Assembly: GCA_030683105.1 (NCBI GenBank)
Contig: JAUXMZ010000078.1
Location: forward strand, 1 to 64,000
DNA: 64,000 nt
Direction of reading: 5' to 3'
Source: Burkholderiales bacterium
GTDB taxonomy: Bacteria; Pseudomonadota; Gammaproteobacteria; Burkholderiales; SG8-41
Part shown: positions 1 through 64,000 of the stretch, piece after piece
Position numbering within the stretch: the stretch's first letter is position 1
Layout of the letters: each line of letters begins with the position of its first letter
Notes under the pieces: model-generated
Told to the model about the DNA's origin: nothing
Seen by the model: the letters and a program-made list of their open reading frames with translations, nothing else
The model's database searches: none
Position numbers and translations under genes: made by a program

Positions 1-4
1 GCGC

Positions 5-30
5 ACCCGTCAAGCGGGTATTAAAAAGAA
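5..30 (+). repeat. dispersed small palindromic repeat, type B
   Basis: The core ACCCGTCAAGCGGGT forms a 5-bp stem around TCAAG and is followed by an A-rich tail ending in GAA. Closely matching copies lie at 44411-44441 (inverted), 44571-44600 and 44654-44680, with a degenerate copy near 2514. The first 218 bases hold no gene; besides this repeat they contain a tract of TGTCC/CGTGT units (151-182) resembling one arm of the type A repeats. Confidence 0.6.
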
Positions 31-218
31 GCCTTGGCGGTTCATAAATCCGGGAATGGGGAATCGTAACCAGTGAACCATTCCTTGGTGATTAAGTGAT
101 TGAGTAATTAGTGAATCGTGAACGGTGAGCTGTTAATCTAATTCTGTTTTTCCTTCGTGTCCTTTGTGTCCTTCGTGTCTCCGCTTTAGACCTTCTTGGC
201 GGCTAATGTTTTGCGGCC

Positions 219-1208
219 TTACAACCCAGCCCGGCTCTTCCCCTTCACCGCTTTATTCACCACGTTGATCGGCCATTCGCCGGACAGGACACGGCGCACT
301 TCGTTCGGCGCGCCTTCCTGCAGACCCACCATCGCCTGTTCGCTGTACCATGCGGCGTGCGGATTGATGATCACGTTCTCGCGGTTGCGCAGTGGGTGCG
401 GATTGGGCAGCGGTTCCGGGTCCGTCGTGTCGACCGCGCAGCCGGAGATTTTTTTCGCGTCGAGCGCGCGCACCAGCGCATCGGTGTCGATCAGCGGCCC
501 GCGGCCGCAGTTGATGAGCACGGCCTTCGGTTTCATGATCCCGAAGGTCTCATCGTTCATCATCTTCTTGGTCTGTGGCATCAGCGGCGCGTGCAGCGAC
601 ACGTAGTCCGACTGTTTGAGCAGGTCGTTCAGTTCGACCTTGGTGCCGGGCACGTCGAACTGGCCTTGTTTGACGAAGGGGTCGGAGTACAGCACTTTCA
701 TGCCGAACGCGGCGGCGCGCACCGCAACCGCGCGCGAGATGTTGCCGAAGCCGACCAGACCGAGCGTGCTGCCGGCGAGGCGGAACATCGGCTTGCCGGG
801 CGGCACGGCCCACGTCCCGGCGCGCACCTGCCGGTCGTAGAACGTGATCTTGCGCGCAGCGGACAGCAGCAGCGCCATGGTGTGCTCGGCCACTTCTTCG
901 ATGCAATAGCTCGGATTGTTGGTGACGATGATGCCGGCGGCTGTCGCCGCTTCGAGATCGATAGTGTCCACGCCGATGCCGTAACGCGCAATGATCTTGC
1001 ACTTTGGCATCTTGGCCATGACGTCCGCGGTGATCGGGCCGGCGTAGGTGTTGAGCAGCGCGATGCAGTCCGCGGCTTCCGTGATGAACTCCTCGGGCTT
1101 CTTGGTCTGCAGCGGAACCAGCTCCACATCAGCGCCCAGAATTTTTCGTTCCACGTCCACGGATTCCCAGACGTAGTCGGTGAGCACCACTTTCGTTTTT
1201 CCAGCCAT
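219..1208 (-). CDS. D-2-hydroxyacid dehydrogenase, CtBP-like
   Basis: The 329-residue protein has the two-domain architecture of NAD-dependent D-2-hydroxyacid dehydrogenases. The Rossmann loop is GFGNIS at residues 153-158, where the last Gly of the usual GxGxxG is Ser. The catalytic triad is visible as Arg236 (CGRGP), Glu265 (DPEP) and His284 (NPHAAWYSE). The His motif with Trp resembles the C-terminal-binding-protein-like branch rather than PGDH or D-LDH. The ATG is preceded by AAGGAAA. It would reduce a 2-oxoacid or oxidise a D-2-hydroxyacid; the substrate cannot be told. It is the last gene of the minus-strand series and is separated from the preceding dehydrogenase by a type A repeat. 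Confidence 0.85.
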   Translation of the reverse strand: MAGKTKVVLTDYVWESVDVERKILGADVELVPLQTKKPEEFITEAADCIALLNTYAGPITADVMAKMPKCKIIARYGIGVDTIDLEAATAAGIIVTNNPSYCIEEVAEHTMALLLSAARKITFYDRQVRAGTWAVPPGKPMFRLAGSTLGLVGFGNISRAVAVRAAAFGMKVLYSDPFVKQGQFDVPGTKVELNDLLKQSDYVSLHAPLMPQTKKMMNDETFGIMKPKAVLINCGRGPLIDTDALVRALDAKKISGCAVDTTDPEPLPNPHPLRNRENVIINPHAAWYSEQAMVGLQEGAPNEVRRVLSGEWPINVVNKAVKGKSRAGL

Positions 1209-1280
1209 GTCGGTTTCCTTTTTAATTTACAAACGGCAAATCAGCCATAGACAACACAATCAGCCACAGACAAGACCATC

Positions 1281-1430
1281 AGCCACAGAGAACACAGAGA
1301 ACACAGAGAGTTACAAAATACTTAACAAAAACAATGTGTTGTGAGTAAACGGGGGCGCAAAAATGACAACATATGGTTTTTGATGACTTGGAATTCGAAT
1401 TTCTCTGTGTTCTTTGTGTCCTCTGTGGCA
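1281..1430. repeat. dispersed inverted repeat, type A (copy 1)
   Basis: The left arm (about 1281-1310) is GCCACAGAG followed by AACACAGAG units. The right arm (about 1402-1429) is the inverse, CTCTGTGTTC through CCTCTGTGGC. About 90 bp of AT-richer sequence separate the arms. Two partial left-arm motifs (AGCCATAGA, AGCCACAGA) precede it at 1242-1270. Copies lie at 11319-11430, 43011-43122 and 44466-44617, always between genes. Confidence 0.7.
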
Positions 1431-1457
1431 AATAGCTTTTGAGACAAGTCTTTGGGG

Positions 1458-2444
1458 TTACTGCTTGGCGTAGACTTCCGGGTTCCAGCAGTTCGGCGGC
1501 TGCTTGCCTTCCAGCAGCGCGAGGATGTTGTCGACCACGACATTGGCCATGCCTTCACGGACTTCCCTGATCGCGCTGCCCATGTGCGGCGTCAACACGA
1601 CATTTTCCATGGGGAACAGCGCCGGATCCGGTGTCGGCTCGTTTTCGAAGACGTCGATGCCGGCACCAGCGATCTTTTTCTCCTCGAGCGCGCGCACCAG
1701 CGCTTTTTCGTCGATGATGGGGCCGCGCGCGGTATTGACGATATAGGCCGTCGGTTTCATCAGACCGAATTCGCGATCGCTGATCAGATGCCGGGTCTCG
1801 GGCGTGAGCTTGATGTTGATGGACACGATGTCCGATTGAGACAGCACGTCATCGAACGGCATCCAGGTCATGCCGAGCGCTTTTTCTTCACTTTCCGGCC
1901 GCTGCTTGCGGCTGTAGTACAGCACTTTCATCTTGAAGCCGCGCGCGCGCTCCACCATGGCGCGGCCGATGCCGCCCATGCCGATGACGCCCAGCGTTTT
2001 GCCGGAAACGGCGCCGCCTTCGAGGTAAGAGGACTGGGAGCCTGGAAACACGCCGGTACGGACCAGGCGGTCGCCTTCAACCGTCCGGCGCACGACCGAC
2101 AGCAGCAGCGCCCAGGCGATGTCCGCGGTTGCGTCGTCGACGAGCAGGGCGGGGATGGTCGTCACCGGAATGTTGTGGGCCGTCGCCGCGGCGATATCGA
2201 TGTCGGCCGGCGTGATGGTCATCGAGGCCACCGCCTTGAGCTTGGGATTGGCATCGATCACTTCGCGGGGGACGCGATCGTGCAGCAGGCAGAACAGGAT
2301 GTCGCACTCTTTGGCCGCGGCGATCAGTTCATCCCTGGTCATGATGTGCTTCGCGTCGGTGTTCCATTTCACGTCCGCGACTTTTTGCAGTCGCGCAATG
2401 GCGCTTTGGGCTACGGGCTGGGTGATGTATATGCGTTGACGCAT
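1458..2444 (-). CDS. D-2-hydroxyacid dehydrogenase, glycerate/hydroxypyruvate type
   Basis: The 328-residue protein resembles D-glycerate (hydroxypyruvate/glyoxylate) dehydrogenases. It has the dinucleotide-binding loop GMGGIG at 155-160, and catalytic Arg240 (TARGP), Glu269 (ENEP) and His287 (TPHMGS). It probably catalyses NAD(P)H-dependent reduction of a 2-oxoacid in the cytoplasm. It lies in the same direction as the CtBP-like paralogue downstream but about 250 bp away, so the two may be transcribed separately. The family is certain, the substrate is not. Confidence 0.85.
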   Translation of the reverse strand: MRQRIYITQPVAQSAIARLQKVADVKWNTDAKHIMTRDELIAAAKECDILFCLLHDRVPREVIDANPKLKAVASMTITPADIDIAAATAHNIPVTTIPALLVDDATADIAWALLLSVVRRTVEGDRLVRTGVFPGSQSSYLEGGAVSGKTLGVIGMGGIGRAMVERARGFKMKVLYYSRKQRPESEEKALGMTWMPFDDVLSQSDIVSINIKLTPETRHLISDREFGLMKPTAYIVNTARGPIIDEKALVRALEEKKIAGAGIDVFENEPTPDPALFPMENVVLTPHMGSAIREVREGMANVVVDNILALLEGKQPPNCWNPEVYAKQ

Positions 2445-2513
2445 TAGGCCTCCGGCCGTAAGGTGAGAGGAGTGAGGCGTGAGGAGGAAAACCGGGGTTT
2501 ACCGGCATGCTCA

Positions 2514-2533
2514 TCAAGCGGGTTTTTAAAAAT
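2514..2533 (+). repeat. degenerate type B repeat
   Basis: TCAAGCGGGT followed by an A/T tract matches the right half of the type B palindrome seen at 5-30 and 44571-44600. The left half (ACCCG) is degraded to GCTCA. Confidence 0.35.
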
Positions 2534-2544
2534 ATCCGGCTGTT

Positions 2545-3192
2545 TCATTTGTTTGGCACGTCCTTGCTGCTCTCGCAGATCCTGCACGCGTAATCTTCGA
2601 GCGCGCTGGCGGTGACGCCCACGGCTCCGTGCTGCCTGCGGTTGTATTCCTCGGACTCGAGCTCGGTGCGGAACGAATCGTTGAGGCGGTTGATCATGTT
2701 GAACATAGCGCAGGCCATGGAGATTTCGACAATTTCGGCATCATTGAATTCCTTGCGCAGCGCTTCCCAGACCTTGTTGTCGCGTTTCGCGGTATTCAGC
2801 GTCATCGCTTCCGACCAGGCGATCACGGCTTTTTCCCGGTCGTTGAACAGCGGGCTCGCCTTGTAATCGCCTTTTAACGCGTCGAACTCTTCGTCCTTAA
2901 GTCCCAGTGCTTGACCAAGCACGTAATTGTGTTCTGTTCAGTAATGGCAGTCGTTGATGGTGGAGGTTTTCAACACCGCGAGATTGCGCAGGCGCACATC
3001 CGACACGGCGCCGGCCTTGGGCTGGCGCACGGCGGCGACCAGCGGCAGAAACCAGCGCGCAACGTACGGACTGTGGCACAGGATGCGCACCAGGTTCGCG
3101 GTGCGGCCCAGCAGCTGGTTGGAGGTGTCGAATACCTGCTTGACGACGCCGGTGGCTTCTTCGTCGCTGATGCCCTTGAGGCGCTGAGTCAT
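2545..3192 (-). CDS. AhpD/carboxymuconolactone-decarboxylase-like selenoprotein, TGA read as Sec85
   Basis: Two collinear halves in one frame, 84 and 130 codons, are separated by a single TGA at 2940-2938. Together they make a 215-residue AhpD/CMD-fold protein. The TGA falls exactly where the family has the second cysteine of its redox centre: C82-H-Y-[TGA]-T-E-H88, a CxxC...H site read here as CxxU...H. A perfect 6-bp hairpin with loop GGUC follows in the mRNA, its loop starting 25 nt from the U of UGA, as expected for a bacterial SECIS. The downstream half keeps good coding sequence, with a second Cys pair near the C-terminus (CRIC). Family members act as alkylhydroperoxidase-type thiol reductases. 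It sits 18 bp after the PEP-synthase-like gene and is probably cotranscribed. The alternative, a nonsense mutation or sequencing error, would not explain the hairpin. GTG at 2922 could be a spurious internal start. Confidence 0.82.
2907..2940 (-). promoter_or_regulatory. bacterial SECIS hairpin after UGA of the AhpD-like gene
   Basis: On the minus strand the UGA (2940-2938) is followed after 15 nt by the stem GUGCUU (2922-2917), the loop GGUC (2916-2913) and the complementary AAGCAC (2912-2907). The E. coli fdhF SECIS has the loop GGUCU at nt 22-26 counted from the U of UGA; here GGUC occupies nt 25-28. The stem is perfect and the loop has the G-then-U that SelB recognises. Confidence 0.75.
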
Positions 3193-3210
3193 GAAGTGTT
3201 CCCTGTGAGG

Positions 3211-4506
3211 TCAGGCGTTCTGTATCCAGCGCACCACGCCCGCGACGCCGTCGACGGAGATGCGCACGCCGTCGGGTATGCGCGTGGTGGCTTCGTGCAC
3301 ACCGAGCACCATGGGTATGCCGCGCTCGCGCGCGAGCGAGGCGAGGTGAGATGTGCTGCCGCCGCGCTCGGCGACGACGCCGGCAACCCGCGTCAGGATC
3401 TCGCTGAGCGCCGGGCCGGCGACTTTTGTCACCAGGATGTCTCCAGGGTTGACACGCTCGAGTTCGCACTCGCAGTTCACGATGCGCGCCTCGCCTTCGC
3501 CCCAGCCTATGCCGGCCGGATGGCCGTTAAGACGCGGGTGCTGCAGCCAGACTTTGTCGGGTTCACGCGCCTTCTCCATGTGCAGCGGACGGCTCTGCAG
3601 CATTTTGAATCCGCTGTCATCCATTGCCCATTCGATTTCAACCGGGATGCCCGCAAAATCTTCCGCCCGGCGCACCAACGCGCCAAGTTCGGCAGCCTGG
3701 TCCCGGCTCAGACACGGCTTGCTGATCATCGCCTTGGGCGCAACCCGGGTGGCGGATTCGGCGCCATGGCCGCAGCCGACGATATGATCCTTGCGGCCTG
3801 CGACTACATGCAGGACTTTTCCTTCGGCGCTCAGTTCGTAACGGTCAGGGGTCACTTCTCCCTGGGCGATGGCCGAGCCCAGTCCCCATGTAGCACTCAG
3901 CAACATGCCGCCATCGGCAGTGCGGCTCAAGCCGCCCCCGGACGCGCGCGCCGCGACCAGCGGCTGGATCAGCACGCCCATGGCCGTATCCGCTGGATCG
4001 GAATTGTTGGTGGCCATGTAGCGCAGCACGCGGGTCATCCACAGCGCGGCCCAGCACGAGCGCACAGCGGTGATGAAATCCGATTCGGTTTCGAGCCCGA
4101 TGAAACTTTCGAACTGGCCGGCAAAACTGGCGCCGAAACGATCCTCGACCAGGGCCGACGAACGCACGCAGGTCTGGGCACCGTTGGTCCTGGCTTTCAG
4201 GTCCCGCCATGCAGCAAGCAGCGGATTCAGAATCTCGGGAATGATGGGGTTGTCCAGCAGTCCGAGTTTCATGTTCAGCGCATGACGCCGGGCCTTGGCG
4301 CTGTCCCTTTCGGCGAATACGCCGCGCGCAGTCTCTTCCAGACCGAGGGTGGCAACCTGTTTGCGATACGCTGCGGCGTCGAGGCAAAAACCGTCGGGTA
4401 TGGGCAGGCCGGCGCGCCCCAGCGCCGCCTGATTGGCGGCTTTGGGGCCGAAACGGTTTGCGTCACACGCTTCAGCGGCGGTGACGGGTACGACGTATGA
4501 ATTCAT
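3211..4506 (-). CDS. PEP-synthase/PPDK-like two-domain protein
   Basis: The 431-residue protein has an N-terminal PPDK/PEP-synthase ATP-grasp region (about 15-310, with VRSSA at 114-118 and a QSRPL ending at 304-308). A swivelling phosphohistidine domain follows, with the catalytic His387 in GGSTSHLAS. The C-terminal PEP/pyruvate-binding TIM barrel of full PpsA or PPDK (over 750 residues) is absent. Such proteins could transfer phosphate from ATP to the mobile His and on to an unknown acceptor, as rifampin phosphotransferases do with a different domain order. Genuine PEP synthesis is unlikely. It ends 18 bp before the AhpD-like selenoprotein gene, which suggests one operon. Confidence 0.75.
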   Translation of the reverse strand: MNSYVVPVTAAEACDANRFGPKAANQAALGRAGLPIPDGFCLDAAAYRKQVATLGLEETARGVFAERDSAKARRHALNMKLGLLDNPIIPEILNPLLAAWRDLKARTNGAQTCVRSSALVEDRFGASFAGQFESFIGLETESDFITAVRSCWAALWMTRVLRYMATNNSDPADTAMGVLIQPLVAARASGGGLSRTADGGMLLSATWGLGSAIAQGEVTPDRYELSAEGKVLHVVAGRKDHIVGCGHGAESATRVAPKAMISKPCLSRDQAAELGALVRRAEDFAGIPVEIEWAMDDSGFKMLQSRPLHMEKAREPDKVWLQHPRLNGHPAGIGWGEGEARIVNCECELERVNPGDILVTKVAGPALSEILTRVAGVVAERGGSTSHLASLARERGIPMVLGVHEATTRIPDGVRISVDGVAGVVRWIQNA

Positions 4507-4608
4507 CGGAATGGTTCCTTAATACTCGCCGTTATAGATCGCGAGATGCGTGCAGAACACGGCGGTGGCGCCAATCCTCACCGCCAGGCGGCATGGGCGG
4601 CTGATGAT

Positions 4609-4653
4609 GCCGAAACGCCGCGGCGCTTCGTGCGCCGCGGTTCGTGTTTCGGC
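4609..4653. terminator. strong GC-rich hairpin downstream of the M24 gene
   Basis: CCGCGGCGC and GCGCCGCGG pair perfectly around TTCGT. The stem is extended outward by CCGAAACG against a near complement ending in TTTCGG. It lies just after the minus-strand M24 gene. There is no U-run, so it may be a Rho-assisted terminator, an mRNA-stabilising element or a REP-like repeat. Confidence 0.4.
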
Positions 4654-4674
4654 AATGCTTTCCATCTGAACGGC

Positions 4675-5952
4675 TTAGGTGCCCGGCAGTTTCCCGTAAT
4701 TGCAATAGCCCGGCATCGGGTCCACGACCGTGATCTGCTCGACCGGGAAGTTGGACACGATTTCAACGCCGTCCTTTTTGACGATGAGCATTTCCTCGAT
4801 GCGCACGCCCCACTGGTGCGACTTGCCGTGCTGGGTCTCCAGCGCGAACGTCATGCCTTCCTTGATTTCGAGCGGGTGATCGAGCGACCAGATGCGCGAA
4901 ATGACCGGCTGGTCGTACTGCGCGAGGCCGAGTCCGTGGCCCCACAGGTTGGCGGCGGCTTGATCTTCCTCTTCGTAGCCCCAGGCTTCTTTCGCCGACG
5001 GCCACTTCAAGGCGATGTCGCGGGTGGTGACGCCGGGCTTGACCACTTTGATCGAGTCGTAGAGCCACTTCAGCGCGGTGGCGTAGTAATCCTTCTGCTC
5101 CTGATTCGGCTCCCTGCCCACCATGTAGGTGCGGTAGTAGCAGGACTTGTAGCCGTTCCAGGTCAGTGCGGCCAGATCCATGAACACCATGTCACCCGGT
5201 TTGATGATGCGGTCGGAGAAGTTGCGCCAGTTGGGCCAGGTGTTGAGCCCCGAGGAGACGATCACGTCCTCGACATCCTCCATACCCGGGATGTTGTAGA
5301 GGAACTGCATGATGTGCGCGGTGAGCTGGTTTTCGGTCAGCCCCGGCTTCAGGAACTTCATGAATTCCCAGTGCGCGGCGTCACCAATGGCGCCGACCTG
5401 GCGGAAGCATTCCTGCTCGTCCTGGTTCTTGACTGCGCGCGCTTCCATCATCGGCGTCATGCCGTCGGTCCAGTCGAGCTTGGCATCCTTGAATGCCTGG
5501 ATCATGTTGATGTCGACGAAGTCCACGCCGAGCTTGCCGCCCGCGCAGTTGGCTTTTTTCATTTCCTGGACGATCGCGTTGGTGAACTTCTTGACCTGCT
5601 GGGTTGAGGCCGGGCCCGCCGCGCCCTTGATCCAGGCGTAGGAATAGCGGATATGGTCCTTGGGGATCCACGGCGAGTGCTTGGCGATGTGCTCGCCGAT
5701 GTCGCCCTGTTCGAACAGCACGGGCGCGTCGTCGCCGCACAGCATCGCATAACGCAGGCCGGGCTTCAGCTTGTTCCAGCCCGGGGTGAGGGTGGCGGTC
5801 ACATAACGGACGTTCTCGTCGTACATGAGCAACATCGCGCTCAGTCCGTGTTCTTTCATTTTCGCCCGGGCGCGCTCGAGACGGTACTTGCGCAGCCGGT
5901 CCCAGTTGACGCGTTCCTGCCAGTCCAAACCTACCATGCCGACATTTGCCAT
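4675..5952 (-). CDS. M24 (Xaa-Pro peptidase / DddP-like) family protein with altered metal site
   Basis: The 425-residue protein has a creatinase-like N-terminal domain (about 1-175) and a pita-bread C-terminal domain. Metal ligands visible are Asp259 (FMDLAAL), His339 (GHGLGL), Glu372 (LETQ) and Glu386 (RIEE). The expected second Asp (D..TRT in aminopeptidase P) is replaced in SCYYRT by Cys271. The overall form resembles the non-peptidase DddP branch (M24-fold DMSP lyase) as much as true proline peptidases. With a changed ligand it may bind one metal or act on a non-peptide substrate. It is the next gene after a Bug receptor in the same direction, 432 bp away. The family is certain, the reaction unknown. 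Confidence 0.8.
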   Translation of the reverse strand: MANVGMVGLDWQERVNWDRLRKYRLERARAKMKEHGLSAMLLMYDENVRYVTATLTPGWNKLKPGLRYAMLCGDDAPVLFEQGDIGEHIAKHSPWIPKDHIRYSYAWIKGAAGPASTQQVKKFTNAIVQEMKKANCAGGKLGVDFVDINMIQAFKDAKLDWTDGMTPMMEARAVKNQDEQECFRQVGAIGDAAHWEFMKFLKPGLTENQLTAHIMQFLYNIPGMEDVEDVIVSSGLNTWPNWRNFSDRIIKPGDMVFMDLAALTWNGYKSCYYRTYMVGREPNQEQKDYYATALKWLYDSIKVVKPGVTTRDIALKWPSAKEAWGYEEEDQAAANLWGHGLGLAQYDQPVISRIWSLDHPLEIKEGMTFALETQHGKSHQWGVRIEEMLIVKKDGVEIVSNFPVEQITVVDPMPGYCNYGKLPGT

Positions 5953-6384
5953 TTCTGCTCTCCAGTTAATCGTCGTTGTTATAAAGCACCAGCTTGAACA
6001 TCCAATATCCGCCTGCGCTGGCTGTATTACATGACGCGCTGCATGCTGCAGCGCGCCGGATTAAGAATCATGTTAATCGGATCGGTCTCGAACAACCCCG
6101 GGCCCGCGAGGGTGGGGGTGATTTCCGGCATCGGGACCCCTTGCGGGGACATGAAAAACAATGCGTGGAATCAAATATTATCAACCGGAAAAAATTTAGC
6201 ATGCACGAGGGAAAAACTCAAGCTGCCTTTATCGTTTTTTTGACTGGAATCAATGATGATGTGATTAGTTCGCGATCTGGAAACCGACCGGCGTTGCCAA
6301 TAATGGAAATATTTTCTATCGACAGCGCCGGTCTTGTAGCATCAGGTCTGTGCGGATGCCGGATCGCAACCCGCGGCATTACGA
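5953..6384. other. intergenic stretch without a supported gene
   Basis: This 432-bp region is AT-richer than its surroundings. Open frames across it lack a good ribosome site and resemble no family. It separates the Bug gene end (6385) from the M24 start (5952) and probably carries the M24 promoter, but no convincing -35/-10 pair could be assigned. Confidence 0.5.
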
Positions 6385-7377
6385 TCAATCGACGGTGATG
6401 CCCGTGGCCTTGACAATTTTGGCCCAGCGCTCGCTATCCTTTTTCATGAAGTCATGAAACTCCTGCGGTGACTTGCTGGTGACCACCGTTACACCGCCCG
6501 TTGCCAGACGATCCTTGACCTCGGGCAGTGCCATGACTTTGATGATGGCAGCGTAGAGCTTGTCGATGATCGGCTTCGGCGTTCCCGCCGGGGCCAGCAA
6601 ACCCTGCCATGAACCTACCGTCATGCTCGGAAAGCCCTGTTCCGCCATGGTCGGGATGTCCTTGACGGCTTCCACGCGCTCCGGCGCGACCACGCCCAGC
6701 CCGCGGACTTTCCCGTCCCTGATGAAGTTGATGGCCGAAGACAGCGTGGTGAACATCAACTGGGTTTCGCCGCTGATCAGGCCGATGACCGCGGGCCCCG
6801 CGCCGCCTTTGTACGGGATGTGCACCATCTTGATTTTGGCTTCGAGGATGAGGCCTTCCATTTCCATCCGGTTCGCGCTGCCGGCCCCAGGGGACCCGAA
6901 GTTAAGATCACCAGGGCGCCGTTTCGCCAGCGCGATCAGTTCCTTCACGTTCTTGACCGGAAGCGAGGGATGCACGATCAGGGAGCCCGGCACGTCGACG
7001 ACCTGCGTGATCGGCGCAAAGTCCTGCAGCGGCTTGGTCGTCAGCACCTTGTAGATATTGGGGTTGATGGTCAGCGTGCCGACGTTGCCCTGATACAGGG
7101 TGTAGCCATCGGGCGCCGCGCGGGCGGCGAATTCCATGCCGATATTGCCGGCCGCGCCGGGGCGGTTGTCGGAAATGATCTGCTGACCCAGCAGTTTGGA
7201 GAGCGGAATGGCAATGATGCGGCCCACAAAATCCGATGCGCCGCCCGGCGAGAACGGAATCACTTGCCGTATGGTTTTGCTGGGGTAATCCGCCGCGCCC
7301 TGCGCCAGGACGCCGCCTGCGAAACCCAAGGCGGCAGCCCCGCAAAGCATTAGTTTGAACCCTTTGGACAGTTTCAT
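6385..7377 (-). CDS. Bug/TctC periplasmic solute-binding protein
   Basis: The 330-residue protein starts with a Sec signal peptide (basic n-region, hydrophobic core, probable cleavage after VLA at about residue 25). Family motifs are SPGGASD in the first ligand loop, SDNRPGAAGN, APDGYTL and IPYKGGAGP. It should bind a carboxylate or similar anion in the periplasm. No TctA/TctB membrane genes are nearby. It follows the CocE/NonD hydrolase gene by 59 bp in the same direction, so the receptor may capture a substrate or product of that hydrolase. Confidence 0.9.
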   Translation of the reverse strand: MKLSKGFKLMLCGAAALGFAGGVLAQGAADYPSKTIRQVIPFSPGGASDFVGRIIAIPLSKLLGQQIISDNRPGAAGNIGMEFAARAAPDGYTLYQGNVGTLTINPNIYKVLTTKPLQDFAPITQVVDVPGSLIVHPSLPVKNVKELIALAKRRPGDLNFGSPGAGSANRMEMEGLILEAKIKMVHIPYKGGAGPAVIGLISGETQLMFTTLSSAINFIRDGKVRGLGVVAPERVEAVKDIPTMAEQGFPSMTVGSWQGLLAPAGTPKPIIDKLYAAIIKVMALPEVKDRLATGGVTVVTSKSPQEFHDFMKKDSERWAKIVKATGITVD

Positions 7378-7436
7378 GTGCTGACTCCTTGTTTACGCTG
7401 TGTATTGAAGATGTTGAAGTGGCTCTGCCGGCCCGC

Positions 7437-9125
7437 TTACCGGGCGGCAGGGATGATGGGCAGCAGGATATAGGAGGCATGACTGCCCCCCATATAAACC
7501 GTGTTTTTGCCGCCGGTATTGTAGTCTCCCTGATAGTGCGTGTAGGGCGCGCTGCCTATGCCGTCGCGCGGCTGGATATCGAGACGGATGCGATGGCCTT
7601 TCCTGAACACCATGCAGGTGGGCCATACTTCGACCTGGACCTGGACCATCTCGCCGGGCTTGAGCCACTGACGCTCGTCATGCGCGTGGTACGGGCGGTA
7701 GGGTTTGGACAACTTGGGATCCAGTTTGCGGTGTGAAGCCCGCTGCCAGCCTTTGGCCACCGGCACCTGTTGTTGCTGCTGGCCGATTTCCCAGATGTCG
7801 TTGCCGTCCGGTCCGATGTTGCGCACGGTGGCGTAGATGTCCATGTCCTCGACAGTGCTGGATACCCACAGCACCAGATTGACCGGACCGGTGACCTCGG
7901 TGTCCTCGTCGAACGGTTCGGTCTCGTAGGAAATGCCCAGGCGGCCGAGACTGCCCACCGCAGTGGAGGTCCAGGAAGCGGAGGCCACGCCGGCCTTGGA
8001 GACGGCCGAGGTCGGATAAGTGAGTTTGGCCGGCGTTTTCGGGGCGGTCTTCTTCAGCTTGCCCTCGACATCCGTTTTGGCGCCATGCTCCGCCATTGCC
8101 GGCTGCAGGTAGAACTTGGTCCACCGCGTGCGCTTGAGCGGCCATTCGTTCTCGTGCCGCCAGGTCTTGTAGGGACCGCCGCCGCCGGTGCGGATCAGCA
8201 GCTTGACCGGGGGTTCCTTCATGATGCCGGTGTCGATGCCCTTCAACCAGTGATCGAAGAAGCGCAACTGGTCGAGCCGCGCCTCTTCGGCATAAAAGGG
8301 GTGGTAATGGGTGCCGGCGTGGATGCGCAGCTTTTTGTGCTTCGAGGCGGCGCGCGTGTAGCCTTCGGTGTTGCCGCGCAGATGCAGTCCCATGCCACTC
8401 CAGTTGCCGGCGCTGTAAAACGGCACCTTGATCTTGTCCCATTGCGGCTGCCGCCCCTGCCACCAGCCGTTGTCCAGGCTGTTGCGCATGAACTGCCACA
8501 GCCAGTTCTTGGAGAAGGCGTCCGGGCTGGCCTGATCGCGCCGTCCGAGCAGGTGGTGCGCCATATGGTTGTTATACCAATTGGTGACAAAGCCGAAGCA
8601 GAACAGGCCGCCATGATAAGCCAGGTCGCGATACATGTCGGCGGCGCCTTCCCAGGGAATCATGGCTTTGAGGGAAGGCGGCTGCAGGTTGGCGACCAGC
8701 CATTGCGTCATCGCGAAATAGGAAATGCCGCTGGTGCCGACATTGCCGTTGCACCACGGCTGCTGTGCGGACCATTCGATGGCATCGTAAAAATCGGTCG
8801 CTTCCTGCAATGAGAACGGATCGGTTTCGCCCGGCGACTGGCCGGAACCGCGTGTATCCACACGCACCGCACAGTAGCCGCGCGGCACCCACCACAGCGG
8901 ATTCACGGCTTCCCAGTTCATGTAGGGGTTGGGTTTTTCCTCCAGATCACCCGGCGGCACCCACACCTTGTCCTTCATGTAGGGGCCGAGGTTGATGATG
9001 GCCGGGAACTTGCCCCTGCCCTTGGGTCGATAGACGTCGGCCTTGAGGCGCACGCCGTCACGCAGCGTGATCTCGACGTCCTTGTCGATGACCATGTCGT
9101 ACACGGGCTGGGATACTTTTTTCAT
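7437..9125 (-). CDS. CocE/NonD family alpha/beta hydrolase
   Basis: The 562-residue protein has an X-Pro dipeptidyl-peptidase/cocaine-esterase-type catalytic domain with nucleophile Ser135 in GISYFA, preceded by the DTRGSGQSPG strand-turn. A C-terminal jelly-roll XPP-C-like domain begins around residue 330 (LGRLGISYETEP, EVTGPVNLVLWVSS). There is no signal peptide. The start is taken at 9125 (MKKVSQ), 20 bp after the upstream Bug gene stops; an in-frame ATG at 9188 would overlap that gene. It probably hydrolyses an ester or amide. A paralogue lies at 60949-62718. It sits between two Bug genes in one direction, which suggests a single operon. Confidence 0.85.
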   Translation of the reverse strand: MKKVSQPVYDMVIDKDVEITLRDGVRLKADVYRPKGRGKFPAIINLGPYMKDKVWVPPGDLEEKPNPYMNWEAVNPLWWVPRGYCAVRVDTRGSGQSPGETDPFSLQEATDFYDAIEWSAQQPWCNGNVGTSGISYFAMTQWLVANLQPPSLKAMIPWEGAADMYRDLAYHGGLFCFGFVTNWYNNHMAHHLLGRRDQASPDAFSKNWLWQFMRNSLDNGWWQGRQPQWDKIKVPFYSAGNWSGMGLHLRGNTEGYTRAASKHKKLRIHAGTHYHPFYAEEARLDQLRFFDHWLKGIDTGIMKEPPVKLLIRTGGGGPYKTWRHENEWPLKRTRWTKFYLQPAMAEHGAKTDVEGKLKKTAPKTPAKLTYPTSAVSKAGVASASWTSTAVGSLGRLGISYETEPFDEDTEVTGPVNLVLWVSSTVEDMDIYATVRNIGPDGNDIWEIGQQQQQVPVAKGWQRASHRKLDPKLSKPYRPYHAHDERQWLKPGEMVQVQVEVWPTCMVFRKGHRIRLDIQPRDGIGSAPYTHYQGDYNTGGKNTVYMGGSHASYILLPIIPAAR

Positions 9126-9145
9126 GTGCAGTCGCTGTGGCCCGG

Positions 9146-10138
9146 TTAATCTACCGTGATGTTGTTGTCGATGACGATCTTGCCCCATTTCTTGACTTCG
9201 GCGCGCACGAACTCGTTGAATTCGGCGGGCGTCTTGTTCACCACGACGGACATGAAGCGCTTGCTCAGCGACTCTTTCATCTCCGGCGATTCCATGACTT
9301 TGAGCACGTCGCCGTGGATGCGGGTGAGCATGGGCTTGGGGATTTGGGCCGGCGCGAACAAGGCGTTCCAGGCGTTGGTGCCCATGCCGGGATAGCCCAT
9401 TTCAATCGTGGTCGGCACGTTCGGCAGTTCGGGATGGCGCTCGGCAATGGTCACAGCCAGCGCCTTGATGCGTCCGGCCTTGATGTTGGTCAGCGAGGAC
9501 GCCAAATTGATGAACATGAACTGCACTTCGTTGCCCATGATGGCCGGGATCATCTGTCCGGCGCCGCCTTTATAGGGAACATGGGTGGCCTGGATTCCCG
9601 CGGCCTTGAGGAAGACCACGGTGTCAAGATGAGGGTAGGATCCCACGCCGGCGGAAGCATAGTTGATGCGCGTGCCCGGCGTCTTCGCATATTGCACGAA
9701 TTCCTTCAGGTTGTTCGCGGGGACGGCGGTGCTGGCTGCCCACAGATGAGGCAGTTCGATCAGGTTGGTGACGCCGGTCAGATCGCGTGAGGGTTTGACC
9801 TTGAGCACCTTGGCGAACGTGGTCTCATTGATGGCGTTGGTCGAGACGTTGCCGACGAACAAAGTGTAGCCGTCAGGCGCTGCCCTGGCCGCCAATTCCA
9901 GCGCAATGTTGCCCGAAGCGCCGGCGCGGTTGTCGACGATCACCTGCTGGCCCCAGGCCTTGGTCAACCCGTCGGCCAGTTGGCGGGCCGTGATGTCGGT
10001 CGCGCCGCCCGGTGCGTACGGCACGATCAGCCGCACCGGTTTGGTCGGGAACTGGTCTGCGGCGATCGCGCCCGTGCTGACCAGCGCCAGCAGGCAACCT
10101 GAAATAATGCTTTTACCCAGCGTGCTTGTTATCATCAC
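9146..10138 (-). CDS. Bug/TctC periplasmic solute-binding protein
   Basis: The 330-residue protein has a signal peptide ending near AIA-AD (about residue 27). It then shows the motifs APGGATD, VDNRAGASGN, APDGYTL and VPYKGGAGQ. The ligand loop has Asp at the usual anion-contact position. It lies 20 bp upstream of the CocE/NonD gene and 38 bp downstream of a Gfo/Idh/MocA oxidoreductase gene, which suggests cotranscription. It differs clearly in sequence from the Bug protein at 6385-7377, so the two are not a recent duplication. Confidence 0.9.
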   Translation of the reverse strand: MMITSTLGKSIISGCLLALVSTGAIAADQFPTKPVRLIVPYAPGGATDITARQLADGLTKAWGQQVIVDNRAGASGNIALELAARAAPDGYTLFVGNVSTNAINETTFAKVLKVKPSRDLTGVTNLIELPHLWAASTAVPANNLKEFVQYAKTPGTRINYASAGVGSYPHLDTVVFLKAAGIQATHVPYKGGAGQMIPAIMGNEVQFMFINLASSLTNIKAGRIKALAVTIAERHPELPNVPTTIEMGYPGMGTNAWNALFAPAQIPKPMLTRIHGDVLKVMESPEMKESLSKRFMSVVVNKTPAEFNEFVRAEVKKWGKIVIDNNITVD

Positions 10139-10176
10139 ATCCTCCTGTGGTTTTGCTAATAAATAAACTATTTAAA

Positions 10177-11292
10177 TCAAGTAATTGCCTTTTCATCTTC
10201 AGGTGAAATCGGAAGTTTAACCGGCCGCTTCAGGCGCGCCGACAAATCGATGGCTTTGGTCAGCATCAGGCGATTATGACCTTCTGCAGCCGTGGCATGT
10301 TGGGTCGGCACGCCCAGCGAAACCCGATTCAACCACGAATTGGTCTCTTCGCGCATCGGTCCGCGCAATTCGCCCAGCGCCATGTCGCCGACCGGGTAGC
10401 TGGTCAGGAAGTCGACGTGGCGCCTCTTGTCCGGGGCGTAGCCCTCGGCCTGGATCAGATTGGTGGCAAGTATGATGTCGCGGTGGGTGTCGTCGATGGT
10501 GAGCACGCCTTCGGTGCCGACCGCGCCCACTTCCAGGCTGTAGACTGCGCCCGGCCAGATTTCGGGCAGCGCCCACGAGATCACGCCGTGGTAAATCGCG
10601 CCGTCATCAAAAACGATTGTGTAGCCGGTGCCGTCCACGCCCTGCCAGGTCGGGCCGAGCGCCTTGTTGACCGAGCGCGCATAGACCTCGACCGGTTTCT
10701 TGGACTCCATCAGCCACATCACGATGTCGAGCGCATGGGTGCCGGAAATCACCATCGGCGTTACTTCGGAGCGGTTATCGCTGCGCTTGTAGTTGTCGAT
10801 CGCAACCAGGCGGTTCATGAATGCGCGCGAAGTCACCATGGTCACATCGCCGAGGGATCCGGTGCGTACCTTTTCCTTGGCGACCAGCCAGCGGCGGCGG
10901 AAGCGCTGGGTGTAGCCGATGACGGCATCGACCCCGCTTTTTTCAATTGCGGCCAGCGTTTGTGCAGATTCCGAGAGGTCGGTGGCGAGCGGCTTCTCGA
11001 TCAGCATCGGCAGCTTGCGCTCGGCGGCATAAATCACCGGGTCGACGTGCAGATGCTCGTCGGTGCAGATGGCGACTGCATTCACCTCGGGCCGCGACAG
11101 CAGCTCGCGATAGTCGGTGGTCACGAAATCGGCGCCGCATTTCTCGCGCACGATTTCGCCGCGCTCGGGGTTTTTCTCGGCAAAGCCGAGCCAGGCGACT
11201 TCCGGATGACGCGCGGCGAGTTCACCGCGGATCAGGCCGACGCGGCCGGCGCCGATGATGGCGAGACCGATTTTCTTGGGGTTTTTCTTCAT
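10177..11292 (-). CDS. Gfo/Idh/MocA family NAD(P)-dependent oxidoreductase
   Basis: The 371-residue protein has an N-terminal Rossmann fold with GAGRVG (14-19) and the family EKP motif at 99-101, whose Lys takes part in catalysis. An alpha/beta C-terminal domain follows. Relatives oxidise inositols, sugars or related polyols. It is transcribed towards the Bug and CocE genes. A second, diverged Gfo/Idh/MocA gene lies just upstream beyond a type A repeat. The substrate cannot be predicted. Confidence 0.85.
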   Translation of the reverse strand: MKKNPKKIGLAIIGAGRVGLIRGELAARHPEVAWLGFAEKNPERGEIVREKCGADFVTTDYRELLSRPEVNAVAICTDEHLHVDPVIYAAERKLPMLIEKPLATDLSESAQTLAAIEKSGVDAVIGYTQRFRRRWLVAKEKVRTGSLGDVTMVTSRAFMNRLVAIDNYKRSDNRSEVTPMVISGTHALDIVMWLMESKKPVEVYARSVNKALGPTWQGVDGTGYTIVFDDGAIYHGVISWALPEIWPGAVYSLEVGAVGTEGVLTIDDTHRDIILATNLIQAEGYAPDKRRHVDFLTSYPVGDMALGELRGPMREETNSWLNRVSLGVPTQHATAAEGHNRLMLTKAIDLSARLKRPVKLPISPEDEKAIT

Positions 11293-11318
11293 TGGTTACT
11301 CCAGTTCAAAAGCATTGG

Positions 11319-11430
11319 GCCACAGAGATCACAGAGATCACAGAGAAAAACATCGCGAATGGATATAGTGGTGTCCGCAGTTCTTGTGCATCTTTTTGTA
11401 GTTCTCTGTGTGCTCTGTGTCCTCTGTGGC
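11319..11430. repeat. dispersed inverted repeat, type A (copy 2)
   Basis: The left arm at 11319-11347 is CCACAGAGA with ATCACAGAGA units. The right arm at 11402-11430 is the inverse, ending CTCTGTGGC. It fills the gap between the two oxidoreductase genes, and the arms are separated by about 55 bp. Confidence 0.7.
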
Positions 11431-11454
11431 TAAAAAAGGTTCGGGACTTGTCTT

Positions 11455-12525
11455 TTACCGGGCAGCCACTGCGGCCAGCGGACGGGATTCAGGCAGCGGC
11501 AGGCTGACCGGCTCGTTGCGTTCGGCCGAAATATCGGCGGCAATGTAGACCTCCATCACCTGCCGCGCCTGCTCGGCGGTCACCAGCACCGGCCGGTCGC
11601 AGACGATCGCTTCAATGAAATGCACCGTCTCGGCATGCATGGGGCCGGCAAAGGCGTGATCGACGCGCTCCCCCGGCATCGACGACATCGGCAGTTGCAT
11701 GCCGTTTTTCATGGTGTTGAGGATCACGTCGCGGTGCGTGTCGTCGCAGATCAATGCGCCGTCGGTGCCGATCATCTCGATCCAGGTCGAGCAGGCGTTC
11801 GGGTAGCCGGGCGGCAGGCTCCAGCCGGCACTGATCACGAACGACATGCCGCTGTCCATGGTGACCGTGATCAACTGCGTATCGGGCACATCGGCGCCGC
11901 TGTTGGCGCGCATCACGCCGTAGTTGACCTGAGAGTAGACGCGCACCGGTTTCGCCGGCGCGAGGCACCACAGGATGAAGTCGAGATCGTGGGTCGCTTC
12001 CATGGCGGCCGGGGAGAGCTTGCTGCGTCCGGTGATCTTGGCGCCGAGGCTGCGCTGGATATGGCGGCTGACCAGCGCGCTGACCGGTTTGCCGATCGCG
12101 CCGTTGTCGATGCATTTCTTGACGTAGGCGTATTTGGGGTTGAAGCGCTGTGAATAGCCGATGGTGAACTTGACGTTCTTGCGGCGTGCGATCTCGATCA
12201 GGTCATCAGCTTCGTGGATTTCCACGGCAATCGGCTTTTCGAGGAACACGTGCAGGCCGGCCTCCAGGCACTCGCGCGCCATCGGATAGTGCAGGGCTTC
12301 AGGTGTCGCCGAAATCATCACCGCGTCCAGGTCTTTGATTTCGAACAGCTTGCGGTAATCGGAGACCGCGGTTTTTGCGTTCGTGAGCTTGGCTACTTCC
12401 GCCAGCCGCTCGGGCTTGGTTTCGACGATATGCAGGTCGTTGACCGAGGGATTGATGGCGCAGGTTTCAGCGCGTATGCCGCCGCACCATCCGGCGCCGA
12501 TAATGCCGACATTGATAGCTCTCAT
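11455..12525 (-). CDS. Gfo/Idh/MocA family NAD(P)-dependent oxidoreductase
   Basis: The 356-residue protein has the Rossmann loop GAGWCG (10-15), the EKP motif at 96-98 and the family C-terminal beta-sheet domain. It is divergent from a LysR regulator gene (12822), with a clear dyad-type LysR box between them. It is therefore probably the first gene of a regulated minus-strand unit with the paralogue at 10177-11292. The substrate, perhaps a sugar- or cyclitol-like polyol, is an inference from the family only. Confidence 0.85.
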   Translation of the reverse strand: MRAINVGIIGAGWCGGIRAETCAINPSVNDLHIVETKPERLAEVAKLTNAKTAVSDYRKLFEIKDLDAVMISATPEALHYPMARECLEAGLHVFLEKPIAVEIHEADDLIEIARRKNVKFTIGYSQRFNPKYAYVKKCIDNGAIGKPVSALVSRHIQRSLGAKITGRSKLSPAAMEATHDLDFILWCLAPAKPVRVYSQVNYGVMRANSGADVPDTQLITVTMDSGMSFVISAGWSLPPGYPNACSTWIEMIGTDGALICDDTHRDVILNTMKNGMQLPMSSMPGERVDHAFAGPMHAETVHFIEAIVCDRPVLVTAEQARQVMEVYIAADISAERNEPVSLPLPESRPLAAVAAR

Positions 12526-12640
12526 GAAATGTCCTTGAATTGGAGAGGGGATTGTTTCGACTGTGAATTAATGCACGGAAGGTTTGATGGCATGGTAGCC
12601 ATTGCATCCATGCCTGACAAATATCATTTCTGGATTCATG

Positions 12641-12659
12641 CCATGCCGAATTGGCATGG
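12641..12659. promoter_or_regulatory. candidate LysR-type operator (T-N11-A dyad)
   Basis: CCATGCC-GAATT-GGCATGG is a perfect 7-bp inverted repeat. It contains T-N11-A (ATGCC/GGCAT), the classical LysR-type regulator box. It lies in the divergent gap between the oxidoreductase (start 12525) and the LysR gene (start 12822). TATACT and TATAAA stretches follow at 12662-12676 and could serve as a -10. Confidence 0.6.
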
Positions 12660-12821
12660 GATATACTCCTATAAACGGTATTGATGACGAGCCTGCCCTG
12701 ACGAGGGAGCAGGATAGTGTCCCGGAGTCACGAAGCCAGATGACTCCAGGGTTGATTCATGCAAGTTTGTTATCAGTGCGGAAAATACCCATCAATTGAT
12801 TAAGGCTTGTGCCGCCGTCCT

Positions 12822-13811
12822 ATGGATCTGCGCAGTATCCGATACTTCGTCCAGATAGCCGACCTCGGCAGCATTACCCGTGCCGCAGCCCATTTAAGCA
12901 TCGCCCAGCCGGCGTTGAGCCGGCACGTCCGGTCCCTTGAAGACGAGCTGGGTGTTCAGCTTCTGGTCAGGTTGCCGCGCGGCGTGCGACTGACTGGCGC
13001 CGGCCGCCAGTTTCTGGACCATTGCCGCAGGATACTGCGCGAGCTGGACCGTGCACGCGATGAGTTGCGCAGCAGTGCCGAGGTGCCCAGCGGGCGGGTG
13101 ATCCTGGGCTTATCGCCCACCGTCGGCCCCTTGCTGCTGCCCGGCGTCATCGAGCGCGTGCGCCGGCAGTGCCCGCAGATCACGCTCAAGATCGTGGAGT
13201 GGTTCAGTGCCCAGCTTTATGATGCGCTGCTGACCGGCAGGGTGGACGTGGCGGTGCTGACCAATGCGCCGCCTTCGCGGGCGCTGAAGTTCACGCCGTT
13301 GTTCTCGGAACCGATAGTCATACTGGCGCGGCCACAGCCGCGTGGCACGCGGCGTTTTTACACGCTGCCTGAACTGTCCAAGACGCCGGTTGTGACGTCC
13401 GAGGCGATACGTCATATCGTGGAAGAGCAGATCAGCCGTTACGGCTGGCGGCTCAACGTCGAGGCGGAAATCGATGCCATCGAGGCGATACGGCAATTGC
13501 TGTTGCGCGGCAGCGGCACGTCGATTTTGCCGGTCTCGGCCTTTCATAACGACATAGGCGAGGGTAGAATCGCCGCCTTTCAGATCGCGGATGCGAATGT
13601 GCACCGCATATTGGTGCTCGCACAGCAGGCGGAGCGCACCTTGCCTGCGGCAGTCGAGGAAGTCTCCCAGATCGTGGCCAGCGAAATGAACGCCTTGCAC
13701 GATATCGGTGTATTCAGCGTCCCGTCCTCGATCCCCGCCATCGAGATGGTGCGCGATGCCCGGCGCGCGGCGGCAGAGGCCGCGCCCAGGCAGAAAATCA
13801 AACCGCTTTGA
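12822..13811 (+). CDS. LysR-family transcriptional regulator
   Basis: The protein is 329 residues counted from MDLRSIRYF. An ATG five codons upstream (12807) is possible but less typical for the family. The winged helix-turn-helix at residues 1-60 has the hallmark GSITRAAAHLSIAQPALSRHVRSLE, broken here for length: GSITRAAAHL then SIAQPALSRH. The effector-binding domain spans about 90-295. It is divergent from a Gfo/Idh/MocA gene and collinear with the amidohydrolase-NudC-cupin series, so it could control either direction. The effector is unknown. Confidence 0.9.
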   Translation: MDLRSIRYFVQIADLGSITRAAAHLSIAQPALSRHVRSLEDELGVQLLVRLPRGVRLTGAGRQFLDHCRRILRELDRARDELRSSAEVPSGRVILGLSPTVGPLLLPGVIERVRRQCPQITLKIVEWFSAQLYDALLTGRVDVAVLTNAPPSRALKFTPLFSEPIVILARPQPRGTRRFYTLPELSKTPVVTSEAIRHIVEEQISRYGWRLNVEAEIDAIEAIRQLLLRGSGTSILPVSAFHNDIGEGRIAAFQIADANVHRILVLAQQAERTLPAAVEEVSQIVASEMNALHDIGVFSVPSSIPAIEMVRDARRAAAEAAPRQKIKPL

Positions 13812-13851
13812 GCACAGTTTTTTCTTTCAACCCGTACGGAGCACTCATTAA

Positions 13852-14847
13852 ATGAAACGCATCGATGTGCATAGCCATGTCATTCCCGAGACCATCATCC
13901 AGGCCATGCGCGAGAATCGTGATCTTTACAAGACCGAGATCAAAGGGCAGGGCGACGCGCTCAAGTTCGTGCGCGGCAAGGTCGAGATCGACCTCATCCC
14001 CGAGTTCTACAACGCCGACGCCAAGGTCGAGTCCATGGACCGCAAGGGCCTCGACATCTCGGTCATTTCCCCAGGCCCGCAGGCGTTTTTCTACGGCCTG
14101 GCTGACGCCAACCAGGCGCTGAAGACCGCCGCCATCGTCAATGCCGGCGTGGCGAACATGGTCGCGGCGCGCCCGGACCGGTTGCGCGGCATGGCGACGC
14201 TGCCGATGCAGCATCCCGATGCCGCCATCGCCGAACTCGAGCGCGTGGTCAGGGAATACGGTTTCAAGGCGGTGGAACTGGGCACGGCGATCGGCAGCGA
14301 GGAACTGGCCGACCCGAAGTTCCGCCCGGTCTTGCGCCGCATCCAGGAACTCAAGGTGGTGATATTCGCCCACCCCAACACCCAGGGTTCGGCCGGACGG
14401 CTGGACTGCTACTATCTGACCAATCTGATCGGCAATCCGCTCGACACCACGATCATGGTGGGCAATCTGATGTTCAGCGGCGCGCTCGACGAACTGCCCG
14501 AACTCAAAATACTGCTGGCGCACGGCGGCGGCTTCCTGCCGTACCAGATCGGCCGCTTCGAGCACGGCAGCAAAGTGCGTGCGGACACCAGCGCCGTGAC
14601 CAAGACCAGTCCCATGGAGATGTTCAAGCGCTTTTACTTCGATGCACTCACGCACAGCCCGGAGTCTATCCGCCATCTGATCAATGTCGTGGGCTCGGAT
14701 CACGTGGTGATCGGCACCGATTCGCCGTTCGACATGGGCGAAGAGCAGCCGGTGCAGCGGCTGGATGCCGTGCCCGGTCTCACTCAGGCCGAGCGCGAGG
14801 ATGTCTGCTACCGCAGCGCGATGAATCTGTTCGGCGGGAAGCTGTAA
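13852..14847 (+). CDS. amidohydrolase family protein (ACMSD-like)
   Basis: The 331-residue TIM-barrel protein of the amidohydrolase-2 group has metal-binding HSH at residues 7-9 (DVHSHVIPE). A further His lies in IFAHPNTQG, another in LLAHGGGFLPY, and the acidic residue is in GTDSPFDMG. This pattern fits ACMSD / gamma-resorcylate decarboxylase relatives, which decarboxylate or hydrolyse aromatic or semialdehyde acids with one metal ion. It lies 40 bp after the LysR gene and 10 bp before nudC. Decarboxylase or hydrolase activity cannot be distinguished by sequence alone. Confidence 0.85.
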   Translation: MKRIDVHSHVIPETIIQAMRENRDLYKTEIKGQGDALKFVRGKVEIDLIPEFYNADAKVESMDRKGLDISVISPGPQAFFYGLADANQALKTAAIVNAGVANMVAARPDRLRGMATLPMQHPDAAIAELERVVREYGFKAVELGTAIGSEELADPKFRPVLRRIQELKVVIFAHPNTQGSAGRLDCYYLTNLIGNPLDTTIMVGNLMFSGALDELPELKILLAHGGGFLPYQIGRFEHGSKVRADTSAVTKTSPMEMFKRFYFDALTHSPESIRHLINVVGSDHVVIGTDSPFDMGEEQPVQRLDAVPGLTQAEREDVCYRSAMNLFGGKL

Positions 14848-14857
14848 CCCGTCCCGG

Positions 14858-15694
14858 ATGAGTGCCGTGAGCCGTTTCAATCCGGCGCACCTGCCGCCGG
14901 ACAAGATCGACGCACCGGTCGTCTGCTGCGCGTTTCATGGGGGGAAGCTGCTGGTGCAGCGCGCCGGCGATGCGCTGCAGCTGCCGCGCCTGGATCCCGG
15001 TCAATTGCTTGCGACCCTGGGCGAGCGCCACTATGTGGGCACGCTCGATGGCGAGCATTGTTTTGCCGTCGGATTGGCGCACGACGCGCCACTGCCGCCC
15101 GCGGCCGAATTGTTGGGCATGCGTGCCTTCATACTCGAAGCCGATGATGTTTTTTCCGCGGTGGCGGGATACGCGCTGCAAATCGTTGAATGGAGCCGCA
15201 CGCACCGCTACTGCGGCAGCTGCGGCAAACCCACCGCAGTGCATGTATCCGACCGCGCGCGCGACTGTCCGGATTGCCGGCTGACCTACTATCCGCGCAT
15301 CTCACCGGTGGTCATGGCGCTCGTCACCCGCGGCCGGCAGTTGCTGCTCACGCGCAAACCCGGCTATGCCGCCGGACGCTATACGGTGGTCGCGGGTTTC
15401 GTCGAACCCGGAGAAACACTGGAGCATGCGCTGATACGTGAAGTCCGCGAGGAAACCGGAGTCGATTCGGCGCATCCGCTGTATTTCGGCAGCCAGCCGT
15501 GGCCGTTCCCGAATTCCCTGGTCATGGCCTTTGCGCTCGAATACACGGGCGGCGAAGTTCGGGCCGATGGCGTGGAACTGGAAGACGCGCGCTGGTTCGA
15601 CATCGACGCGCTGCCGGAACTGCCGGAAGCCGTGCATATTTCGCGCCACCTCATAGACGCGACAATTGCCAGGTTGAGACGCGGAAAATATTGA
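14858..15694 (+). CDS. nudC: NAD(+) diphosphatase NudC
   Basis: The 278-residue protein has the NudC N-terminal domain and a zinc ribbon (CGSCG near 118-122 and CPDC near 138-141). The Nudix box is GFVEPGE followed by REVREETGV. The NADH-pyrophosphatase signature SQPWPFPNS comes next. It cleaves NAD(H) to NMN(H) and AMP and can remove NAD caps from RNA. The gene starts 10 bp after the amidohydrolase stop, although a housekeeping role independent of the catabolic genes is likely. Confidence 0.93.
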   Translation: MSAVSRFNPAHLPPDKIDAPVVCCAFHGGKLLVQRAGDALQLPRLDPGQLLATLGERHYVGTLDGEHCFAVGLAHDAPLPPAAELLGMRAFILEADDVFSAVAGYALQIVEWSRTHRYCGSCGKPTAVHVSDRARDCPDCRLTYYPRISPVVMALVTRGRQLLLTRKPGYAAGRYTVVAGFVEPGETLEHALIREVREETGVDSAHPLYFGSQPWPFPNSLVMAFALEYTGGEVRADGVELEDARWFDIDALPELPEAVHISRHLIDATIARLRRGKY

Positions 15695-15837
15695 GGTCCG
15701 CATTGTGAATTTTAGCGACTGAGAAATTGTCCGGTACGCGCTCGCGTGCTAGCATTGCAGTGCATTTTCATCCGTGCGCGGGCGCAAGGTTTTTACCCGC
15801 ATCCACAATCCCGAAAATCCAGCAGACAGGAGTCAAT

Positions 15838-16683
15838 GTGCCGTTTTACCGTTTTGAGGATTATGAGAGCAATTATCTGACGCCCCATCTGTCGACCGGC
15901 AAGGCGCCGGTGATCGAAGGCAAATACATGTATTTTTGCCTGCTGCACAAAAACGCGGGCACCGGTTCCGAACTGCATTACCACCCCAACGAACTGCTGA
16001 TTTTTCCGATACGCGGCAAGATCAACGGCATCGTCGGCAGGGATCGCCGCATCATCAGCCCGGGCACGTTCGTGCATGCGCCGGCCTATGCGCGCCACTC
16101 GATGCGGGCGACTGAGGACGCCCCCTGCCAGTACCTCTACATCAAGGACAAGACGTGGACTGTCGTCGGTCTCGCCGAAGACGAGGCCGTTCCGGAACAG
16201 GCGATGACGGTGGCCGAGGTGAACAAAAAATACAACGTCGGAGACCGCGACAAGCACCAGAAAACGCAGGGCAAGTCACAGGTGGTGATCGATGGCCTGC
16301 ATAACTGCTATTATCCAATTCTGGAGTCGCTGGACGCCCCGCAGTCCTCGGCGCGGCGCGTGAACTGGATAGAAGGGCAGCGCCTGGCGTTTGGTTTGTT
16401 CGAAGTGCCGTCGGGCTACGACGAGCCACGGATGACGGCTGAGCATGAGATGTTTATCTATGTGCTCGGCGGCAAACTCAATGCGCGGGTCGGCGCTGAC
16501 AACAAGACCGTCGTTGCCGGCGACATCATTTATATCCCGCGAGGCGATACCTACCGTTTACAGACGCAGTCGGCGTTCGCGCGCTATACGCTGGTGTGTT
16601 CGACGCCGTATCTCGAGAGCAAAATCGACGGCATGTCTGCGGCCGAGGCCGAACAGGCGCAGCTCAACATGAAGCCTAATTAA
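15838..16683 (+). CDS. two-domain cupin protein
   Basis: The 281-residue protein starts at GTG 15838 behind an AGGAG ribosome site. An in-frame ATG far upstream would add 37 residues without family resemblance. It is a bicupin: the N-terminal barrel holds HYHPNE with a likely metal site (His/His/Glu) and a further His in YARHSM. The C-terminal barrel keeps the fold (AEHEMFIYVLGGKL) but has few His. This resembles gentisate-dioxygenase-like or quercetinase-like enzymes, without enough evidence to name a reaction. It follows nudC by about 140 bp and precedes a 3-hydroxyisobutyrate-dehydrogenase-like gene. Confidence 0.75.
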   Translation: MPFYRFEDYESNYLTPHLSTGKAPVIEGKYMYFCLLHKNAGTGSELHYHPNELLIFPIRGKINGIVGRDRRIISPGTFVHAPAYARHSMRATEDAPCQYLYIKDKTWTVVGLAEDEAVPEQAMTVAEVNKKYNVGDRDKHQKTQGKSQVVIDGLHNCYYPILESLDAPQSSARRVNWIEGQRLAFGLFEVPSGYDEPRMTAEHEMFIYVLGGKLNARVGADNKTVVAGDIIYIPRGDTYRLQTQSAFARYTLVCSTPYLESKIDGMSAAEAEQAQLNMKPN

Positions 16684-16744
16684 GCTTTCCGGCTTTGAGC
16701 GAATTTTATAACTCTTTATTTATATTCATATAAAGGAGGCTATC

Positions 16745-17677
16745 ATCAGCAAACCCCGCATTGGCCAGATCGGCCTGGGCATCATGGGTGGCGCATTCGC
16801 CAAACATCTGCTCGCAGCGAATTTCGACGTCACGGGATTTGACCTTGATCGCGGCCGGCGCGATGAACTCAAGCGCCGCGGCGGGCGCAGCGCGGCATCC
16901 TGCGCCGCTGTCGCCGCGCAGTGCGGCACGCTGATCACGTCGCTGCCCAGCACCAAGGCCATTGAAGCGGCGTTCTTCGGCAAGGGCGGCATAGCCGCCA
17001 AAGCGAAGCGCGGCACCATCGTCATCGAGACCAGCACCATGCCGCTCGAGTTCAAGCTCGAGCTTCAGAAGCGTTGCGCCAAGCGCGGCATCATCCTGCT
17101 CGACTGCACCATCAGCGGCACCGGCGCCCAGGCCGCGGCCAAGGACACCTCGGTCTACGCCAGCGGCGACGAAGCCGCGTTCAAGCGCTGCAAGGACGTG
17201 TTTGCCGGGTTTGCGCGCAGCACGCATTACTGCGGCGCCTTCGGCAACGGCAGCAAGCTCAAGTTCGTCGCCAATCTGCTGGTGACGATACACAACCTGT
17301 CCGCGGCAGAAGCCATCGTCATGGGCCTGAAGTCCGGCCTCGATCTGAAGCTGCTGTACAAGGTCATCAAGGACGGCGCCGGCACTTCCCGCATGTTCGA
17401 AGTGCGCGCGCCGCTGATGATCGCTGACGACTACGCCAAGGCGACGATGAAAGTCGACGTCTACCAGAAGGACATCGACATCATCGGTGATTATGCCGCC
17501 AGCCTGAATATCCCGACGCCGCTGTTTGATGCCAGCAGGCAGTTCTATTCCGCGGCGATGTCGCAGGGCTATGCGCAACAGGACACCGCTTCGATCTGCG
17601 CGGTGCTCGAACAGATGGCGGGCAATCCCCGCCGCAACCGAACTCATACAACCCGCAAAGGCAGGAAAGCAAAATGA
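16745..17677 (+). CDS. 3-hydroxyisobutyrate-dehydrogenase-like oxidoreductase with apparent AUC start
   Basis: The Rossmann loop GLGIMG, essential to this family, begins upstream of the first ATG (16784). In the same frame an ideal ribosome site AAGGAGG (16733-16739) is followed after 5 nt by ATC-AGC-AAA-CCC, encoding (M)SKPRIGQIGLGIMGG. No ATG, GTG or TTG lies between the upstream stop (16709) and 16784. An AUC start codon, or a miscalled ATG, is therefore the best reading and gives about 310 residues. The catalytic Lys lies in GNGSKLKFVANLL. Relatives oxidise beta-hydroxyacids. The stop overlaps the next gene by 4 bp (ATGA). Confidence 0.75.
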   Translation: MSKPRIGQIGLGIMGGAFAKHLLAANFDVTGFDLDRGRRDELKRRGGRSAASCAAVAAQCGTLITSLPSTKAIEAAFFGKGGIAAKAKRGTIVIETSTMPLEFKLELQKRCAKRGIILLDCTISGTGAQAAAKDTSVYASGDEAAFKRCKDVFAGFARSTHYCGAFGNGSKLKFVANLLVTIHNLSAAEAIVMGLKSGLDLKLLYKVIKDGAGTSRMFEVRAPLMIADDYAKATMKVDVYQKDIDIIGDYAASLNIPTPLFDASRQFYSAAMSQGYAQQDTASICAVLEQMAGNPRRNRTHTTRKGRKAK

Positions 17678-18918
17678 GCAAAACACTGACCCCCCAGGCA
17701 CAGGCCGCGCAGACGCTGGCCTGGAACATGAAGCTGATCTCCCACAACGAGCTGGCCGGTTTCGGCGGCGTGGGCGAGGGCATCAACATGCAGGTGACCG
17801 ACGACGGCAGGCGCATTCTGTGGCTTGCGCACGAGTCGGCGCCGAAAAATTTTACCGGCGTCGATGTGACCGACGTGAAGAACCCGAAGGTGGTGGTGCA
17901 GACCGACCTGCCGCATGCGGGTGTGCGCTCCAACTCGCTCGACGTTGTCGGCAACATCATGGCGGTCGCGTACCAGACCAAGGAAGTCGGGGTCAAGCCG
18001 GCCGGTTTCGACCTGTTCGACATCAGCAAGCCCGAGACGCCCAAGCTGATATCGCATTTCGATGCCTCCGGTCCGCATTCACGCGGCGCGCATTGCGTGT
18101 GGTTCGTCGACGGCGAATATGTGCATCTCACATCGGGCTCGGCCGATTTCGAACCGACCCATCCCAACGATTTCCAGTTCTACCGCATCATCGACGTGCG
18201 CAATCCATCCAAACCGGTGGAAGCAGGGCGCTGGTGGTATCCGGGCACGCACGTCGGGGACAAGGAACCGCCGCCGCCGCGGCACCCGCGTTTTGACGGC
18301 GGTTATCGTCCGCACAACACCAACATTTACCCCGAGCGGCCGGACCGCGCCTACATCGGCTATCTCGACGCGGGCGCGGTGATCCTCGACATCAGCGATA
18401 AGGCGCACCCGAAGATGGTGTCGAACTGGCGCTTCTCGCCGCCGTTCAACGGCTTCACCCATACCGTGATGCCGCTGTTCAGCCGCGACATGCTGATCGT
18501 GACCGACGAGTGCACCAAAGACGACGGTGAAGACTGGCCGAAACTGGGCTGGGTGGTGGACGCCCGCGTCGAATCCAATCTGGTGCCGGTGTCCACGCTG
18601 CCGCTGCCGCCGCATGAAAGCTTCATCAAGCGCGGCGGCCGGTTCGGCGCGCACAACCTGCACGAGAACCTGCCGGGACCGGCGTCGTTCCGTTCCGACA
18701 ACATCGTGGTCGGCACCTTCTTCAACGGTGGCGTCCGGGTCTACGACGTGTCGAATCAGTACCAGCCGAAGGAGATTGCCTATTTCGTGCCGGGCGCGCA
18801 CCGGCTCTCGCCCAAGGGCGCGATTCAGATCAACGACGTCTGGGTCGACGAGAACCAGCTGGTGTACGCGGTCGATCGTTTCAGCGGCGGCCTCTACATT
18901 CTCGAGATGACCATCTGA
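17674..18918 (+). CDS. LVIVD-repeat beta-propeller protein
   Basis: The 414-residue protein is built of repeated segments of the kind VDVTDVKNPKVV, LFDISKPETPKLI, IIDVRNPSKPVEA, ILDISDKAHPKMV and VYDVSNQYQPKEI. This is the LVIVD repeat of a predicted beta-propeller. No signal peptide is visible, unlike many secreted LVIVD proteins. It contains several His and Asp residues between blades (GAHCVWF, RPHNTN, FTHTV, GAHNLHENL) that could bind metal, reminiscent of the selenium-binding-protein/methanethiol-oxidase type of propeller, but that is speculation. It is translationally coupled (ATGA) to the upstream dehydrogenase and 1 bp from the CobW-type GTPase. Confidence 0.75.
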   Translation: MSKTLTPQAQAAQTLAWNMKLISHNELAGFGGVGEGINMQVTDDGRRILWLAHESAPKNFTGVDVTDVKNPKVVVQTDLPHAGVRSNSLDVVGNIMAVAYQTKEVGVKPAGFDLFDISKPETPKLISHFDASGPHSRGAHCVWFVDGEYVHLTSGSADFEPTHPNDFQFYRIIDVRNPSKPVEAGRWWYPGTHVGDKEPPPPRHPRFDGGYRPHNTNIYPERPDRAYIGYLDAGAVILDISDKAHPKMVSNWRFSPPFNGFTHTVMPLFSRDMLIVTDECTKDDGEDWPKLGWVVDARVESNLVPVSTLPLPPHESFIKRGGRFGAHNLHENLPGPASFRSDNIVVGTFFNGGVRVYDVSNQYQPKEIAYFVPGAHRLSPKGAIQINDVWVDENQLVYAVDRFSGGLYILEMTI

Positions 18919-18919
18919 C

Positions 18920-19966
18920 GTGGGACTGCTGACTGAACCCGCGGCCCTGAAGCGGGATCCGCTGGCGGGCCGCATTCCGGTAAGCATCGTCACAGGCTAC
19001 CTTGGCTGCGGCAAGACCACGCTGATCAACCGCCTGCTCAAACGCCCGGACATGAACCGGGTGGCGGTGATCATCAACGAGTTCGGTGAAGAGAGCATAG
19101 ACAACGATCTGGTCGAGGTTTCCTCGGAACAGATGATGCTGCTCAACAACGGCTGCCTGTGCTGCGTGCTGCGCGGCGACCTGCAGGAAACACTGCGCGA
19201 TCTGTTCATCAAGCGCCGCAACGGCGAGATCATCGATTTTGACCGCGTGGTGATCGAGACCACCGGACTCGCCGATCCCGCGCCGGTGATGCAAACGCTG
19301 ATGACCGACAGCCTGCTTCAGGAGCAATACCGGCTCGACTGCGTGGTCACGCTGGTCGACGCGGTCAACGGGCTCGCGCAGATTGCGACCCAGCCCGAGC
19401 CGGTCAAGCAGGCGGCGCTGGCCGACCGCCTGGTAATCACCAAGTCCGATCTTTCGACACCGGAACAGCTCGCGGCGCTTGAAGCGCGCCTGCGCGAGCT
19501 TAATCCGCAGGCTTTGCTCAAGCGCGCCATCAACGGCGAAATCGAACTCGCGTTCCTGATCGACGTCGGGCTGCGCGGCACCCGCTCCAAACTGGAGGAC
19601 GTCGAGCGCTGGATGGGCACGGGTGAAGAGCACGGCGAACACGGGCACCGTCATGATTCCAGCGTGACCTCGTTTTGCCTGCGCTTCGAGCAGCCGTTTA
19701 CCTGGGCGCTGTTCAGCCAGTGCATGGAAGTGCTGACCGCGATGCGCGGCCCCGATCTGTTACGCGTCAAAGGGTTGGTCAGTGTGGAAGGGCATGCCGG
19801 GCCGCTGGTGGTGCAGGGCGTGCAGCATCTGTTTCATCCGCCGGTCGAACTCGCGGCTTGGCCCAGCGCCGACCGGCAATCGCGCCTGGTGTTCATCACG
19901 CGCGGCATACCGCGCGAGACTATTGCGGGCGTGTTTGCCGCGATCGCGGCGATCGCGCCGCGCTGA
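18920..19966 (+). CDS. CobW/COG0523 G3E-family GTPase, putative metallochaperone
   Basis: The 348-residue protein starts at GTG, one base after the LVIVD gene stops. The P-loop GYLGCGKT is at 26-33 and the metal-binding CxCC is at 79-82 (GCLCC). The guanine-specificity motif is TKSD, and a His-rich linker (HGEHGHRHD, near 236-244) precedes the CobW C-terminal domain. Members insert Zn, Co or other metals into client proteins at the cost of GTP. Its tight coupling to the LVIVD gene suggests that the propeller, or the cupin or amidohydrolase further upstream, is the client. Confidence 0.85.
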   Translation: MGLLTEPAALKRDPLAGRIPVSIVTGYLGCGKTTLINRLLKRPDMNRVAVIINEFGEESIDNDLVEVSSEQMMLLNNGCLCCVLRGDLQETLRDLFIKRRNGEIIDFDRVVIETTGLADPAPVMQTLMTDSLLQEQYRLDCVVTLVDAVNGLAQIATQPEPVKQAALADRLVITKSDLSTPEQLAALEARLRELNPQALLKRAINGEIELAFLIDVGLRGTRSKLEDVERWMGTGEEHGEHGHRHDSSVTSFCLRFEQPFTWALFSQCMEVLTAMRGPDLLRVKGLVSVEGHAGPLVVQGVQHLFHPPVELAAWPSADRQSRLVFITRGIPRETIAGVFAAIAAIAPR

Positions 19967-20020
19967 GATTTCTGTTCATTTTGCAAACAGCGCGTTTCAA
20001 TCAGACCAAGATCGATGTAA

Positions 20021-20184
20021 CCGCCGATAAACGCGGATGAACGCCGATGAAAGCCTATCATTTCAAAGTGTCATTAATCGGAGCAGCATTATAATTAACT
20101 GTTTTTAAACAGTTTATATTTTACATTGGCAGCCAAATATTTTGAACATTGGTACGATTGGCGTTCATCTGCGTTTATCGGCGG
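20021..20184. repeat. dispersed inverted repeat, type C
   Basis: The left arm CCGCCGATAAACGCGGATGA (with ACGCC following, 20021-20045) and the right arm 20160-20184 (GGCGTTCATC then TGCGTTTATCGGCGG) are near-perfect inverse complements. About 114 AT-rich bp separate them. It lies in the gap between the CobW-type gene and the UGSC gene. A broken copy occurs near 44390-44410. Nothing else is seen in the 289-bp gap. Confidence 0.65.
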
Positions 20185-20255
20185 CTAATTTATTTGATTT
20201 TGTCCGAGACACAACGCAAGACAAGATTCAAAATGCACAAGAGACAGGAGGCAGC

Positions 20256-20798
20256 ATGAGCCAGAAAATCACCTTGGTCATCCCGGAAGCGCCGACTCCC
20301 GAATCGGACAGTCCGGTGGTGCAGCAGCGCGCCAAGGCCCAGGGCGGCATCCGCCTCGGCATCCTCGACAACAGCAAAGGCAATGCCGACCACCTGCTCA
20401 AATTCCTGGTAGATGGCGTGCGCGCGGCGATGCCGGTGGCCTCGGTGGTGTCGCTGCGCAAGGACAGCGTCAGCCTGCCGGCGCCGGCCGCAATCCTCGA
20501 GCAACTCGCTGCTGAGGCGGACTGCGTCGTCACCGCCATGGCCGACTGAGGGTCCTGCACGTCGTGGAGTGTCCACGACATGTCAGAGCTCAGCAAACGG
20601 GGTCTCGTGACCGCCGTCATTTGTTCCGGTCCCTTTCTCAAACTGGGACAGGCGCAGGCGCGGGTGTTCGGCGTACCTGACCTGCCGCTGATTCTCATCC
20701 AGCATCCGCTGGGCGGGCTCGCGCTGGCCGACGTCCAGGCTCGCGCCGAGGCGGCCCTGCCCAAGATCGTCGAGTTGTTCAAGGAGCGCCTGCAATGA
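20256..20798 (+). CDS. UGSC-family selenoprotein, TGA read as Sec98
   Basis: The 180-codon frame starts at ATG 20256 behind AGGAGG and is interrupted only by TGA at 20547-20549. The residues after it are GSCTSWSVHD, which is precisely the signature of the UGSC family, named for selenocysteine-Gly-Ser-Cys. The upstream part (IRLGILDNSKGNADHLL, then EADCVVTAMAD) and the downstream part (GLVTAVICSGPF, then PDLPLILIQHPLGG) also fit that family. An 8-bp hairpin with loop GUG directly follows the UGA. The Sec-Gly-Ser-Cys site should be a redox or nucleophilic centre; the family fold resembles a subdomain of Sec-containing glycine/proline reductase subunits, but its reaction is not established. The stop overlaps the next gene (ATGA), which implies a functional pair. 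Confidence 0.88.
20547..20579 (+). promoter_or_regulatory. bacterial SECIS hairpin in the UGSC gene
   Basis: UGA at 20547-20549 is followed by the stem GUCGUGGA (20561-20568), the loop GUG (20569-20571) and the perfect complement UCCACGAC (20572-20579). Counting the U of UGA as 1, the loop G and U are nt 23 and 24, the same positions as the SelB-contacting G23 and U24 in the E. coli fdhF SECIS. Confidence 0.8.
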
Positions 20799-21907
20799 GC
20801 GAATTACGAGAGATGCTCAAGGCGCCGGGCGCGAGCCTCGAGGCCGATGACGACCTCGACGCGATCAATGCGCTGTGCCTCGAGCGCGGCTGGAGCGACG
20901 GGCTGCCGCTGGTCCCGCCTACTATCGAGCGCGTGGAACGCATGCTGGCGTACTGCGACCGGCCGTGGGATGAACCCGTGGCCGCGATTGCGCCGCGTTA
21001 CGGCGCGGCGACACCGCTGAGGCTGGCCGCCAACGCCGTCATGGCCGGCTGCCGGCCCGAATATTTTCCGGTCATCCTGGCGGCGGTGGAAGCGCTGTGC
21101 GAAGAACCGTTCAATCTCTACGGCATTCAGGCCACCACCCACTTGTGCGCGCCGCTGCTCATCGTAAACGGGCCGATTGCGCGCGAGCTTGGAATCAATT
21201 GCGGGCACAATGCTTTCGGACCGGGCGTGCAAAGCAACGCCACCATAGGGCGCGCGATCCGTTTGACGTTGGTCAACATCGGCGGCGCGATTCCGGGCTT
21301 GGGCGACATGTCCACGTTCGGCTCTCCGGCCAAGTACACCTACTGCGTGGCCGAGAACGAGGCCGACAGCCCGTGGGAACCGCTGCATGTCGAACGCGGT
21401 TTTCCCAGGGAAGCCAGCACCGTGACCGTGGTCGGGGCAGAATGCCCGCACAACGTGAACGACCACGAAAGCCTCACCGCCGACGGCTTGCTCACCACCA
21501 TCGCCGGCACGCTCGCGAACACCGGCAGCAACGACGTGTTCTACAAGGCCGAGCCGCTGGTGGTGATGGGCCCCGAACATGCCGCCGCGATTGCCACCAA
21601 ATATTCCAAGGCCGAGGCCAAGCGCTATCTGTTCGAGCACGCGCGGCTGCCGCTGGGGAAATTCTCCCCGGAAAACATCGAACGCCGCTTCCGCAACAAA
21701 TTTCCCGAGCGCTATGCGAAAGCCGGGCTGGATGCGCTGGTGCCGATGGCGCAGTGCGCGGAAGACATCATGATCGCCGTGATCGGCGGGGCGGGGAAGC
21801 ACTCGGCCTGTATTCCGACCTTCGGCGCTACGCGGTCGGTGACGCGCGCGATCAAGTTGTGCGATGGGCGGATTGCTGCGTCGGTGCAGGCGTTTCGGCG
21901 AGGCTGA
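20795..21907 (+). CDS. conserved protein of unknown function, partner of the UGSC selenoprotein
   Basis: The 370-residue cytoplasmic protein has no signal peptide or membrane helices, and I do not recognise a named domain. Notable segments are GWSDGLPLVPPT (32-43), GINCGHNAFGPG and GAECPHNVNDHES, in which Cys and His pair up as possible metal or active-site residues. Two Gly-rich turns (NIGGAIPGLGDM, VIGGAGKHS) are also present. The 4-bp overlap with the selenoprotein stop suggests translational coupling and a shared complex or pathway. It could be the catalytic subunit that uses the Sec protein as redox partner; this is inference from gene order only. Confidence 0.75.
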   Translation: MSELREMLKAPGASLEADDDLDAINALCLERGWSDGLPLVPPTIERVERMLAYCDRPWDEPVAAIAPRYGAATPLRLAANAVMAGCRPEYFPVILAAVEALCEEPFNLYGIQATTHLCAPLLIVNGPIARELGINCGHNAFGPGVQSNATIGRAIRLTLVNIGGAIPGLGDMSTFGSPAKYTYCVAENEADSPWEPLHVERGFPREASTVTVVGAECPHNVNDHESLTADGLLTTIAGTLANTGSNDVFYKAEPLVVMGPEHAAAIATKYSKAEAKRYLFEHARLPLGKFSPENIERRFRNKFPERYAKAGLDALVPMAQCAEDIMIAVIGGAGKHSACIPTFGATRSVTRAIKLCDGRIAASVQAFRRG

Positions 21908-22233
21908 GTCGTTGAATAGGCAAAAGGCAAGGCTTGACCCCAAGTGACACGCCAGGCAAGGCAGGGCGACCGAGGCGTGAAATGGCGACTGAGTAGCGTG
22001 GAAAACGTGGTCTGTCCCCTATTATTCCCTATTATTTCTATTATTTTTTGCGCCGGATTTCGTTATCGTCATCGGTCAATGTCTCCAGGAAGCGTAGTGC
22101 GCAGCCACTTTGGTTCAAGCGATGCGGGGATTCACGGTCTAGGCGGGTGAACAGCGCAGTTCGTTTTTTGTCTGGGGCCCGGCCTCTTGTTACCCGGCGC
22201 CGGCACCGGATAAAACGGAATGATAATACGGGA
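21908..22233. other. intergenic region with CTATTATT-type short repeats
   Basis: This 326-bp stretch carries no gene I can support. At about 22017-22046 the sequence has three imperfect copies of a CTATTATTY unit after GGTCTGTCCC, the kind of tract often left by REP/RAYT-type elements. It separates the plus-strand UGSC operon from the convergent LysR gene. Confidence 0.4.
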
Positions 22234-23151
22234 TCAGGAATCGGCGTCCGGCGCGGCGCGCTTCGGCTGTGCGCTCCGGATGAACGTCACGAAATCCTGC
22301 AGGTGCGGCTCGAGATGGCGCCCTTCGAGCGTCATCACATAGCAGATATTCGGCGCAAACAGATGGTTGGCGGGACGCGAGCGCAAGCCTTTGTCGCGCG
22401 TCGCACTATAGGCGGTGGCGGGCAGGATTGCGACCCCGAAACCGGCCTCAACGTAGGCCTTGATGACGTCCGAGTCTATGGCGCTGATCACGATATTGGG
22501 TTCGAGGCCCTGCGCCATGAATCGCTCGCGCACCAGGTGGCCAAACCGGAACGAGGCGTCGTAGGTCACCAGCGGAAACCGTGCCAGCGACGCCAGGCTC
22601 AGATTGCGTTCGCGCAGCAATGGATGACGGGACGGCGCGATGACGATGTGGTCGATCCGGTAACAGGGTTGCCACGCCAGCCCCGGCACGTGCTCGACGG
22701 GCATGGTGGCGATGCCGATATCCGCCGCGCCCGCCGCCACCAGTTGCGCAATGCGTTGCGGCGTGGCCTGCCGCAGCTCGAGTTCGACGCCCGGATAACG
22801 CTGGATGAAGCGCTTCAGCGCGGGCAGCAACGCGTAACGCGCGTGGGTATGCGTCGTGGCAATGGTCAGTCTCACACCGCCCGCTGCAGCGCTTTCCCGC
22901 GCCTGGCGCTGCAGGTTTTCCGCTTCCAGCAGCATGCGGCGCGCTGCCGGAAGGATCGCGCGGCCGGTTGCGGTCAGGCCCGTGACCCGGGTCGCGCGGC
23001 GCTCCAACACCGCCGAGCCCAGTTCCTCCTCCAGCAGCCGGATCTGTTTACTGACCCCCGGCTGCGAGGTGTGCAGCGACGCGGCAGCGCGCGAAACATT
23101 CAGTCCGCGGTCGACGATTTCACACAGGTAACGCAGCTGCTGGAGCTTCAA
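22234..23151 (-). CDS. LysR-family regulator, CysB-like branch
   Basis: The family normally begins MKLQQLRY. Here that sequence follows a TTG codon at 23151, so a TTG start giving 305 residues is preferred over an ATG at 23283 that adds 44 residues without family character. The helix-turn-helix is in residues 15-60 (NVSRAAASLHTSQPGVSKQI) and the substrate-binding domain in about 90-290. CysB/Cbl-type members respond to sulfur metabolites, but others sense aromatic acids. It is divergent from a Bug gene with LysR-type half-sites between them, so it probably controls the Bug-dehydratase-CoA-transferase series and itself. Confidence 0.85.
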   Translation of the reverse strand: MKLQQLRYLCEIVDRGLNVSRAAASLHTSQPGVSKQIRLLEEELGSAVLERRATRVTGLTATGRAILPAARRMLLEAENLQRQARESAAAGGVRLTIATTHTHARYALLPALKRFIQRYPGVELELRQATPQRIAQLVAAGAADIGIATMPVEHVPGLAWQPCYRIDHIVIAPSRHPLLRERNLSLASLARFPLVTYDASFRFGHLVRERFMAQGLEPNIVISAIDSDVIKAYVEAGFGVAILPATAYSATRDKGLRSRPANHLFAPNICYVMTLEGRHLEPHLQDFVTFIRSAQPKRAAPDADS

Positions 23152-23169
23152 AGCGCATTTCCGTTGATA

Positions 23170-23212
23170 AGAATATGGTCTCAAATTATAACAAAATATT
23201 CTTTCGGAGAAT
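23170..23212. promoter_or_regulatory. candidate LysR-type operator, three half-sites
   Basis: ATTCT-TTCGG-AGAAT (23198-23212) is a dyad with T-N11-A spacing. A further AGAATAT at 23170-23176 forms a 7-bp inverted pair with ATATTCT at 23196-23202. This arrangement of a recognition site plus an activation site lies in the divergent gap between the LysR gene (23151) and the Bug gene (23297). Confidence 0.5.
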
Positions 23213-23296
23213 AAGCGGCGGTCCGTATACTTTCGGCACCGCAATGCGGCAGGCACGCGCCTGCCCATTACCGAGCCACCCAACCGGAGGAAAAAT

Positions 23297-24253
23297 ATGA
23301 GGGCGCTTCTGTATTCTCTGCTGCCGTTTCTTCTGACGGTCGCGCCGTTCGCTGCCGCGCAGGACTATCCGACGCGCCCGATCAGGCTGATCGTTCCCGC
23401 CCCGCCCGGCGGCTCCACCAACCAGATCGGCCGTCTCGTCGGCTCCGGGCTGAGCGAAGTGCTCGGCGAACAGGCGGTGGTCGATAACCGCGGAGGCGCT
23501 GGCGGCATCGTCGGCACCGATATCCTCGCCAAGGCACCTGCCGATGGTTACACGATAGGCGTGGTTTACACGACCCACAGCGTAAATCCGAGCCTGCACA
23601 AAACGCTTCCGTTTGATTCCATCAAGGATTTTTCGACGATTACCATTGCCGCCACGGCGCCGCTGGTGCTGGTCGTGAATCCTTCGCTGGCCGTTCATTC
23701 GATCAAAGACCTGGTCGGATTGGCCAAAGTAAGGCCGCTCAGTTACGGCTCGGCCGGCAACGGCAGCGGCGGGCACCTGTCCGGGGAGTTGCTGAAAATC
23801 ATGACCGGCATCAATGCCGTTCATGTACCCTATAAAGGTGCGAGCCCGGCGACAGCAGATGTCGTAGCCGGCCATCTGCAATATCAGTTCGCCGCCGAAA
23901 TTACCACCAAGGGCTTTATCGAGAGCGGAAGATTGCGCGCCATCGCCGTCACCAGCCTCAAACGCGCGCCGTCGATGCCGGATGTCCCGACCGTCGCCGA
24001 ATCGGGCGTTCCGGATTTCGAGGTGATCAATTGGTTCGGGTTCCTCGCCCCCGCGAATACGCCGGACGCAATACTCACCAGGCTCAACACCGAGATCGTG
24101 AAAATACTGCACCGGCCCAATGTGACCAAAGTGCTCAACAATTCCGGCGCCGAGGTCGTCGGCAGCACAAGACAGGAATTTGCCGCCTTCCTGGTCCGCG
24201 ACATCGCGAAATGGGTTAAGGTCGTGAAAATGGCAGGCATGAAAGTCGACTGA
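23297..24253 (+). CDS. Bug/TctC periplasmic solute-binding protein
   Basis: The 318-residue protein has a signal peptide cleaved near AAA-QD (residue 21). The motifs are PPGGSTN, VDNRGGAGGIVG, PADGYTI and VPYKGASPA. In the first ligand loop the usual Asp is Asn (GGSTNQ), which should alter how the ligand is held. It begins a plus-strand series with a hot-dog dehydratase and a CoA-transferase, so a carboxylic acid later activated to a CoA thioester is a reasonable ligand. A divergent LysR gene lies next to it. Confidence 0.9.
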   Translation: MRALLYSLLPFLLTVAPFAAAQDYPTRPIRLIVPAPPGGSTNQIGRLVGSGLSEVLGEQAVVDNRGGAGGIVGTDILAKAPADGYTIGVVYTTHSVNPSLHKTLPFDSIKDFSTITIAATAPLVLVVNPSLAVHSIKDLVGLAKVRPLSYGSAGNGSGGHLSGELLKIMTGINAVHVPYKGASPATADVVAGHLQYQFAAEITTKGFIESGRLRAIAVTSLKRAPSMPDVPTVAESGVPDFEVINWFGFLAPANTPDAILTRLNTEIVKILHRPNVTKVLNNSGAEVVGSTRQEFAAFLVRDIAKWVKVVKMAGMKVD

Positions 24254-24288
24254 GGATCCGTCGATTGCGTGGAGTAAAAGGATAAATC

Positions 24289-25140
24289 GTGTCCGCTGAG
24301 CTCGAAAAACTCAAAAGCTGGATCGGCAGCAAGGAATTCGCCGTCGACTACGTGACCGTCCCGGCCGTGCATCGCCTTGCCGCCACGCTGGACCGCGATG
24401 ATCCGATGCCGAAAATCGGGGATCCGCTGCCGGTCGGGTGGCATTCGATATTGTTCCCGCGCGTGGTACGGCAATCGCAGATCGGCAAGGACGGGCATCC
24501 CCAGCGCGGCGATTTTCTGCCGCCGGTTCCGCTGCCGCGCCGGATGTTCGCCGGCAAGCGCATCGCTTTTCACGGGGATCTGCGCGTCGGCGATGAAGTG
24601 CGGCGCGAATCCGCCATCAAGGACGTCGTCGTCAAACAGGGGCGCAGCGGAGAGATGGTGTTCGTGACGGTAAAGACCGATATCCTGAGCCTGCGCGGCC
24701 TGGCGATTACTGAAGAACAGGATATCGTCTACCGCGGCGAACCGGATCCGAATGCGCCACCCCCGGCGCCGCAACCGGCGCCCGGCCAACCGGTGTGGTC
24801 GCGCACGGTAACCCCCGATCCGGTGCTGTTGTTCCGCTATTCAGCGCTCACCTTCAACGGCCACCGCATTCACTACGATCATCCCTACGTCACCCAGACC
24901 GAAGGTTATCCGGATCTCGTGATGAATGGCGGGCTGACCACCCTGCTGGTTTTCGAACTCGCCCGCAGCCACGGTCCCGCGCCTATTGCCTACATTTCTT
25001 CGCGCAATGTAAGACCGATGTTCGTCAACCGGCCGTTCACGCTTTGCGGCGAGCCGTCGGCCGACAATAAGACTGCGAAGCTATGGGTGGCCGATCATGC
25101 CGGCGCGCTCGCGCTGAGTGCGGAAGCGAAGTTCAATTGA
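24289..25140 (+). CDS. MaoC/FAS1-like hot-dog dehydratase (mesaconyl-CoA hydratase type)
   Basis: The 283-residue protein starts at GTG. It has a double hot-dog form: an N-terminal FAS1-like dehydratase domain (HGDLRVGDEVRRES near 100-115) and a C-terminal half with the hydratase signature FRYSALTFNGHRIHYD near 180-195, containing Asn, His and Asp. It resembles mesaconyl-C4-CoA hydratase / HTD2 proteins that add or remove water on branched dicarboxyl-CoA esters. The neighbouring CoA-transferase would supply the thioester. The precise substrate is inferred only by analogy. Confidence 0.8.
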   Translation: MSAELEKLKSWIGSKEFAVDYVTVPAVHRLAATLDRDDPMPKIGDPLPVGWHSILFPRVVRQSQIGKDGHPQRGDFLPPVPLPRRMFAGKRIAFHGDLRVGDEVRRESAIKDVVVKQGRSGEMVFVTVKTDILSLRGLAITEEQDIVYRGEPDPNAPPPAPQPAPGQPVWSRTVTPDPVLLFRYSALTFNGHRIHYDHPYVTQTEGYPDLVMNGGLTTLLVFELARSHGPAPIAYISSRNVRPMFVNRPFTLCGEPSADNKTAKLWVADHAGALALSAEAKFN

Positions 25141-25249
25141 GTCGGCGCACTGTCGCGTCACCCCGCGCGCGATCCGGGGTGCAGCAAGTTCCTCGTCCGC
25201 ATTCCGGCCCCGCCCGGAATGCGGTATCAATCAAGGCAGGAAAATAAAA

Positions 25250-26485
25250 ATGGCCGGCGGACCGCTCGAAGGCGTGCGCATCGTCGATCTGACTTCCGTA
25301 GTCGTCGGCCCACTGGCGACACAAATTCTTGCCGACCACGGAGCGGAAGTAATCAAGGTGGAGTCGAAAGCGGGCGACCTGGTCCGGGTGATGAACGGAA
25401 AATCGGTCACTCCGGGCATGGGCGCCAAGTTTCTGCACCTCAACCGCAACAAACGTTCCATCGTGCTCGACCTGAAGCAACCGGCGGGCCATGCCGCGCT
25501 GATGAAATTGATCGAGCGTTCGGACGTGCTGGTCTGGAATGTGCGGCCGCTGTCGATGGCGCGTCTCGGGCTGCGCTATGAAGACGTGTGCACCATCAAC
25601 CCGAAAATCATCTACTGCGGCATGTTCGGCTTCGGCCAGGACGGCCGCTACCGTGACAAGCCCGCCTACGACACGATCATTCAGGGGTCGGGCGGCATGG
25701 CCGCATTGCACCACCGCGCGACCGGCGAGCCGCGCTTCGTGCCCATGGTGGTCGCGGACAAAGTCGTCGGACTCATCGCGGTGCAGATGATTGCGATGGC
25801 GCTCTACCGGCGCACGCAGACGGACGAAGGCTGCGCGATCGAGATCCCGATGTTCGAGAACATGGCGAAGTTCGTACTCGAGGAACACATGTACCTAAAA
25901 ACCTTCGATCCGCCCCTGGGCGATACCGGCGATCCGCGTCTGATCGATCCGTTGAGCAAGCCTATCCCCACCAAAGACAGCTGGATCTGCATTTCCGCCA
26001 ACACCAACAACCAGGTATTCGCCTTTTTCGATGCGATCGGCCGGCCCGAACTGAAAACAGATCCGCGTTTCTCGAGCGTGCAGGCGCGCTTTGTCAACGT
26101 GAAAGACTATTTCCAGATCCGGATCGATGCGCTGAAGACCCGCACCACCGCAGAATGGATAGCGATCTTCGACCGCAGCGACGTGCCAGCGATGCCCTAC
26201 CATACGCTCGACAGCCTGATCGAAGACCGGCACCTTCAGGACGTCGGCTTCTTCGAGATGAAGAACCATCCGACTGAAGGCCGCACGCGCAACATGCGGC
26301 TACCGAACAAATGGTCCTGCGGCGTGCGCCAAGAATGGGACCCGGCCCCGAAGCTCGGGCAGCACAGCATCGACGTCCTGCGCGAGATCGGTTATTCCGA
26401 AGCGGAGATCAGCGCCATGATTGCGGATGGCGCGACGATAGACGGCCGGATTCGAACTTCCTCGGAAACGGACGGCACCGGATAA
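25250..26485 (+). CDS. CaiB/BaiF family III CoA-transferase
   Basis: The 411-residue protein starts at ATG 25250 (MAGGPLEGVRIVDLTSVVVG). It has the family's interlocked-fold motifs: HGAEVIKVESKAGD, LNRNKRSIVLDLK, and the likely catalytic Asp in MVVADKVVG. It transfers CoA between carboxylic acids such as succinate and a substrate acid. It lies about 110 bp after the hot-dog dehydratase gene. The last codons run directly into IS91-like remnant DNA, so the extreme C-terminus may have been altered by that insertion. Confidence 0.87.
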   Translation: MAGGPLEGVRIVDLTSVVVGPLATQILADHGAEVIKVESKAGDLVRVMNGKSVTPGMGAKFLHLNRNKRSIVLDLKQPAGHAALMKLIERSDVLVWNVRPLSMARLGLRYEDVCTINPKIIYCGMFGFGQDGRYRDKPAYDTIIQGSGGMAALHHRATGEPRFVPMVVADKVVGLIAVQMIAMALYRRTQTDEGCAIEIPMFENMAKFVLEEHMYLKTFDPPLGDTGDPRLIDPLSKPIPTKDSWICISANTNNQVFAFFDAIGRPELKTDPRFSSVQARFVNVKDYFQIRIDALKTRTTAEWIAIFDRSDVPAMPYHTLDSLIEDRHLQDVGFFEMKNHPTEGRTRNMRLPNKWSCGVRQEWDPAPKLGQHSIDVLREIGYSEAEISAMIADGATIDGRIRTSSETDGTG

Positions 26486-26559
26486 CGGCGACCGCGCTGG
26501 CCGCGCTGTCACCAGAAGCGCGTGCTTCCACGAGACAAGCGCTGCGCGCCGCGGCGGCA

Positions 26560-26928
26560 AACCCGGTCGGCTACGAGCGGCGGCGGCCGAAGGAAGCGAC
26601 GCTGTATCGCGTGGTGCAGGAACATTTCGAAACGTTCCTCGCCGAAGTCGAAGCCAGGGGTGCGGCGAGCTTGCCGCAATTTGTCAAAGACGAGTTCGAC
26701 GCGTTTCTCGAATGCGGGATCCTTGCCCACGGTTTCCTGCGATTGCGCTGCACGAAGTATGGCCACGAGAAGCTAGTGGCCTTTTCGTGCAAGCGGCGCG
26801 GCATTTGCCCCTCGTGCGGGGCGCGGCGCATGGCGGAAACCGCCGCCTGGCTGGTTGAGCACGTCATCCCCAAAGTGCCGGTGCGGCAATGGGTGCTGTC
26901 GTTTCCGATCCCACTGCGCAGCCTGTTT
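26560..26928 (+). pseudogene. truncated IS91-like transposase remnant
   Basis: One frame here encodes the N-terminal zinc-binding part of IS91-family transposases: YRVVQEHFETFLAEVEARG, then LRLRCTKYGHEKLVAFSCKRRG, split for length as LRLRCTKYGHEK and LVAFSCKRRG, with ICPSCGARRMAET. It ends at VLSFPIPLRSLF, just before the catalytic HUH/Tyr region. There is no proper start codon. The frame continues as non-homologous sequence, so the transposase is not functional. Confidence 0.75.
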
Positions 26929-26929
26929 C

Positions 26930-27110
26930 GGCGCGGCGCAACCGCTCGTAGGCAAACTGCTTCAGGCTCAGGGCGACCCACTGGTAGCGATCCTGGTGCG
27001 CCTGGGTGGTAAAAGGCACGGCGTCGGTGCCGGCAGCCGGCGCACGCCAGGGTCGGACCCACGCAACACACTGATCTGACATAATTACCTGTCGAATTAT
27101 CGGTCATCCT
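26930..27110 (-). other. possible further mobile-element remnant
   Basis: Read on the minus strand, one frame contains FTTQAHQDRYQWVALSLKQ and FAYERLRRAE, which looks like real coding sequence but has no family I can name. It abuts the broken IS91-like transposase, so it is probably a second truncated gene in this 830-bp graveyard. Confidence 0.3.
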
Positions 27111-27164
27111 AACGCTTAGACGCGCGTTTTTAGGGGTGAAAACCTTCTTCTAAGGAATCCCTCT

Positions 27165-27251
27165 ATGCCACGCGCGAACCGCTACTTACTGCCGGACCAC
27201 GTCTGGCACATCACCCACCGCCGCCATAAGCAAACCTTAGGGGACCACTAA
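27165..27251 (+). pseudogene. N-terminal fragment of a REP-associated tyrosine transposase (RAYT)
   Basis: A 28-codon frame, MPRANRYLLPDHVWHITHRR then HKQTLGDH and a stop, matches the start of Y1/RAYT transposases (WHITHRxHK). The rest of the gene is missing. An SD-like AAGGA precedes it. A perfect inverted repeat follows at 27279-27309. Confidence 0.65.
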
Positions 27252-27278
27252 AGATGGCGAAGGGCTGATCTACTTTAT

Positions 27279-27309
27279 CAAGTTTCTTATTGGTCCCATA
27301 AGAAACTTG
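27279..27309. repeat. perfect 12-bp inverted repeat (hairpin) next to the RAYT fragment
   Basis: CAAGTTTCTTAT - TGGTCCC - ATAAGAAACTTG has a perfect stem and a 7-nt loop. It could be the REP hairpin served by the RAYT, or a terminator for the minus-strand oxidoreductase that ends at 27317. No U-run follows on either strand. Confidence 0.55.
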
Positions 27310-27316
27310 GTGCGGC

Positions 27317-28294
27317 TCAGGATGGGGCCAGAGTAATCGGCGTGCGGGTTTTGATCGCCTGCGCGATCGCTTCGAGCGCCGATACGGTCTGTATCATGTG
27401 CGACGCTGGCACCGGATACGCCGCACCGCCTGCGACGGCATCAGCAAAGGCTTCGAGTTCGTAGTGCAGGGCGTTGACCGGATCGAAGCTGAGCCGCCGC
27501 AGCTTGGCGCCGCTCGCATGCAGCACCAGTTCGGTGGCGCCCAGCGCCTCGGCTGAGCCTTCGGTGCCGAACACGTGCACGCGCCAGTAGAGCGGGGTGA
27601 CCCGCACACCGCTTAGCACGCCGCACACGCCGTTTTCGAATTCAAACAGTGTCGCCAGCGTGTCCAGCGGCGCGGGCTGGGTCTGGCGCGTGAGCAGCTG
27701 CGACTGCACCCGGCGCACCGGGCCCACGAGATTGATGAAGGCGTCGAGCACGTGGATGCCGGTGGAGGTCATGCTGCCGGCAGGGGCCTCGTCAGGAGAT
27801 TCCCGCCAGCTGTAGGCAAACTTGCGCGCATTGTCGTTGCTGAAATGTCCCTCGATGTGCAGCACTTCGCCCAGTTCGCCGCTGTCGACCACGCGCTTGA
27901 GTTCGAGCATCGAGGGCCAGAAGCGCTTGTCCTGTCCCACACCGAGCGCAACCCCGGCTTCCCGGCAGGCCTGCACCGCGCGCTCGGCATCGGCGCGGGT
28001 CAGCGCCAGCGGCTTTTCGCAGAACACCGCCTTGCCGGCGCGCGCGGCGGCGACAACCTGGTCCGCGTGCAGCGAATTGGGAGTGGCCAGCACGATGGCC
28101 TGGATCTGCGGGTCTTTGAGTAACTCTGAATAATCGCTGGATAACGCCAGCCCGTGCTTCCCGGTGAAGTCACGCACGGCATCGGGATGCCGCACCACGC
28201 CCCGCACAAAGCGCAGCCGCTCGCTTTTGCCCTGTACCGAATTGACGTGGTTCTGGCCCCAGCGGCCGAGGCCGACGATAGCGGCGTTGATCAC
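27317..28294 (-). CDS. Gfo/Idh/MocA family NAD(P)-dependent oxidoreductase
   Basis: The 325-residue protein has the Rossmann loop GLGRWG (8-13), the EKP motif at 93-95 and a C-terminal domain of the family. It is one of three such enzymes in the window and is only distantly similar to those at 10177-12525. It starts 3 bp after the stop of a Bug gene in the same direction, so the two form a tight operon in which the receptor would bring in the oxidoreductase substrate or a precursor. Confidence 0.85.
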   Translation of the reverse strand: MINAAIVGLGRWGQNHVNSVQGKSERLRFVRGVVRHPDAVRDFTGKHGLALSSDYSELLKDPQIQAIVLATPNSLHADQVVAAARAGKAVFCEKPLALTRADAERAVQACREAGVALGVGQDKRFWPSMLELKRVVDSGELGEVLHIEGHFSNDNARKFAYSWRESPDEAPAGSMTSTGIHVLDAFINLVGPVRRVQSQLLTRQTQPAPLDTLATLFEFENGVCGVLSGVRVTPLYWRVHVFGTEGSAEALGATELVLHASGAKLRRLSFDPVNALHYELEAFADAVAGGAAYPVPASHMIQTVSALEAIAQAIKTRTPITLAPS

Positions 28295-28297
28295 CCG

Positions 28298-29263
28298 TCA
28301 GTCGGCTTTGGCGCCGGAGGCCTTGACTACCGCGGCGTAGCGCACGGTCTCGCTCTTGATGAAGCTGGCGAACTGTTCCGGAGTGCTGGTCAAGGGCTCG
28401 ACATCGACGGCCGCGAGCCGCTTGCGCAGGTCGGCGGAGGTAAGGGCCTTCGTGAGTTCCTGATTCAGCGTGGCGACTATGCCGGCCGGCGTGCCCGCGG
28501 GGGCGAGTATGCCGTACCAGATTGGAACCTCGTAGTTGTCCACGCCGGCTTCCTTGGCGGTCGGCACGTTGGGCAGCGCCGAGGCGCGCCGGTCCGAGAG
28601 CACGGCGAGCGGGCGGATTTTCCCGGCCTGGATCTGCGGTATCGTGGGCGGCACCGCAATCACCAGCATGTCGACCTGGCCGCCCATCAGTCCCACCATC
28701 GCCTGGCCCGTGCCTTTGAACGGGACATGCACCATTTTGATGTTGGCAAGGCTTTTCAGCAGCTCGCTCGCCAGATGCGTGGTAGTGCCGACCCCGCCGG
28801 AACCGAAGTTGAGCTTGTTGGGGTTGCTGCGCGCAAGCTGGATGAATTCCTTGAGCGTTTTTGCCGGCACCGAGGGATGGACGATCATCAGGTTCTGGAT
28901 CGTGGCCACCAGCGAGATCGGCGCGAGATCCCTGATCGGATCGTAATTGAGTTTGGCATAGAGCGAAGGGCTGATTGCGATCAGGGGAGAGCTCAGCACG
29001 ATGGTATAGCCGTCTGGCGGCGACTTGGAGGCCACCTCGACGCCGAGATTGCCGCCGGCGCCGGGCCGGTTGTCTATGACCACCGGGTGGCCGATCTGCT
29101 CGGAAAGTTTTTGCCCGATGGCGCGGCCGAGGATGTCGGTGGGGCCGCCAGGCGGAAACGGCAGGATCAGGCGTATCTGCTTGCTAGGATAGCTTTGTGC
29201 ACCCAGCGGGCCGACCATCGCGCCCAAAAGTATTAATATGCTTATGATTGCGCGCGCACCCAT
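28298..29263 (-). CDS. Bug/TctC periplasmic solute-binding protein
   Basis: The 321-residue protein has a hydrophobic N-terminal signal with cleavage near LGA-QS (about residue 22). The motifs are PPGGPTD, IDNRPGAGGN, PPDGYTI and VPFKGTGQA. It is directly upstream of, and nearly touching, the Gfo/Idh/MocA gene. No membrane components are adjacent. The ligand is unknown, probably a polyol-derived acid if the pairing is meaningful. Confidence 0.9.
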   Translation of the reverse strand: MGARAIISILILLGAMVGPLGAQSYPSKQIRLILPFPPGGPTDILGRAIGQKLSEQIGHPVVIDNRPGAGGNLGVEVASKSPPDGYTIVLSSPLIAISPSLYAKLNYDPIRDLAPISLVATIQNLMIVHPSVPAKTLKEFIQLARSNPNKLNFGSGGVGTTTHLASELLKSLANIKMVHVPFKGTGQAMVGLMGGQVDMLVIAVPPTIPQIQAGKIRPLAVLSDRRASALPNVPTAKEAGVDNYEVPIWYGILAPAGTPAGIVATLNQELTKALTSADLRKRLAAVDVEPLTSTPEQFASFIKSETVRYAAVVKASGAKAD

Positions 29264-29436
29264 TCCGGTCTCCTCGCTTATTTATCTGACAGATGACAAA
29301 TGAATTTACGCCGCTTCATAACGCCCGTCAATTAAGAGCTGTCGCCATTAACAGTTTGAAACGAACACGGCATAAAATCGGCGCATAGAGCGCCATGCGA
29401 CTGTCGCATGACGTGTTCTCTGAGCAGGGAGGCGTG

Positions 29437-30318
29437 ATGCAGAAAAAAGTGGGGTTCGTCGGAGTAGGGTTGATGGGCGGCTGGCTGGCTAAGCACCTGC
29501 TTGCGGCCGGTTATCCGGTGACGGCCTACGACACAGACCCGTCCAAAGTCGATGCGATCGTGAAGGAAGGCGGGAAAAAAACGGATAGTCCCGATCAGAT
29601 TGCGCCCCAGGTCGACGTGCTCATCCTGTCTTTGCCGGACTCGTCGGTCGTGAACAAAGTCGTCAGACACAACCTGAGGCTGTTTGAAACCGGGCGCAAG
29701 GGGCTCATCGTTATTGATTGCTCGACAGCGGATCCCGCGATGTCGGAGACGCTTGCCGCTGAACTGGGAGAGAAGGGCATCGAAATGCTGGATGCCACCA
29801 TCAGCGGCACGAGTGAAATGTGCGCGGTCAAGGACACGATATTCATGGTCGGTGGCGCGAAGGCAGTCTACGAGCAATGCGTGCCGCTGTTTGCCGCAAT
29901 GGGCCGCGAATCGGTCTACATGGGAGACAGCGGCAAAGGCGCGGCGATCAAGCTCGTGGTGAACCTGGTTTTGTCGTTAAACCGCATGGCACTGGCGGAG
30001 GGTCTCACGCTCGCGAAAAAAGCGGGGCTGGACCAACTGCAGACACTCGAGGTGCTCAAGAAATCGGCGGCGTTCTCCAAGGCCATGGACCAGAAGGGTT
30101 ACCGCATGGTCGAGAGAAGATTTCTGCCGCCGGCCGGCTACCTGTCGACCCATTACAAGGATGTGCGGCTCATGCTGGCGCTGGGTGCACGCCTCGATTG
30201 TCCGCTGCCGCTCATCAGCCTGAACGCGCAGGCGCTCGCCTCTGAAATCTGCAAGGGGCGCGGCGACTGGGACAGCTCCGACATCATTTCGTTTTACGAT
30301 GCATTGGCGAACCTCTGA
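29437..30318 (+). CDS. 3-hydroxyisobutyrate-dehydrogenase-like oxidoreductase
   Basis: The 293-residue protein starts at ATG 29437 behind GGGAGG; an earlier ATG (29395) would add 14 unlikely residues. The Rossmann loop is GVGLMG near 9-14. The substrate segment DATISGTSEM and the catalytic Lys in GKGAAIKLVVN follow. It is a paralogue of the gene at 16745-17677 and would oxidise a beta-hydroxyacid such as tartronate semialdehyde or 3-hydroxyisobutyrate. It lies alone between the Bug-oxidoreductase pair and tctCBA. Confidence 0.87.
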   Translation: MQKKVGFVGVGLMGGWLAKHLLAAGYPVTAYDTDPSKVDAIVKEGGKKTDSPDQIAPQVDVLILSLPDSSVVNKVVRHNLRLFETGRKGLIVIDCSTADPAMSETLAAELGEKGIEMLDATISGTSEMCAVKDTIFMVGGAKAVYEQCVPLFAAMGRESVYMGDSGKGAAIKLVVNLVLSLNRMALAEGLTLAKKAGLDQLQTLEVLKKSAAFSKAMDQKGYRMVERRFLPPAGYLSTHYKDVRLMLALGARLDCPLPLISLNAQALASEICKGRGDWDSSDIISFYDALANL

Positions 30319-30413
30319 CCGGCGCCCGACCACCGATTAACCGGGCCCGTTCATAGGATATCGCGATTGAGTATATTCGGATATTGAATAATGCAGGATC
30401 TGGGGTGGACAAG

Positions 30414-30462
30414 CTGGTAACCAGGTGAGATTATTTACCTGCAGAGACACCTTTCAAAGGTG
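30414..30462. promoter_or_regulatory. two palindromes upstream of tctC
   Basis: CTGGTAACCAG (30414-30424) and CACCTTTCAAAGGTG (30448-30462) are perfect palindromes 54-100 bp before the tctC start. They could be operators for a regulator of the transport operon or stem-loops in its leader. No known consensus is matched. Confidence 0.35.
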
Positions 30463-30515
30463 CTGGTTTATCGAATGATGCTGCAACTCAAATCTAATCC
30501 AAGGAGGAGAGAACC

Positions 30516-31502
30516 ATGAAAAGAATATTTATAAACATCCTGAGCGTTTTGCCATGTCTGGGATTTTTCGGATTAGGGAGTGCGCTGGCCGCCGAGAAGT
30601 ACCCGGTGAAGCCGATCGTCTTCATCGTCGGGGTCGAGGCCGGCGCCGACGGCGATGTCCTGGTGCGGCCGATCATGCAAAAAGTTTCCCAGATGCTGGG
30701 CCAGCCCGTGCTGATCGTGAACAAGCCCGGCGGCGGCAGTTCCATCGCCTACCGTGAAATTCACGCCGCCAAACCCGACGGCTATACGCTGGGCTGGGGA
30801 TCGGCGACCATCATCACCAACAAGCTGCAGGGGGTGTCGCCGATCGACTATCATGATTTTACCCACCTCGGGGCCTACGCGACCTTTTTCCCGATCGTGA
30901 TCGCCTCCACCAAGAGCGCCGTCAGGTTCAACACCATCCAGGAAGCCATTGCCCATGCGAAGGCCAACCCCGGGAAAGTCAACATGTCGACGGGGGGGGT
31001 CGGGCAGAGCTGGTGGGTCGCCGCCATGTCATTCCTGGGGGGGACCGGCCTTAACATCAACACGATTCCGCAGGCGGGCGCGGGTGCCCTGACCGTGGCC
31101 CAGGTGGCGGGCGGGCATGCCGAACTCGGGGTTGCGGCGATGGGTTCGGCGAAGAGCATGGTCGACAGCGGGCAGGTCAAATTCCTGGCGACACTGGGGG
31201 CAGCGCGGGCGCCGGCACCGTATGACAAGGTGCCCACCGTGAAAGAGCTTGGATACGATGTCAGCTGGGAATCCACTAATTTCATCATGGGGCCGCCCAA
31301 ACTACCGAAAGAGATCGCGGAGGTCCTCGCCAGCGCGATTGAAAAGGCAGCAAAAGACCCTGAGTTCGTCAAACTTGCCACCGAGCGCAATACCCGCTGG
31401 GAATACATTCCGCCGGACAAGATAGTCTCCGATTTCGACAAGCGCAGAGTTGTCGTGCGGGATATCATGGGCAAAGCCGGGATCCTGAAAGAAATCAAAT
31501 AA
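30516..31502 (+). CDS. tctC: TctC, periplasmic receptor of the tripartite tricarboxylate transporter
   Basis: The 328-residue protein has a signal peptide ending near ALA-AEK (about residue 25). Compared with the other receptors here its first ligand loop is divergent (VGVEAGADGD in place of PGGxxD), but VNKPGGGSS and KPDGYTL are recognisable. It is followed by tctB and tctA, so it is the one receptor in this window with its own membrane subunits. A strong AGGAGG site precedes the ATG. Confidence 0.9.
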   Translation: MKRIFINILSVLPCLGFFGLGSALAAEKYPVKPIVFIVGVEAGADGDVLVRPIMQKVSQMLGQPVLIVNKPGGGSSIAYREIHAAKPDGYTLGWGSATIITNKLQGVSPIDYHDFTHLGAYATFFPIVIASTKSAVRFNTIQEAIAHAKANPGKVNMSTGGVGQSWWVAAMSFLGGTGLNINTIPQAGAGALTVAQVAGGHAELGVAAMGSAKSMVDSGQVKFLATLGAARAPAPYDKVPTVKELGYDVSWESTNFIMGPPKLPKEIAEVLASAIEKAAKDPEFVKLATERNTRWEYIPPDKIVSDFDKRRVVVRDIMGKAGILKEIK

Positions 31503-31734
31503 GCCGTTGGATCCGGCGTCGATACGGGTGATGCCGGGCTGCGGTCTGACTGCAGCGGCCTCCGGTGTCACCCCGGCGTTGTGCGGGTACGCGCAATGTG
31601 CGAGGCGCAACTCATCAGCCGAGATGAGGACGATACACTCGGATCAATCCTGGTGAACTATCGAGCGGTTGCCCGGACGGCGGGCAGCTGTCTCAGCTGA
31701 AAAACGGCCTGGAGCCAACAGGAGGAAAGCCGGC

Positions 31735-32178
31735 ATGTTCAGACTCGAAATATTTTTTCTGGGTTTTCTTTTCATTCTTGGTGCCGCGATAACCGCCGTG
31801 TCCTGGGGATATGGCGTCGGGAATCTAGCCCGTCCCGGGCCGGGTTTTTATCCCGTCATGGTCGGCGCGGCAATCGCCATTTTTTCTTTTTTCATCTTCG
31901 TGTCCGAATTGAAGATCAAGTCACGCAAGGCCGTTCTCGACAAGGCGGGTGCCAAAAAGCTCGCCCTCATGGCCGCGACCTTTTGTTTGTGGATAGTCAC
32001 GATGCCGTATCTGGGCTATGTCCTGGTTACCCTGCTCGCCACGTACGCGTTCTGCAAGATCATGAAGCTCGAGGGCTGGCGCAAGCCGCTGGCCGTGTCC
32101 GGCGGCACGGCGTTGTTTCTGTACCTGCTGTTCGACTACTGGCTCTACATCGACCTGCCGCGCGGGATTTTAGGGTAA
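31735..32178 (+). CDS. tctB: TctB, small membrane subunit
   Basis: The 147-residue protein starts at ATG 31735 behind AGGAGG. It has four predicted transmembrane segments (about 3-25, 38-57, 76-95 and 105-140) and the TctB feature PGPGFYPVMVG near residues 33-43. It forms the inner-membrane complex with TctA. The 230-bp gap after tctC has no gene and may hold a processing or attenuation site, though no clear hairpin was found. Confidence 0.88.
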   Translation: MFRLEIFFLGFLFILGAAITAVSWGYGVGNLARPGPGFYPVMVGAAIAIFSFFIFVSELKIKSRKAVLDKAGAKKLALMAATFCLWIVTMPYLGYVLVTLLATYAFCKIMKLEGWRKPLAVSGGTALFLYLLFDYWLYIDLPRGILG

Positions 32179-32190
32179 AGGGAAACGGCC

Positions 32191-33708
32191 ATGGAAGGGT
32201 TGGAGCTTCTTTATAACGGGTTCGTCAACAGCCTCACGATGGTGAATCTCGTGGCCTGTTTCTCGGGCGCGCTGATCGGCACGCTCGTCGGCGTCCTGCC
32301 CGGGTTGGGGCCTACGGCGACCATGGCACTGATGCTGCCTTTTACCCTGTCTTTCGGCCCGACGACCGGCCTGATCATGATGACAGGGGTGTGGTATGGC
32401 GCCATGTATGGCGGCTCTACCACCTCGATTCTGGTCAACATACCGGGAGAAGCTGCAAGCGTCGTGACCTGCATCGACGGTTACCAGATGTGCAAAAACG
32501 GGCGGGCGGGGGCGGCCCTGGCGCTGGTGGCGGTCGGCTCTTTCGTTGCCGGCACGATCGGGATACTAGGGCTGCAGTTTTTCGCGCCCCTTCTCGGCAA
32601 TGCCGCGCTGGCCTTCGGCCCGTCCGAATTCCTGTGCTTCATGATCTTCGCCTTTGTCCTGCTGTCCAACCTGTCGGCCGACGCCCCGCTCAAGGGCGGG
32701 GTCATGATCGCGCTGGGCCTGTTTGTCAGTTCGGTCGGCATCAATCCCATGGACAGCTATCCGCGCTTTACCTTTGGTTCGGAAACGCTGATGCTCGGCA
32801 TCGATTTTCTGCCTATCGCCATGGGACTGTTCGGCATTTCCGAGATCCTGAACATCGCGATTGAAAAGTACGTGAAGCCGATGGTCAACAAAATCCGCCT
32901 GCGGGAACTTTATCCGAACAAAAGCGAAATCCGGCGCTCCGTTGCACCGGCATTGCGGGGTTCGGTGTTGGGGTTCTTCGTCGGGCTGCTGCCGGGGCCG
33001 TGCACCGTAATTTCCTCGTTTGTCTCTTATTCCCTGGAAAAACGAATTTCCAAGACGCCCGAGGCGTTCGGGCACGGTGCGGTGGAGGGCGTTGTCGGCC
33101 CGGAGTCCGCAAACAACAGCGCGGTGATGGGTTCGATGATCCCGCTGCTGACCCTGGGCATCCCTTTTGCGGCGCCGAGCGCCATTATGCTCGCGGGGCT
33201 CAGGATGCATAACGTCGAGCCGGGCCCCATGCTGTTCATCAACTTCCCGGAAATATTCTGGACGTTCATTGCGGCGATGTACCTTGGAAATTTCATGCTG
33301 CTGGTCCTCAACCTGCCGCTGGTCGGGCTGTTCGCGCGCGTGGCCGTGATCCGTCCCCAGATCCTGATGCCCATCATCAGCCTGATCTGCCTGGTCGGCG
33401 TCTACAGCGTGAGAAATTCGCTGCTCGACGTGTGGGTGATGATCATCGCCGGTGTCGTGGGATATTTCCTGCGCAAATGGAAATACCCGATCGCCGCCCT
33501 GATCATCGGCATCGTGTTGGGGCCGACGACGGAAAACAGCCTGCGGCAGACGCTGACGATGTTCAGGGGCGACCTGACGCAGATCGTGAATTACCCGATT
33601 TCTCTCACGCTGCTGGGCCTGTCGGCGGCGTTCCTGGCGTACAAGCTGCTGGCGCCGCTGTGGGGCAGCAAGTACGCGCTCAAACTCGAGGCCGATGACA
33701 CGCTCTGA
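32191..33708 (+). CDS. tctA: TctA, large membrane subunit
   Basis: The 505-residue polytopic protein has the TctA motifs GVLPGLGPTATMALMLP near residues 35-51 and its repeat-half counterpart GLLPGPCTVISS near 267-278, which are the two halves of the inverted-topology core. It carries out sodium- or proton-driven import of the ligand delivered by TctC. The gene starts 12 bp after tctB. It is the only TctA in the window. Confidence 0.93.
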   Translation: MEGLELLYNGFVNSLTMVNLVACFSGALIGTLVGVLPGLGPTATMALMLPFTLSFGPTTGLIMMTGVWYGAMYGGSTTSILVNIPGEAASVVTCIDGYQMCKNGRAGAALALVAVGSFVAGTIGILGLQFFAPLLGNAALAFGPSEFLCFMIFAFVLLSNLSADAPLKGGVMIALGLFVSSVGINPMDSYPRFTFGSETLMLGIDFLPIAMGLFGISEILNIAIEKYVKPMVNKIRLRELYPNKSEIRRSVAPALRGSVLGFFVGLLPGPCTVISSFVSYSLEKRISKTPEAFGHGAVEGVVGPESANNSAVMGSMIPLLTLGIPFAAPSAIMLAGLRMHNVEPGPMLFINFPEIFWTFIAAMYLGNFMLLVLNLPLVGLFARVAVIRPQILMPIISLICLVGVYSVRNSLLDVWVMIIAGVVGYFLRKWKYPIAALIIGIVLGPTTENSLRQTLTMFRGDLTQIVNYPISLTLLGLSAAFLAYKLLAPLWGSKYALKLEADDTL

Positions 33709-33716
33709 GGCCCGCG

Positions 33717-34631
33717 CTACGCGTCACGCGATGCGTCTGCGAGCATTTTTCTAAACCAGCGATGCACGGGCAGGGTGTGCGTACGTTCGTGCCAGTAGGC
33801 CGATATGCAGATGTCGGACAGGTCCAGCGGGGGCTTGAATATCCGCAGCGAATGCTGGTCGGCGACGCTGCGCGCAAAACGTTCGGGAACCGTGGCGATG
33901 AGATCTGTCGTGGCGACCATCCGGGGCACGACCATAAAGTCCTGAACCATGAACGCAATCCGGGGGCGGCGACTGCATTCCAGGAACGCTTCATTGAGCG
34001 TGCGCCAATACTCGCTCCTTGAACTGCTGCGTACGCATACGTGCGCCAGCGACATATATTGACTCAGCGTCAGCTTGTCCCCGATGCCGGGATGGCCGGC
34101 GCGGGCCAGGCACACGAATTTATCCCGGAACAGCGCCTGGTAGCGCAAGGAGGGCGGGGGATTGCGCAGCCATCCCAGCCGGTAATCAAGTTCCCCGCGC
34201 TCGAGCCAGTCGAGTGCTTTCTCGGGATTGATCGACCTCATTTCCACGTTGACCAGGGGGGCTTCGCGCTGCAGCCTTTGCGTCAGCGCCGGCAGGATGG
34301 TGTGTTCGACATGTTCGAGTACGGTGAGGGTGATGGTGACCTGAGAGGTGGCCGGATCGAAATCGCGCGGTTCGACGAGCATGCTATCGATGTCGGCCAG
34401 CGTTTTGCGCACCGGCTTGAGCAAATCCAGGGCGCGCCCGGTTGGCATCATCTCGCCCCGCGTGCGCAGCAGCAGGGGATCATTGAACAGCTTGCGCAAA
34501 CGCGCCAGGGCGTTGCTCATCGTAGGCTGGCTGATGCCGACCCGTTCGGCAGCGCGGGAAACGCTGCGCTCTGCTATCAGGGCATCAAAACACCGCAAGA
34601 GCGTCCGGTCGACGTTTTTCACACTATTCAT
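33717..34631 (-). CDS. LysR-family regulator, NodD-like branch
   Basis: The 304-residue protein has the helix-turn-helix in residues 10-60 (SVSRAAERVGISQPTMSNAL, LARLRKLFNDPLL) typical of the NodD/SyrM-type branch. An effector domain follows at about 90-300. It converges on tctA and is divergent from a racemase-like gene (34790). The 158-bp divergent gap is AT-rich; CTTGG-N9-CCAAG at 34682-34700 is the only dyad found and its spacing is not canonical. It probably regulates the racemase-Bug series. Confidence 0.87.
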   Translation of the reverse strand: MNSVKNVDRTLLRCFDALIAERSVSRAAERVGISQPTMSNALARLRKLFNDPLLLRTRGEMMPTGRALDLLKPVRKTLADIDSMLVEPRDFDPATSQVTITLTVLEHVEHTILPALTQRLQREAPLVNVEMRSINPEKALDWLERGELDYRLGWLRNPPPSLRYQALFRDKFVCLARAGHPGIGDKLTLSQYMSLAHVCVRSSSRSEYWRTLNEAFLECSRRPRIAFMVQDFMVVPRMVATTDLIATVPERFARSVADQHSLRIFKPPLDLSDICISAYWHERTHTLPVHRWFRKMLADASRDA

Positions 34632-34789
34632 AAAACCAATAATCCAAATTAGGAAATATTCATAGACGGATTCTAAGCCGCCTTGGTAATATCTTCCAAG
34701 TATTTATGCGTTTATAACATCGCGCCCCCGCACATGCGGCTGGCAGGCTGATCATGAGGCCGGGCGCTTCCCGAGAGGAGATGAAAGCC

Positions 34790-35587
34790 ATGAAGATTTG
34801 GTGGCAGAGCAGCACCCCCATTCACCGCTTGCATGATTACCGCACGGCGCTTGCAGCTCATCTCGCAGGCGTGAAGCGACCGGACACTGAAGTCCATATC
34901 AACGGTGTCGATGACGGATCGATGGATTTGCATTACAACGCGGTCGTCGCCATCAACAGTTACGGCCCGGGCGGCGTGCTGAACAAGATCATCCAGGCCG
35001 CGGATCAGGGTTACGACGCTGTCGCGATCGGTTGTTTCCTGGATCCCGCCATGCAGGAAGCCAGGGAACTCGTCCCGATCCCCGTTTTCGGGCTGGGAGA
35101 GACCTGCATGTTGATGGCCTGCATGTACGGCCACAAGTTTTCCGGTGTGGCTTTCCATTCCAAGCAATCCCAGTATTACGATCGCAAGGCTTTCGAATAC
35201 GGCTTGTCATCCCGGCATATTCCGTTTGGCAATCTCGGTATCGATTTCAATGAAGTGCAGAACGCCTTCACCAGCCCCGGGCAGATGACCGAGACCTTTG
35301 TAAAGGAGGCGCGCCGGCTGGCCGCGCAGGGCGCCGAGGTTATCCTCGCCGCGTGTGCCACGGTCAACGCGGTCATCCGCAGGGAAAAAATTACCGAAGT
35401 GGACGGCGCGCTGATCATGGATTGCAACGCGGTGCTGCTGAAAACGACGGAAGGCATGGCGGAACTTGCCCAAAGCGTCGGGCTGCGGGCGAGCCAGCGA
35501 CTGCTTTATCAGCAGCCGACGCGCAAGGCACTCGACGGCTGGATGAAGACCTACGGCTTTCGTTCTGCACCACAACTCAAACCGTGA
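34790..35587 (+). CDS. Asp/Glu/hydantoin racemase superfamily protein
   Basis: The protein is about 265 residues from ATG 34790; an ATG at 34781 sits too close to the GGAG site. The two catalytic Cys of the superfamily are present: Cys82 in AIGCFLDPAMQEAREL and Cys189 in ILAACATVNA. The first motif matches hydantoin racemases in particular. It would interconvert the enantiomers of a hydantoin or amino acid derivative, or isomerise a related acid. It leads a series that alternates racemase, Bug, racemase, Bug. Confidence 0.82.
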   Translation: MKIWWQSSTPIHRLHDYRTALAAHLAGVKRPDTEVHINGVDDGSMDLHYNAVVAINSYGPGGVLNKIIQAADQGYDAVAIGCFLDPAMQEARELVPIPVFGLGETCMLMACMYGHKFSGVAFHSKQSQYYDRKAFEYGLSSRHIPFGNLGIDFNEVQNAFTSPGQMTETFVKEARRLAAQGAEVILAACATVNAVIRREKITEVDGALIMDCNAVLLKTTEGMAELAQSVGLRASQRLLYQQPTRKALDGWMKTYGFRSAPQLKP

Positions 35588-35750
35588 CACACTAGGAGTT
35601 TATCGGACTTAGCCCAGACAAACTCCTAAAATGAAAAAAACGTCACGGTGTCTGAATGTCTGAACAGCACGGGCCTGGCACAATGCGCCGGAAATCGGTT
35701 TCCGGATTGCTCCAGCAGGGCACCCGCGACAGAAAACGCAGGAGGAATAC

Positions 35751-36728
35751 ATGAATTTCGAATCCGGAATCCGGCGCGCGCTGGCGATCGCGGTTGCATG
35801 CGTGCTCGCATTGCCTGCTGCGGCACAGACCTGGCCGGCCCGTCCGGCTCGGATTATCGTGCCATTCTCACCTGGCGGCGGCGTCGACACCGTGACCCGC
35901 TTTCTCGCGCAGAAGCTCAGCGAGCAGACCGGCAGCGCCTTCGTGGTCGATAACCGTCCGGGCGGTGCGGCTGTTCTCGGCACCGAACTCGTCGCAAGAG
36001 CGGCGCCGGACGGCTACACCTTGCTTACCTCGGCGCCGGAATTCTCCATCAACCCCAGCATGCGTTCGAAGCTGCCCTACGATCCGCTCAAGGACTTTGC
36101 CTTCATTTCGCAGCTCTCCGCGGGCCAGTTCATGCTCGCGAGTCATCCTTCCGTCCCGGTGAAGACTGTCAAGCAGCTCATCGCGCTGGCGAAGGCCCGG
36201 CCCGGTCAGCTCAACTATGGCTCCTCGGGCACGGGCGGGATCAATCACCTCGCGGGGGCGCTGTTTCAGTCGATGACGGACATTCGGTGGGTGCACGTGC
36301 CGTTCAAAGGTGCGGGGCCCGCCACGATCGGGCTTATCGGCGGGCATATCGATTTCGTTTTTGCCAGCACCACCGGGCTGGTCGGGCCGGCAAAGACAGG
36401 CAAAGTTCGCGCAATCGCCGTCACCGGGCCGACGCGCTTCGCCGAACTGCCTGAAGTGCCGACTATCGCAGAATCGGGTGTGCCCGGGTACAACGTGACG
36501 GGCTGGTACGGCTTTTATGCGCCGGCGGGAACGTCCGCAGAGATCGTGCAGCGGTTGCACGCGGAAACGCGGCGCGCGATGCACAGCCCGGATCTGGCAG
36601 AGAAGCTGGCGAAGACCGGTAATGTGCCCGTGGCAAGTTCGCCGCGGGAGTTTGTCGCTTTCATCCGTGCAGAGATCGAAAAATGGGCGAAAGTCATCAA
36701 GGACAGCGGCTTGGAAAAAACAGATTGA
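35751..36728 (+). CDS. Bug/TctC periplasmic solute-binding protein
   Basis: The 325-residue protein has a signal peptide ending near AAA-QT (about residue 25). The motifs are SPGGGVD, VDNRPGGAAV, APDGYTL and VPFKGAGPA. Its AGGAGG ribosome site is well placed. It lies between two racemase-like genes, so its ligand may be a hydantoin- or amino-acid-derived anion. This is a guess from position. Confidence 0.9.
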   Translation: MNFESGIRRALAIAVACVLALPAAAQTWPARPARIIVPFSPGGGVDTVTRFLAQKLSEQTGSAFVVDNRPGGAAVLGTELVARAAPDGYTLLTSAPEFSINPSMRSKLPYDPLKDFAFISQLSAGQFMLASHPSVPVKTVKQLIALAKARPGQLNYGSSGTGGINHLAGALFQSMTDIRWVHVPFKGAGPATIGLIGGHIDFVFASTTGLVGPAKTGKVRAIAVTGPTRFAELPEVPTIAESGVPGYNVTGWYGFYAPAGTSAEIVQRLHAETRRAMHSPDLAEKLAKTGNVPVASSPREFVAFIRAEIEKWAKVIKDSGLEKTD

Positions 36729-36767
36729 GCCGTTTGGGACAACAGTAACGAAAAAGGGAGGGAATCA

Positions 36768-37580
36768 ATGAGGCTAGTCGCTATTCCACCGTATCGTAAT
36801 CCCGCAGTCGGCTGGGGCTGGGTGCTGCGTCACCTGGTGGAGGATTACAGAAAAACCGGAGCGCTCGAGGGCGTAGAGGTCGACGTCGATGAAGGGTATC
36901 TGGTGGACAGCACCTCCGAGGCACGGGACGAAGAAGTTCTTGCGGTTATCAATGTAGGAATAATCAACAAGGTCAAGGAATACGCTCAAACGGGCAAGTA
37001 CGACGCCATTGTCCTGACCGGCGGCATAGACCCGGGTTTCGTCGCGGCGCGGGTGGTTCTGCAGCACAAACTACCCGTGACCGGCGCGATCCATTCGGCC
37101 CTGCACGTGGCGTCTCTTATCGGAGAACGTGTGAGTGAAATCCATACGGTTCCCTCCTCTTCGCTCATCGTCAGGCAACTTGGGCAACGGTATGGATTCA
37201 ACGATAAACTCGTCAGCGTGCGTATCCCCATGCATACCTCCACCGAGGCCTTTGGATTTCTCCTGAAGTACAAAGACAACTGGCCGCAGAGGCTCAATGA
37301 CCCGGGGCTTAAGAAGATCATGGACGACATCACGACCGAGTGCATCGCGGCGGTTGAGGAAAACAGAGCGGACGCCGTGATCTTCGCCTGTGAACACCTG
37401 CAGGCCTGTGCGGATGGCGTGAGGCAGAGGCTGGATAATGCCGGGTATCATGAGATACCGATCATTCGTGCGCTACCCGCGGGCTTGGAAATGGCTATGG
37501 CCATGGTGAACATGAAGCTTCTTCAAACCGCCCGGGCCTATCCAGGCCATGGCCTGAAGGCTGCGCCGAAATATTGCTGA
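36768..37580 (+). CDS. Asp/Glu racemase superfamily homologue lacking the first catalytic Cys
   Basis: The 270-residue protein belongs to the same superfamily as the gene at 34790, but the first active-site motif is IVLTGGIDPGFVAAR, with Gly85 where Cys is expected. The second, IFACEHLQA, keeps Cys208. One-Cys relatives can be decarboxylases (as in AMDase) or maleate isomerases with a different partner residue rather than two-base racemases. It follows a Bug gene by 39 bp. The function beyond the fold cannot be stated. Confidence 0.75.
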   Translation: MRLVAIPPYRNPAVGWGWVLRHLVEDYRKTGALEGVEVDVDEGYLVDSTSEARDEEVLAVINVGIINKVKEYAQTGKYDAIVLTGGIDPGFVAARVVLQHKLPVTGAIHSALHVASLIGERVSEIHTVPSSSLIVRQLGQRYGFNDKLVSVRIPMHTSTEAFGFLLKYKDNWPQRLNDPGLKKIMDDITTECIAAVEENRADAVIFACEHLQACADGVRQRLDNAGYHEIPIIRALPAGLEMAMAMVNMKLLQTARAYPGHGLKAAPKYC

Positions 37581-37693
37581 ACCCAAAAGCCACAGGTCAC
37601 GTTTAAACTATAAGTAATTGATTATATAAATAAATATAATTTGTCCTGCTTCCGGTTATTCATTGCGTGAAACAAATTTACCAGGAGAGAGAC

Positions 37694-38674
37694 ATGTTTA
37701 TGCCCAGAACGATACGCTTGCTTGCGGCGCTTCTCGCTTCATCGCCGGTTTTCGCCGCAAGCCCGCAAGCTGAGAACTATCCGACCAAGCCGATCCGCGT
37801 GGTTGTCCCTTATGCCGCCGGCGGGCCGATGGATTTCATCGCCAGGACGCTCGGACGGAATATGATGCCTGCCCTCGGGCAGAATATGGTGATCGACAAC
37901 CGGCCTGGCGCGGGCGGGGCCCTGGGCACCGATGTCGTGGCGAAGTCAGCGCCGGATGGTTATACGATCCTGCATACCTCGTCGAGCCACGCCAGCCTTC
38001 CCGTCATTACCAAAAACCTGCCTTATGATGCCGTAAAGGATTTCGTTCCGATCACGCTGATCGTCAACAGCGTCGGCTTTCTGCTGGTTGCGCATTCCGG
38101 CGTTCCCGCGCGCACGGTTCGGGAATTTGTCGCCAGCGCGAAAGCCCACCCCGGCAAATACAATTACGGGTCGGGCGGGGTGGGCAACGTCATGCATTTC
38201 TCGGCCGAGATATTCAATGTCATGGCCGGCACGAAAATCACCCATGTCCCGTACAAGGGGGTGGGGCAAGCTGTGACCGATCTGATTGCCGGAAGGATAG
38301 ATGTGTGCTTTGGCCCGGGCACGGTGCTGCTGCCCCACGTCAAAACGGGAAAGCTGAAAGCCCTGGGCATAACCGCGTTTCAGCGCTGGAGCGAACTGCC
38401 TGAAGTGCCGACAGTCGATGAATCGGGCGTCAAAGGCTATTCGTATATTCCTTTTTACGGCCTGTGGTTTCCGGCGCGCACGCCCACTCAATACGTGACG
38501 CGCATTCAAAAAGAAGTGGCAAAGGCTCTGGAAGATACGGAAATAAAACGCGCATTTGCGGATCAGGGTTTCGTCCCCGTGGGCTCCACATCGGCAGAGT
38601 TTTCGAAAGTCATTCTGGAGCAGATAGCGACGAACAAGAATCTTGCCGCCAAAATCGGCCTGACGCCGGAGTGA
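37694..38674 (+). CDS. Bug/TctC periplasmic solute-binding protein
   Basis: The protein is about 326 residues from ATG 37694, chosen because GGAGAG lies at the right distance; an upstream ATG at 37667 has none. The signal ends near VFA-AS. The motifs are AAGGPMD, IDNRPGAGGA, APDGYTI and VPYKGVGQA. It is the last gene before the CoA-transferase/CitE cluster, 61 bp away, so it could deliver the acid that the cluster degrades. Confidence 0.9.
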   Translation: MFMPRTIRLLAALLASSPVFAASPQAENYPTKPIRVVVPYAAGGPMDFIARTLGRNMMPALGQNMVIDNRPGAGGALGTDVVAKSAPDGYTILHTSSSHASLPVITKNLPYDAVKDFVPITLIVNSVGFLLVAHSGVPARTVREFVASAKAHPGKYNYGSGGVGNVMHFSAEIFNVMAGTKITHVPYKGVGQAVTDLIAGRIDVCFGPGTVLLPHVKTGKLKALGITAFQRWSELPEVPTVDESGVKGYSYIPFYGLWFPARTPTQYVTRIQKEVAKALEDTEIKRAFADQGFVPVGSTSAEFSKVILEQIATNKNLAAKIGLTPE

Positions 38675-38735
38675 TGCGGTGCACGAAGCGTTGGTCTGAG
38701 TAACGGCAACAATCAAAGTCTGGAAGGTACACGCA

Positions 38736-39962
38736 GTGTCGCAGCCACTTGAAGGGATCAGGGTACTGGAACTCGGAAATTTCATAGCCGGCCCGTTTTG
38801 CGGCATGCTCCTCGGTGACATGGGCGCGGACGTCATCAAGATCGAGCGTCCGGCAAAAGGCGATCAGACCCGTGCCATGCCGCCGCTGGTCAACGGCGAA
38901 AGTGCCAGCTTCGCGGCGCTCAACCGCAACAAGCGCAGCCTGGTCCTCGATCTGAAGCAGAGACAGGCGCGCGACATCGTGCTTGCCCTGGTCGAAAAAA
39001 GCGATGTGTTCGTTGAAAACAACCGCCCCGGCGCGCTGGAAGGGATCGGCCTCGGCGCGGAGCAGGTGCGCGCGGTTAACCCGAAAATCGTCTACGTCTC
39101 CGCGTCCGGATTCGGCCAGACCGGGCCGTACCGGCGGCGGGCAGGTGTGAACCTGATCGTCGAGGCATTTTCCGGCACCTTGTCGGTCACCGGCGCGCCG
39201 GGCGAGATGCCGATGCGCCCCGGCATCCAGACCGCGGACATATTCGGGGCGCTGTTTGCGACCTATGCGGCGCTGTCGGGATTGATCAGCGTGCTGCGCG
39301 ACAAAGGCGGGCGCATCGCCGATGTCTCGCTCGTCGAGTCTTCTATTGCGGCTGCGGCGTGGGAGACGGCAGGGTTCCTTGCGACCGGCGTGGTTCCGGA
39401 ACGGCTGGGACACCAACACCGGCTGAATGCACCCTACCAGTTGTTCGAGACCGCAGATCAGCATTACCTGGCGATCGGCACGCCCAACGATGAATTGTTC
39501 CGGCGCTTCATGTCGGTGCTGGGTCTGGAGCAACACATCAGCGATGCGCGTTTCGCAACCTATGTGTTGAGGAAGCAGAACGAACCCGATCTGCTGGATG
39601 TCGTCACGCCGGCGATACGCGCGAGGCGTGTCGACGATCTGGAGGCCTTGCTGGTGGAGGCGGGCGTGCCGTGTTCGCGCGTCAACAACTATCAGGAAGT
39701 GTTCGATCATCCGCACGTGCGCGCGCGGGAAGTCATTGTGGACGTCATGCATCCCCGGATGGGGCCGACGCAGGCGGTGCGCAATCCCGTGCTGTTCGAC
39801 CAGGACGGTCCCGTCATCCGCAGGCCGGCGCCGCTATTGGCGGAACATTCGGAAGAGATACTCAAGGAACTGGGATACGGCGCCGACCAGATCGACGCCT
39901 TGTCAAAGGCGGGTGTCGTGTTGCTGGCCCGGCAGGCAGCAAGCGGTTCATCAAGCGTTTAA
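38736..39962 (+). CDS. CaiB/BaiF family III CoA-transferase
   Basis: The 408-residue protein starts at GTG. The motifs are NFIAGPFCGMLLGDMGADV, IKIERPAKGD, LNRNKRSLVLDLK and a catalytic Asp in IQTADIFGALF. It should activate a di- or monocarboxylic acid with CoA from succinyl- or acetyl-CoA. The next two genes are citrate-lyase beta-like, which suggests that the CoA ester formed is later split by a retro-Claisen reaction. Confidence 0.88.
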   Translation: MSQPLEGIRVLELGNFIAGPFCGMLLGDMGADVIKIERPAKGDQTRAMPPLVNGESASFAALNRNKRSLVLDLKQRQARDIVLALVEKSDVFVENNRPGALEGIGLGAEQVRAVNPKIVYVSASGFGQTGPYRRRAGVNLIVEAFSGTLSVTGAPGEMPMRPGIQTADIFGALFATYAALSGLISVLRDKGGRIADVSLVESSIAAAAWETAGFLATGVVPERLGHQHRLNAPYQLFETADQHYLAIGTPNDELFRRFMSVLGLEQHISDARFATYVLRKQNEPDLLDVVTPAIRARRVDDLEALLVEAGVPCSRVNNYQEVFDHPHVRAREVIVDVMHPRMGPTQAVRNPVLFDQDGPVIRRPAPLLAEHSEEILKELGYGADQIDALSKAGVVLLARQAASGSSSV

Positions 39963-39990
39963 TGGCAGCACACTTAACGGGAGAACAGTA

Positions 39991-40869
39991 GTGCGCATAT
40001 GGAGAAGTCTGTTATTCGTGCCGGCCAATCAGCGCAGGATGCTGGACAAGATCAGTTCGCTACCCGCCGATGGATTCATTTTCGACCTCGAAGACACAAT
40101 CCCGGCTGCCGAGAAAGCAAATGCCCGGGCCATGGCTGCGGAGTACATCGCCCAAACGCCCGGCAACCGGAGCTGGGTGCGCGTGAACGCAATGCCCAGC
40201 GGCTTTCTCCATGAAGATCTCGCCGAATTCACCGGCATGCCGGGTGTCGCCGGCCTGGTCGTGCCCAAGCAGGACACCCCGGGCGATGTCGCGGCCCTGG
40301 ACCGGATGCTGACGAGCGTGGAGGTGCGCAAGGGGCTGGCGCCGGGAAGCACGGCGGTCATCGTCATGATCGAGAGCGCCTCGGGCGTGCTGAACTCACA
40401 GCAGATCATTGCAGGTGCCAAGCGCATCGAGTCCGCGATGTATGCCGGCGGCGAGGACGGCGACATGAATGTTTCCCTCGGCGCAACATGGACGAGCGAA
40501 GGACCCGAGATGATGTTTGTCAGGCAATACACGATGGTCGCGGCACGAGCGGCCGATATCGCCTGCCCTCTGGATGGCGTGTATTCCAACATCAGGGATC
40601 TCGACGGGTTCAAGCGCGATACTGTGCTGTCGAAAAGGCTGGGTTACCGCGGACGCGCGGTGATCCATCCTTCGCAAGTCGAGGCGGCCAACGAGATCTA
40701 TACGCCGTCGGCGGCGGAGATCGATTACTCGGCGCGGGTCATCAAAGCCTATGACGAGGCGGTCGCGCGCGGGACCGGCAGCACGACGGTGGACGGCAAA
40801 CTGGTTGATATCGCCATGGCCAAGACCGCGCAGCGGGTGCTTGATCTCGTCAAATCCATTGCCAGGTAA
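39991..40869 (+). CDS. HpcH/HpaI-CitE family lyase
   Basis: The 292-residue protein starts at GTG 39991 (RIWRSLLFVPAN), with GGGAG upstream. Visible CitE motifs are FDLEDTIPAAEK (metal/substrate Glu-Asp), a basic residue in WVRVNAM, and GGEDGDMNVSLG holding the metal Asp/Glu pair. It resembles citryl/malyl/citramalyl-CoA lyases that cleave to acetyl-CoA or glyoxylate plus an oxoacid. A second paralogue follows 25 bp later. The substrate is most likely a hydroxyacyl-CoA made by the neighbouring hydratase. Confidence 0.85.
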   Translation: MRIWRSLLFVPANQRRMLDKISSLPADGFIFDLEDTIPAAEKANARAMAAEYIAQTPGNRSWVRVNAMPSGFLHEDLAEFTGMPGVAGLVVPKQDTPGDVAALDRMLTSVEVRKGLAPGSTAVIVMIESASGVLNSQQIIAGAKRIESAMYAGGEDGDMNVSLGATWTSEGPEMMFVRQYTMVAARAADIACPLDGVYSNIRDLDGFKRDTVLSKRLGYRGRAVIHPSQVEAANEIYTPSAAEIDYSARVIKAYDEAVARGTGSTTVDGKLVDIAMAKTAQRVLDLVKSIAR

Positions 40870-40894
40870 GAACCATATAATCGGGAGAGCATGA

Positions 40895-41779
40895 GTGAAA
40901 CCTATACGGATTGCGCTGTTTGCACCGGGAAGCAAGGACCGGGTCATGAGCAAGGCCCTGGATAGCGGCGCCGATGCGGTCATCCTCGACCTCGAGGATT
41001 CGGTGCCGGTTTCAGCCAAAGCCGAGGCGCGCGTGCTGGTTGCAAAAGTGATAGCTGAGGTCGCCGCGCGCAAAGCCGCGGCACCGGTCGTCATCGTGCG
41101 TACCAACGGCGCCACCACCGGACTGCTGGCCGATGATCTGACGGCGATCGTGCGCGCCGGGCTGGATGCCGTGCTGCTGCCCAAGGCCGAAACTGTGGCG
41201 GAAATTAGCACGCTCGCCGCAGACCTCGACCGGCTCGAAGCCGCGGCTGGCATGAGGGCGGGCAGCGTGGAGATCATCCTGCAGATCGAAAGCGCGCTGG
41301 GCGTCTATCGCTGTTTCGATCTCATTCAGGCCTCACCGCGGGTCACCGCAACCTGTGTTGGCAGTGCGCGCGACGGCGACTTGCAGACCAGCCTCGGATG
41401 CTCATGGTCCATAGACGGGCCCGAACTGCTGTACTCGAAATCCAAAGTGCTGCTCGACACGCGCGCCGCCGGCGCCTATCCGCTGGACGGTGTGTTCGCC
41501 GATCTCAGCGACGAGGAGGGACTGATCCGGGATTCGGTGCTGTCTTCCCGCATCGGCTATCTGGGCCGCACCGTGATCCATCCCAAGCAGATTGCGCCGG
41601 TACGCAAGTCTTACGCCGTGCCGGAAGCGGACATCATTTATTATCGGGAGGTGGTCAGCGAATTCGAGGCTGCGGAAAAAACTGGCGCCGCCGCCATCAC
41701 GGTCAACGGCAAGCTGGTGGACTACGCGATGTACCAGCGCGCCAAGCGGGTGCTGGAACTGGCCCGGCTCGATCGGTAA
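40895..41779 (+). CDS. HpcH/HpaI-CitE family lyase
   Basis: The 294-residue paralogue of the preceding gene starts at GTG behind GGGAG. The motifs are LDLEDSVPVSAK, IVRTNG, an internal IESALGV and a metal-binding segment GSARDGDLQ in which the GGED of its neighbour is replaced by GSARD. The pair could work as a heteromer or on two stereoisomers. Confidence 0.82.
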   Translation: MKPIRIALFAPGSKDRVMSKALDSGADAVILDLEDSVPVSAKAEARVLVAKVIAEVAARKAAAPVVIVRTNGATTGLLADDLTAIVRAGLDAVLLPKAETVAEISTLAADLDRLEAAAGMRAGSVEIILQIESALGVYRCFDLIQASPRVTATCVGSARDGDLQTSLGCSWSIDGPELLYSKSKVLLDTRAAGAYPLDGVFADLSDEEGLIRDSVLSSRIGYLGRTVIHPKQIAPVRKSYAVPEADIIYYREVVSEFEAAEKTGAAAITVNGKLVDYAMYQRAKRVLELARLDR

Positions 41780-41845
41780 GAGCCCGAAACAAAATCAATT
41801 ACGTCGGTTTGGTCTTTTTGAAATGCGCTCTAAGAGGGTATAAGC

Positions 41846-42988
41846 ATGGACTTTTCGTTTACACCTGACCAGGAAAGCCTGCGCAGCCACATCCAGGAAT
41901 TGCTGGACGAGGTCTGCCCCGCGGAGTACGCCGAACGCTGCGACAACGAGGCGCAGCCGCCGCGGGAAGCTTACGCGGCGCTCGCCAGGCAGGGCTGGTT
42001 TGGATTGATCCTGCCGCAGGAGTACGGCGGCGCCGGCGGCTCACCGATTGAACTCGCCATTCTGCTGGAAGAAACCGGCCGCCATTTCGAAGAGCTGGCG
42101 ATGTGGCTGTTCCGCACGCTGACCTACGGCGGCTACGCGGTCCTGCAACACGGCACACGGGAACAGAAGGAGGCGCTGCTGCCGCGGGTTGCGCGTGGCG
42201 AGATTTCGTTCTGTTTCGGGCTGACCGAGCCGCATGCCGGTTCCGATGCCGCGGCCCTGAGCACCAAAGCAACCGCTGTGGACGGCGGTTACGTGATCAA
42301 CGGCCAGAAGGTGTTCACTTCCGGCATGGACATCAGCGAGTACTGCCTGCTGGTCACCCGCACTTCCTCCGGCGCAAAAAAGCAGCAGGGCATCACCAAT
42401 TTCCTGGTCGATACCCGGCTGCCCGGCATCGAGATCAAAAAAATCCAGACGCTGGGCCAGCGCGCAATCGGCACAACACAAGTTTTTTACACCGACGTCA
42501 AAGTGCCTGCTTCCGCGGTACTCGGTCAGGTCGACAAGGGATGGGAGGCGGTGGATGCTTATCTGTGGTACGAGCGGCTGTGCCTGTCGGCCGCACGCAC
42601 CGGAGCCGCTACTGCCGCCTTCGAGTATGCGCTGGCCTATGCCAAGAGCCGCAAACAGTTCGGGCGGGCAATCGGGGAATTCCAGGCGGTTTCGCACAAG
42701 CTTGCCGACATGAAAATGATGCTCGATATTTCCCGCACGCTGGTTTATCGCTTCGCCTGGCTGATGTCGCAAGGCAAGGCGACGCGGCACGATGCGGCAG
42801 TCGTGAAGCTCTATACCGGCGAGACCTACAAGGCGGTGTCCGACATGGGACTGCAGATCCTCGGTGGCTACGGTTACTGCATGGAGTATCCGATGCAGCG
42901 CTTCTTCCGCGACTCGCGGCTCGCCACCATAGGCGCGGGCACCTCCGAAATTCAGCGCAACATCATCGCCCGCGGGCTGGGGCTCTAA
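41846..42988 (+). CDS. acyl-CoA dehydrogenase, isovaleryl-CoA-dehydrogenase-like catalytic base
   Basis: The 380-residue flavoprotein has the FAD/substrate motif FCFGLTEPHAGSD near 122-134. At the medium-chain catalytic position, IYEGT is here IGAGTSEIQ, as in isovaleryl- and long-chain enzymes, which use a Glu in helix G. The corresponding residue here is Glu243 in WYERLCLSA. It would introduce a double bond into a branched or substituted acyl-CoA, consistent with the adjacent CoA-transferases and MaoC hydratase. Confidence 0.88.
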   Translation: MDFSFTPDQESLRSHIQELLDEVCPAEYAERCDNEAQPPREAYAALARQGWFGLILPQEYGGAGGSPIELAILLEETGRHFEELAMWLFRTLTYGGYAVLQHGTREQKEALLPRVARGEISFCFGLTEPHAGSDAAALSTKATAVDGGYVINGQKVFTSGMDISEYCLLVTRTSSGAKKQQGITNFLVDTRLPGIEIKKIQTLGQRAIGTTQVFYTDVKVPASAVLGQVDKGWEAVDAYLWYERLCLSAARTGAATAAFEYALAYAKSRKQFGRAIGEFQAVSHKLADMKMMLDISRTLVYRFAWLMSQGKATRHDAAVVKLYTGETYKAVSDMGLQILGGYGYCMEYPMQRFFRDSRLATIGAGTSEIQRNIIARGLGL

Positions 42989-43010
42989 GAGTTCGTAACA
43001 AAATAAATTA

Positions 43011-43122
43011 GCCACAGAGAACACAGAGAACACAGAGGAAAAACAGATAGCGAGACATGTTTCGTATCCGGTTGTTTTAAATAATTTTTTATTCTCTCTG
43101 TGAACTCTGTGCCCTCTGTGGC
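43011..43122. repeat. dispersed inverted repeat, type A (copy 3)
   Basis: GCCACAGAGA with ACACAGAGA units (43011-43039) mirrors CTCTGTGAAC to CTCTGTGGC (43094-43122). It separates the acyl-CoA dehydrogenase from the second CoA-transferase. Confidence 0.7.
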
Positions 43123-43166
43123 TTCATCTGTCTTGGTTTTTTGAAATGCGTTCTAAGGAACATTTA

Positions 43167-44357
43167 ATGTCTCATCCGCTGCAGGGCGTGCGCATACTCG
43201 AGCTGGGCCAGATCATCGCCGGCACCTATGGCTCGCAGGTGCTGTCTGACCTCGGCGCCGAGGTGATCAAGGTGGAAGCGCCCGAAGGCGATCTTGGCCG
43301 CAATCCGTCGGTGGCGCCGTACCGCGGCGTCAGCGGGTTGTTCCTGACTTACAACCGCAACAAAAAAAGCATAGTCATCAATCTCAAGACGGAAGCCGGG
43401 CGCGAGATCTTCTACAAACTGGTCAAGGTGTCCGATGTCGTCATCGATAACTTCCGGCCCGGCGTGCTGGAGCGGCTGAAAATCGATTATCCGACGTTGA
43501 GCCGCATTAACCCGCGCATCATCCAGTGTTCGGTCACCGGATTCGGCACCGCCGGCGCCTACAAGGATTACCCTGCGCTCGACATCATCATTCAGGCCAT
43601 CAGCGGCCACATGGCTATCACCGGAGAGCCGGGACGGCCGCCGGTGCGCGTGGGCATACCGCTGGCCGACCTGAGCGGCGGCATATTTTCCTGCAAGGGC
43701 ATACTGGCGGCGCTGTTCGACCGCGAACGCACCGGACAGGGACGGCGGGTCGAGTTGTCGATGTTTGATTCGATGCTGAACCTGCTCAGCTATATGGGCA
43801 CCATGTGGCTCACCAACGGTGAGTTGCCGCAGCCGCCGGGATCGGCTCACGATTACACCGTGCCGTGGCAGGCGTTCAAGGCACAGGACGGGTATGTAGT
43901 CGTCGCCACACGCCAGGAAGTATTCTGGCACAAACTGTGCGATGTGCTGGAAGAACCCAGCCTGACTGCAGATCCACGCTTTGTCACCAATACACTCCGC
44001 GTGGAGAACCGGGCGGTGCTGGTGCCGCAGCTTGAGCGCATTTTTCTGACGCGGACCGTGGCGGACTGGCTCGAACGTCTGCGTGCAGCAGAAGTGCCCG
44101 CGGCGCCGGTCAACAATCTGGACGGCGCTTTCGCCGAACCGCCGGTTGCGGAACGGGAGATGATCGTCGAATACGATCACCCTGAAGTCGGCACAGTGCG
44201 GCTGCCGGGCAATCCCATCAAAATGTCGGGCGTGACTGAAACCATTTCCAGGCCGGCGCCGCTACTGGGTCAGCATACCGGCGAAATCCTGAACCAGATC
44301 CTGGCCATGACGGACGAACAGATTGCGGCTTTGCGCAAACAGGGCGCGATCGGCTAA
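43167..44357 (+). CDS. CaiB/BaiF family III CoA-transferase
   Basis: The 396-residue protein starts at ATG 43167 (MSHPLQGVRILELGQ), preceded by AAGGAA. The motifs are LGAEVIKVEAPEGDLG, YNRNKKSIVINLK and catalytic Asp in IPLADLSGGIF. It is the third enzyme of this family in the window and the second in this cluster, which argues for two different acids or for forward and return CoA exchange. A nest of repeats follows. Confidence 0.88.
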   Translation: MSHPLQGVRILELGQIIAGTYGSQVLSDLGAEVIKVEAPEGDLGRNPSVAPYRGVSGLFLTYNRNKKSIVINLKTEAGREIFYKLVKVSDVVIDNFRPGVLERLKIDYPTLSRINPRIIQCSVTGFGTAGAYKDYPALDIIIQAISGHMAITGEPGRPPVRVGIPLADLSGGIFSCKGILAALFDRERTGQGRRVELSMFDSMLNLLSYMGTMWLTNGELPQPPGSAHDYTVPWQAFKAQDGYVVVATRQEVFWHKLCDVLEEPSLTADPRFVTNTLRVENRAVLVPQLERIFLTRTVADWLERLRAAEVPAAPVNNLDGAFAEPPVAEREMIVEYDHPEVGTVRLPGNPIKMSGVTETISRPAPLLGQHTGEILNQILAMTDEQIAALRKQGAIG

Positions 44358-44410
44358 GTCAACTTACGTAGAGTGCATTTTAATAAGATCAAAATCGATG
44401 CAACCGCCGA

Positions 44411-44441
44411 TGAATTCACTTTAATACCCGCTTGACGGGTA
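44411..44441 (-). repeat. type B palindromic repeat, inverted copy
   Basis: Read on the minus strand it is TACCCGTCAAGCGGGTATTA followed by AAGTGAATTC, matching 44571-44600 almost base for base. It splits a type C arm (GATGCAACCGCCGAT on one side, TCGATGAAAATC on the other). Confidence 0.6.
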
Positions 44442-44465
44442 CATCGATGAAAATCAGAAACAGTA

Positions 44466-44617
44466 AGCCACAGAGATCACAGAGATCACAGAGATCACAG
44501 AGAGGATCCGTAAAGATTATTTAAAACAATCAGATACGAATCATGTCTTGTTATTTGTTTTTCCTCTGTGTACCCGTCAAGCGGGTATTAAAATGAATTC
44601 TCTGTGTTCTCTGTGGC
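44466..44617. repeat. dispersed inverted repeat, type A (copy 4), carrying a type B insertion
   Basis: The left arm has four CACAGAGA units (44469-44504). The right arm begins CCTCTGTG (44563-44570), is broken by the type B unit, and resumes as CTCTGTGTTCTCTGTGGC (44600-44617). Confidence 0.65.
44571..44600 (+). repeat. type B palindromic repeat
   Basis: TACCCGTCAAGCGGGTATTA with a tail ending AATGAATTC. It lies inside the right arm of the type A repeat and is nearly identical to the inverted copy 130 bp upstream. Confidence 0.6.
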
Positions 44618-44653
44618 TAATGTCTTTGGGTTTTGACTTTGATCCTGTCGGCG

Positions 44654-44680
44654 TACCCGTCAAGCGGGTGTTGAAAAGAA
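44654..44680 (+). repeat. type B palindromic repeat
   Basis: ACCCGTCAAGCGGGT followed by GTTGAAAAGAA. It is slightly diverged from the two copies upstream. Confidence 0.55.
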
Positions 44681-44731
44681 GGTATTGAAAAGAATTCATC
44701 AGCGGCTGAATTGTTAAAGGGGGGGCGTTCC

Positions 44732-45181
44732 ATGAGAGGCATGTACTGGGAAGAGTGGGAAATCGGCGCGGAATTCGAAAGCCCGGCGCGCACCGTCACC
44801 GAAGCGGACATCACGCTGTTTGCCGGCCTGTCCGGAGATTACAATCCGTTGCATGTGAACGAGGAGTACTGCAAAGGCACGCAATTCGGCGGGCGCATCG
44901 CACACGGGCCGCTGGTATATGCAATCGCGGCGGGATTATTGTTTCAGCTTCATCTTTACGACGACACCCTGATCGCCTTTCTTGGTTTCGAAAACCTGAA
45001 ATTCACCAACCCCGTGAAGCCGGGCGATACCATACACGCCCGCATCAAGGTACTGGAGAAACGCGAGACGTCGCGTGCGGACCGCGGCGTGATGAAACGC
45101 CAGTTGGAGGTGTTGAACCAACGCGGAGAAGTTGTGCAGACAGGCATTCAGGCTTTCCTGTTGAAGCGGAAGCCGGGCTGA
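44732..45181 (+). CDS. MaoC-family (R)-hydratase
   Basis: The 149-residue single hot-dog protein starts at ATG 44732 behind a G-rich AAAGGGGGGG site. It has the hydratase-2 signature FAGLSGDYNPLHVNEEYCKG, in which Asp and His are catalytic, and GGRIAHGPL. It adds water to an enoyl- or mesaconyl-type CoA ester. It closes the CoA-transferase/CitE/dehydrogenase cluster and sits just before the ABC transporter operon. Confidence 0.88.
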   Translation: MRGMYWEEWEIGAEFESPARTVTEADITLFAGLSGDYNPLHVNEEYCKGTQFGGRIAHGPLVYAIAAGLLFQLHLYDDTLIAFLGFENLKFTNPVKPGDTIHARIKVLEKRETSRADRGVMKRQLEVLNQRGEVVQTGIQAFLLKRKPG

Positions 45182-45206
45182 CGACGGCAAAAAGTAGTAT
45201 GATTTC

Positions 45207-45227
45207 GACGGGCATTCGCGCCCCGTC
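45207..45227 (+). terminator. weak hairpin between the MaoC gene and livH
   Basis: GACGGG and CCCGTC pair around a 9-nt loop, followed by AGTTTCGTCTT. The stem is short and the T-run interrupted, so it may only attenuate transcription. Confidence 0.3.
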
Positions 45228-45284
45228 AGTTTCGTCTTGAATTAGCCCGAGCATACGGGCCCTGCGAAGTCAGGGAGAGCAGGA

Positions 45285-46145
45285 ATGAATACGCAGTTCT
45301 GGCTGATTCAGGCCTTTAACGGTATCTCCTACGGCGCCCTGCTGTTCCTCCTCGCCAGCGGCCTGACCCTGATTTTCGGCGTGATGCGCATAGTCAATCT
45401 CTCGCACGGCGCTTATTTCCTCCTGGGTGGTTACGTTGCGCTGTCGGTGATCGCGGCCACGGGTTCCTGGCTGCTGGCGCTGCCGGTGGCTGCCGCGGTC
45501 GTGGCGGTCATAGGATTATTGATGGAGCGGATTTTTCTGCGGCGGGTGGGCTTTGATCCGCTGCGGCAGGTGTTGTTGACTGTGGGATTTGCGTTCCTGT
45601 TTCAGCAGGCGGCGCTCGACATCTGGGGCGGAGACAATCTGGACATCACCCCGCCCGACATGTTGCGGGGGAGCACGGTCCTGGGAGGACTTCATTTCCC
45701 GATGTACCGGATCTTCATGATAGCCACAGCGATAGTGGTGGGCACTATCCTGTGGCTGATGATGGAAAAGACACGCGCTGGCGCCATGATACGGGCGGCG
45801 GTGGATGATTCCGAGATGGCGCGGGGCGTGGGTATCGATACCTCACGCGTCTCCATGTTCATCTTTGCCCTGGGCGCCTTTCTGGCGGGTCTGGGGGGCG
45901 TAGTCGGGGGGGCTTTCCTCGGTGTCTATCCGGGACTGGACTTCGAAATCCTGCCCATCGCCTTTGCCGTGGTGATCATCGGCGGCATGGGCAGCCTGAC
46001 GGGCGCGGCCGTAGGGAGCCTGATCGTCGGCCTGGCCGACAATTTCGGTAAAGCCCTGTTCCCGGAGATTTCGTATTTCACCCTCTACGCGCCCATGGTG
46101 CTGATATTGGCGCTGAAACCGACCGGCCTTTTCGGGAGAGAGTGA
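45285..46145 (+). CDS. livH: branched-chain amino acid ABC transporter permease LivH
   Basis: The 286-residue inner-membrane protein has about eight hydrophobic segments and the LivH features GLTLIFGVMRIVNLSHGA near residues 27-44 and GGMGSLTGAAVGSLIVG near 237-253. It pairs with LivM to form the membrane pore. Next to CoA-ester-degrading genes, the imported compound may be an organic or aromatic acid rather than an amino acid, as is common for this transporter class in Burkholderiales. Confidence 0.9.
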   Translation: MNTQFWLIQAFNGISYGALLFLLASGLTLIFGVMRIVNLSHGAYFLLGGYVALSVIAATGSWLLALPVAAAVVAVIGLLMERIFLRRVGFDPLRQVLLTVGFAFLFQQAALDIWGGDNLDITPPDMLRGSTVLGGLHFPMYRIFMIATAIVVGTILWLMMEKTRAGAMIRAAVDDSEMARGVGIDTSRVSMFIFALGAFLAGLGGVVGGAFLGVYPGLDFEILPIAFAVVIIGGMGSLTGAAVGSLIVGLADNFGKALFPEISYFTLYAPMVLILALKPTGLFGRE

Positions 46146-46149
46146 CGCC

Positions 46150-47133
46150 ATGTTTTTGACCGATCGCGGCAAACTCTGGACTGTCTTTGTGATCGTGCTG
46201 GCCCTCGCAATCCTGGCGCCTTTTGCCAGCGCGTATGTGATTCTGCTGGTCACCCAGGCTTTGATTTTAGCCATACTCGCGATGAGCCTGGACATCCTGC
46301 TTGGTTTTACTGGTCTGCCCTCGCTGGGTCAGGCGGCCTATCTGGGCATGGGCGCGTACCTGACGGCAATCCTGGCAACACGTTACGACTTCGGCCTGGG
46401 ATGGAGTTTTTGGGTGGTGATCGTGCTTGGCATACTGATAGGCGCCGCCACCGCCGCGCTTTTCGGGCTGTTTGCGATACGCGCGGCCGGCGTGTCTTTC
46501 CTGATGATTACCCTGGCGCTGGGCATGTGCGTCTGGGGGCTCGCCTACCGCTGGAATTCCATGACCGGCGGTGACAACGGCATCAACATTCCAGCGCGGC
46601 CGAAATTCGGCATCCAGTTGGCGGACGGCGTTACCTACTATTACCTGGTTTTGTTTTTTTTCGTCATGTCGCTGGCCATGCTTTATGTGCTGATCAAATC
46701 ACCGTTCGGACGCAGCCTGGTGGGGATCCGGGAGCGCGAACTGCGGATGCGTATCCTCGGATACAACACCTGGCTGCACAAATACATCGCATTCGTCATT
46801 GCCGGAGGGTTCGGCGGGCTGGCCGGGGTGTTGTGGGCGCACCTGAATGGTATCGTCAGTCCCCAGGTGGTGGTTTTGGCGACTTCTGTGGACGCGCTCC
46901 TGATGGTGGTCCTGGGCGGTCCCGGAACGCTGGTGGGGGGCGCCATCGGTGCCGCTGTCGTTGTCTTTCTTCGGGATTATCTCAGCACGGTAGTCCCGTG
47001 GTGGCAGTATGTGTTGGGCGGGGTTTATGTGCTGACGATTCTTTACCTGCCGGGCGGTTTGATGGGCATACCGGCGCGTATTCGCCGCTGGCGCGAGGAG
47101 CAAGCCGGTCCCGGGCAGGAGAAGAAACGGTAA
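46150..47133 (+). CDS. livM: branched-chain amino acid ABC transporter permease LivM
   Basis: The 327-residue polytopic protein has about ten hydrophobic stretches and the LivM motif AMSLDILLGFTGLPSLGQAA, plus LGGPGTLVGGAIGAAVVV near the C-terminus. It starts 4 bp after livH. A short charged tail ends the protein. Confidence 0.9.
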   Translation: MFLTDRGKLWTVFVIVLALAILAPFASAYVILLVTQALILAILAMSLDILLGFTGLPSLGQAAYLGMGAYLTAILATRYDFGLGWSFWVVIVLGILIGAATAALFGLFAIRAAGVSFLMITLALGMCVWGLAYRWNSMTGGDNGINIPARPKFGIQLADGVTYYYLVLFFFVMSLAMLYVLIKSPFGRSLVGIRERELRMRILGYNTWLHKYIAFVIAGGFGGLAGVLWAHLNGIVSPQVVVLATSVDALLMVVLGGPGTLVGGAIGAAVVVFLRDYLSTVVPWWQYVLGGVYVLTILYLPGGLMGIPARIRRWREEQAGPGQEKKR

Positions 47134-47160
47134 TCTGCATCTCACAAAGGAGATATAGCC

Positions 47161-48426
47161 ATGTTGCACAAACTCGGAGGTAGTTGCAGTTGGATGGTGG
47201 TGATGGGCTGTCTGGCGTTGGGCGTGAGTGTCAGCCGGACTTCGGCCGCCGCGGAGGAGTTGCGGATTGGCTTTGTTGCGCCGATGACAGGCGGTTTTGC
47301 CCAGGTCGGCAAGGACATGAGCAACGGCTTCCAGATGTACCTCGATGAAGTCGGCGGCAGTTTCGCGGGTGCCAAGGTGAAGTTCATCGTGGAAGATAGT
47401 GAAGCGAAGCCGCCGGTGGCCGTCCGCAAGGCTGAAAAGCTCGTGCTCCAGGACAAAGTGCATATGCTGGTCGGCGGACTGCTGGCTTCCACCGGGTACG
47501 CGCTGGCGCCGGTCAGCACACGGCAGAAAACGGTCTATATTGCCTCCGTTCCTTCAGCAGACGATTTGACACAGCGGCAAAGCGCCGATTATCCGTACGT
47601 GATCCGCACCGGCTGGTCCAGCTCGCAGCCCAGCCACCCGTTCGGAGAATGGGCCTGCCAGCAGGGATACAAACGCATCGTGACGATCGGCGCCGACTTT
47701 GCCTTCGGATACGAAGTCGTGGGCGGGTTCCAAAGAGCGTTCGAAAGTTGCGGTGGTAAAGTCATCCAGAAGATCTGGCCGCCGCTGGGGACCCAGGACT
47801 TCGGGCCGTACATTCCGACCCTCAAGAAAGACGCGGACGCGATATTTACCCTCATGGCCGGCCCCATGTCGCTGCAGTTTCCGAAGCAGCTGGCGGACGC
47901 GGGGATCAAGAAGCCCGTTCTGGGCGGCGGCACGAGCTATGACGAATTCGTGCTGCCTTCGATGGGCGATGAGGTCCACGGCCATGTCTCGGCCCTGCAG
48001 TACAGCGCCGCGCTGGACACGCCGAAGAACGCGGCCTTCGTGAAAAAGTACCGTGAAAAGTATGGCAAAGTGCCGTCGTACTATTCAGAGTCCAACTACA
48101 CGACGGCACAGATGATCCATGAGGTTTTCAAGAAGACCGGCGGCAAGTGGCCCGGCGCGCAGAAGTTCATCGAGACGCTCTCGAAAATGAAATTTGATGC
48201 GGTGCGCGGCCCCGTTCACTTTGACGATATGAGGAACCCCGTTCAAAACGTTTACATCAAGAAGATCGAGAGAAAGAAAATGTTCGGCTATCCGAACGAT
48301 GAACTCTGGAACACGGTGACCAAGACCTACCCGAACGTGAGCCAGTTCTGGAACTACGGTAAAACGGAGTTCCTGAAGCAACCGGTCTACAGCCGCGACT
48401 ATCCGCCCTGCAAGTTCTGCGAATGA
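47161..48426 (+). CDS. ABC transporter substrate-binding protein (LivK-like, Peripla_BP_6)
   Basis: The 421-residue protein has a Sec signal peptide (cleavage near AAA-EEL, about residue 31) and the two-lobed type I periplasmic-binding fold. It starts with LRIGFVAPMTGGFAQVGKDM and has a GLLASTGYA ligand segment. The C-terminus is unusual, ending in PPCKFCE with a CxxC pair. An AGGAG site precedes the ATG. A hairpin follows the stop and could favour high expression of this receptor over the ATPases. Confidence 0.88.
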   Translation: MLHKLGGSCSWMVVMGCLALGVSVSRTSAAAEELRIGFVAPMTGGFAQVGKDMSNGFQMYLDEVGGSFAGAKVKFIVEDSEAKPPVAVRKAEKLVLQDKVHMLVGGLLASTGYALAPVSTRQKTVYIASVPSADDLTQRQSADYPYVIRTGWSSSQPSHPFGEWACQQGYKRIVTIGADFAFGYEVVGGFQRAFESCGGKVIQKIWPPLGTQDFGPYIPTLKKDADAIFTLMAGPMSLQFPKQLADAGIKKPVLGGGTSYDEFVLPSMGDEVHGHVSALQYSAALDTPKNAAFVKKYREKYGKVPSYYSESNYTTAQMIHEVFKKTGGKWPGAQKFIETLSKMKFDAVRGPVHFDDMRNPVQNVYIKKIERKKMFGYPNDELWNTVTKTYPNVSQFWNYGKTEFLKQPVYSRDYPPCKFCE

Positions 48427-48439
48427 CGGAGTGATGGAC

Positions 48440-48468
48440 ACGGGGCCCGAGGGCCCCGTTTTGTTTTA
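48440..48468 (+). terminator. intrinsic terminator or attenuator after the receptor gene
   Basis: ACGGGGCCC and GGGCCCCGT pair around GA, followed by TTTGTTTT. It lies between the substrate-binding protein gene and livG, 20 bp before the livG start. Confidence 0.75.
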
Positions 48469-48486
48469 TCCAACAGGAATTCAAGC

Positions 48487-49257
48487 GTGACGCAGCCGAT
48501 AGAGCAGAGCGGATCATCCCCCGTTCTCGAATTGAAAGGCCTGTCCAAAAGTTTTGGCGGGCTCGATGCCGTTCAGGACGTAAATCTGAAAGTCTTTCCG
48601 GGTGATCGCAGGGCCATCATCGGCCCCAACGGCGCCGGAAAAACGACGCTCTTCAATCTCGTCACGGGCGTATATCCCGCGACTTCAGGACAGGTTCTGC
48701 TGTTTGGCCGGGACATCACAGGCTGGCCGAGCCACCGGCGTACGGCGCTCGGCATGGCGCGGACCTTCCAGGTCACCAGCCTCTTCCCCAAACTGACGGT
48801 TCTGGACAATGTGCTGCTGGCGATCAGCGGGCTGCGCAAGATGAAATTTGTGATGTGGCGGCTGCTTTCCTCCTACCGGGATCTCTATGATAAGGCGCAT
48901 CTTCTTCTGGAGAGTGTCGGCTACGCGGACCGCAAGCACGTGGAGGTCAGAAACCTTTCGCACGGCGAGCAGCGCCAGATTGAAATCGTGCTCGGCCTTG
49001 CCAGCGATCCGAAGATCCTCCTCCTCGATGAACCTGCCGCCGGTCTGGCCTCGGGGGAATCGCGTGAGATGGCAGAGTTCCTGAAGCAGCTCGATCCCGG
49101 TCTGGCCATACTCCTGATTGAGCACGACATGGATGTGGTGTTCGACGTCGTCGACCATATTACCGTCCTGCAATTCGGTAAATTGGTGGAGGAGGGGACA
49201 ACCGCACAAATCCGCCACAGCCCGAAGGTTCGGGAAATTTATCTGGGGACGGGCTGA
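48487..49257 (+). CDS. livG: ABC transporter ATPase LivG
   Basis: The 256-residue protein starts at GTG. Walker A is GPNGAGKTT, the signature is LSHGEQRQIEI (a variant of LSGGQ) and Walker B is LLLDEPAAGL, with H-loop His in LIEHDMDVVF. It energises the LivHM permease. It lies downstream of the hairpin at 48440 and 3 bp before livF. Confidence 0.92.
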   Translation: MTQPIEQSGSSPVLELKGLSKSFGGLDAVQDVNLKVFPGDRRAIIGPNGAGKTTLFNLVTGVYPATSGQVLLFGRDITGWPSHRRTALGMARTFQVTSLFPKLTVLDNVLLAISGLRKMKFVMWRLLSSYRDLYDKAHLLLESVGYADRKHVEVRNLSHGEQRQIEIVLGLASDPKILLLDEPAAGLASGESREMAEFLKQLDPGLAILLIEHDMDVVFDVVDHITVLQFGKLVEEGTTAQIRHSPKVREIYLGTG

Positions 49258-49260
49258 TTC

Positions 49261-49962
49261 ATGGCAATTCTCGAGGTGAGGGACATACACACCTATTACG
49301 GTGATGCCTACGTTCTCCAGGGACTGTCCCTGAATCTCGAAGAAGGGCAGATCCTGGGGCTGCTCGGCCGCAATGGGGTGGGCAAGTCGACGCTGGTGAA
49401 TTCTATCGTGGGTTTTGTCCCGCCGCGCCGGGGAAAAATATTTTTCAAGGGTGCGGACATCACCCATGTGTCATCGTTTGAAACGGTTCGCGCCGGGATG
49501 GGGCTGGTGCCGCAGGGGCGGCGGGTATTCCCCTCGCTGAGCGTGGAAGAAAACCTCAGGGTGGCCGGGCGGGGCGTTGGGCGCCATGGCTGGGACCTGG
49601 ATCGTGTCTATGAACTCTTTCCCCGCCTGCAGGAAAGAGGCGTCCAGCGCGCCAATACCCTGTCGGGCGGCGAGCAGCAGATGCTGGCCATAGGCCGCGC
49701 CCTCATGACCAACCCGGACTGCCTGATCATGGACGAGCCTTCCGAAGGGCTCGCCCCTATCGTCATCCAGGGGGTGTGGGAAGCGATCGGGAAACTGAAA
49801 CAGGAAGGCATGTCCATTCTGCTCGTCGAGCAAAATGCATCTTTGGCCATCAAACTCGTCGATTACGTGCATGTGATGAGCAAGGGGCAGGTGGTTTATT
49901 CTTCCGATGCGCCGGCGTTGTGGGCCAATGAAGAAGTCAAATCCAGTTATTTGGGTATTTAA
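49261..49962 (+). CDS. livF: ABC transporter ATPase LivF
   Basis: The 233-residue protein has Walker A GRNGVGKST, the signature LSGGEQQMLAIGRAL and Walker B LIMDEPSEGLAP. The H-loop position is Gln (LLVEQNAS), as usual for LivF. It forms a heterodimer with LivG. The operon order livH-M-receptor-G-F is standard. Confidence 0.92.
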   Translation: MAILEVRDIHTYYGDAYVLQGLSLNLEEGQILGLLGRNGVGKSTLVNSIVGFVPPRRGKIFFKGADITHVSSFETVRAGMGLVPQGRRVFPSLSVEENLRVAGRGVGRHGWDLDRVYELFPRLQERGVQRANTLSGGEQQMLAIGRALMTNPDCLIMDEPSEGLAPIVIQGVWEAIGKLKQEGMSILLVEQNASLAIKLVDYVHVMSKGQVVYSSDAPALWANEEVKSSYLGI

Positions 49963-49997
49963 TCCGGTAACGAAAGCGGTATGAAGAGGAGGGGAAA

Positions 49998-50996
49998 ATG
50001 GCGGTAATGCTGGGTCTCGACGCGATGCAGGGGTCGGTCAGCATGCGCGAGGCTATCGATCTGCTGGAACAGGCGCTTAAACACGAAGCTGCCGGCCGAA
50101 CCGTCGTATCGCCGAAGTTCATCACGGATTTGGGGGTGGGCGCGATGCGCTTGCTGGTGGCAGTCGATGCCCAGGCGGGTTACTGCGCCATGAAGGCCTA
50201 CCATACGATAGATGGTGTGGGCACGCGTTACATCGTCTCGCTTTACCGCCTGCAGGACGGCGAGTTGCTGGCGCTGCTCGACGGGCAACTCATAACCGAT
50301 ATGCGCACCGGTGCGGCCAGCGGTGTTGCTGCACGTAAAGTGCCGGTAAAAGGTCCAGTAAGCGCAGGCATCATCGGTTCCGGCAACCAGGCGCGCACGC
50401 AACTTGAAGCTTTGGCGTCCGTGTATCAAATCGAGTCCGTTGCTGTATTCAGCCCGACCGTGGAAAACCGCGAGCGCTTCGCACGGGAGATGGGTGGCTT
50501 GCTGGGAATCCCGGTTGCGGCAGTTGCCAGTGCAGAGGCTGCGGTTCGCGGACGTTCAGTGGTCATTGCGGCAAGCAGCGCGCGCAGCGCGGAGCCAGTG
50601 CTGCACGGCCAATGGCTGGAGAAGTGCCGGTTGTTGTGCGCAGTGGGCAACACGCGCAAACAGTTCAAGGAAGTTGATGTGCGGTGTTTTGGCGATGCCC
50701 GGCTTGTCATTGTCGATACACCGCATGCCATCGAAGAAGCCGGTGACTTGCGCGCCGCCAGGGAAGCAGGGGCTTTGCCGGATTCGAAGTGGCAGACGCT
50801 CGCGCAGGTTGCTTCGGGTGCGGTTGCAGTGCCGCCGGCCGGATTGGTGACATTCAAGTCAGTCGGTACGGCGTTGCAGGATCTGGCGCTGGCTGTTCGG
50901 TACTACGAGCGTTTGGGTGCGGCCGGGACATCCCCGTCTGTTTCGGATCTGGGTAGTTTGCGACAACCGGTGCGCGCCACTGAACCCCGGGTATGA
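49998..50996 (+). CDS. ornithine cyclodeaminase / mu-crystallin family protein
   Basis: The 332-residue protein has an N-terminal substrate domain with Arg and Lys in the ligand-binding segment (TVVSPKF, ITDMRTGAASG near 95-107) and a Rossmann loop GSGNQART near 127-134. Members are ornithine cyclodeaminases, alanine dehydrogenases or ketimine reductases. It starts 35 bp after livF and so probably acts on the transported compound or on an amino acid derivative in the same pathway. Confidence 0.85.
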   Translation: MAVMLGLDAMQGSVSMREAIDLLEQALKHEAAGRTVVSPKFITDLGVGAMRLLVAVDAQAGYCAMKAYHTIDGVGTRYIVSLYRLQDGELLALLDGQLITDMRTGAASGVAARKVPVKGPVSAGIIGSGNQARTQLEALASVYQIESVAVFSPTVENRERFAREMGGLLGIPVAAVASAEAAVRGRSVVIAASSARSAEPVLHGQWLEKCRLLCAVGNTRKQFKEVDVRCFGDARLVIVDTPHAIEEAGDLRAAREAGALPDSKWQTLAQVASGAVAVPPAGLVTFKSVGTALQDLALAVRYYERLGAAGTSPSVSDLGSLRQPVRATEPRV

Positions 50997-51033
50997 CGTC
51001 ACGGGCCACTTAAAAACCACAGGAGATGACATC

Positions 51034-52038
51034 ATGTCTTGGATACGCGTGTTGAAAGGAATGGCGCTGTGTGTCGCAGGCCTTGCCGCAGCGAGCCTGA
51101 ACTGGGCGCCCGAGGCGCGGGCACAGTCCCCCTGGAAGCCTGACAAGCCTGTGGAGATTGTGTTGCCCACAGGGGCCGGCGGGACGAACGATCAAATGGC
51201 GCGGCTGATCCAGAAGGCGTTGCAGGACCAGAAGCTCGTCAGTGTGCCGACGCTGGTCATGAACAAGGCTGGCGGCAACCAGAGCCTGGCGGTCGTGTAT
51301 CTGAACCAGCACGCAGCCGATCCGCACTACCTGCTTTATTCGACCGCAACCGTGTTTACCAATGAAATTGCGGGGCTGACCAAGCAGCGTTACACCGAGC
51401 TGACACCGATTGCGCTGCTGCTGGTCGACTACACCGTCATATCGGTGAAAGCGGATTCGCCGCTCAAGAGCATGCGTGATCTGGTGGCCCGGTTGAAGGC
51501 GGATCCCGAATCGATCGCATTCGGCCTGGTCAGCCGCGGCGGTCCCAACCATCTCGCCGCGGCGCAGGCGATGAAGGCGGCGGGCATAGAATCGAAGAAA
51601 CTCAAGCTCGTGGTGTTCAAGACCAATGCGGAAACGGCAACCGCTGTCGCAGGCGGGCATATACACGCCATGGTTTCTTCGGTCAGCGCAGCGCTGCCGC
51701 AGGTGGAAGCGGGCAATGCGCGCATTTTGGGCATCGCGGCGCCGCAGCGCCAGACTGGCAAACTCGCCCAGGTGCCCACCATGCGAGAAGAAGGGATGAA
51801 CGCGACGGGTATTCCCAACTGGCGCGGGATTATGGGCGCGAAGGGCATCACTGCCGAGCAGTCGGCGTTCTGGAGCAGGGCGTTCGCGAAAGTCACGGCT
51901 ACCGAGGATTGGCTGCAGCAACTCGATAAGAATAATGTCGCGCCGCATTACCTGGCGGGGGATGACTTGACCAAATGGCTGGCCGCCGCATACGAGGATA
52001 CGCGGACGGTGATGGCCGATCTCGGGCTCGTGAAATAG
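51034..52038 (+). CDS. Bug/TctC-like periplasmic solute-binding protein, divergent
   Basis: The 334-residue protein starts at ATG 51034 behind AGGAG. The signal peptide ends near ARA-QS (about residue 30). It has LPTGAGGTNDQMARL and MNKAGGNQS in place of the usual PGG and NRPGA motifs, and DPHYLLYST where others have PDGYTL. It is closer to TctC at 30516 than to the typical Bug set. It precedes the four DapA-family genes by 43 bp, a likely pathway link. Confidence 0.85.
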   Translation: MSWIRVLKGMALCVAGLAAASLNWAPEARAQSPWKPDKPVEIVLPTGAGGTNDQMARLIQKALQDQKLVSVPTLVMNKAGGNQSLAVVYLNQHAADPHYLLYSTATVFTNEIAGLTKQRYTELTPIALLLVDYTVISVKADSPLKSMRDLVARLKADPESIAFGLVSRGGPNHLAAAQAMKAAGIESKKLKLVVFKTNAETATAVAGGHIHAMVSSVSAALPQVEAGNARILGIAAPQRQTGKLAQVPTMREEGMNATGIPNWRGIMGAKGITAEQSAFWSRAFAKVTATEDWLQQLDKNNVAPHYLAGDDLTKWLAAAYEDTRTVMADLGLVK

Positions 52039-52081
52039 GCGCCGGCCGTAACAGCAGCAGTGCAGTACTCACAGTAAGGAC

Positions 52082-53005
52082 ATGAATATGCAGATTAATT
52101 TGAAAGGCGTCATGCAGGCGCCGGTCACTCCGCTCAAGGATGACTACAGCTTTGACGGCGACGGTTTCGCCAAGATGGTGGATTTTCACGTGCGCCACGG
52201 CGCGCCCGCCATCGCCTGGCCGCACCACAAGGCGGAGTCGCTCAATCTGACTATCGCGGAGCGCAAATTAGGCGCCGAGATCGCGGTGAAAACGGTGGCC
52301 AAGCGTGTTCCGGTCTCCATTTTTGCCGGAACGCTGTCGGAGGAAGACTCTCTGGACATCGCGCGACATGCCCAGAAAATCGGCGCCGACATGATTCTGG
52401 CGATCTCGCCGTACTGCCGCCGGCCGTCGCAGGATGAAATTTTCGACTCGGTCGTGCGCATCGGCACGCACACCGATCTGCCTATCCTCACTTATAACTC
52501 GCCGTGGCGCAACGGCGAGGGCGTTGAATTTACCGGCGAACTGACGCAGCGGCTGATCGAACGGCTGCCCAACTACATCGGCATGAAAGACGCGAGTTTT
52601 CACAGTGAAAAATTCCTGGAGATTTCCCGCGTCGCGCTCAAGATGCGGCCCGGGTTCGCCATCATCATGGGCGTGGAGCATCTTCTCGCATCGTATCCGC
52701 TCGGCGCCTGCGGATCTTTCTCCTCATCCGGTGCGATCGCGCCCAACCTGTGCAACAAGTTTTTCGCCTCTCTCGTCGCCCGTGACTGGAATACGGCGCG
52801 CGATTGCCAGTTTAAGATCTCACGCCTGTGGCGCCTGTTCAAGGAGCAATACCCCTCGTCGCTGAAGGGCGCGATGATCATGATGGGACGCACGGTGGGA
52901 CCGACCCGCTCACCGCTGCCCACCGCCACCAAAGAACGCATCGAGTTCCTGCGCACCCAGCTCGAGGAACTCAATATCCTGCAGACCGAGCCGCACGGCT
53001 GGTAA
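52082..53005 (+). CDS. DapA-family lyase, A-type copy 1
   Basis: The 307-residue TIM-barrel protein of the dihydrodipicolinate-synthase/NAL family has the core residues of a Schiff-base aldolase: Lys169 in YIGMKDAS and Tyr138 in LTYNSP. A segment AWPHHKAESLNLTIAERK near 45-62 is shared with the A' copy at 54038 and not with the B copies. It ends in the pentapeptide EPHGW. It should catalyse aldol cleavage or addition involving a 2-oxoacid. Confidence 0.87.
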   Translation: MNMQINLKGVMQAPVTPLKDDYSFDGDGFAKMVDFHVRHGAPAIAWPHHKAESLNLTIAERKLGAEIAVKTVAKRVPVSIFAGTLSEEDSLDIARHAQKIGADMILAISPYCRRPSQDEIFDSVVRIGTHTDLPILTYNSPWRNGEGVEFTGELTQRLIERLPNYIGMKDASFHSEKFLEISRVALKMRPGFAIIMGVEHLLASYPLGACGSFSSSGAIAPNLCNKFFASLVARDWNTARDCQFKISRLWRLFKEQYPSSLKGAMIMMGRTVGPTRSPLPTATKERIEFLRTQLEELNILQTEPHGW

Positions 53006-53035
53006 TCCCGACAAATAAAGAGAGCAGAGAACATC

Positions 53036-53971
53036 ATGGCGATATTCCAACCAGGACTGGTGCACGCACCGGTCACCCCCTTCAAGCGCGACCACAGCAT
53101 CGATTTCGACACTTACGCGAAGATTCTGGAATTCCACCTGCGCAACGGAGCGGATGCGCTGGCGTTGCCCATGCCCGAAGGCGAGGACATGAGCCTGACC
53201 GATGCCGAGCAGCGCAAAGTGCTCGAGTTTGCCATCGCCAGGGTGAAGGGGCGCGTGCCCGTCATTGCGCACGTGAGCGATGCGGGCACCAGTATCGCGG
53301 TCGAGCGCGCGATTCACGCCGAGAAGGCAGGCGCTTCGGCGATCGTGTCGCATCCGCCGTATTTCTGGCATCCGAAACCTTCTATGGTGACCGAACATCT
53401 TGTGAGTATTGGCACGGCGGTGAAGCTGCCGTTTTTCATCATGAACCCGCCGATCGAATCCGTGGGCACCACGCTCTCGACTGACATCGTGCTGCAGGTG
53501 ATCGAGCGCGTGCCCAATCTGGCGGGTGTCGTCGACGCCAGTCTTGATTTTGTGTTCATGGAGGAATTGGTCTTCGGCGCGAGGCAGCTGCGGCCCGATT
53601 TCCAATTGATCGCAGGTGCGGATTTCGTCGTGTCTGCTTGTGCGCTTGGCGGCTCCGGTGTGTTTTCACCCTTGTCCGGCATCGCACCGAGGCTGGTCCG
53701 CGGTTTGTACGATCTGTGCCGCAAGGAGCAGTTTATCGAAGCGCGCGAGATGCAGGAAAACATAGGCGCCCTGAATCACGCGGTGAAGTCTGCAGGAGAA
53801 TCCGGCTTGCGTGACGGACTCGCCGGGCTTAAGGCCGCACACAGCGCTTTCGGACGCGAGTGCGGCATGCCGCGGCCGCCGGTGCGTTCGCTCGGCGAGA
53901 TCGAGCATAGCCGGCTGTCGGAGTTGATTGCCGGAATGACTTTTTTAGAGGCGGAGCCGCGTGGCTGGTAG
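53036..53971 (+). CDS. DapA-family protein, B-type copy 1, lacking the Schiff-base lysine
   Basis: The 311-residue protein has the same fold as its neighbour but the catalytic Lys position is Val166 (LAGVVDAS) and the Tyr position is Met136 (FFIMNPP). It cannot form the usual imine. It starts 30 bp after the A gene and ends in EPRGW. Together with A it may make a heteromeric enzyme in which B has a structural or regulatory role, or it may catalyse a different reaction. Confidence 0.85.
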   Translation: MAIFQPGLVHAPVTPFKRDHSIDFDTYAKILEFHLRNGADALALPMPEGEDMSLTDAEQRKVLEFAIARVKGRVPVIAHVSDAGTSIAVERAIHAEKAGASAIVSHPPYFWHPKPSMVTEHLVSIGTAVKLPFFIMNPPIESVGTTLSTDIVLQVIERVPNLAGVVDASLDFVFMEELVFGARQLRPDFQLIAGADFVVSACALGGSGVFSPLSGIAPRLVRGLYDLCRKEQFIEAREMQENIGALNHAVKSAGESGLRDGLAGLKAAHSAFGRECGMPRPPVRSLGEIEHSRLSELIAGMTFLEAEPRGW

Positions 53972-54037
53972 AATCGGGGAAAGTAAAACGCTGTTCAGCG
54001 CCACGACAATCAACGCATCGAGAGAGATCCAGCGCAA

Positions 54038-54952
54038 ATGCCACTCGTATTGAAAGGCGTGATGCAAAGCACGGTCACGCCGCTGAAAGAAGACTTCAGC
54101 CCGGATCTGGCGACATTCGAAAAACTCGTGGAATTTCATGTGCGCACCGGCGCCACGGCGATAGCCTGGCCGCACCACAAGGCGGAGTCGCTTAACCTCA
54201 CCATCGCGGAGCGCAAGAAGTTCGCGGAAGTCGCGGTCAAGGTGACGGCGGGGCGCGTGCCCGTATCGATACATGTCAGCGCGCTGGCGGTCGAGGACAC
54301 GATGGACCTCGCACGTCATGCCCAGCAGATCGGCGCCGATGCCATCCTCGCGATCACGCCGTATTTCTGGAATCCCTCACCGCAGGCCCTGTACGATTAT
54401 TTCGTGCGCATAGGAACTGCGATCGATCTGCCGCTGATCGCTTACAACTCGCCGAGTTACCTGGCGGGTGTTGAGATCACTGGCGACCTTACGCGGCGGT
54501 TGATAGAGCGCCTGCCGAATTTCGTTGCCATGAAAGAGGCAAGCTTCGACAGCGAGAAGTTTCTGGAGATTGCACGCGTCGCGCGGGCCCTGCGTCGGGA
54601 TTTTTCGATGATCGCGGGCGTGGAGTTCCTGCTGCCCTCGGTGCCGCTGGGCGGCGTGGGGTCGTATTCCTCGGCCGGTGCGATCTGCCCCAATCTGTGC
54701 ACGCAACTCTATGAATCGTGCGTTGGCGGCGATTGGCCGCGCGCCCGCGAGTTGCAGTACAAGCTCGCGCAGCTGTGGGACTTGTTCCGCGACCAGTACC
54801 CGTCATCCCTGAAAGGCGGCATGGTCATCATGGGCCGCCCGGTGGGCCCGACGCGTCCGCCGCTGCCAACTGCGACGCGCGAAAGACAGGAACACATCCG
54901 CAAGCAGCTCGACGCGCTGGGCATACTCGAAACCGAGCCGCATGGCTGGTAG
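54038..54952 (+). CDS. DapA-family lyase, A-type copy 2 (A')
   Basis: The 304-residue protein is close to the gene at 52082, sharing GVMQ-x-VTPLK and AWPHHKAESLNLTIAERK. It retains the catalytic Lys166 (FVAMKEAS) and Tyr136 (IAYNSP), and it ends in EPHGW. Its presence after a B gene repeats the A-B unit. Confidence 0.87.
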   Translation: MPLVLKGVMQSTVTPLKEDFSPDLATFEKLVEFHVRTGATAIAWPHHKAESLNLTIAERKKFAEVAVKVTAGRVPVSIHVSALAVEDTMDLARHAQQIGADAILAITPYFWNPSPQALYDYFVRIGTAIDLPLIAYNSPSYLAGVEITGDLTRRLIERLPNFVAMKEASFDSEKFLEIARVARALRRDFSMIAGVEFLLPSVPLGGVGSYSSAGAICPNLCTQLYESCVGGDWPRARELQYKLAQLWDLFRDQYPSSLKGGMVIMGRPVGPTRPPLPTATRERQEHIRKQLDALGILETEPHGW

Positions 54953-54985
54953 CCAGGCAGTCTTAACTATGGATAGGCAATAATA

Positions 54986-55900
54986 ATGTCACCGTTCATC
55001 CCAGGTCTGGTCCATACCCCGGTGACGCCGTTCCGGCCCGAGGGCGGGGTAGATCCCGAGCGTTACGCGCAGCTCATCGAGTTTCACATTAAGCACGGCG
55101 CGGATGCCCTCGCATTGGCCATGCATGCGGGGGAGTCGGTCAGCCTCAGCGATGGCGAACAGCAGGACCTGCTCGAACTCGCGCTCAAGCAGGCAAAGGG
55201 CCGCGTTCCCGTGATCGCGCACGTCAGCGACTCGGGATCGGAAATAGCCGCTGACCGCGCGCGCCGTGCGGAACGGGCGGGTGCGGCTGCCGTGGTTGCC
55301 ACCACGCCGTACTACTGGACGCCGCCGCCGGCCATGGTGCTGGAGCATTTCGCGATCATCGGGTCGGCGGTAAAAATCCCGTTTCTCGTGCTCTATTCAC
55401 CCCAGGAGATGGGCGGAACGAAACTATCGACCGATCTCGTGCTCCAGCTCATGGATCGCGTTCCGAATTTTGCTGGCCTGGTGGATACGAGCCTGGACTG
55501 GCAGTTCATGATCAACATCGTATCGAACGCACAGCGCAAGAACGCCGCGTTCCAGCTGCTTTCCGGGACCGAGTACATGATTCCGGCGGGGGCGATCGGC
55601 GCAAAAAGCGCGTTCTCGGCGCTTGCCGGAATCGCGCCCACGCTCGTGCGCAAACTCTACGATCTGTGCCGGGCTGAACGCTATGCGGATGCGCTCCCTA
55701 TTCAGGAGGAGATCGCAGCGTTGCGTCAGGCGGTCAAGCGCGCCGGCAGCAGCGGACTGAAAGCCGCCATGCGTGTCATGGTCCGTGATTGCGGCGAGAC
55801 GCGGCCGCCGCTCGACCCGATCGCAGCGAATGTTTTCAAAAAATTGGCGGCGGAACTCGCGGCGCGGCCTGCGCTGGGCGTCGAGCCCCGCGGCTGGTAA
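54986..55900 (+). CDS. DapA-family protein, B-type copy 2 (B'), lacking the Schiff-base lysine
   Basis: The 304-residue protein resembles the gene at 53036 (PGLVHTPVTPF, GADALALAM, KGRVPVIAHVSDSGSEIA). The Lys position is Val166 (FAGLVDTS) and the Tyr position is Leu136, with a shifted Tyr137 (LYSP). It ends in EPRGW. It is followed 7 bp later by an SDR gene. Confidence 0.85.
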   Translation: MSPFIPGLVHTPVTPFRPEGGVDPERYAQLIEFHIKHGADALALAMHAGESVSLSDGEQQDLLELALKQAKGRVPVIAHVSDSGSEIAADRARRAERAGAAAVVATTPYYWTPPPAMVLEHFAIIGSAVKIPFLVLYSPQEMGGTKLSTDLVLQLMDRVPNFAGLVDTSLDWQFMINIVSNAQRKNAAFQLLSGTEYMIPAGAIGAKSAFSALAGIAPTLVRKLYDLCRAERYADALPIQEEIAALRQAVKRAGSSGLKAAMRVMVRDCGETRPPLDPIAANVFKKLAAELAARPALGVEPRGW

Positions 55901-55906
55901 CGCAGG

Positions 55907-56677
55907 ATGAGCGGCTCACGCGCCTCTTCGGGACAGGTAGCTTTCATCACCGGGGCCTCATTCGGGATAGGCGCGGCAACGGCGCTGGCGCTCGCCCGGG
56001 ACGGTTTCGATATTGCGATCTCGGCGACACGAATCGAAAACCTCAAAGACACCGCAGCGAAGTTAAGGACAACCGGTTGCCGTGTCGCCGAGGTGGCCCT
56101 CGACCTGTGTTCTCAGGACAGTATAGAGCAGGCGTTTGCCGGGGTCGTCAGCGCGCTCGGCCGCGTCGATGTGCTGGTCAACAACGCCGGCGTCAACTTG
56201 CGGCAGACCGCGCTGGATGTCACGCTCGAGCAATGGGATGCCGTCATGCGCGCCAATGCGACCGGGACGTTTTTCCTGACCCAGCAATTCGGGCGGCATC
56301 TGGTCGCAGCGGGACGACCCGGCTGCGTGGTCAGTATCTCGTCGAGCCATGGCATGCTGGGCGCGGCAGAGCGTTCGACCTACGGCATATCGAAAGCGGC
56401 GATCCTGCAGATGACCCGGATGCTGGCGATCGAATGGGCGCCGCACGGCATACGCGTCAACGCCGTCGCACCCGGCCGCGTCGACACGCCATCGCCGTCG
56501 CGTGCCGCGACCGGCACGGATCCAAAATATATGCAGGCGATGGTCAACCGCGTCCCTCTGCGCCGGCTCGCGACCGCAGAGGATGTCGCGGAAGCGGTAT
56601 GTTATCTGGCAGGCTCGCGCGGCGCGTTTGTCACCGGCCATACCCTGGCCGTAGATGGAGGACTTACAGCATACTGA
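55907..56677 (+). CDS. short-chain dehydrogenase/reductase
   Basis: The 256-residue classical SDR has TGASFGIGAATAL (cofactor loop), NNAG, catalytic Ser in SISSSHG and YGISK (Tyr-x-x-x-Lys). The C-terminal segment is FVTGHTLAVDGGLTAY. NAD(P)-dependent oxidation or reduction of a hydroxyacid or ketone made by the DapA-family pair is a reasonable role. It starts 7 bp after the B' gene. Confidence 0.9.
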   Translation: MSGSRASSGQVAFITGASFGIGAATALALARDGFDIAISATRIENLKDTAAKLRTTGCRVAEVALDLCSQDSIEQAFAGVVSALGRVDVLVNNAGVNLRQTALDVTLEQWDAVMRANATGTFFLTQQFGRHLVAAGRPGCVVSISSSHGMLGAAERSTYGISKAAILQMTRMLAIEWAPHGIRVNAVAPGRVDTPSPSRAATGTDPKYMQAMVNRVPLRRLATAEDVAEAVCYLAGSRGAFVTGHTLAVDGGLTAY

Positions 56678-56751
56678 GGTGGCAGCCGCTGCTTGATCGC
56701 CATTTATTCCGGCTGAAACGCGTTTGCTTGAATTTACAGGAGAAAGAAGCC

Positions 56752-57753
56752 ATGACGTCCAGCACATGTCGGTCCCATTCCCTGAAACTGCGACAGGCCG
56801 CTGTCGGCATTGCGGGGGCGCTGGTGCTTAGCGCCGCGGTCCCGGATGCGGCTGCTGACTATCCCGACCGGCCGATACGCCTGATCGTGCCGTCCCCACC
56901 GGGTGGCGGTACGGATACCTCGACGCGGGCTATCGTGCCCAAGTTAAGCGAGATCCTCAATCAGAACATCGTGGTCGATAACCGTCCGGGCGCGAGCGGC
57001 AATATTGGCGCGGAAATCGCGTCAGTCGCGCCCGCTGATGGTTATACGCTGCTGGCCATCATTGCCTCGCATGCCAGTAATCCTGCCGTCATGCGCAAAG
57101 TCACTTTCAGCCTGGCGCGGGATTTTGCGCCGATCTCGCGCACGGTGACGCTGCCCAACGTGCTGATTTCCCACCCTTCGGTGCCGGCGAAAAACACGAA
57201 GGAACTCATTGCCTACATCAAGTCCAGGCCCGGGCAGTTGAATTTCGCCTCCGGCGGCATCGGTTCCATCCAGCACTTCGCGATGGAGCTGTTTCTCAAC
57301 ATGGCGCAACTGAAAATGACCCATGTGCCGTACAAGGGTGTCGCGCCAGCTACAAGTGATGTCATCGCCGGACATGTGCCGATGATCGCCGCGAACATTC
57401 TTACCATCCTGCCCCATGTGAAAAACGGCCGGGTGCGCGCCTATGGCGTGACCAGCCTCGAGCGCTCGAGTGCCGCGCCCGATCTGCCGACCATCGCCGA
57501 GGCGCTGCCAGGTTACGAGGCGGTGCAGTGGTACGGCCTGGTCGCACCGGCGGGCACACCGCGAGCCATCGTGAACAAGCTGCACGCAGCGGTGGTGCAG
57601 ACCCTGAATGACCCGGCGGTGCGACAAGGCTTCTTGAACGGGGGCGCGGACACGACCCCCAGTCCATCGCCTGAAGCCTACGCCAAGCTGATACGCGCGG
57701 AGATTGCGAAGTGGGCGAAGGTGGCAAAGGAGGCGGGGATCAAGCCGGAATAA
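56752..57753 (+). CDS. Bug/TctC periplasmic solute-binding protein
   Basis: The 333-residue protein starts at ATG 56752, supported by AGGAG 7 bp upstream; the open frame extends far upstream only because it overlaps the SDR gene in another frame. The signal ends near DAA-AD. The motifs are PPGGGTD, VDNRPGASGN, PADGYTL and VPYKGVAPA. It closes the Bug-DapA-SDR series. Confidence 0.9.
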   Translation: MTSSTCRSHSLKLRQAAVGIAGALVLSAAVPDAAADYPDRPIRLIVPSPPGGGTDTSTRAIVPKLSEILNQNIVVDNRPGASGNIGAEIASVAPADGYTLLAIIASHASNPAVMRKVTFSLARDFAPISRTVTLPNVLISHPSVPAKNTKELIAYIKSRPGQLNFASGGIGSIQHFAMELFLNMAQLKMTHVPYKGVAPATSDVIAGHVPMIAANILTILPHVKNGRVRAYGVTSLERSSAAPDLPTIAEALPGYEAVQWYGLVAPAGTPRAIVNKLHAAVVQTLNDPAVRQGFLNGGADTTPSPSPEAYAKLIRAEIAKWAKVAKEAGIKPE

Positions 57754-57800
57754 TGCGGGATTTTCACCCAACATTCGTGCGATCGATTGATGATTGAGCG

Positions 57801-58703
57801 TCAGCGCAGTTGTTCGGCAAAGCTGCGCAAGGTTTGCCGATAGATTTCAGGGAAGTCGTTTTGCAGGCTGCTGTGAGATCCGCCGGCGATCTCGACCCAG
57901 CGGGTATTAACGGGTGCCGCGTCGCGCAATTCACGGCCCAGCGAGATGGGCACTGTGTTGTCGTCGCTGCCGTGGATCATCAAAATCGGCGCATCGACCT
58001 TGCCGATCTTGTCGATCGAATCGAATTTCTGGGTCGAAAAGCCCGCCAGTATGGTGCCCATAACACCATTCGCGGCCGCCACATCGGGCAGTCGCGTGAA
58101 GGTCGATTCGACGATCAGCGCGCCGTAATCGATGCCATGGCGCTTGCGGCTGGCCAGTTCGATAGCCACGCCGCCGCCCACCGAATGGCCGTAGATCACG
58201 CGTTTGCGCGGATCCGGCTGTCGCCGCACCAGCTCGGTCCAGGCCACAGCGGCGTCGGCGTAGATCGTCTGTTCGCTGGGGACGATGGGGCTGCTCTCGC
58301 CCCAGCCGCGGTAGTCGACCGCCAGCACCGAAAAGCCCGCTTCGCGCAGTGCGTCGATCTTGCCGATGTTGCGGTACAGATTGCGAAAGGTACCGTGCAG
58401 ATACAGCAGCGCCGGGGCCTGCGCGTCGGTGTGCGGCAACCACCACATTTGCAGGCTGTCCTGCGTGCCCTCGATCTCGCCGGGTACCGCGGTGGCAAAT
58501 GACAGATCGCCGGGCCGCAGCCCTGCGAAGTCGGCCTGACGCTCGGGCGATGGGCGGTAGACGATCTCGCGCATCCTGGTGTCGAGCCAGGCGCAACCCG
58601 GCAACACCGCTAGCAGCATTGCAATAAGGCACAGTCCCGAGATGCGACGAAAGGCACGTTCGGAGTGCCCGGGTAACTTGATGACAATGCGCCGCCTGCG
58701 CAT
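57801..58703 (-). CDS. alpha/beta hydrolase lipoprotein
   Basis: The protein is about 300 residues from ATG 58703; an ATG at 58742 would add 13 residues and no ribosome site decides between them. A basic N-terminus and hydrophobic stretch lead into the lipobox VLPGC, so it should be an outer- or inner-membrane-anchored lipoprotein. The hydrolase core has the nucleophile Ser in YGHSVGGG, an acid in IHGSDDNTV and His in GGSHSS. It is similar to the BEM46/FrsA-like esterases. It faces the upstream Bug gene convergently. Confidence 0.82.
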   Translation of the reverse strand: MRRRRIVIKLPGHSERAFRRISGLCLIAMLLAVLPGCAWLDTRMREIVYRPSPERQADFAGLRPGDLSFATAVPGEIEGTQDSLQMWWLPHTDAQAPALLYLHGTFRNLYRNIGKIDALREAGFSVLAVDYRGWGESSPIVPSEQTIYADAAVAWTELVRRQPDPRKRVIYGHSVGGGVAIELASRKRHGIDYGALIVESTFTRLPDVAAANGVMGTILAGFSTQKFDSIDKIGKVDAPILMIHGSDDNTVPISLGRELRDAAPVNTRWVEIAGGSHSSLQNDFPEIYRQTLRSFAEQLR

Positions 58704-58841
58704 TAGATGGATTGTCCTGACCATCATCTCTTTTTTTTGCACCTCACGCGCCTTGTTCCGCCAGTGTAATTTGAAATACTATGAATGTCCGGCTATTGGT
58801 CGTAACCTGCCATTGTTCGAAAATATAAGGAGGATTGAGTC

Positions 58842-59801
58842 ATGAAGCCCGTAGTCCTTGTTACCCGCAAGCTGCCGGATAGCGTCGAGGATCGTCTTCG
58901 CAGAGACTACAACCCCATCCTGAACCCCGGTGATGTCCTTTATTCGGGCGACGAGATCATCGAACGCGCCAAAGGGGCTGATGCCATTATGCCCTGCCAC
59001 ACTGAGAAGTTCAGCGCTGCCGTGATCGCCCGATTACCTGAAAGCGTGCGCGTGATCGCAAATTTTTCCGTGGGTTACGACCACGTGGACACGGAAGCGG
59101 CCAGGGCCCGGGGACTTATAGTGACGAATACGCCCGAGGTGCTGTCCGACGCCACGGCAGAACTGACCATGATGCTGATGCTGGGCGCGGCGCGCCGGGC
59201 CAGCGAGGGCGAACGCCTGGTCCGCACCCGGGAGTGGAAGGACTGGAGTCCCAGCTTCATGGTCGGCACCCAGGTGACGGGCAAGCGTCTGGGCATACTC
59301 GGATTCGGACGGGTCGGACGGGTCGTCGCGAAACGCGCCCGCGGATTCGACATGGAGATCCACTATAACGATATCAAGCGGGCGTCTCCTGAGCTTGAAG
59401 CAGGCGCCATTTTTCACAAGACTCCCGCGGAACTGATGCCGCATTGCGACTTTCTGGCACTTCACTGCGTGGCATCTCCGCAAACCGTCAAGCTGCTGAA
59501 CGCAGAACTCATTGCTCTGCTGCCGGATGGGGCGATTGTGGTCAATGCCAGCCGCGGCGTGGTAATCGACGATGACGCCCTGATCGCGGCGCTCAAGTCC
59601 GGCAAGCTCACGGCCGCCGGATTGGACGTCTACAATAACGAACCCGACATCCATCCGGAATACCGGCAGTTGACCAACGTGTTCCTGATGCCGCACATAG
59701 GCAGCGCTACAAAGGAAACCAGAATCGCCATGGGATTCCGGGCGATCGACAATCTGGATGCCGTCTTTGCCGGAAAAGAGCCTCGCGACCGCGTGGCCTG
59801 A
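58842..59801 (+). CDS. D-2-hydroxyacid dehydrogenase (glyoxylate/hydroxypyruvate reductase type)
   Basis: The 319-residue protein has the Rossmann loop GFGRVG (154-159) and catalytic Arg238 (NASRGV), Glu267 (NNEPD) and His285 (MPHIGS), arranged as in glyoxylate/hydroxypyruvate reductases. An AAGGAGG ribosome site precedes it. It is the third D-2-hydroxyacid dehydrogenase of the window and closer to the gene at 1458-2444 than to that at 219-1208. It precedes a Bug gene, separated by a short direct repeat. Confidence 0.88.
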   Translation: MKPVVLVTRKLPDSVEDRLRRDYNPILNPGDVLYSGDEIIERAKGADAIMPCHTEKFSAAVIARLPESVRVIANFSVGYDHVDTEAARARGLIVTNTPEVLSDATAELTMMLMLGAARRASEGERLVRTREWKDWSPSFMVGTQVTGKRLGILGFGRVGRVVAKRARGFDMEIHYNDIKRASPELEAGAIFHKTPAELMPHCDFLALHCVASPQTVKLLNAELIALLPDGAIVVNASRGVVIDDDALIAALKSGKLTAAGLDVYNNEPDIHPEYRQLTNVFLMPHIGSATKETRIAMGFRAIDNLDAVFAGKEPRDRVA

Positions 59802-59859
59802 GGTTATCTCTTATTTTCCGGTTAACGTTACCAGAACTTAATATTGATTTAACCTGGGG

Positions 59860-59901
59860 AAAAGGTCAATATTCATGGCCAAAAGGTCAATATTCATGGC
59901 C
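59860..59901 (+). repeat. perfect tandem duplication of 21 bp
   Basis: The unit AAAAGGTCAATATTCATGGC plus one C occurs twice, head to tail, at 59860-59880 and 59881-59901. It lies 40 bp before the Bug gene's ATG, in its leader or promoter. Confidence 0.85.
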
Positions 59902-59940
59902 AACAGGTGTTGCTAATCACGTTCTGGGGAGGACTATAAA

Positions 59941-60924
59941 ATGGTTACGCTGCGCAAACACTATCGATTGCTGTCCGTGCTGATTGGCATGGCACTGTGT
60001 CCCGCACTATCTTTCGGTCAGGCGTCCGCCCTGCCGAATAAACCCGTGCGTATCGTCGTTCCCAATGCGGCCGCCGGTCCCAACGACCTGGTCGGCCGTA
60101 TCGTCGTGCCAAAATTGAGCGAAATACTGGGCCAAACCGTGATCGTGGAAAATCGTCCGAGCGCCAACGGCGTGATCGGCGCGGAATACGTTGCGCGCGC
60201 GGTGGCAGACGGCACGGTGCTTGCCGTGGGCAACTCCGGCACGCACGCTGTCAACGCCTCCCTCTACAAGAAGCCGACCTACGATCCCGTGCGTGATTTC
60301 GCGGCCATCACCGAAGTCATCTTCAGCGGTCTGGTGCTGGTCGCGCATCCCTCGGTCAAGGCCAATAACGTCAGAGAGCTCATCGTCGAAGCCAAGCGTA
60401 TGCCGGGCAAGCTCAATATCGGGATCGCCGGCGCAACCGGCGAGATCGCCACCAACCTGATCAAGATGCAGGGGAAAATCGACCTGACCAATGTTCCCTA
60501 TAAAGGCGGCGCACCTGCCGTGACCGGCGTGCTTTCGAATGAATCGCAGTTGCTGCTGACCCTTTATTCAAGTCTCAAGGGATCGATAGACGCCGGCAAG
60601 CTCAAACCCATAGGCGTGACCAGCACGCGGCGCGATCCGAATCTTCCCAACGTGCCGACGGTGGCCGAGGGCGGGCTCGACGGCTTCCAGGTCGAATTCT
60701 GGGTCGGATTCTTCGCGCCCGCGAAAACGCCCGCCGCGACCGTGCAGGCGCTGGCGCGGGAAATCGTGCGCATCGTCAATATGCCCGATGTGAAGGAGCG
60801 CCTGACCGGCCTCGGCTACGAAGTCGTGGGCAGCACGCCGGAGCAGTTCACCGAGCGCGTGCGGCGCGACACCGAGATGTATCGCAAGACCATACTCGAC
60901 TCCGGCATGCAGCAGCTGGATTGA
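59941..60924 (+). CDS. Bug/TctC periplasmic solute-binding protein
   Basis: The 327-residue protein has a signal peptide ending near SFG-QA (about residue 28). The first ligand loop reads NAAAGPND in place of PGGxxD, and the second VENRPSANG. VADGTVL takes the place of PDGYTL. VPYKGGAPA is typical. It converges on the second CocE/NonD gene with 24 bp between stops. Confidence 0.88.
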   Translation: MVTLRKHYRLLSVLIGMALCPALSFGQASALPNKPVRIVVPNAAAGPNDLVGRIVVPKLSEILGQTVIVENRPSANGVIGAEYVARAVADGTVLAVGNSGTHAVNASLYKKPTYDPVRDFAAITEVIFSGLVLVAHPSVKANNVRELIVEAKRMPGKLNIGIAGATGEIATNLIKMQGKIDLTNVPYKGGAPAVTGVLSNESQLLLTLYSSLKGSIDAGKLKPIGVTSTRRDPNLPNVPTVAEGGLDGFQVEFWVGFFAPAKTPAATVQALAREIVRIVNMPDVKERLTGLGYEVVGSTPEQFTERVRRDTEMYRKTILDSGMQQLD

Positions 60925-60948
60925 TCGCGCGGTTGCGGGACGGCTCCC

Positions 60949-62718
60949 TTACTTCGCCGGGATCACCGGCAGCAGCACGTGCGAGGGGTGGTCGGGGCCG
61001 GTGTGCACGGTGACTTTGCCGCCGTAGACTTCGACTGGCCGGTTGCCGCGCAGATCGTGCTTGAACGGCCCGACGCCGTAATAGATGCGCCCCGCAACGT
61101 TGGCCTGCCCCGGCTCGAAACCGGGATAGATGTAATCGCGCCCGCGCACACTTAAGGCCAGGCGATAGCCCTCGGGCAGCACGATAGAGGTCGGCCAGAT
61201 TTCAATGTCGAGCTCGTAAATCTTTCCCGGCGTCAGAGGCTGCACCTCATCATGGCTGTGATAAGGGCGGTAGGGCAGAGTCAGCTTCGCGTCCAGCTTG
61301 CGGTGCGATGCGCGCAGCCAGCCGATGCCGACCGGCGTGTGCGGATCGTTCGAGCCCTGGTATACGATCTCGCGCATATCCGGCGCGAAGGCCCGCAGCA
61401 CGAGGAACACATCCGCATCCGCGGTTTCCGAGGAGATAAACAGCTTGGCCGCGACCGGTCCGGTGATTTCGGTCTCTTTCTCCACCGGGTCCAGCAGGAA
61501 AGTCAGGCCGTCGCCCAGCGCGTCATAGGTGATCGTCTTGGGCGCTTCCGGCACTTCCGCCGCCAGTTTGCGGCTCGCCGGGTCGAGATAGGCCTTGGTC
61601 CATCGCGTGCGTGCCAGCGGCCATTCGCTTTCCGCGCGCTCGACAAACGTCTCGTGCGGGTGGCGCACCTGCAGCTGCACCCTGGGCTGTTGGTCCCAGC
61701 CGGTATTCTCGCCCTTGAGGAAATGACCAAAGAAGCGCTTCTGCAGCGCCATGCCGTAATCGCTGTAGAAGTGCGTGAAATGATCGAGGCCATGCATCTC
61801 CAGCCATTTCTGTGTGCTCGCCGCGTTGACGTACCCTTCGGTGTTGCCGCGCGGGTGCAGTCCCACGCCGCCCCAGTTACCGGCAGAGAGCAGCGGCACA
61901 TTGATTTTGGAATAATCCGGCATGCGCGCTTTCCAGTACTTGTCGCACAGCGGATGGGCGAGCACGTCCCGGCCATAATCGGTGCGGTTCGAGGCGAGTT
62001 CTTCCTCGCTGAGAGTTGGTGGACCGGAAATCCATTCGCCGTTGATGCGGCTCTTATAGCCGTTCGCACCCTTGCCGTGCTGTCGCGGCACAACGGCTTC
62101 GCGGAACCAGGTCTCGGCGAAGCGGCAGGCGATGCCGCCATGATGGCCCATGTCGCGGTAGAAATCGGCCGCGCCTTCCCACACGCAGATTGCGGCCAGG
62201 TGCCTGGGCTGCAGCGAGGCCACCTGCCACTGGTTCATGCCGTAATAGGAGATGCCGTTGAGGCCGACCTTGCCGTTGGACCATGCCTGCACGCCCGCCC
62301 AGTCGACGCAGATCGCGAAATCTTCCGCCTCGCGCCACGACCAGGGGTCGAGATAGCCGGGCGAGCGCCCCATGCCGCGCGAATCCACGCGCACGCAGAC
62401 ATAGCCGTCCGGCACCCAGATTTCCGGGTCGACGAGTTCCCAGTTCTGATAGCGGTTCGACGAGCGTGCCAGAATGTTGGGAAAATGTTTTTCCAGCTTC
62501 TGCCACTGATAGGGATAGCCGTCCTGGAAGTGCAGCCATTTGGCATAAGGCCCGTAACTGAGCAGGACCGGGTATTTGCCGTCCTTGACCGGACGGTAGA
62601 CATCGGCGCGCAGCACGACGCCGTCTTCCATCCGGACCGGCACATCCCAATCGATGCGCATGCCGTCGCGCACCTCGGTACGGCATTGCGCGTCTGCGGC
62701 TGCATAAATGCTGGTCAT
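60949..62718 (-). CDS. CocE/NonD family alpha/beta hydrolase
   Basis: The 589-residue paralogue of the gene at 7437-9125 has nucleophile Ser157 in LNGISYYGMNQ, the strand motif DSRGMGRSPG near 112-121 and a C-terminal jelly-roll domain (EKETEITGPVAAKLFISS). No signal peptide is seen. It probably cleaves an ester or amide bond. It is again adjacent to a Bug gene, although in the opposite orientation here. Confidence 0.85.
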   Translation of the reverse strand: MTSIYAAADAQCRTEVRDGMRIDWDVPVRMEDGVVLRADVYRPVKDGKYPVLLSYGPYAKWLHFQDGYPYQWQKLEKHFPNILARSSNRYQNWELVDPEIWVPDGYVCVRVDSRGMGRSPGYLDPWSWREAEDFAICVDWAGVQAWSNGKVGLNGISYYGMNQWQVASLQPRHLAAICVWEGAADFYRDMGHHGGIACRFAETWFREAVVPRQHGKGANGYKSRINGEWISGPPTLSEEELASNRTDYGRDVLAHPLCDKYWKARMPDYSKINVPLLSAGNWGGVGLHPRGNTEGYVNAASTQKWLEMHGLDHFTHFYSDYGMALQKRFFGHFLKGENTGWDQQPRVQLQVRHPHETFVERAESEWPLARTRWTKAYLDPASRKLAAEVPEAPKTITYDALGDGLTFLLDPVEKETEITGPVAAKLFISSETADADVFLVLRAFAPDMREIVYQGSNDPHTPVGIGWLRASHRKLDAKLTLPYRPYHSHDEVQPLTPGKIYELDIEIWPTSIVLPEGYRLALSVRGRDYIYPGFEPGQANVAGRIYYGVGPFKHDLRGNRPVEVYGGKVTVHTGPDHPSHVLLPVIPAK

Positions 62719-62790
62719 GGTCGAACTCCCTCCGGAAGTTTTATAGCAAGATCACGTGATTTTCGGCGCAATGAATGCGTTCTTCCCCGG

Positions 62791-63771
62791 TTATTTTTTA
62801 CTGGCTGACTCCGGGGACCACTTGAAGGCTGACAAGCGCGCCAGTTCGTCCAGGGCTACGACGCCGAAGTGGCGGCCGCCGCCGATGATCCACGTCGGAT
62901 AGTCCTTGATGTCGTTCGTCACGCAGGCGAGATTGATCAGGCCGCCGCGCCCGTTCGGGGTGCATTCGATATAGGGCAACCGGTCGACGGAGGCCTCAAA
63001 CAATGCTTTCTGCTGCTGGCAGGACGGGCACCAGTACGTGCCATAAAAACGCGCGCCGGAATCGCGCAGGTGAATTGCGAGCGCTTTCGTGTACGGCTTC
63101 TCGGGCCCCGCCGCAGGGTCGAAAAGACCGCTGTAGTGCAGGGACAGCACGATCACGATCACGACGGCTAAACCGAGGGGGGTGGGCAGCGAATTGGCCC
63201 ATGTGTGCTCCGGCATCTGCGCGGGCCTGCGTACCAACATCAGAATCAGCAGCACGTTCATGATTCCGAAAGAGGCGAGGCAGTAGGCGCAGACAGCCTC
63301 GATCACGAACACCGAGACGGCGGCGAGATACCAGCTCACGGCGGCTCCAACGACGGCGACGATCAACGCAGCGTGCCAGGAACTCGGGCGGGTACGCAGA
63401 CGCCATGTAAAATGAGCAAGCAGCGCGTAAGTCAGGAAGCCCCAGAACGCAATCGGCACGCCGATCAAGGTGGACCAGCGGCTTTGCTGCACGAGGTCGC
63501 AATCGGAGGCCGCACCGCAAAAAGCGGGAAGCTCGCCAAACCACGCGGTGAACGTAAGGTAGGCCGTCAGCGCAAGTCCGGCCAGCACCAGTCCGAAAAG
63601 CCAGTTGTCGAGCGGATGCGGGCCGCGAACGCGGGAGGAAGTCTCCGCCACTCGCGGCTCGGCATGAGGCTTGGGCGCCTTGACCTTTTCCCCGGATTCC
63701 CGCTTGCCGGATCTGCGGTGCTTTCTTGACATGTTGTCATGCAGGATAGCCATAGAGGCAAGATCCCGCAA
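62791..63771 (-). CDS. VKOR-thioredoxin fusion protein
   Basis: The open frame is up to 326 residues; starts at 63771, 63753 and 63732 are all possible and no clear ribosome site decides. It is a vitamin K epoxide reductase-like protein: four to five membrane helices, an outer loop Cys pair (FCGAASDC) and a membrane-end CAYC that would reduce quinone. A fused C-terminal thioredoxin-like domain carries WCPSC. Bacterial VKOR homologues reoxidise periplasmic disulfide-forming proteins; this fusion would supply both activities in one protein. Confidence 0.85.
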   Translation of the reverse strand: MRDLASMAILHDNMSRKHRRSGKRESGEKVKAPKPHAEPRVAETSSRVRGPHPLDNWLFGLVLAGLALTAYLTFTAWFGELPAFCGAASDCDLVQQSRWSTLIGVPIAFWGFLTYALLAHFTWRLRTRPSSWHAALIVAVVGAAVSWYLAAVSVFVIEAVCAYCLASFGIMNVLLILMLVRRPAQMPEHTWANSLPTPLGLAVVIVIVLSLHYSGLFDPAAGPEKPYTKALAIHLRDSGARFYGTYWCPSCQQQKALFEASVDRLPYIECTPNGRGGLINLACVTNDIKDYPTWIIGGGRHFGVVALDELARLSAFKWSPESASKK

Positions 63772-63783
63772 GTAACGACAGAC

Positions 63784-63836
63784 TTAGAGCCCCTAACATA
63801 ATGAAACGCGTGTTTCATTATGTTAAGGGCTCTTAA
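63784..63836. repeat. long near-perfect inverted repeat with Xer-like half-sites
   Basis: About 24 bp on each side (AGAGCCCCTAACATAATGAAAC and its inverse ending TTAAGGGCTCTTAA) pair around GCGT with one mismatch and one bulge. Each arm contains TAACATAA or TTATGTTA, which resembles the XerD half of dif sites. It lies just upstream of the VKOR gene. Confidence 0.6.
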
Positions 63837-63894
63837 TCCCGGCGGTCTTCGAATGGCGCCGTTAACCGTCGATTGCAATATTCCTACCTGACTA

Positions 63895-63932
63895 TTGAGC
63901 GTTTCATAATGGATGACAGTCGGAACGCTCAA
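63895..63932. repeat. short inverted repeat near the window end
   Basis: TTGAGCGTT (63895-63903) and AACGCTCAA (63924-63932) are perfect inverse complements, 20 nt apart. Apart from this and the longer repeat, 63772-64000 holds nothing I can support. Confidence 0.4.
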
Positions 63933-64000
63933 TCCCCGACCCTCTGCTTCGCTTCAAGTGTTCCCTTGTCCCGGAAGGAGAGGGTGAGAATGGCACTAAT

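Follow-up and report, generated by a model that had tools for sequence, protein, structure and literature searches.

AhpD-like selenoproteins with a CxxU motif, where U stands for selenocysteine (Sec), were described in 2005 from 27 Sargasso Sea sequences related to COG2128 (PMC1088965). AhpD-like 1 and AhpD-like 2 appear among the counts of a 2008 survey of GOS (PMC2398784). A 2026 review keeps TIGR01926, NF041047, NF041238 and PF02627 as separate entries, files the Sargasso Sea/GOS AhpD-like CxxU kind under TIGR01926, and equates NF041238 with hypothetical protein 1 of the Sargasso Sea (PMC13188914). Among relatives with cysteine, AhpD (Mycobacterium tuberculosis; PA0269 of Pseudomonas aeruginosa) has a C-x-x-C helix pair, and the account of its active site in PMC3141380 gives a proton relay of Glu118, Cys130, His132, Cys133 and His137. 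Bmp8 (6ohi, 6ohj), a debrominase, combines the AhpD-type fold with a C-x-Y-C-x-x-H layout.

The gene analysed here lies in the window, by which we mean the whole stretch of 64,000 nucleotides, on contig C50 of a 4.12 Mb assembly (78 contigs, 98% complete). It runs on the minus strand from an ATG at 3192-3190 to a TGA at 2547-2545 and is interrupted by a single internal stop, the TGA at 2940-2938, in the context C-H-Y-TGA-T-E-H-N (Table 1). Its translation, MTQRLKG...NDCHY-TGA-TEHNYVLGQALG...SSKDVPNK, has 215 residues with that one TGA included. Ordinary ORF calling without readthrough splits the gene into an 84-aa ORF and a 125-aa ORF. A preliminary description made from the DNA letters had joined the two collinear, same-frame halves over the TGA, and the comparisons below agree that they form one gene with the TGA as codon 85. 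On this comparative evidence, what seems to be a gene broken by a stop is almost certainly an intact selenoprotein gene whose TGA is read as Sec. Scanning the whole window, we found 69 sites, codon 85 included, where an in-frame TGA stands near a Cys codon; seven of the other 68, inspected by eye, look like ordinary stops or off-frame readings. Rfam at gathering scores gave no match in the window, and ARAGORN gave no tRNA there.

Table 1. Features at and around the putative selenoprotein gene (window positions)
Feature	Position	Strand	Basis
Putative AhpD/CMD-fold selenoprotein gene, 215 residues, Sec at residue 85	2545..3192	-	Comparative evidence and predicted fold
In-frame TGA, codon 85, second position of the CxxU motif	2938..2940	-	TGA in 30/30 sequences, Cys in homologues
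Codon of Cys82, partner cysteine of C-H-Y-U	2947..2949	-	Invariant in 41/41 aligned rows
Candidate bacterial SECIS hairpin GUGCUU-GGUC-AAGCAC, 6 bp, loop GGUC	2907..2922	-	Synonymous conservation, pairing
PPDK_N/PEP-utilizer-domain gene, directly upstream, 18 bases between	3211..4506	-	Pfam
D-2-hydroxyacid dehydrogenase gene, downstream	1458..2444	-	Pfam and neighbourhood
Second D-2-hydroxyacid dehydrogenase gene	219-1208		

With the AhpD-like CxxU selenoproteins of the literature the predicted protein shares the motif, the relationship to AhpD, a SECIS-type hairpin and the existence of Cys homologues (PMC1088965, PMC2398784, PMC13188914); in contrast to the Sargasso Sea and GOS sequences, the group here is mainly betaproteobacterial. 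It scores below the cut-off of every family listed, which comprised one Pfam and four NCBIfam entries (NF041047 was not among them). The scores are 21 bits for PF02627 (CMD; gathering cut-off 23), 67 bits for TIGR01926 (peroxid_rel; 81.8) and 38.4 bits for NF041238 (AhpD_rel_CFYUT; 175), of which positions 229-339 of 357 align. With NF041238 the protein shares an AhpD-related domain and, going by the name of the model, a C-x-Y-U-T motif. The best NCBIfam match is NF053654 (GroundWater_YciW, a YciW-related (seleno)protein), with 74.1 bits over residues 3-175; because its cut-off is 310 bits, the window protein is a relative and not a member of that family. A term search of PMC12013277 returned no mention of AhpD, CMD or betaproteobacteria. 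The kind is known, and within it the window gene and its orthologues form an apparently new orthologous group, set apart by family cut-offs and not by comparison with published sequences. The preliminary description had noted that AhpD-like selenoproteins were already reported, as the passages cited above confirm, and had also called this one new; since CxxU AhpD-like selenoproteins have been a known kind since 2005, the word holds for the orthologous group only.

A search of 149 genomes, the source genome included, at a threshold of E <= 1e-30 gave matches in 46, every one in the window's own family, which makes up 74 of the 149; none of the 75 others matched. All 67 matches listed (the gene's own included) have an in-frame TGA, some of them together with a stop at the match end or a further stop. 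In the 29 orthologues fetched, which are 75-87% identical at the protein level, codon 85 is TGA without exception (30/30 with the window's own copy); one of them, L057, has an additional later TAG that shortens its C-terminus. A scan of named genomes, in which the best 80 of 149 relatives were kept, found TGA at codon 85 in 45/45 loci at 66-87% identity, a set that overlaps with the 29 orthologues. Neither the 30 sequences nor the 45 loci contain a TAA or TAG at this codon. Most record titles in this identity range name Burkholderiales or Betaproteobacteria, that of L100 being Betaproteobacteria bacterium SG8_41; two of the 45 loci are Rokubacteria by title, and most of the genomes are MAGs by title. 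Records titled Bordetella parapertussis or Chitinophaga pinensis (L081, L102, L108, L110, L121, L115 and L119) hold genes of the betaproteobacterial group, and their titles look wrong. When 369 genomes drawn from the class were searched at 1e-40, the single match was the window's own gene. Across the genomes searched, the orthologous group is nearly confined to one betaproteobacterial family. Ordinary ORF calling would split the genes of these uncultured relatives too, and reading them correctly adds a well-supported selenoprotein group.

More distant homologues have cysteine in place of the TGA. Among 18 loci that are alphaproteobacterial by title and 44-62% identical, the codon is TGC or TGT in 17 and AGC in one, and below 42% identity TGA and Cys both occur. 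This places the TGA where the preliminary description had put it, at the second redox cysteine, and gives the usual mark of a selenoprotein gene: a UGA kept among orthologues and aligned with Cys in homologues. The AGC, a Ser codon, belongs to an Epibacterium homologue (L140:2501-3158) whose alignment falls into two pieces; this homologue may be decaying or suited to a different chemistry. The Rhodobacteraceae Cys homologues are 57-62% identical to the window protein, a clean Cys/Sec pair that would allow measurement of what selenium brings to the enzyme.

A single stop between two ORFs is the usual appearance of a nonsense mutation, and the TGA could in principle mark a pseudogene or a fault of sequencing or assembly. 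There is next to no chance of this: all 29 orthologues at 75-87% identity have the same TGA, and the codons of the downstream hairpin are frozen. When the window gene was compared with 28 orthologues (L057 left out), most differences from every one of the 28 lay at third positions on both sides of the TGA, so that by codon comparison purifying selection acts on the two halves alike. A sequencing error in particular is implausible because many other genomes carry the same TGA.

The hairpin that follows the TGA has 21 nt between the UGA and its loop. It lies at 2922-2907 and is the perfect 6-bp stem with a GGUC loop at the SECIS distance that the preliminary description had seen; its codons are conserved beyond their coding needs. 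The 30 sequences hardly vary in codons 91-96 (GTG CTT GGT CAA GCA CTG): the mean same-codon identity is 0.989 there and 0.535 in 80 degenerate codons further upstream. The 103 codon columns were shuffled 20,000 times, and no six-codon stretch reached the identity of the hairpin. Judged by this codon alignment, the hairpin codons are frozen at synonymous sites to a degree that exceeds chance.

Pairing was counted in three groups of distinct rows, seven of 104 rows, with Ser, Met or another residue at the site, being left out. Of the 40 Sec rows above 60% identity, every one has a GGUC loop and 39 have a complete six-pair stem. The 31 Sec rows below 60% identity average 4.6 of six pairs in the same register, with GGUC at the loop in 17; in 13 of them the hairpin appears by eye to be shifted upstream. 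For the 26 Cys rows the mean is 3.5 pairs, with one row at 6/6 and three with GGUC. Covariation within the group is thin and consists of one double change: in L116, from Rokubacteria, both sides of one pair differ (U-A to C-G, CTTGGTCAAG to CTCGGTCGAG), which also replaces Gln by Arg in the protein. L086 has a U-G pair in the hairpin, and L118 has one mismatch.

Folding energy as proof of a SECIS element fails, since the energy of the hairpin is unremarkable against shuffles. The hairpin alone has -6.8 kcal/mol (z -1.0), a value matched by about one shuffle in seven. The 51-nt fragment has -9.0 kcal/mol (z -1.1) in a fold other than the hairpin, and shuffling the 81-nt fragment does not weaken its fold (z +0.8). 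The preliminary description had proposed folding the nucleotides after the TGA; window fragments of 38-48 nt do give the hairpin, and at 51 nt another fold is preferred in 10/10 sequences (the window and nine orthologues). The UGA itself is base-paired in the competing fold of six sequences, where the ribosome would presumably cover it, and left unpaired in that of four, including the window. The published bacterial SECIS model is fitted by the hairpin in spacing, loop and stem and has an energy limit of -7.5 kcal/mol (PMC13188914); the isolated hairpin narrowly misses this limit, and the lower energy of the 51-nt fragment belongs to the other fold. The SECIS case is carried by conservation and not by folding energy. 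The pattern TGA-N(12-30)-CTTGGTCAAG occurs in the source genome at this gene and at one further site (contig C57), with one match in the reversed control; because the matches hardly exceed that control, the exact hairpin is no shared signal of the genome.

The frozen codons also bear on a second alternative, in which only the N-terminal 84 residues are made, or two polypeptides with a restart after the TGA. A GTG-started ORF of 125 aa does follow the TGA. The frozen hairpin, however, begins with this very GTG, the Cys homologues read through codon 85 without a stop, the fold is predicted with high confidence across both halves, and the stop is TGA in 30/30 sequences, never TAA or TAG. Truncation or restart is therefore barely credible.

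The source genome contains all four components of the Sec pathway for which a check had been proposed. Profile searches gave selA at 584 bits (cut-off 268), selB at 420 bits (242) and selD at 410 bits (125), and the tRNA-Sec gene scores 76 bits (47) with anticodon TCA (UCA). A second locus found with the tRNA-Sec model, at 49.7 bits, also lies above the cut-off of 47 and is probably another tRNA. The selD frame itself contains one TGA, in HGGG-U-GCK, with a small hairpin after it. Contig C56 carries, in this order, selA, selB, a thioredoxin-reductase-like gene and tRNA-Sec (TCA). The thioredoxin-reductase-like gene of this sel cluster (L020:5171-9868), which stands between selB and the tRNA-Sec gene, scores 242 bits, under its cut-off of 343, and is perhaps a dedicated selenoprotein reductase. 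Among the 149 genomes searched, selA is present in 44/46 genomes with a match (the two selA-less genomes are 84% and 88% complete) and in 46/103 without one; since so many matchless genomes also have selA, the co-occurrence is only consistent with Sec use and says little.

Readthrough by itself names no residue, and the TGA might be read by another route, such as a Trp or Cys suppressor tRNA or a changed genetic code. Such a route would require no SECIS, the window gene and several orthologues terminate with TGA, and elsewhere in the window a TGA that looks like an ordinary stop separates two further genes; the genome, moreover, has genes for tRNA-Sec (UCA), SelA, SelB and SelD. We give this route only the slightest chance. 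Pseudogene, sequencing error, restart and code change are rejected on TGA conservation, the frozen hairpin and the Sec machinery. The assignment of the TGA to selenocysteine in the preliminary description is upheld by that machinery, by Cys in the homologues and by the presence of the TGA in many other genomes.

AlphaFold2 modeling from 41 aligned sequences, with Cys in place of Sec, gave a pLDDT of 91.8. The 27 Sec and 14 Cys rows of this alignment were selected from the fetched sequences. Foldseek against the PDB placed AhpD of Deinococcus radiodurans (6k40; E 2.3e-7) first and the debrominase Bmp8 (6ohi; E 2.8e-7, 19% identity) second, and the model is predicted to have the AhpD/CMD superfamily fold with its CxxC(U) helix pair. 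Invariant in 41/41 rows are C82, residue 85, H88, S77, N80, W126 and E128. In AhpD the second Cys of the motif is the one that attacks the peroxide, and it is this Cys that is Sec in the window protein.

The canonical AhpD proton relay is incomplete in the window protein. The place of Glu118 is taken by Asn70, which is Asn in 17/17 rows of the orthologous group; the loss of the relay Glu does not track Sec, because 8/10 other Sec rows keep Glu and the Cys rows mostly have Gly. The place of His137 (+4) is taken by Asn89, an Asn in 27/27 Sec rows. Tyr84 stands at the His132 place, as in PA0269, and the invariant His88 is at +3 in 41/41 rows. Among the PDB sequences aligned at the motif, His is at +4 in PA0269, 2gmy and 6k40 and at +3 only in Bmp8, a comparison that covered the PA0269 type, 2gmy, 6k40 and Bmp8, with 2oyo, 2pfx, 3c1l, 2prr and more outside it. 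The window protein departs from AhpD in that Sec replaces the second Cys, Asn replaces the relay Glu, and the His sits at +3 rather than +4. By alignment, any alkylhydroperoxidase role would have to accommodate Asn in place of both the relay Glu and His(+4).

Taken together, coding of the TGA, the SECIS codons, the Sec machinery, the Cys/Sec pair and the predicted fold provide comparative support for the selenoprotein; Sec insertion in vivo and the identities of nucleophile, electron donor and substrate are what we infer beyond it. In the proposed scheme, SelB with Sec-tRNA(Sec) would bind the GGUC-loop hairpin 21 nt past the UGA, and the ribosome, rather than terminate, would place selenocysteine at residue 85. 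This would yield an all-helical AhpD/CMD protein with Cys82-x-Tyr84-Sec85 at a helix start, followed by the invariant His88. Sec85 would be the likely nucleophile on an oxidised or electrophilic substrate, Cys82 would resolve the selenylsulfide, and a thioredoxin- or lipoamide-type reductase may then reduce it. The protein is likely to be some selenol/thiol reductase. The "peroxiredoxin-type thiol/selenol reductase" of the preliminary description keeps its second half; "peroxiredoxin-type" is loose, because the fold is AhpD/CMD and two canonical AhpD relay residues are replaced.

A selenoprotein that is no peroxide reductase, and acts as a reductive dehalogenase or other electrophile-acting selenol enzyme like Bmp8, is an unlikely alternative, though one with several points in its favour: Bmp8 is the second-ranked structural match, it alone among the PDB sequences aligned at the motif has His at +3 as here, and the canonical AhpD Glu and His(+4) are absent. 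Against it stand the identity of 19%, the small number of PDB relatives in the His comparison and the lack of any halogenated-substrate hint among the gene neighbours. Bmp8 has Cys where the window protein would have Sec, and the shared C-x-Y-C-x-x-H layout is known from one characterised protein and is therefore no proof that the layout defines a family. Bmp8 works like the deiodinases. The window protein might be a Bmp8-like C-x-Y-U-x-x-H selenoenzyme carrying out reductive dehalogenation or other electrophile reduction by selenol attack, as deiodinases do with an unrelated fold; it would then belong to a set of paralogous AhpD-like selenoproteins of one betaproteobacterial family, which the thioredoxin-reductase-like protein of the sel cluster would serve. 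We regard this extended form as very doubtful. The broader selenol/thiol reductase remains the preferred reading.

The tree of the 41 rows requires two Sec/Cys changes, forced by well-supported branches. Since the root is a midpoint root, the direction of these changes is undecided, and the program warned of long branches. The 2026 review states that aerobic bacteria seldom retain selenoproteins and that Sec-to-Cys changes are rare (PMC13188914). An AhpD-like family with at least two Sec/Cys exchanges on one tree is a test case for that rarity.

The gene neighbours, in the window and at the orthologue loci, indicate no clear function. The selenoprotein gene and the PPDK_N gene before it are probably co-transcribed. 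A PPDK gene and a 2-hydroxyacid dehydrogenase gene both lie beside the gene in 13/45 orthologue loci, some of which are truncated. In Yoonia (L125:3211-4230), the Cys homologue is followed by a gene that resembles thioredoxin reductase by eye; if conserved, this neighbour would hint at the electron donor.

The source genome has seven matches in all; besides the window gene, two have a TGA and four do not. The two with TGA, L025 (CGYU) and L026 (CVYU), are weakly similar paralogues (26-27% identity), with their TGA placed at the codon 85 site by eye and not by alignment in the scripted comparison. Each TGA is followed by a 7-bp hairpin, and the 45-nt fragments have -16.8 and -15.9 kcal/mol. Both are probable AhpD-like selenoprotein genes. 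A profile search of 74 genomes found more TGA-bearing matches among the matches listed, their TGA positions being unverified.

Further TGA-bearing subfamilies occur among relatives at 30-42% identity. One has the motif C-x-Y-U-I-K/R-H-N, and another is a two-domain form. In five complete frames of the latter (L071:713-2107, L073:1455-2858, L074:760-2127, L075:555-2081 and L076:1711-3087) the first domain has C-x-Y-U. The second domain lacks both active-site Cys in 5/5, with the motifs SRYM, ATYL, ATYS, APYS and APYT in this set, and is perhaps a pseudo-enzyme half. Together these genes suggest a lineage in which several AhpD-like genes contain an in-frame TGA. One relative (G046, L058:653-6162) has three such genes with the TGA at the CxxU site within 5.5 kb: an orthologue of the window gene, a C-x-Y-U-I-K-H-N form and a two-domain form.
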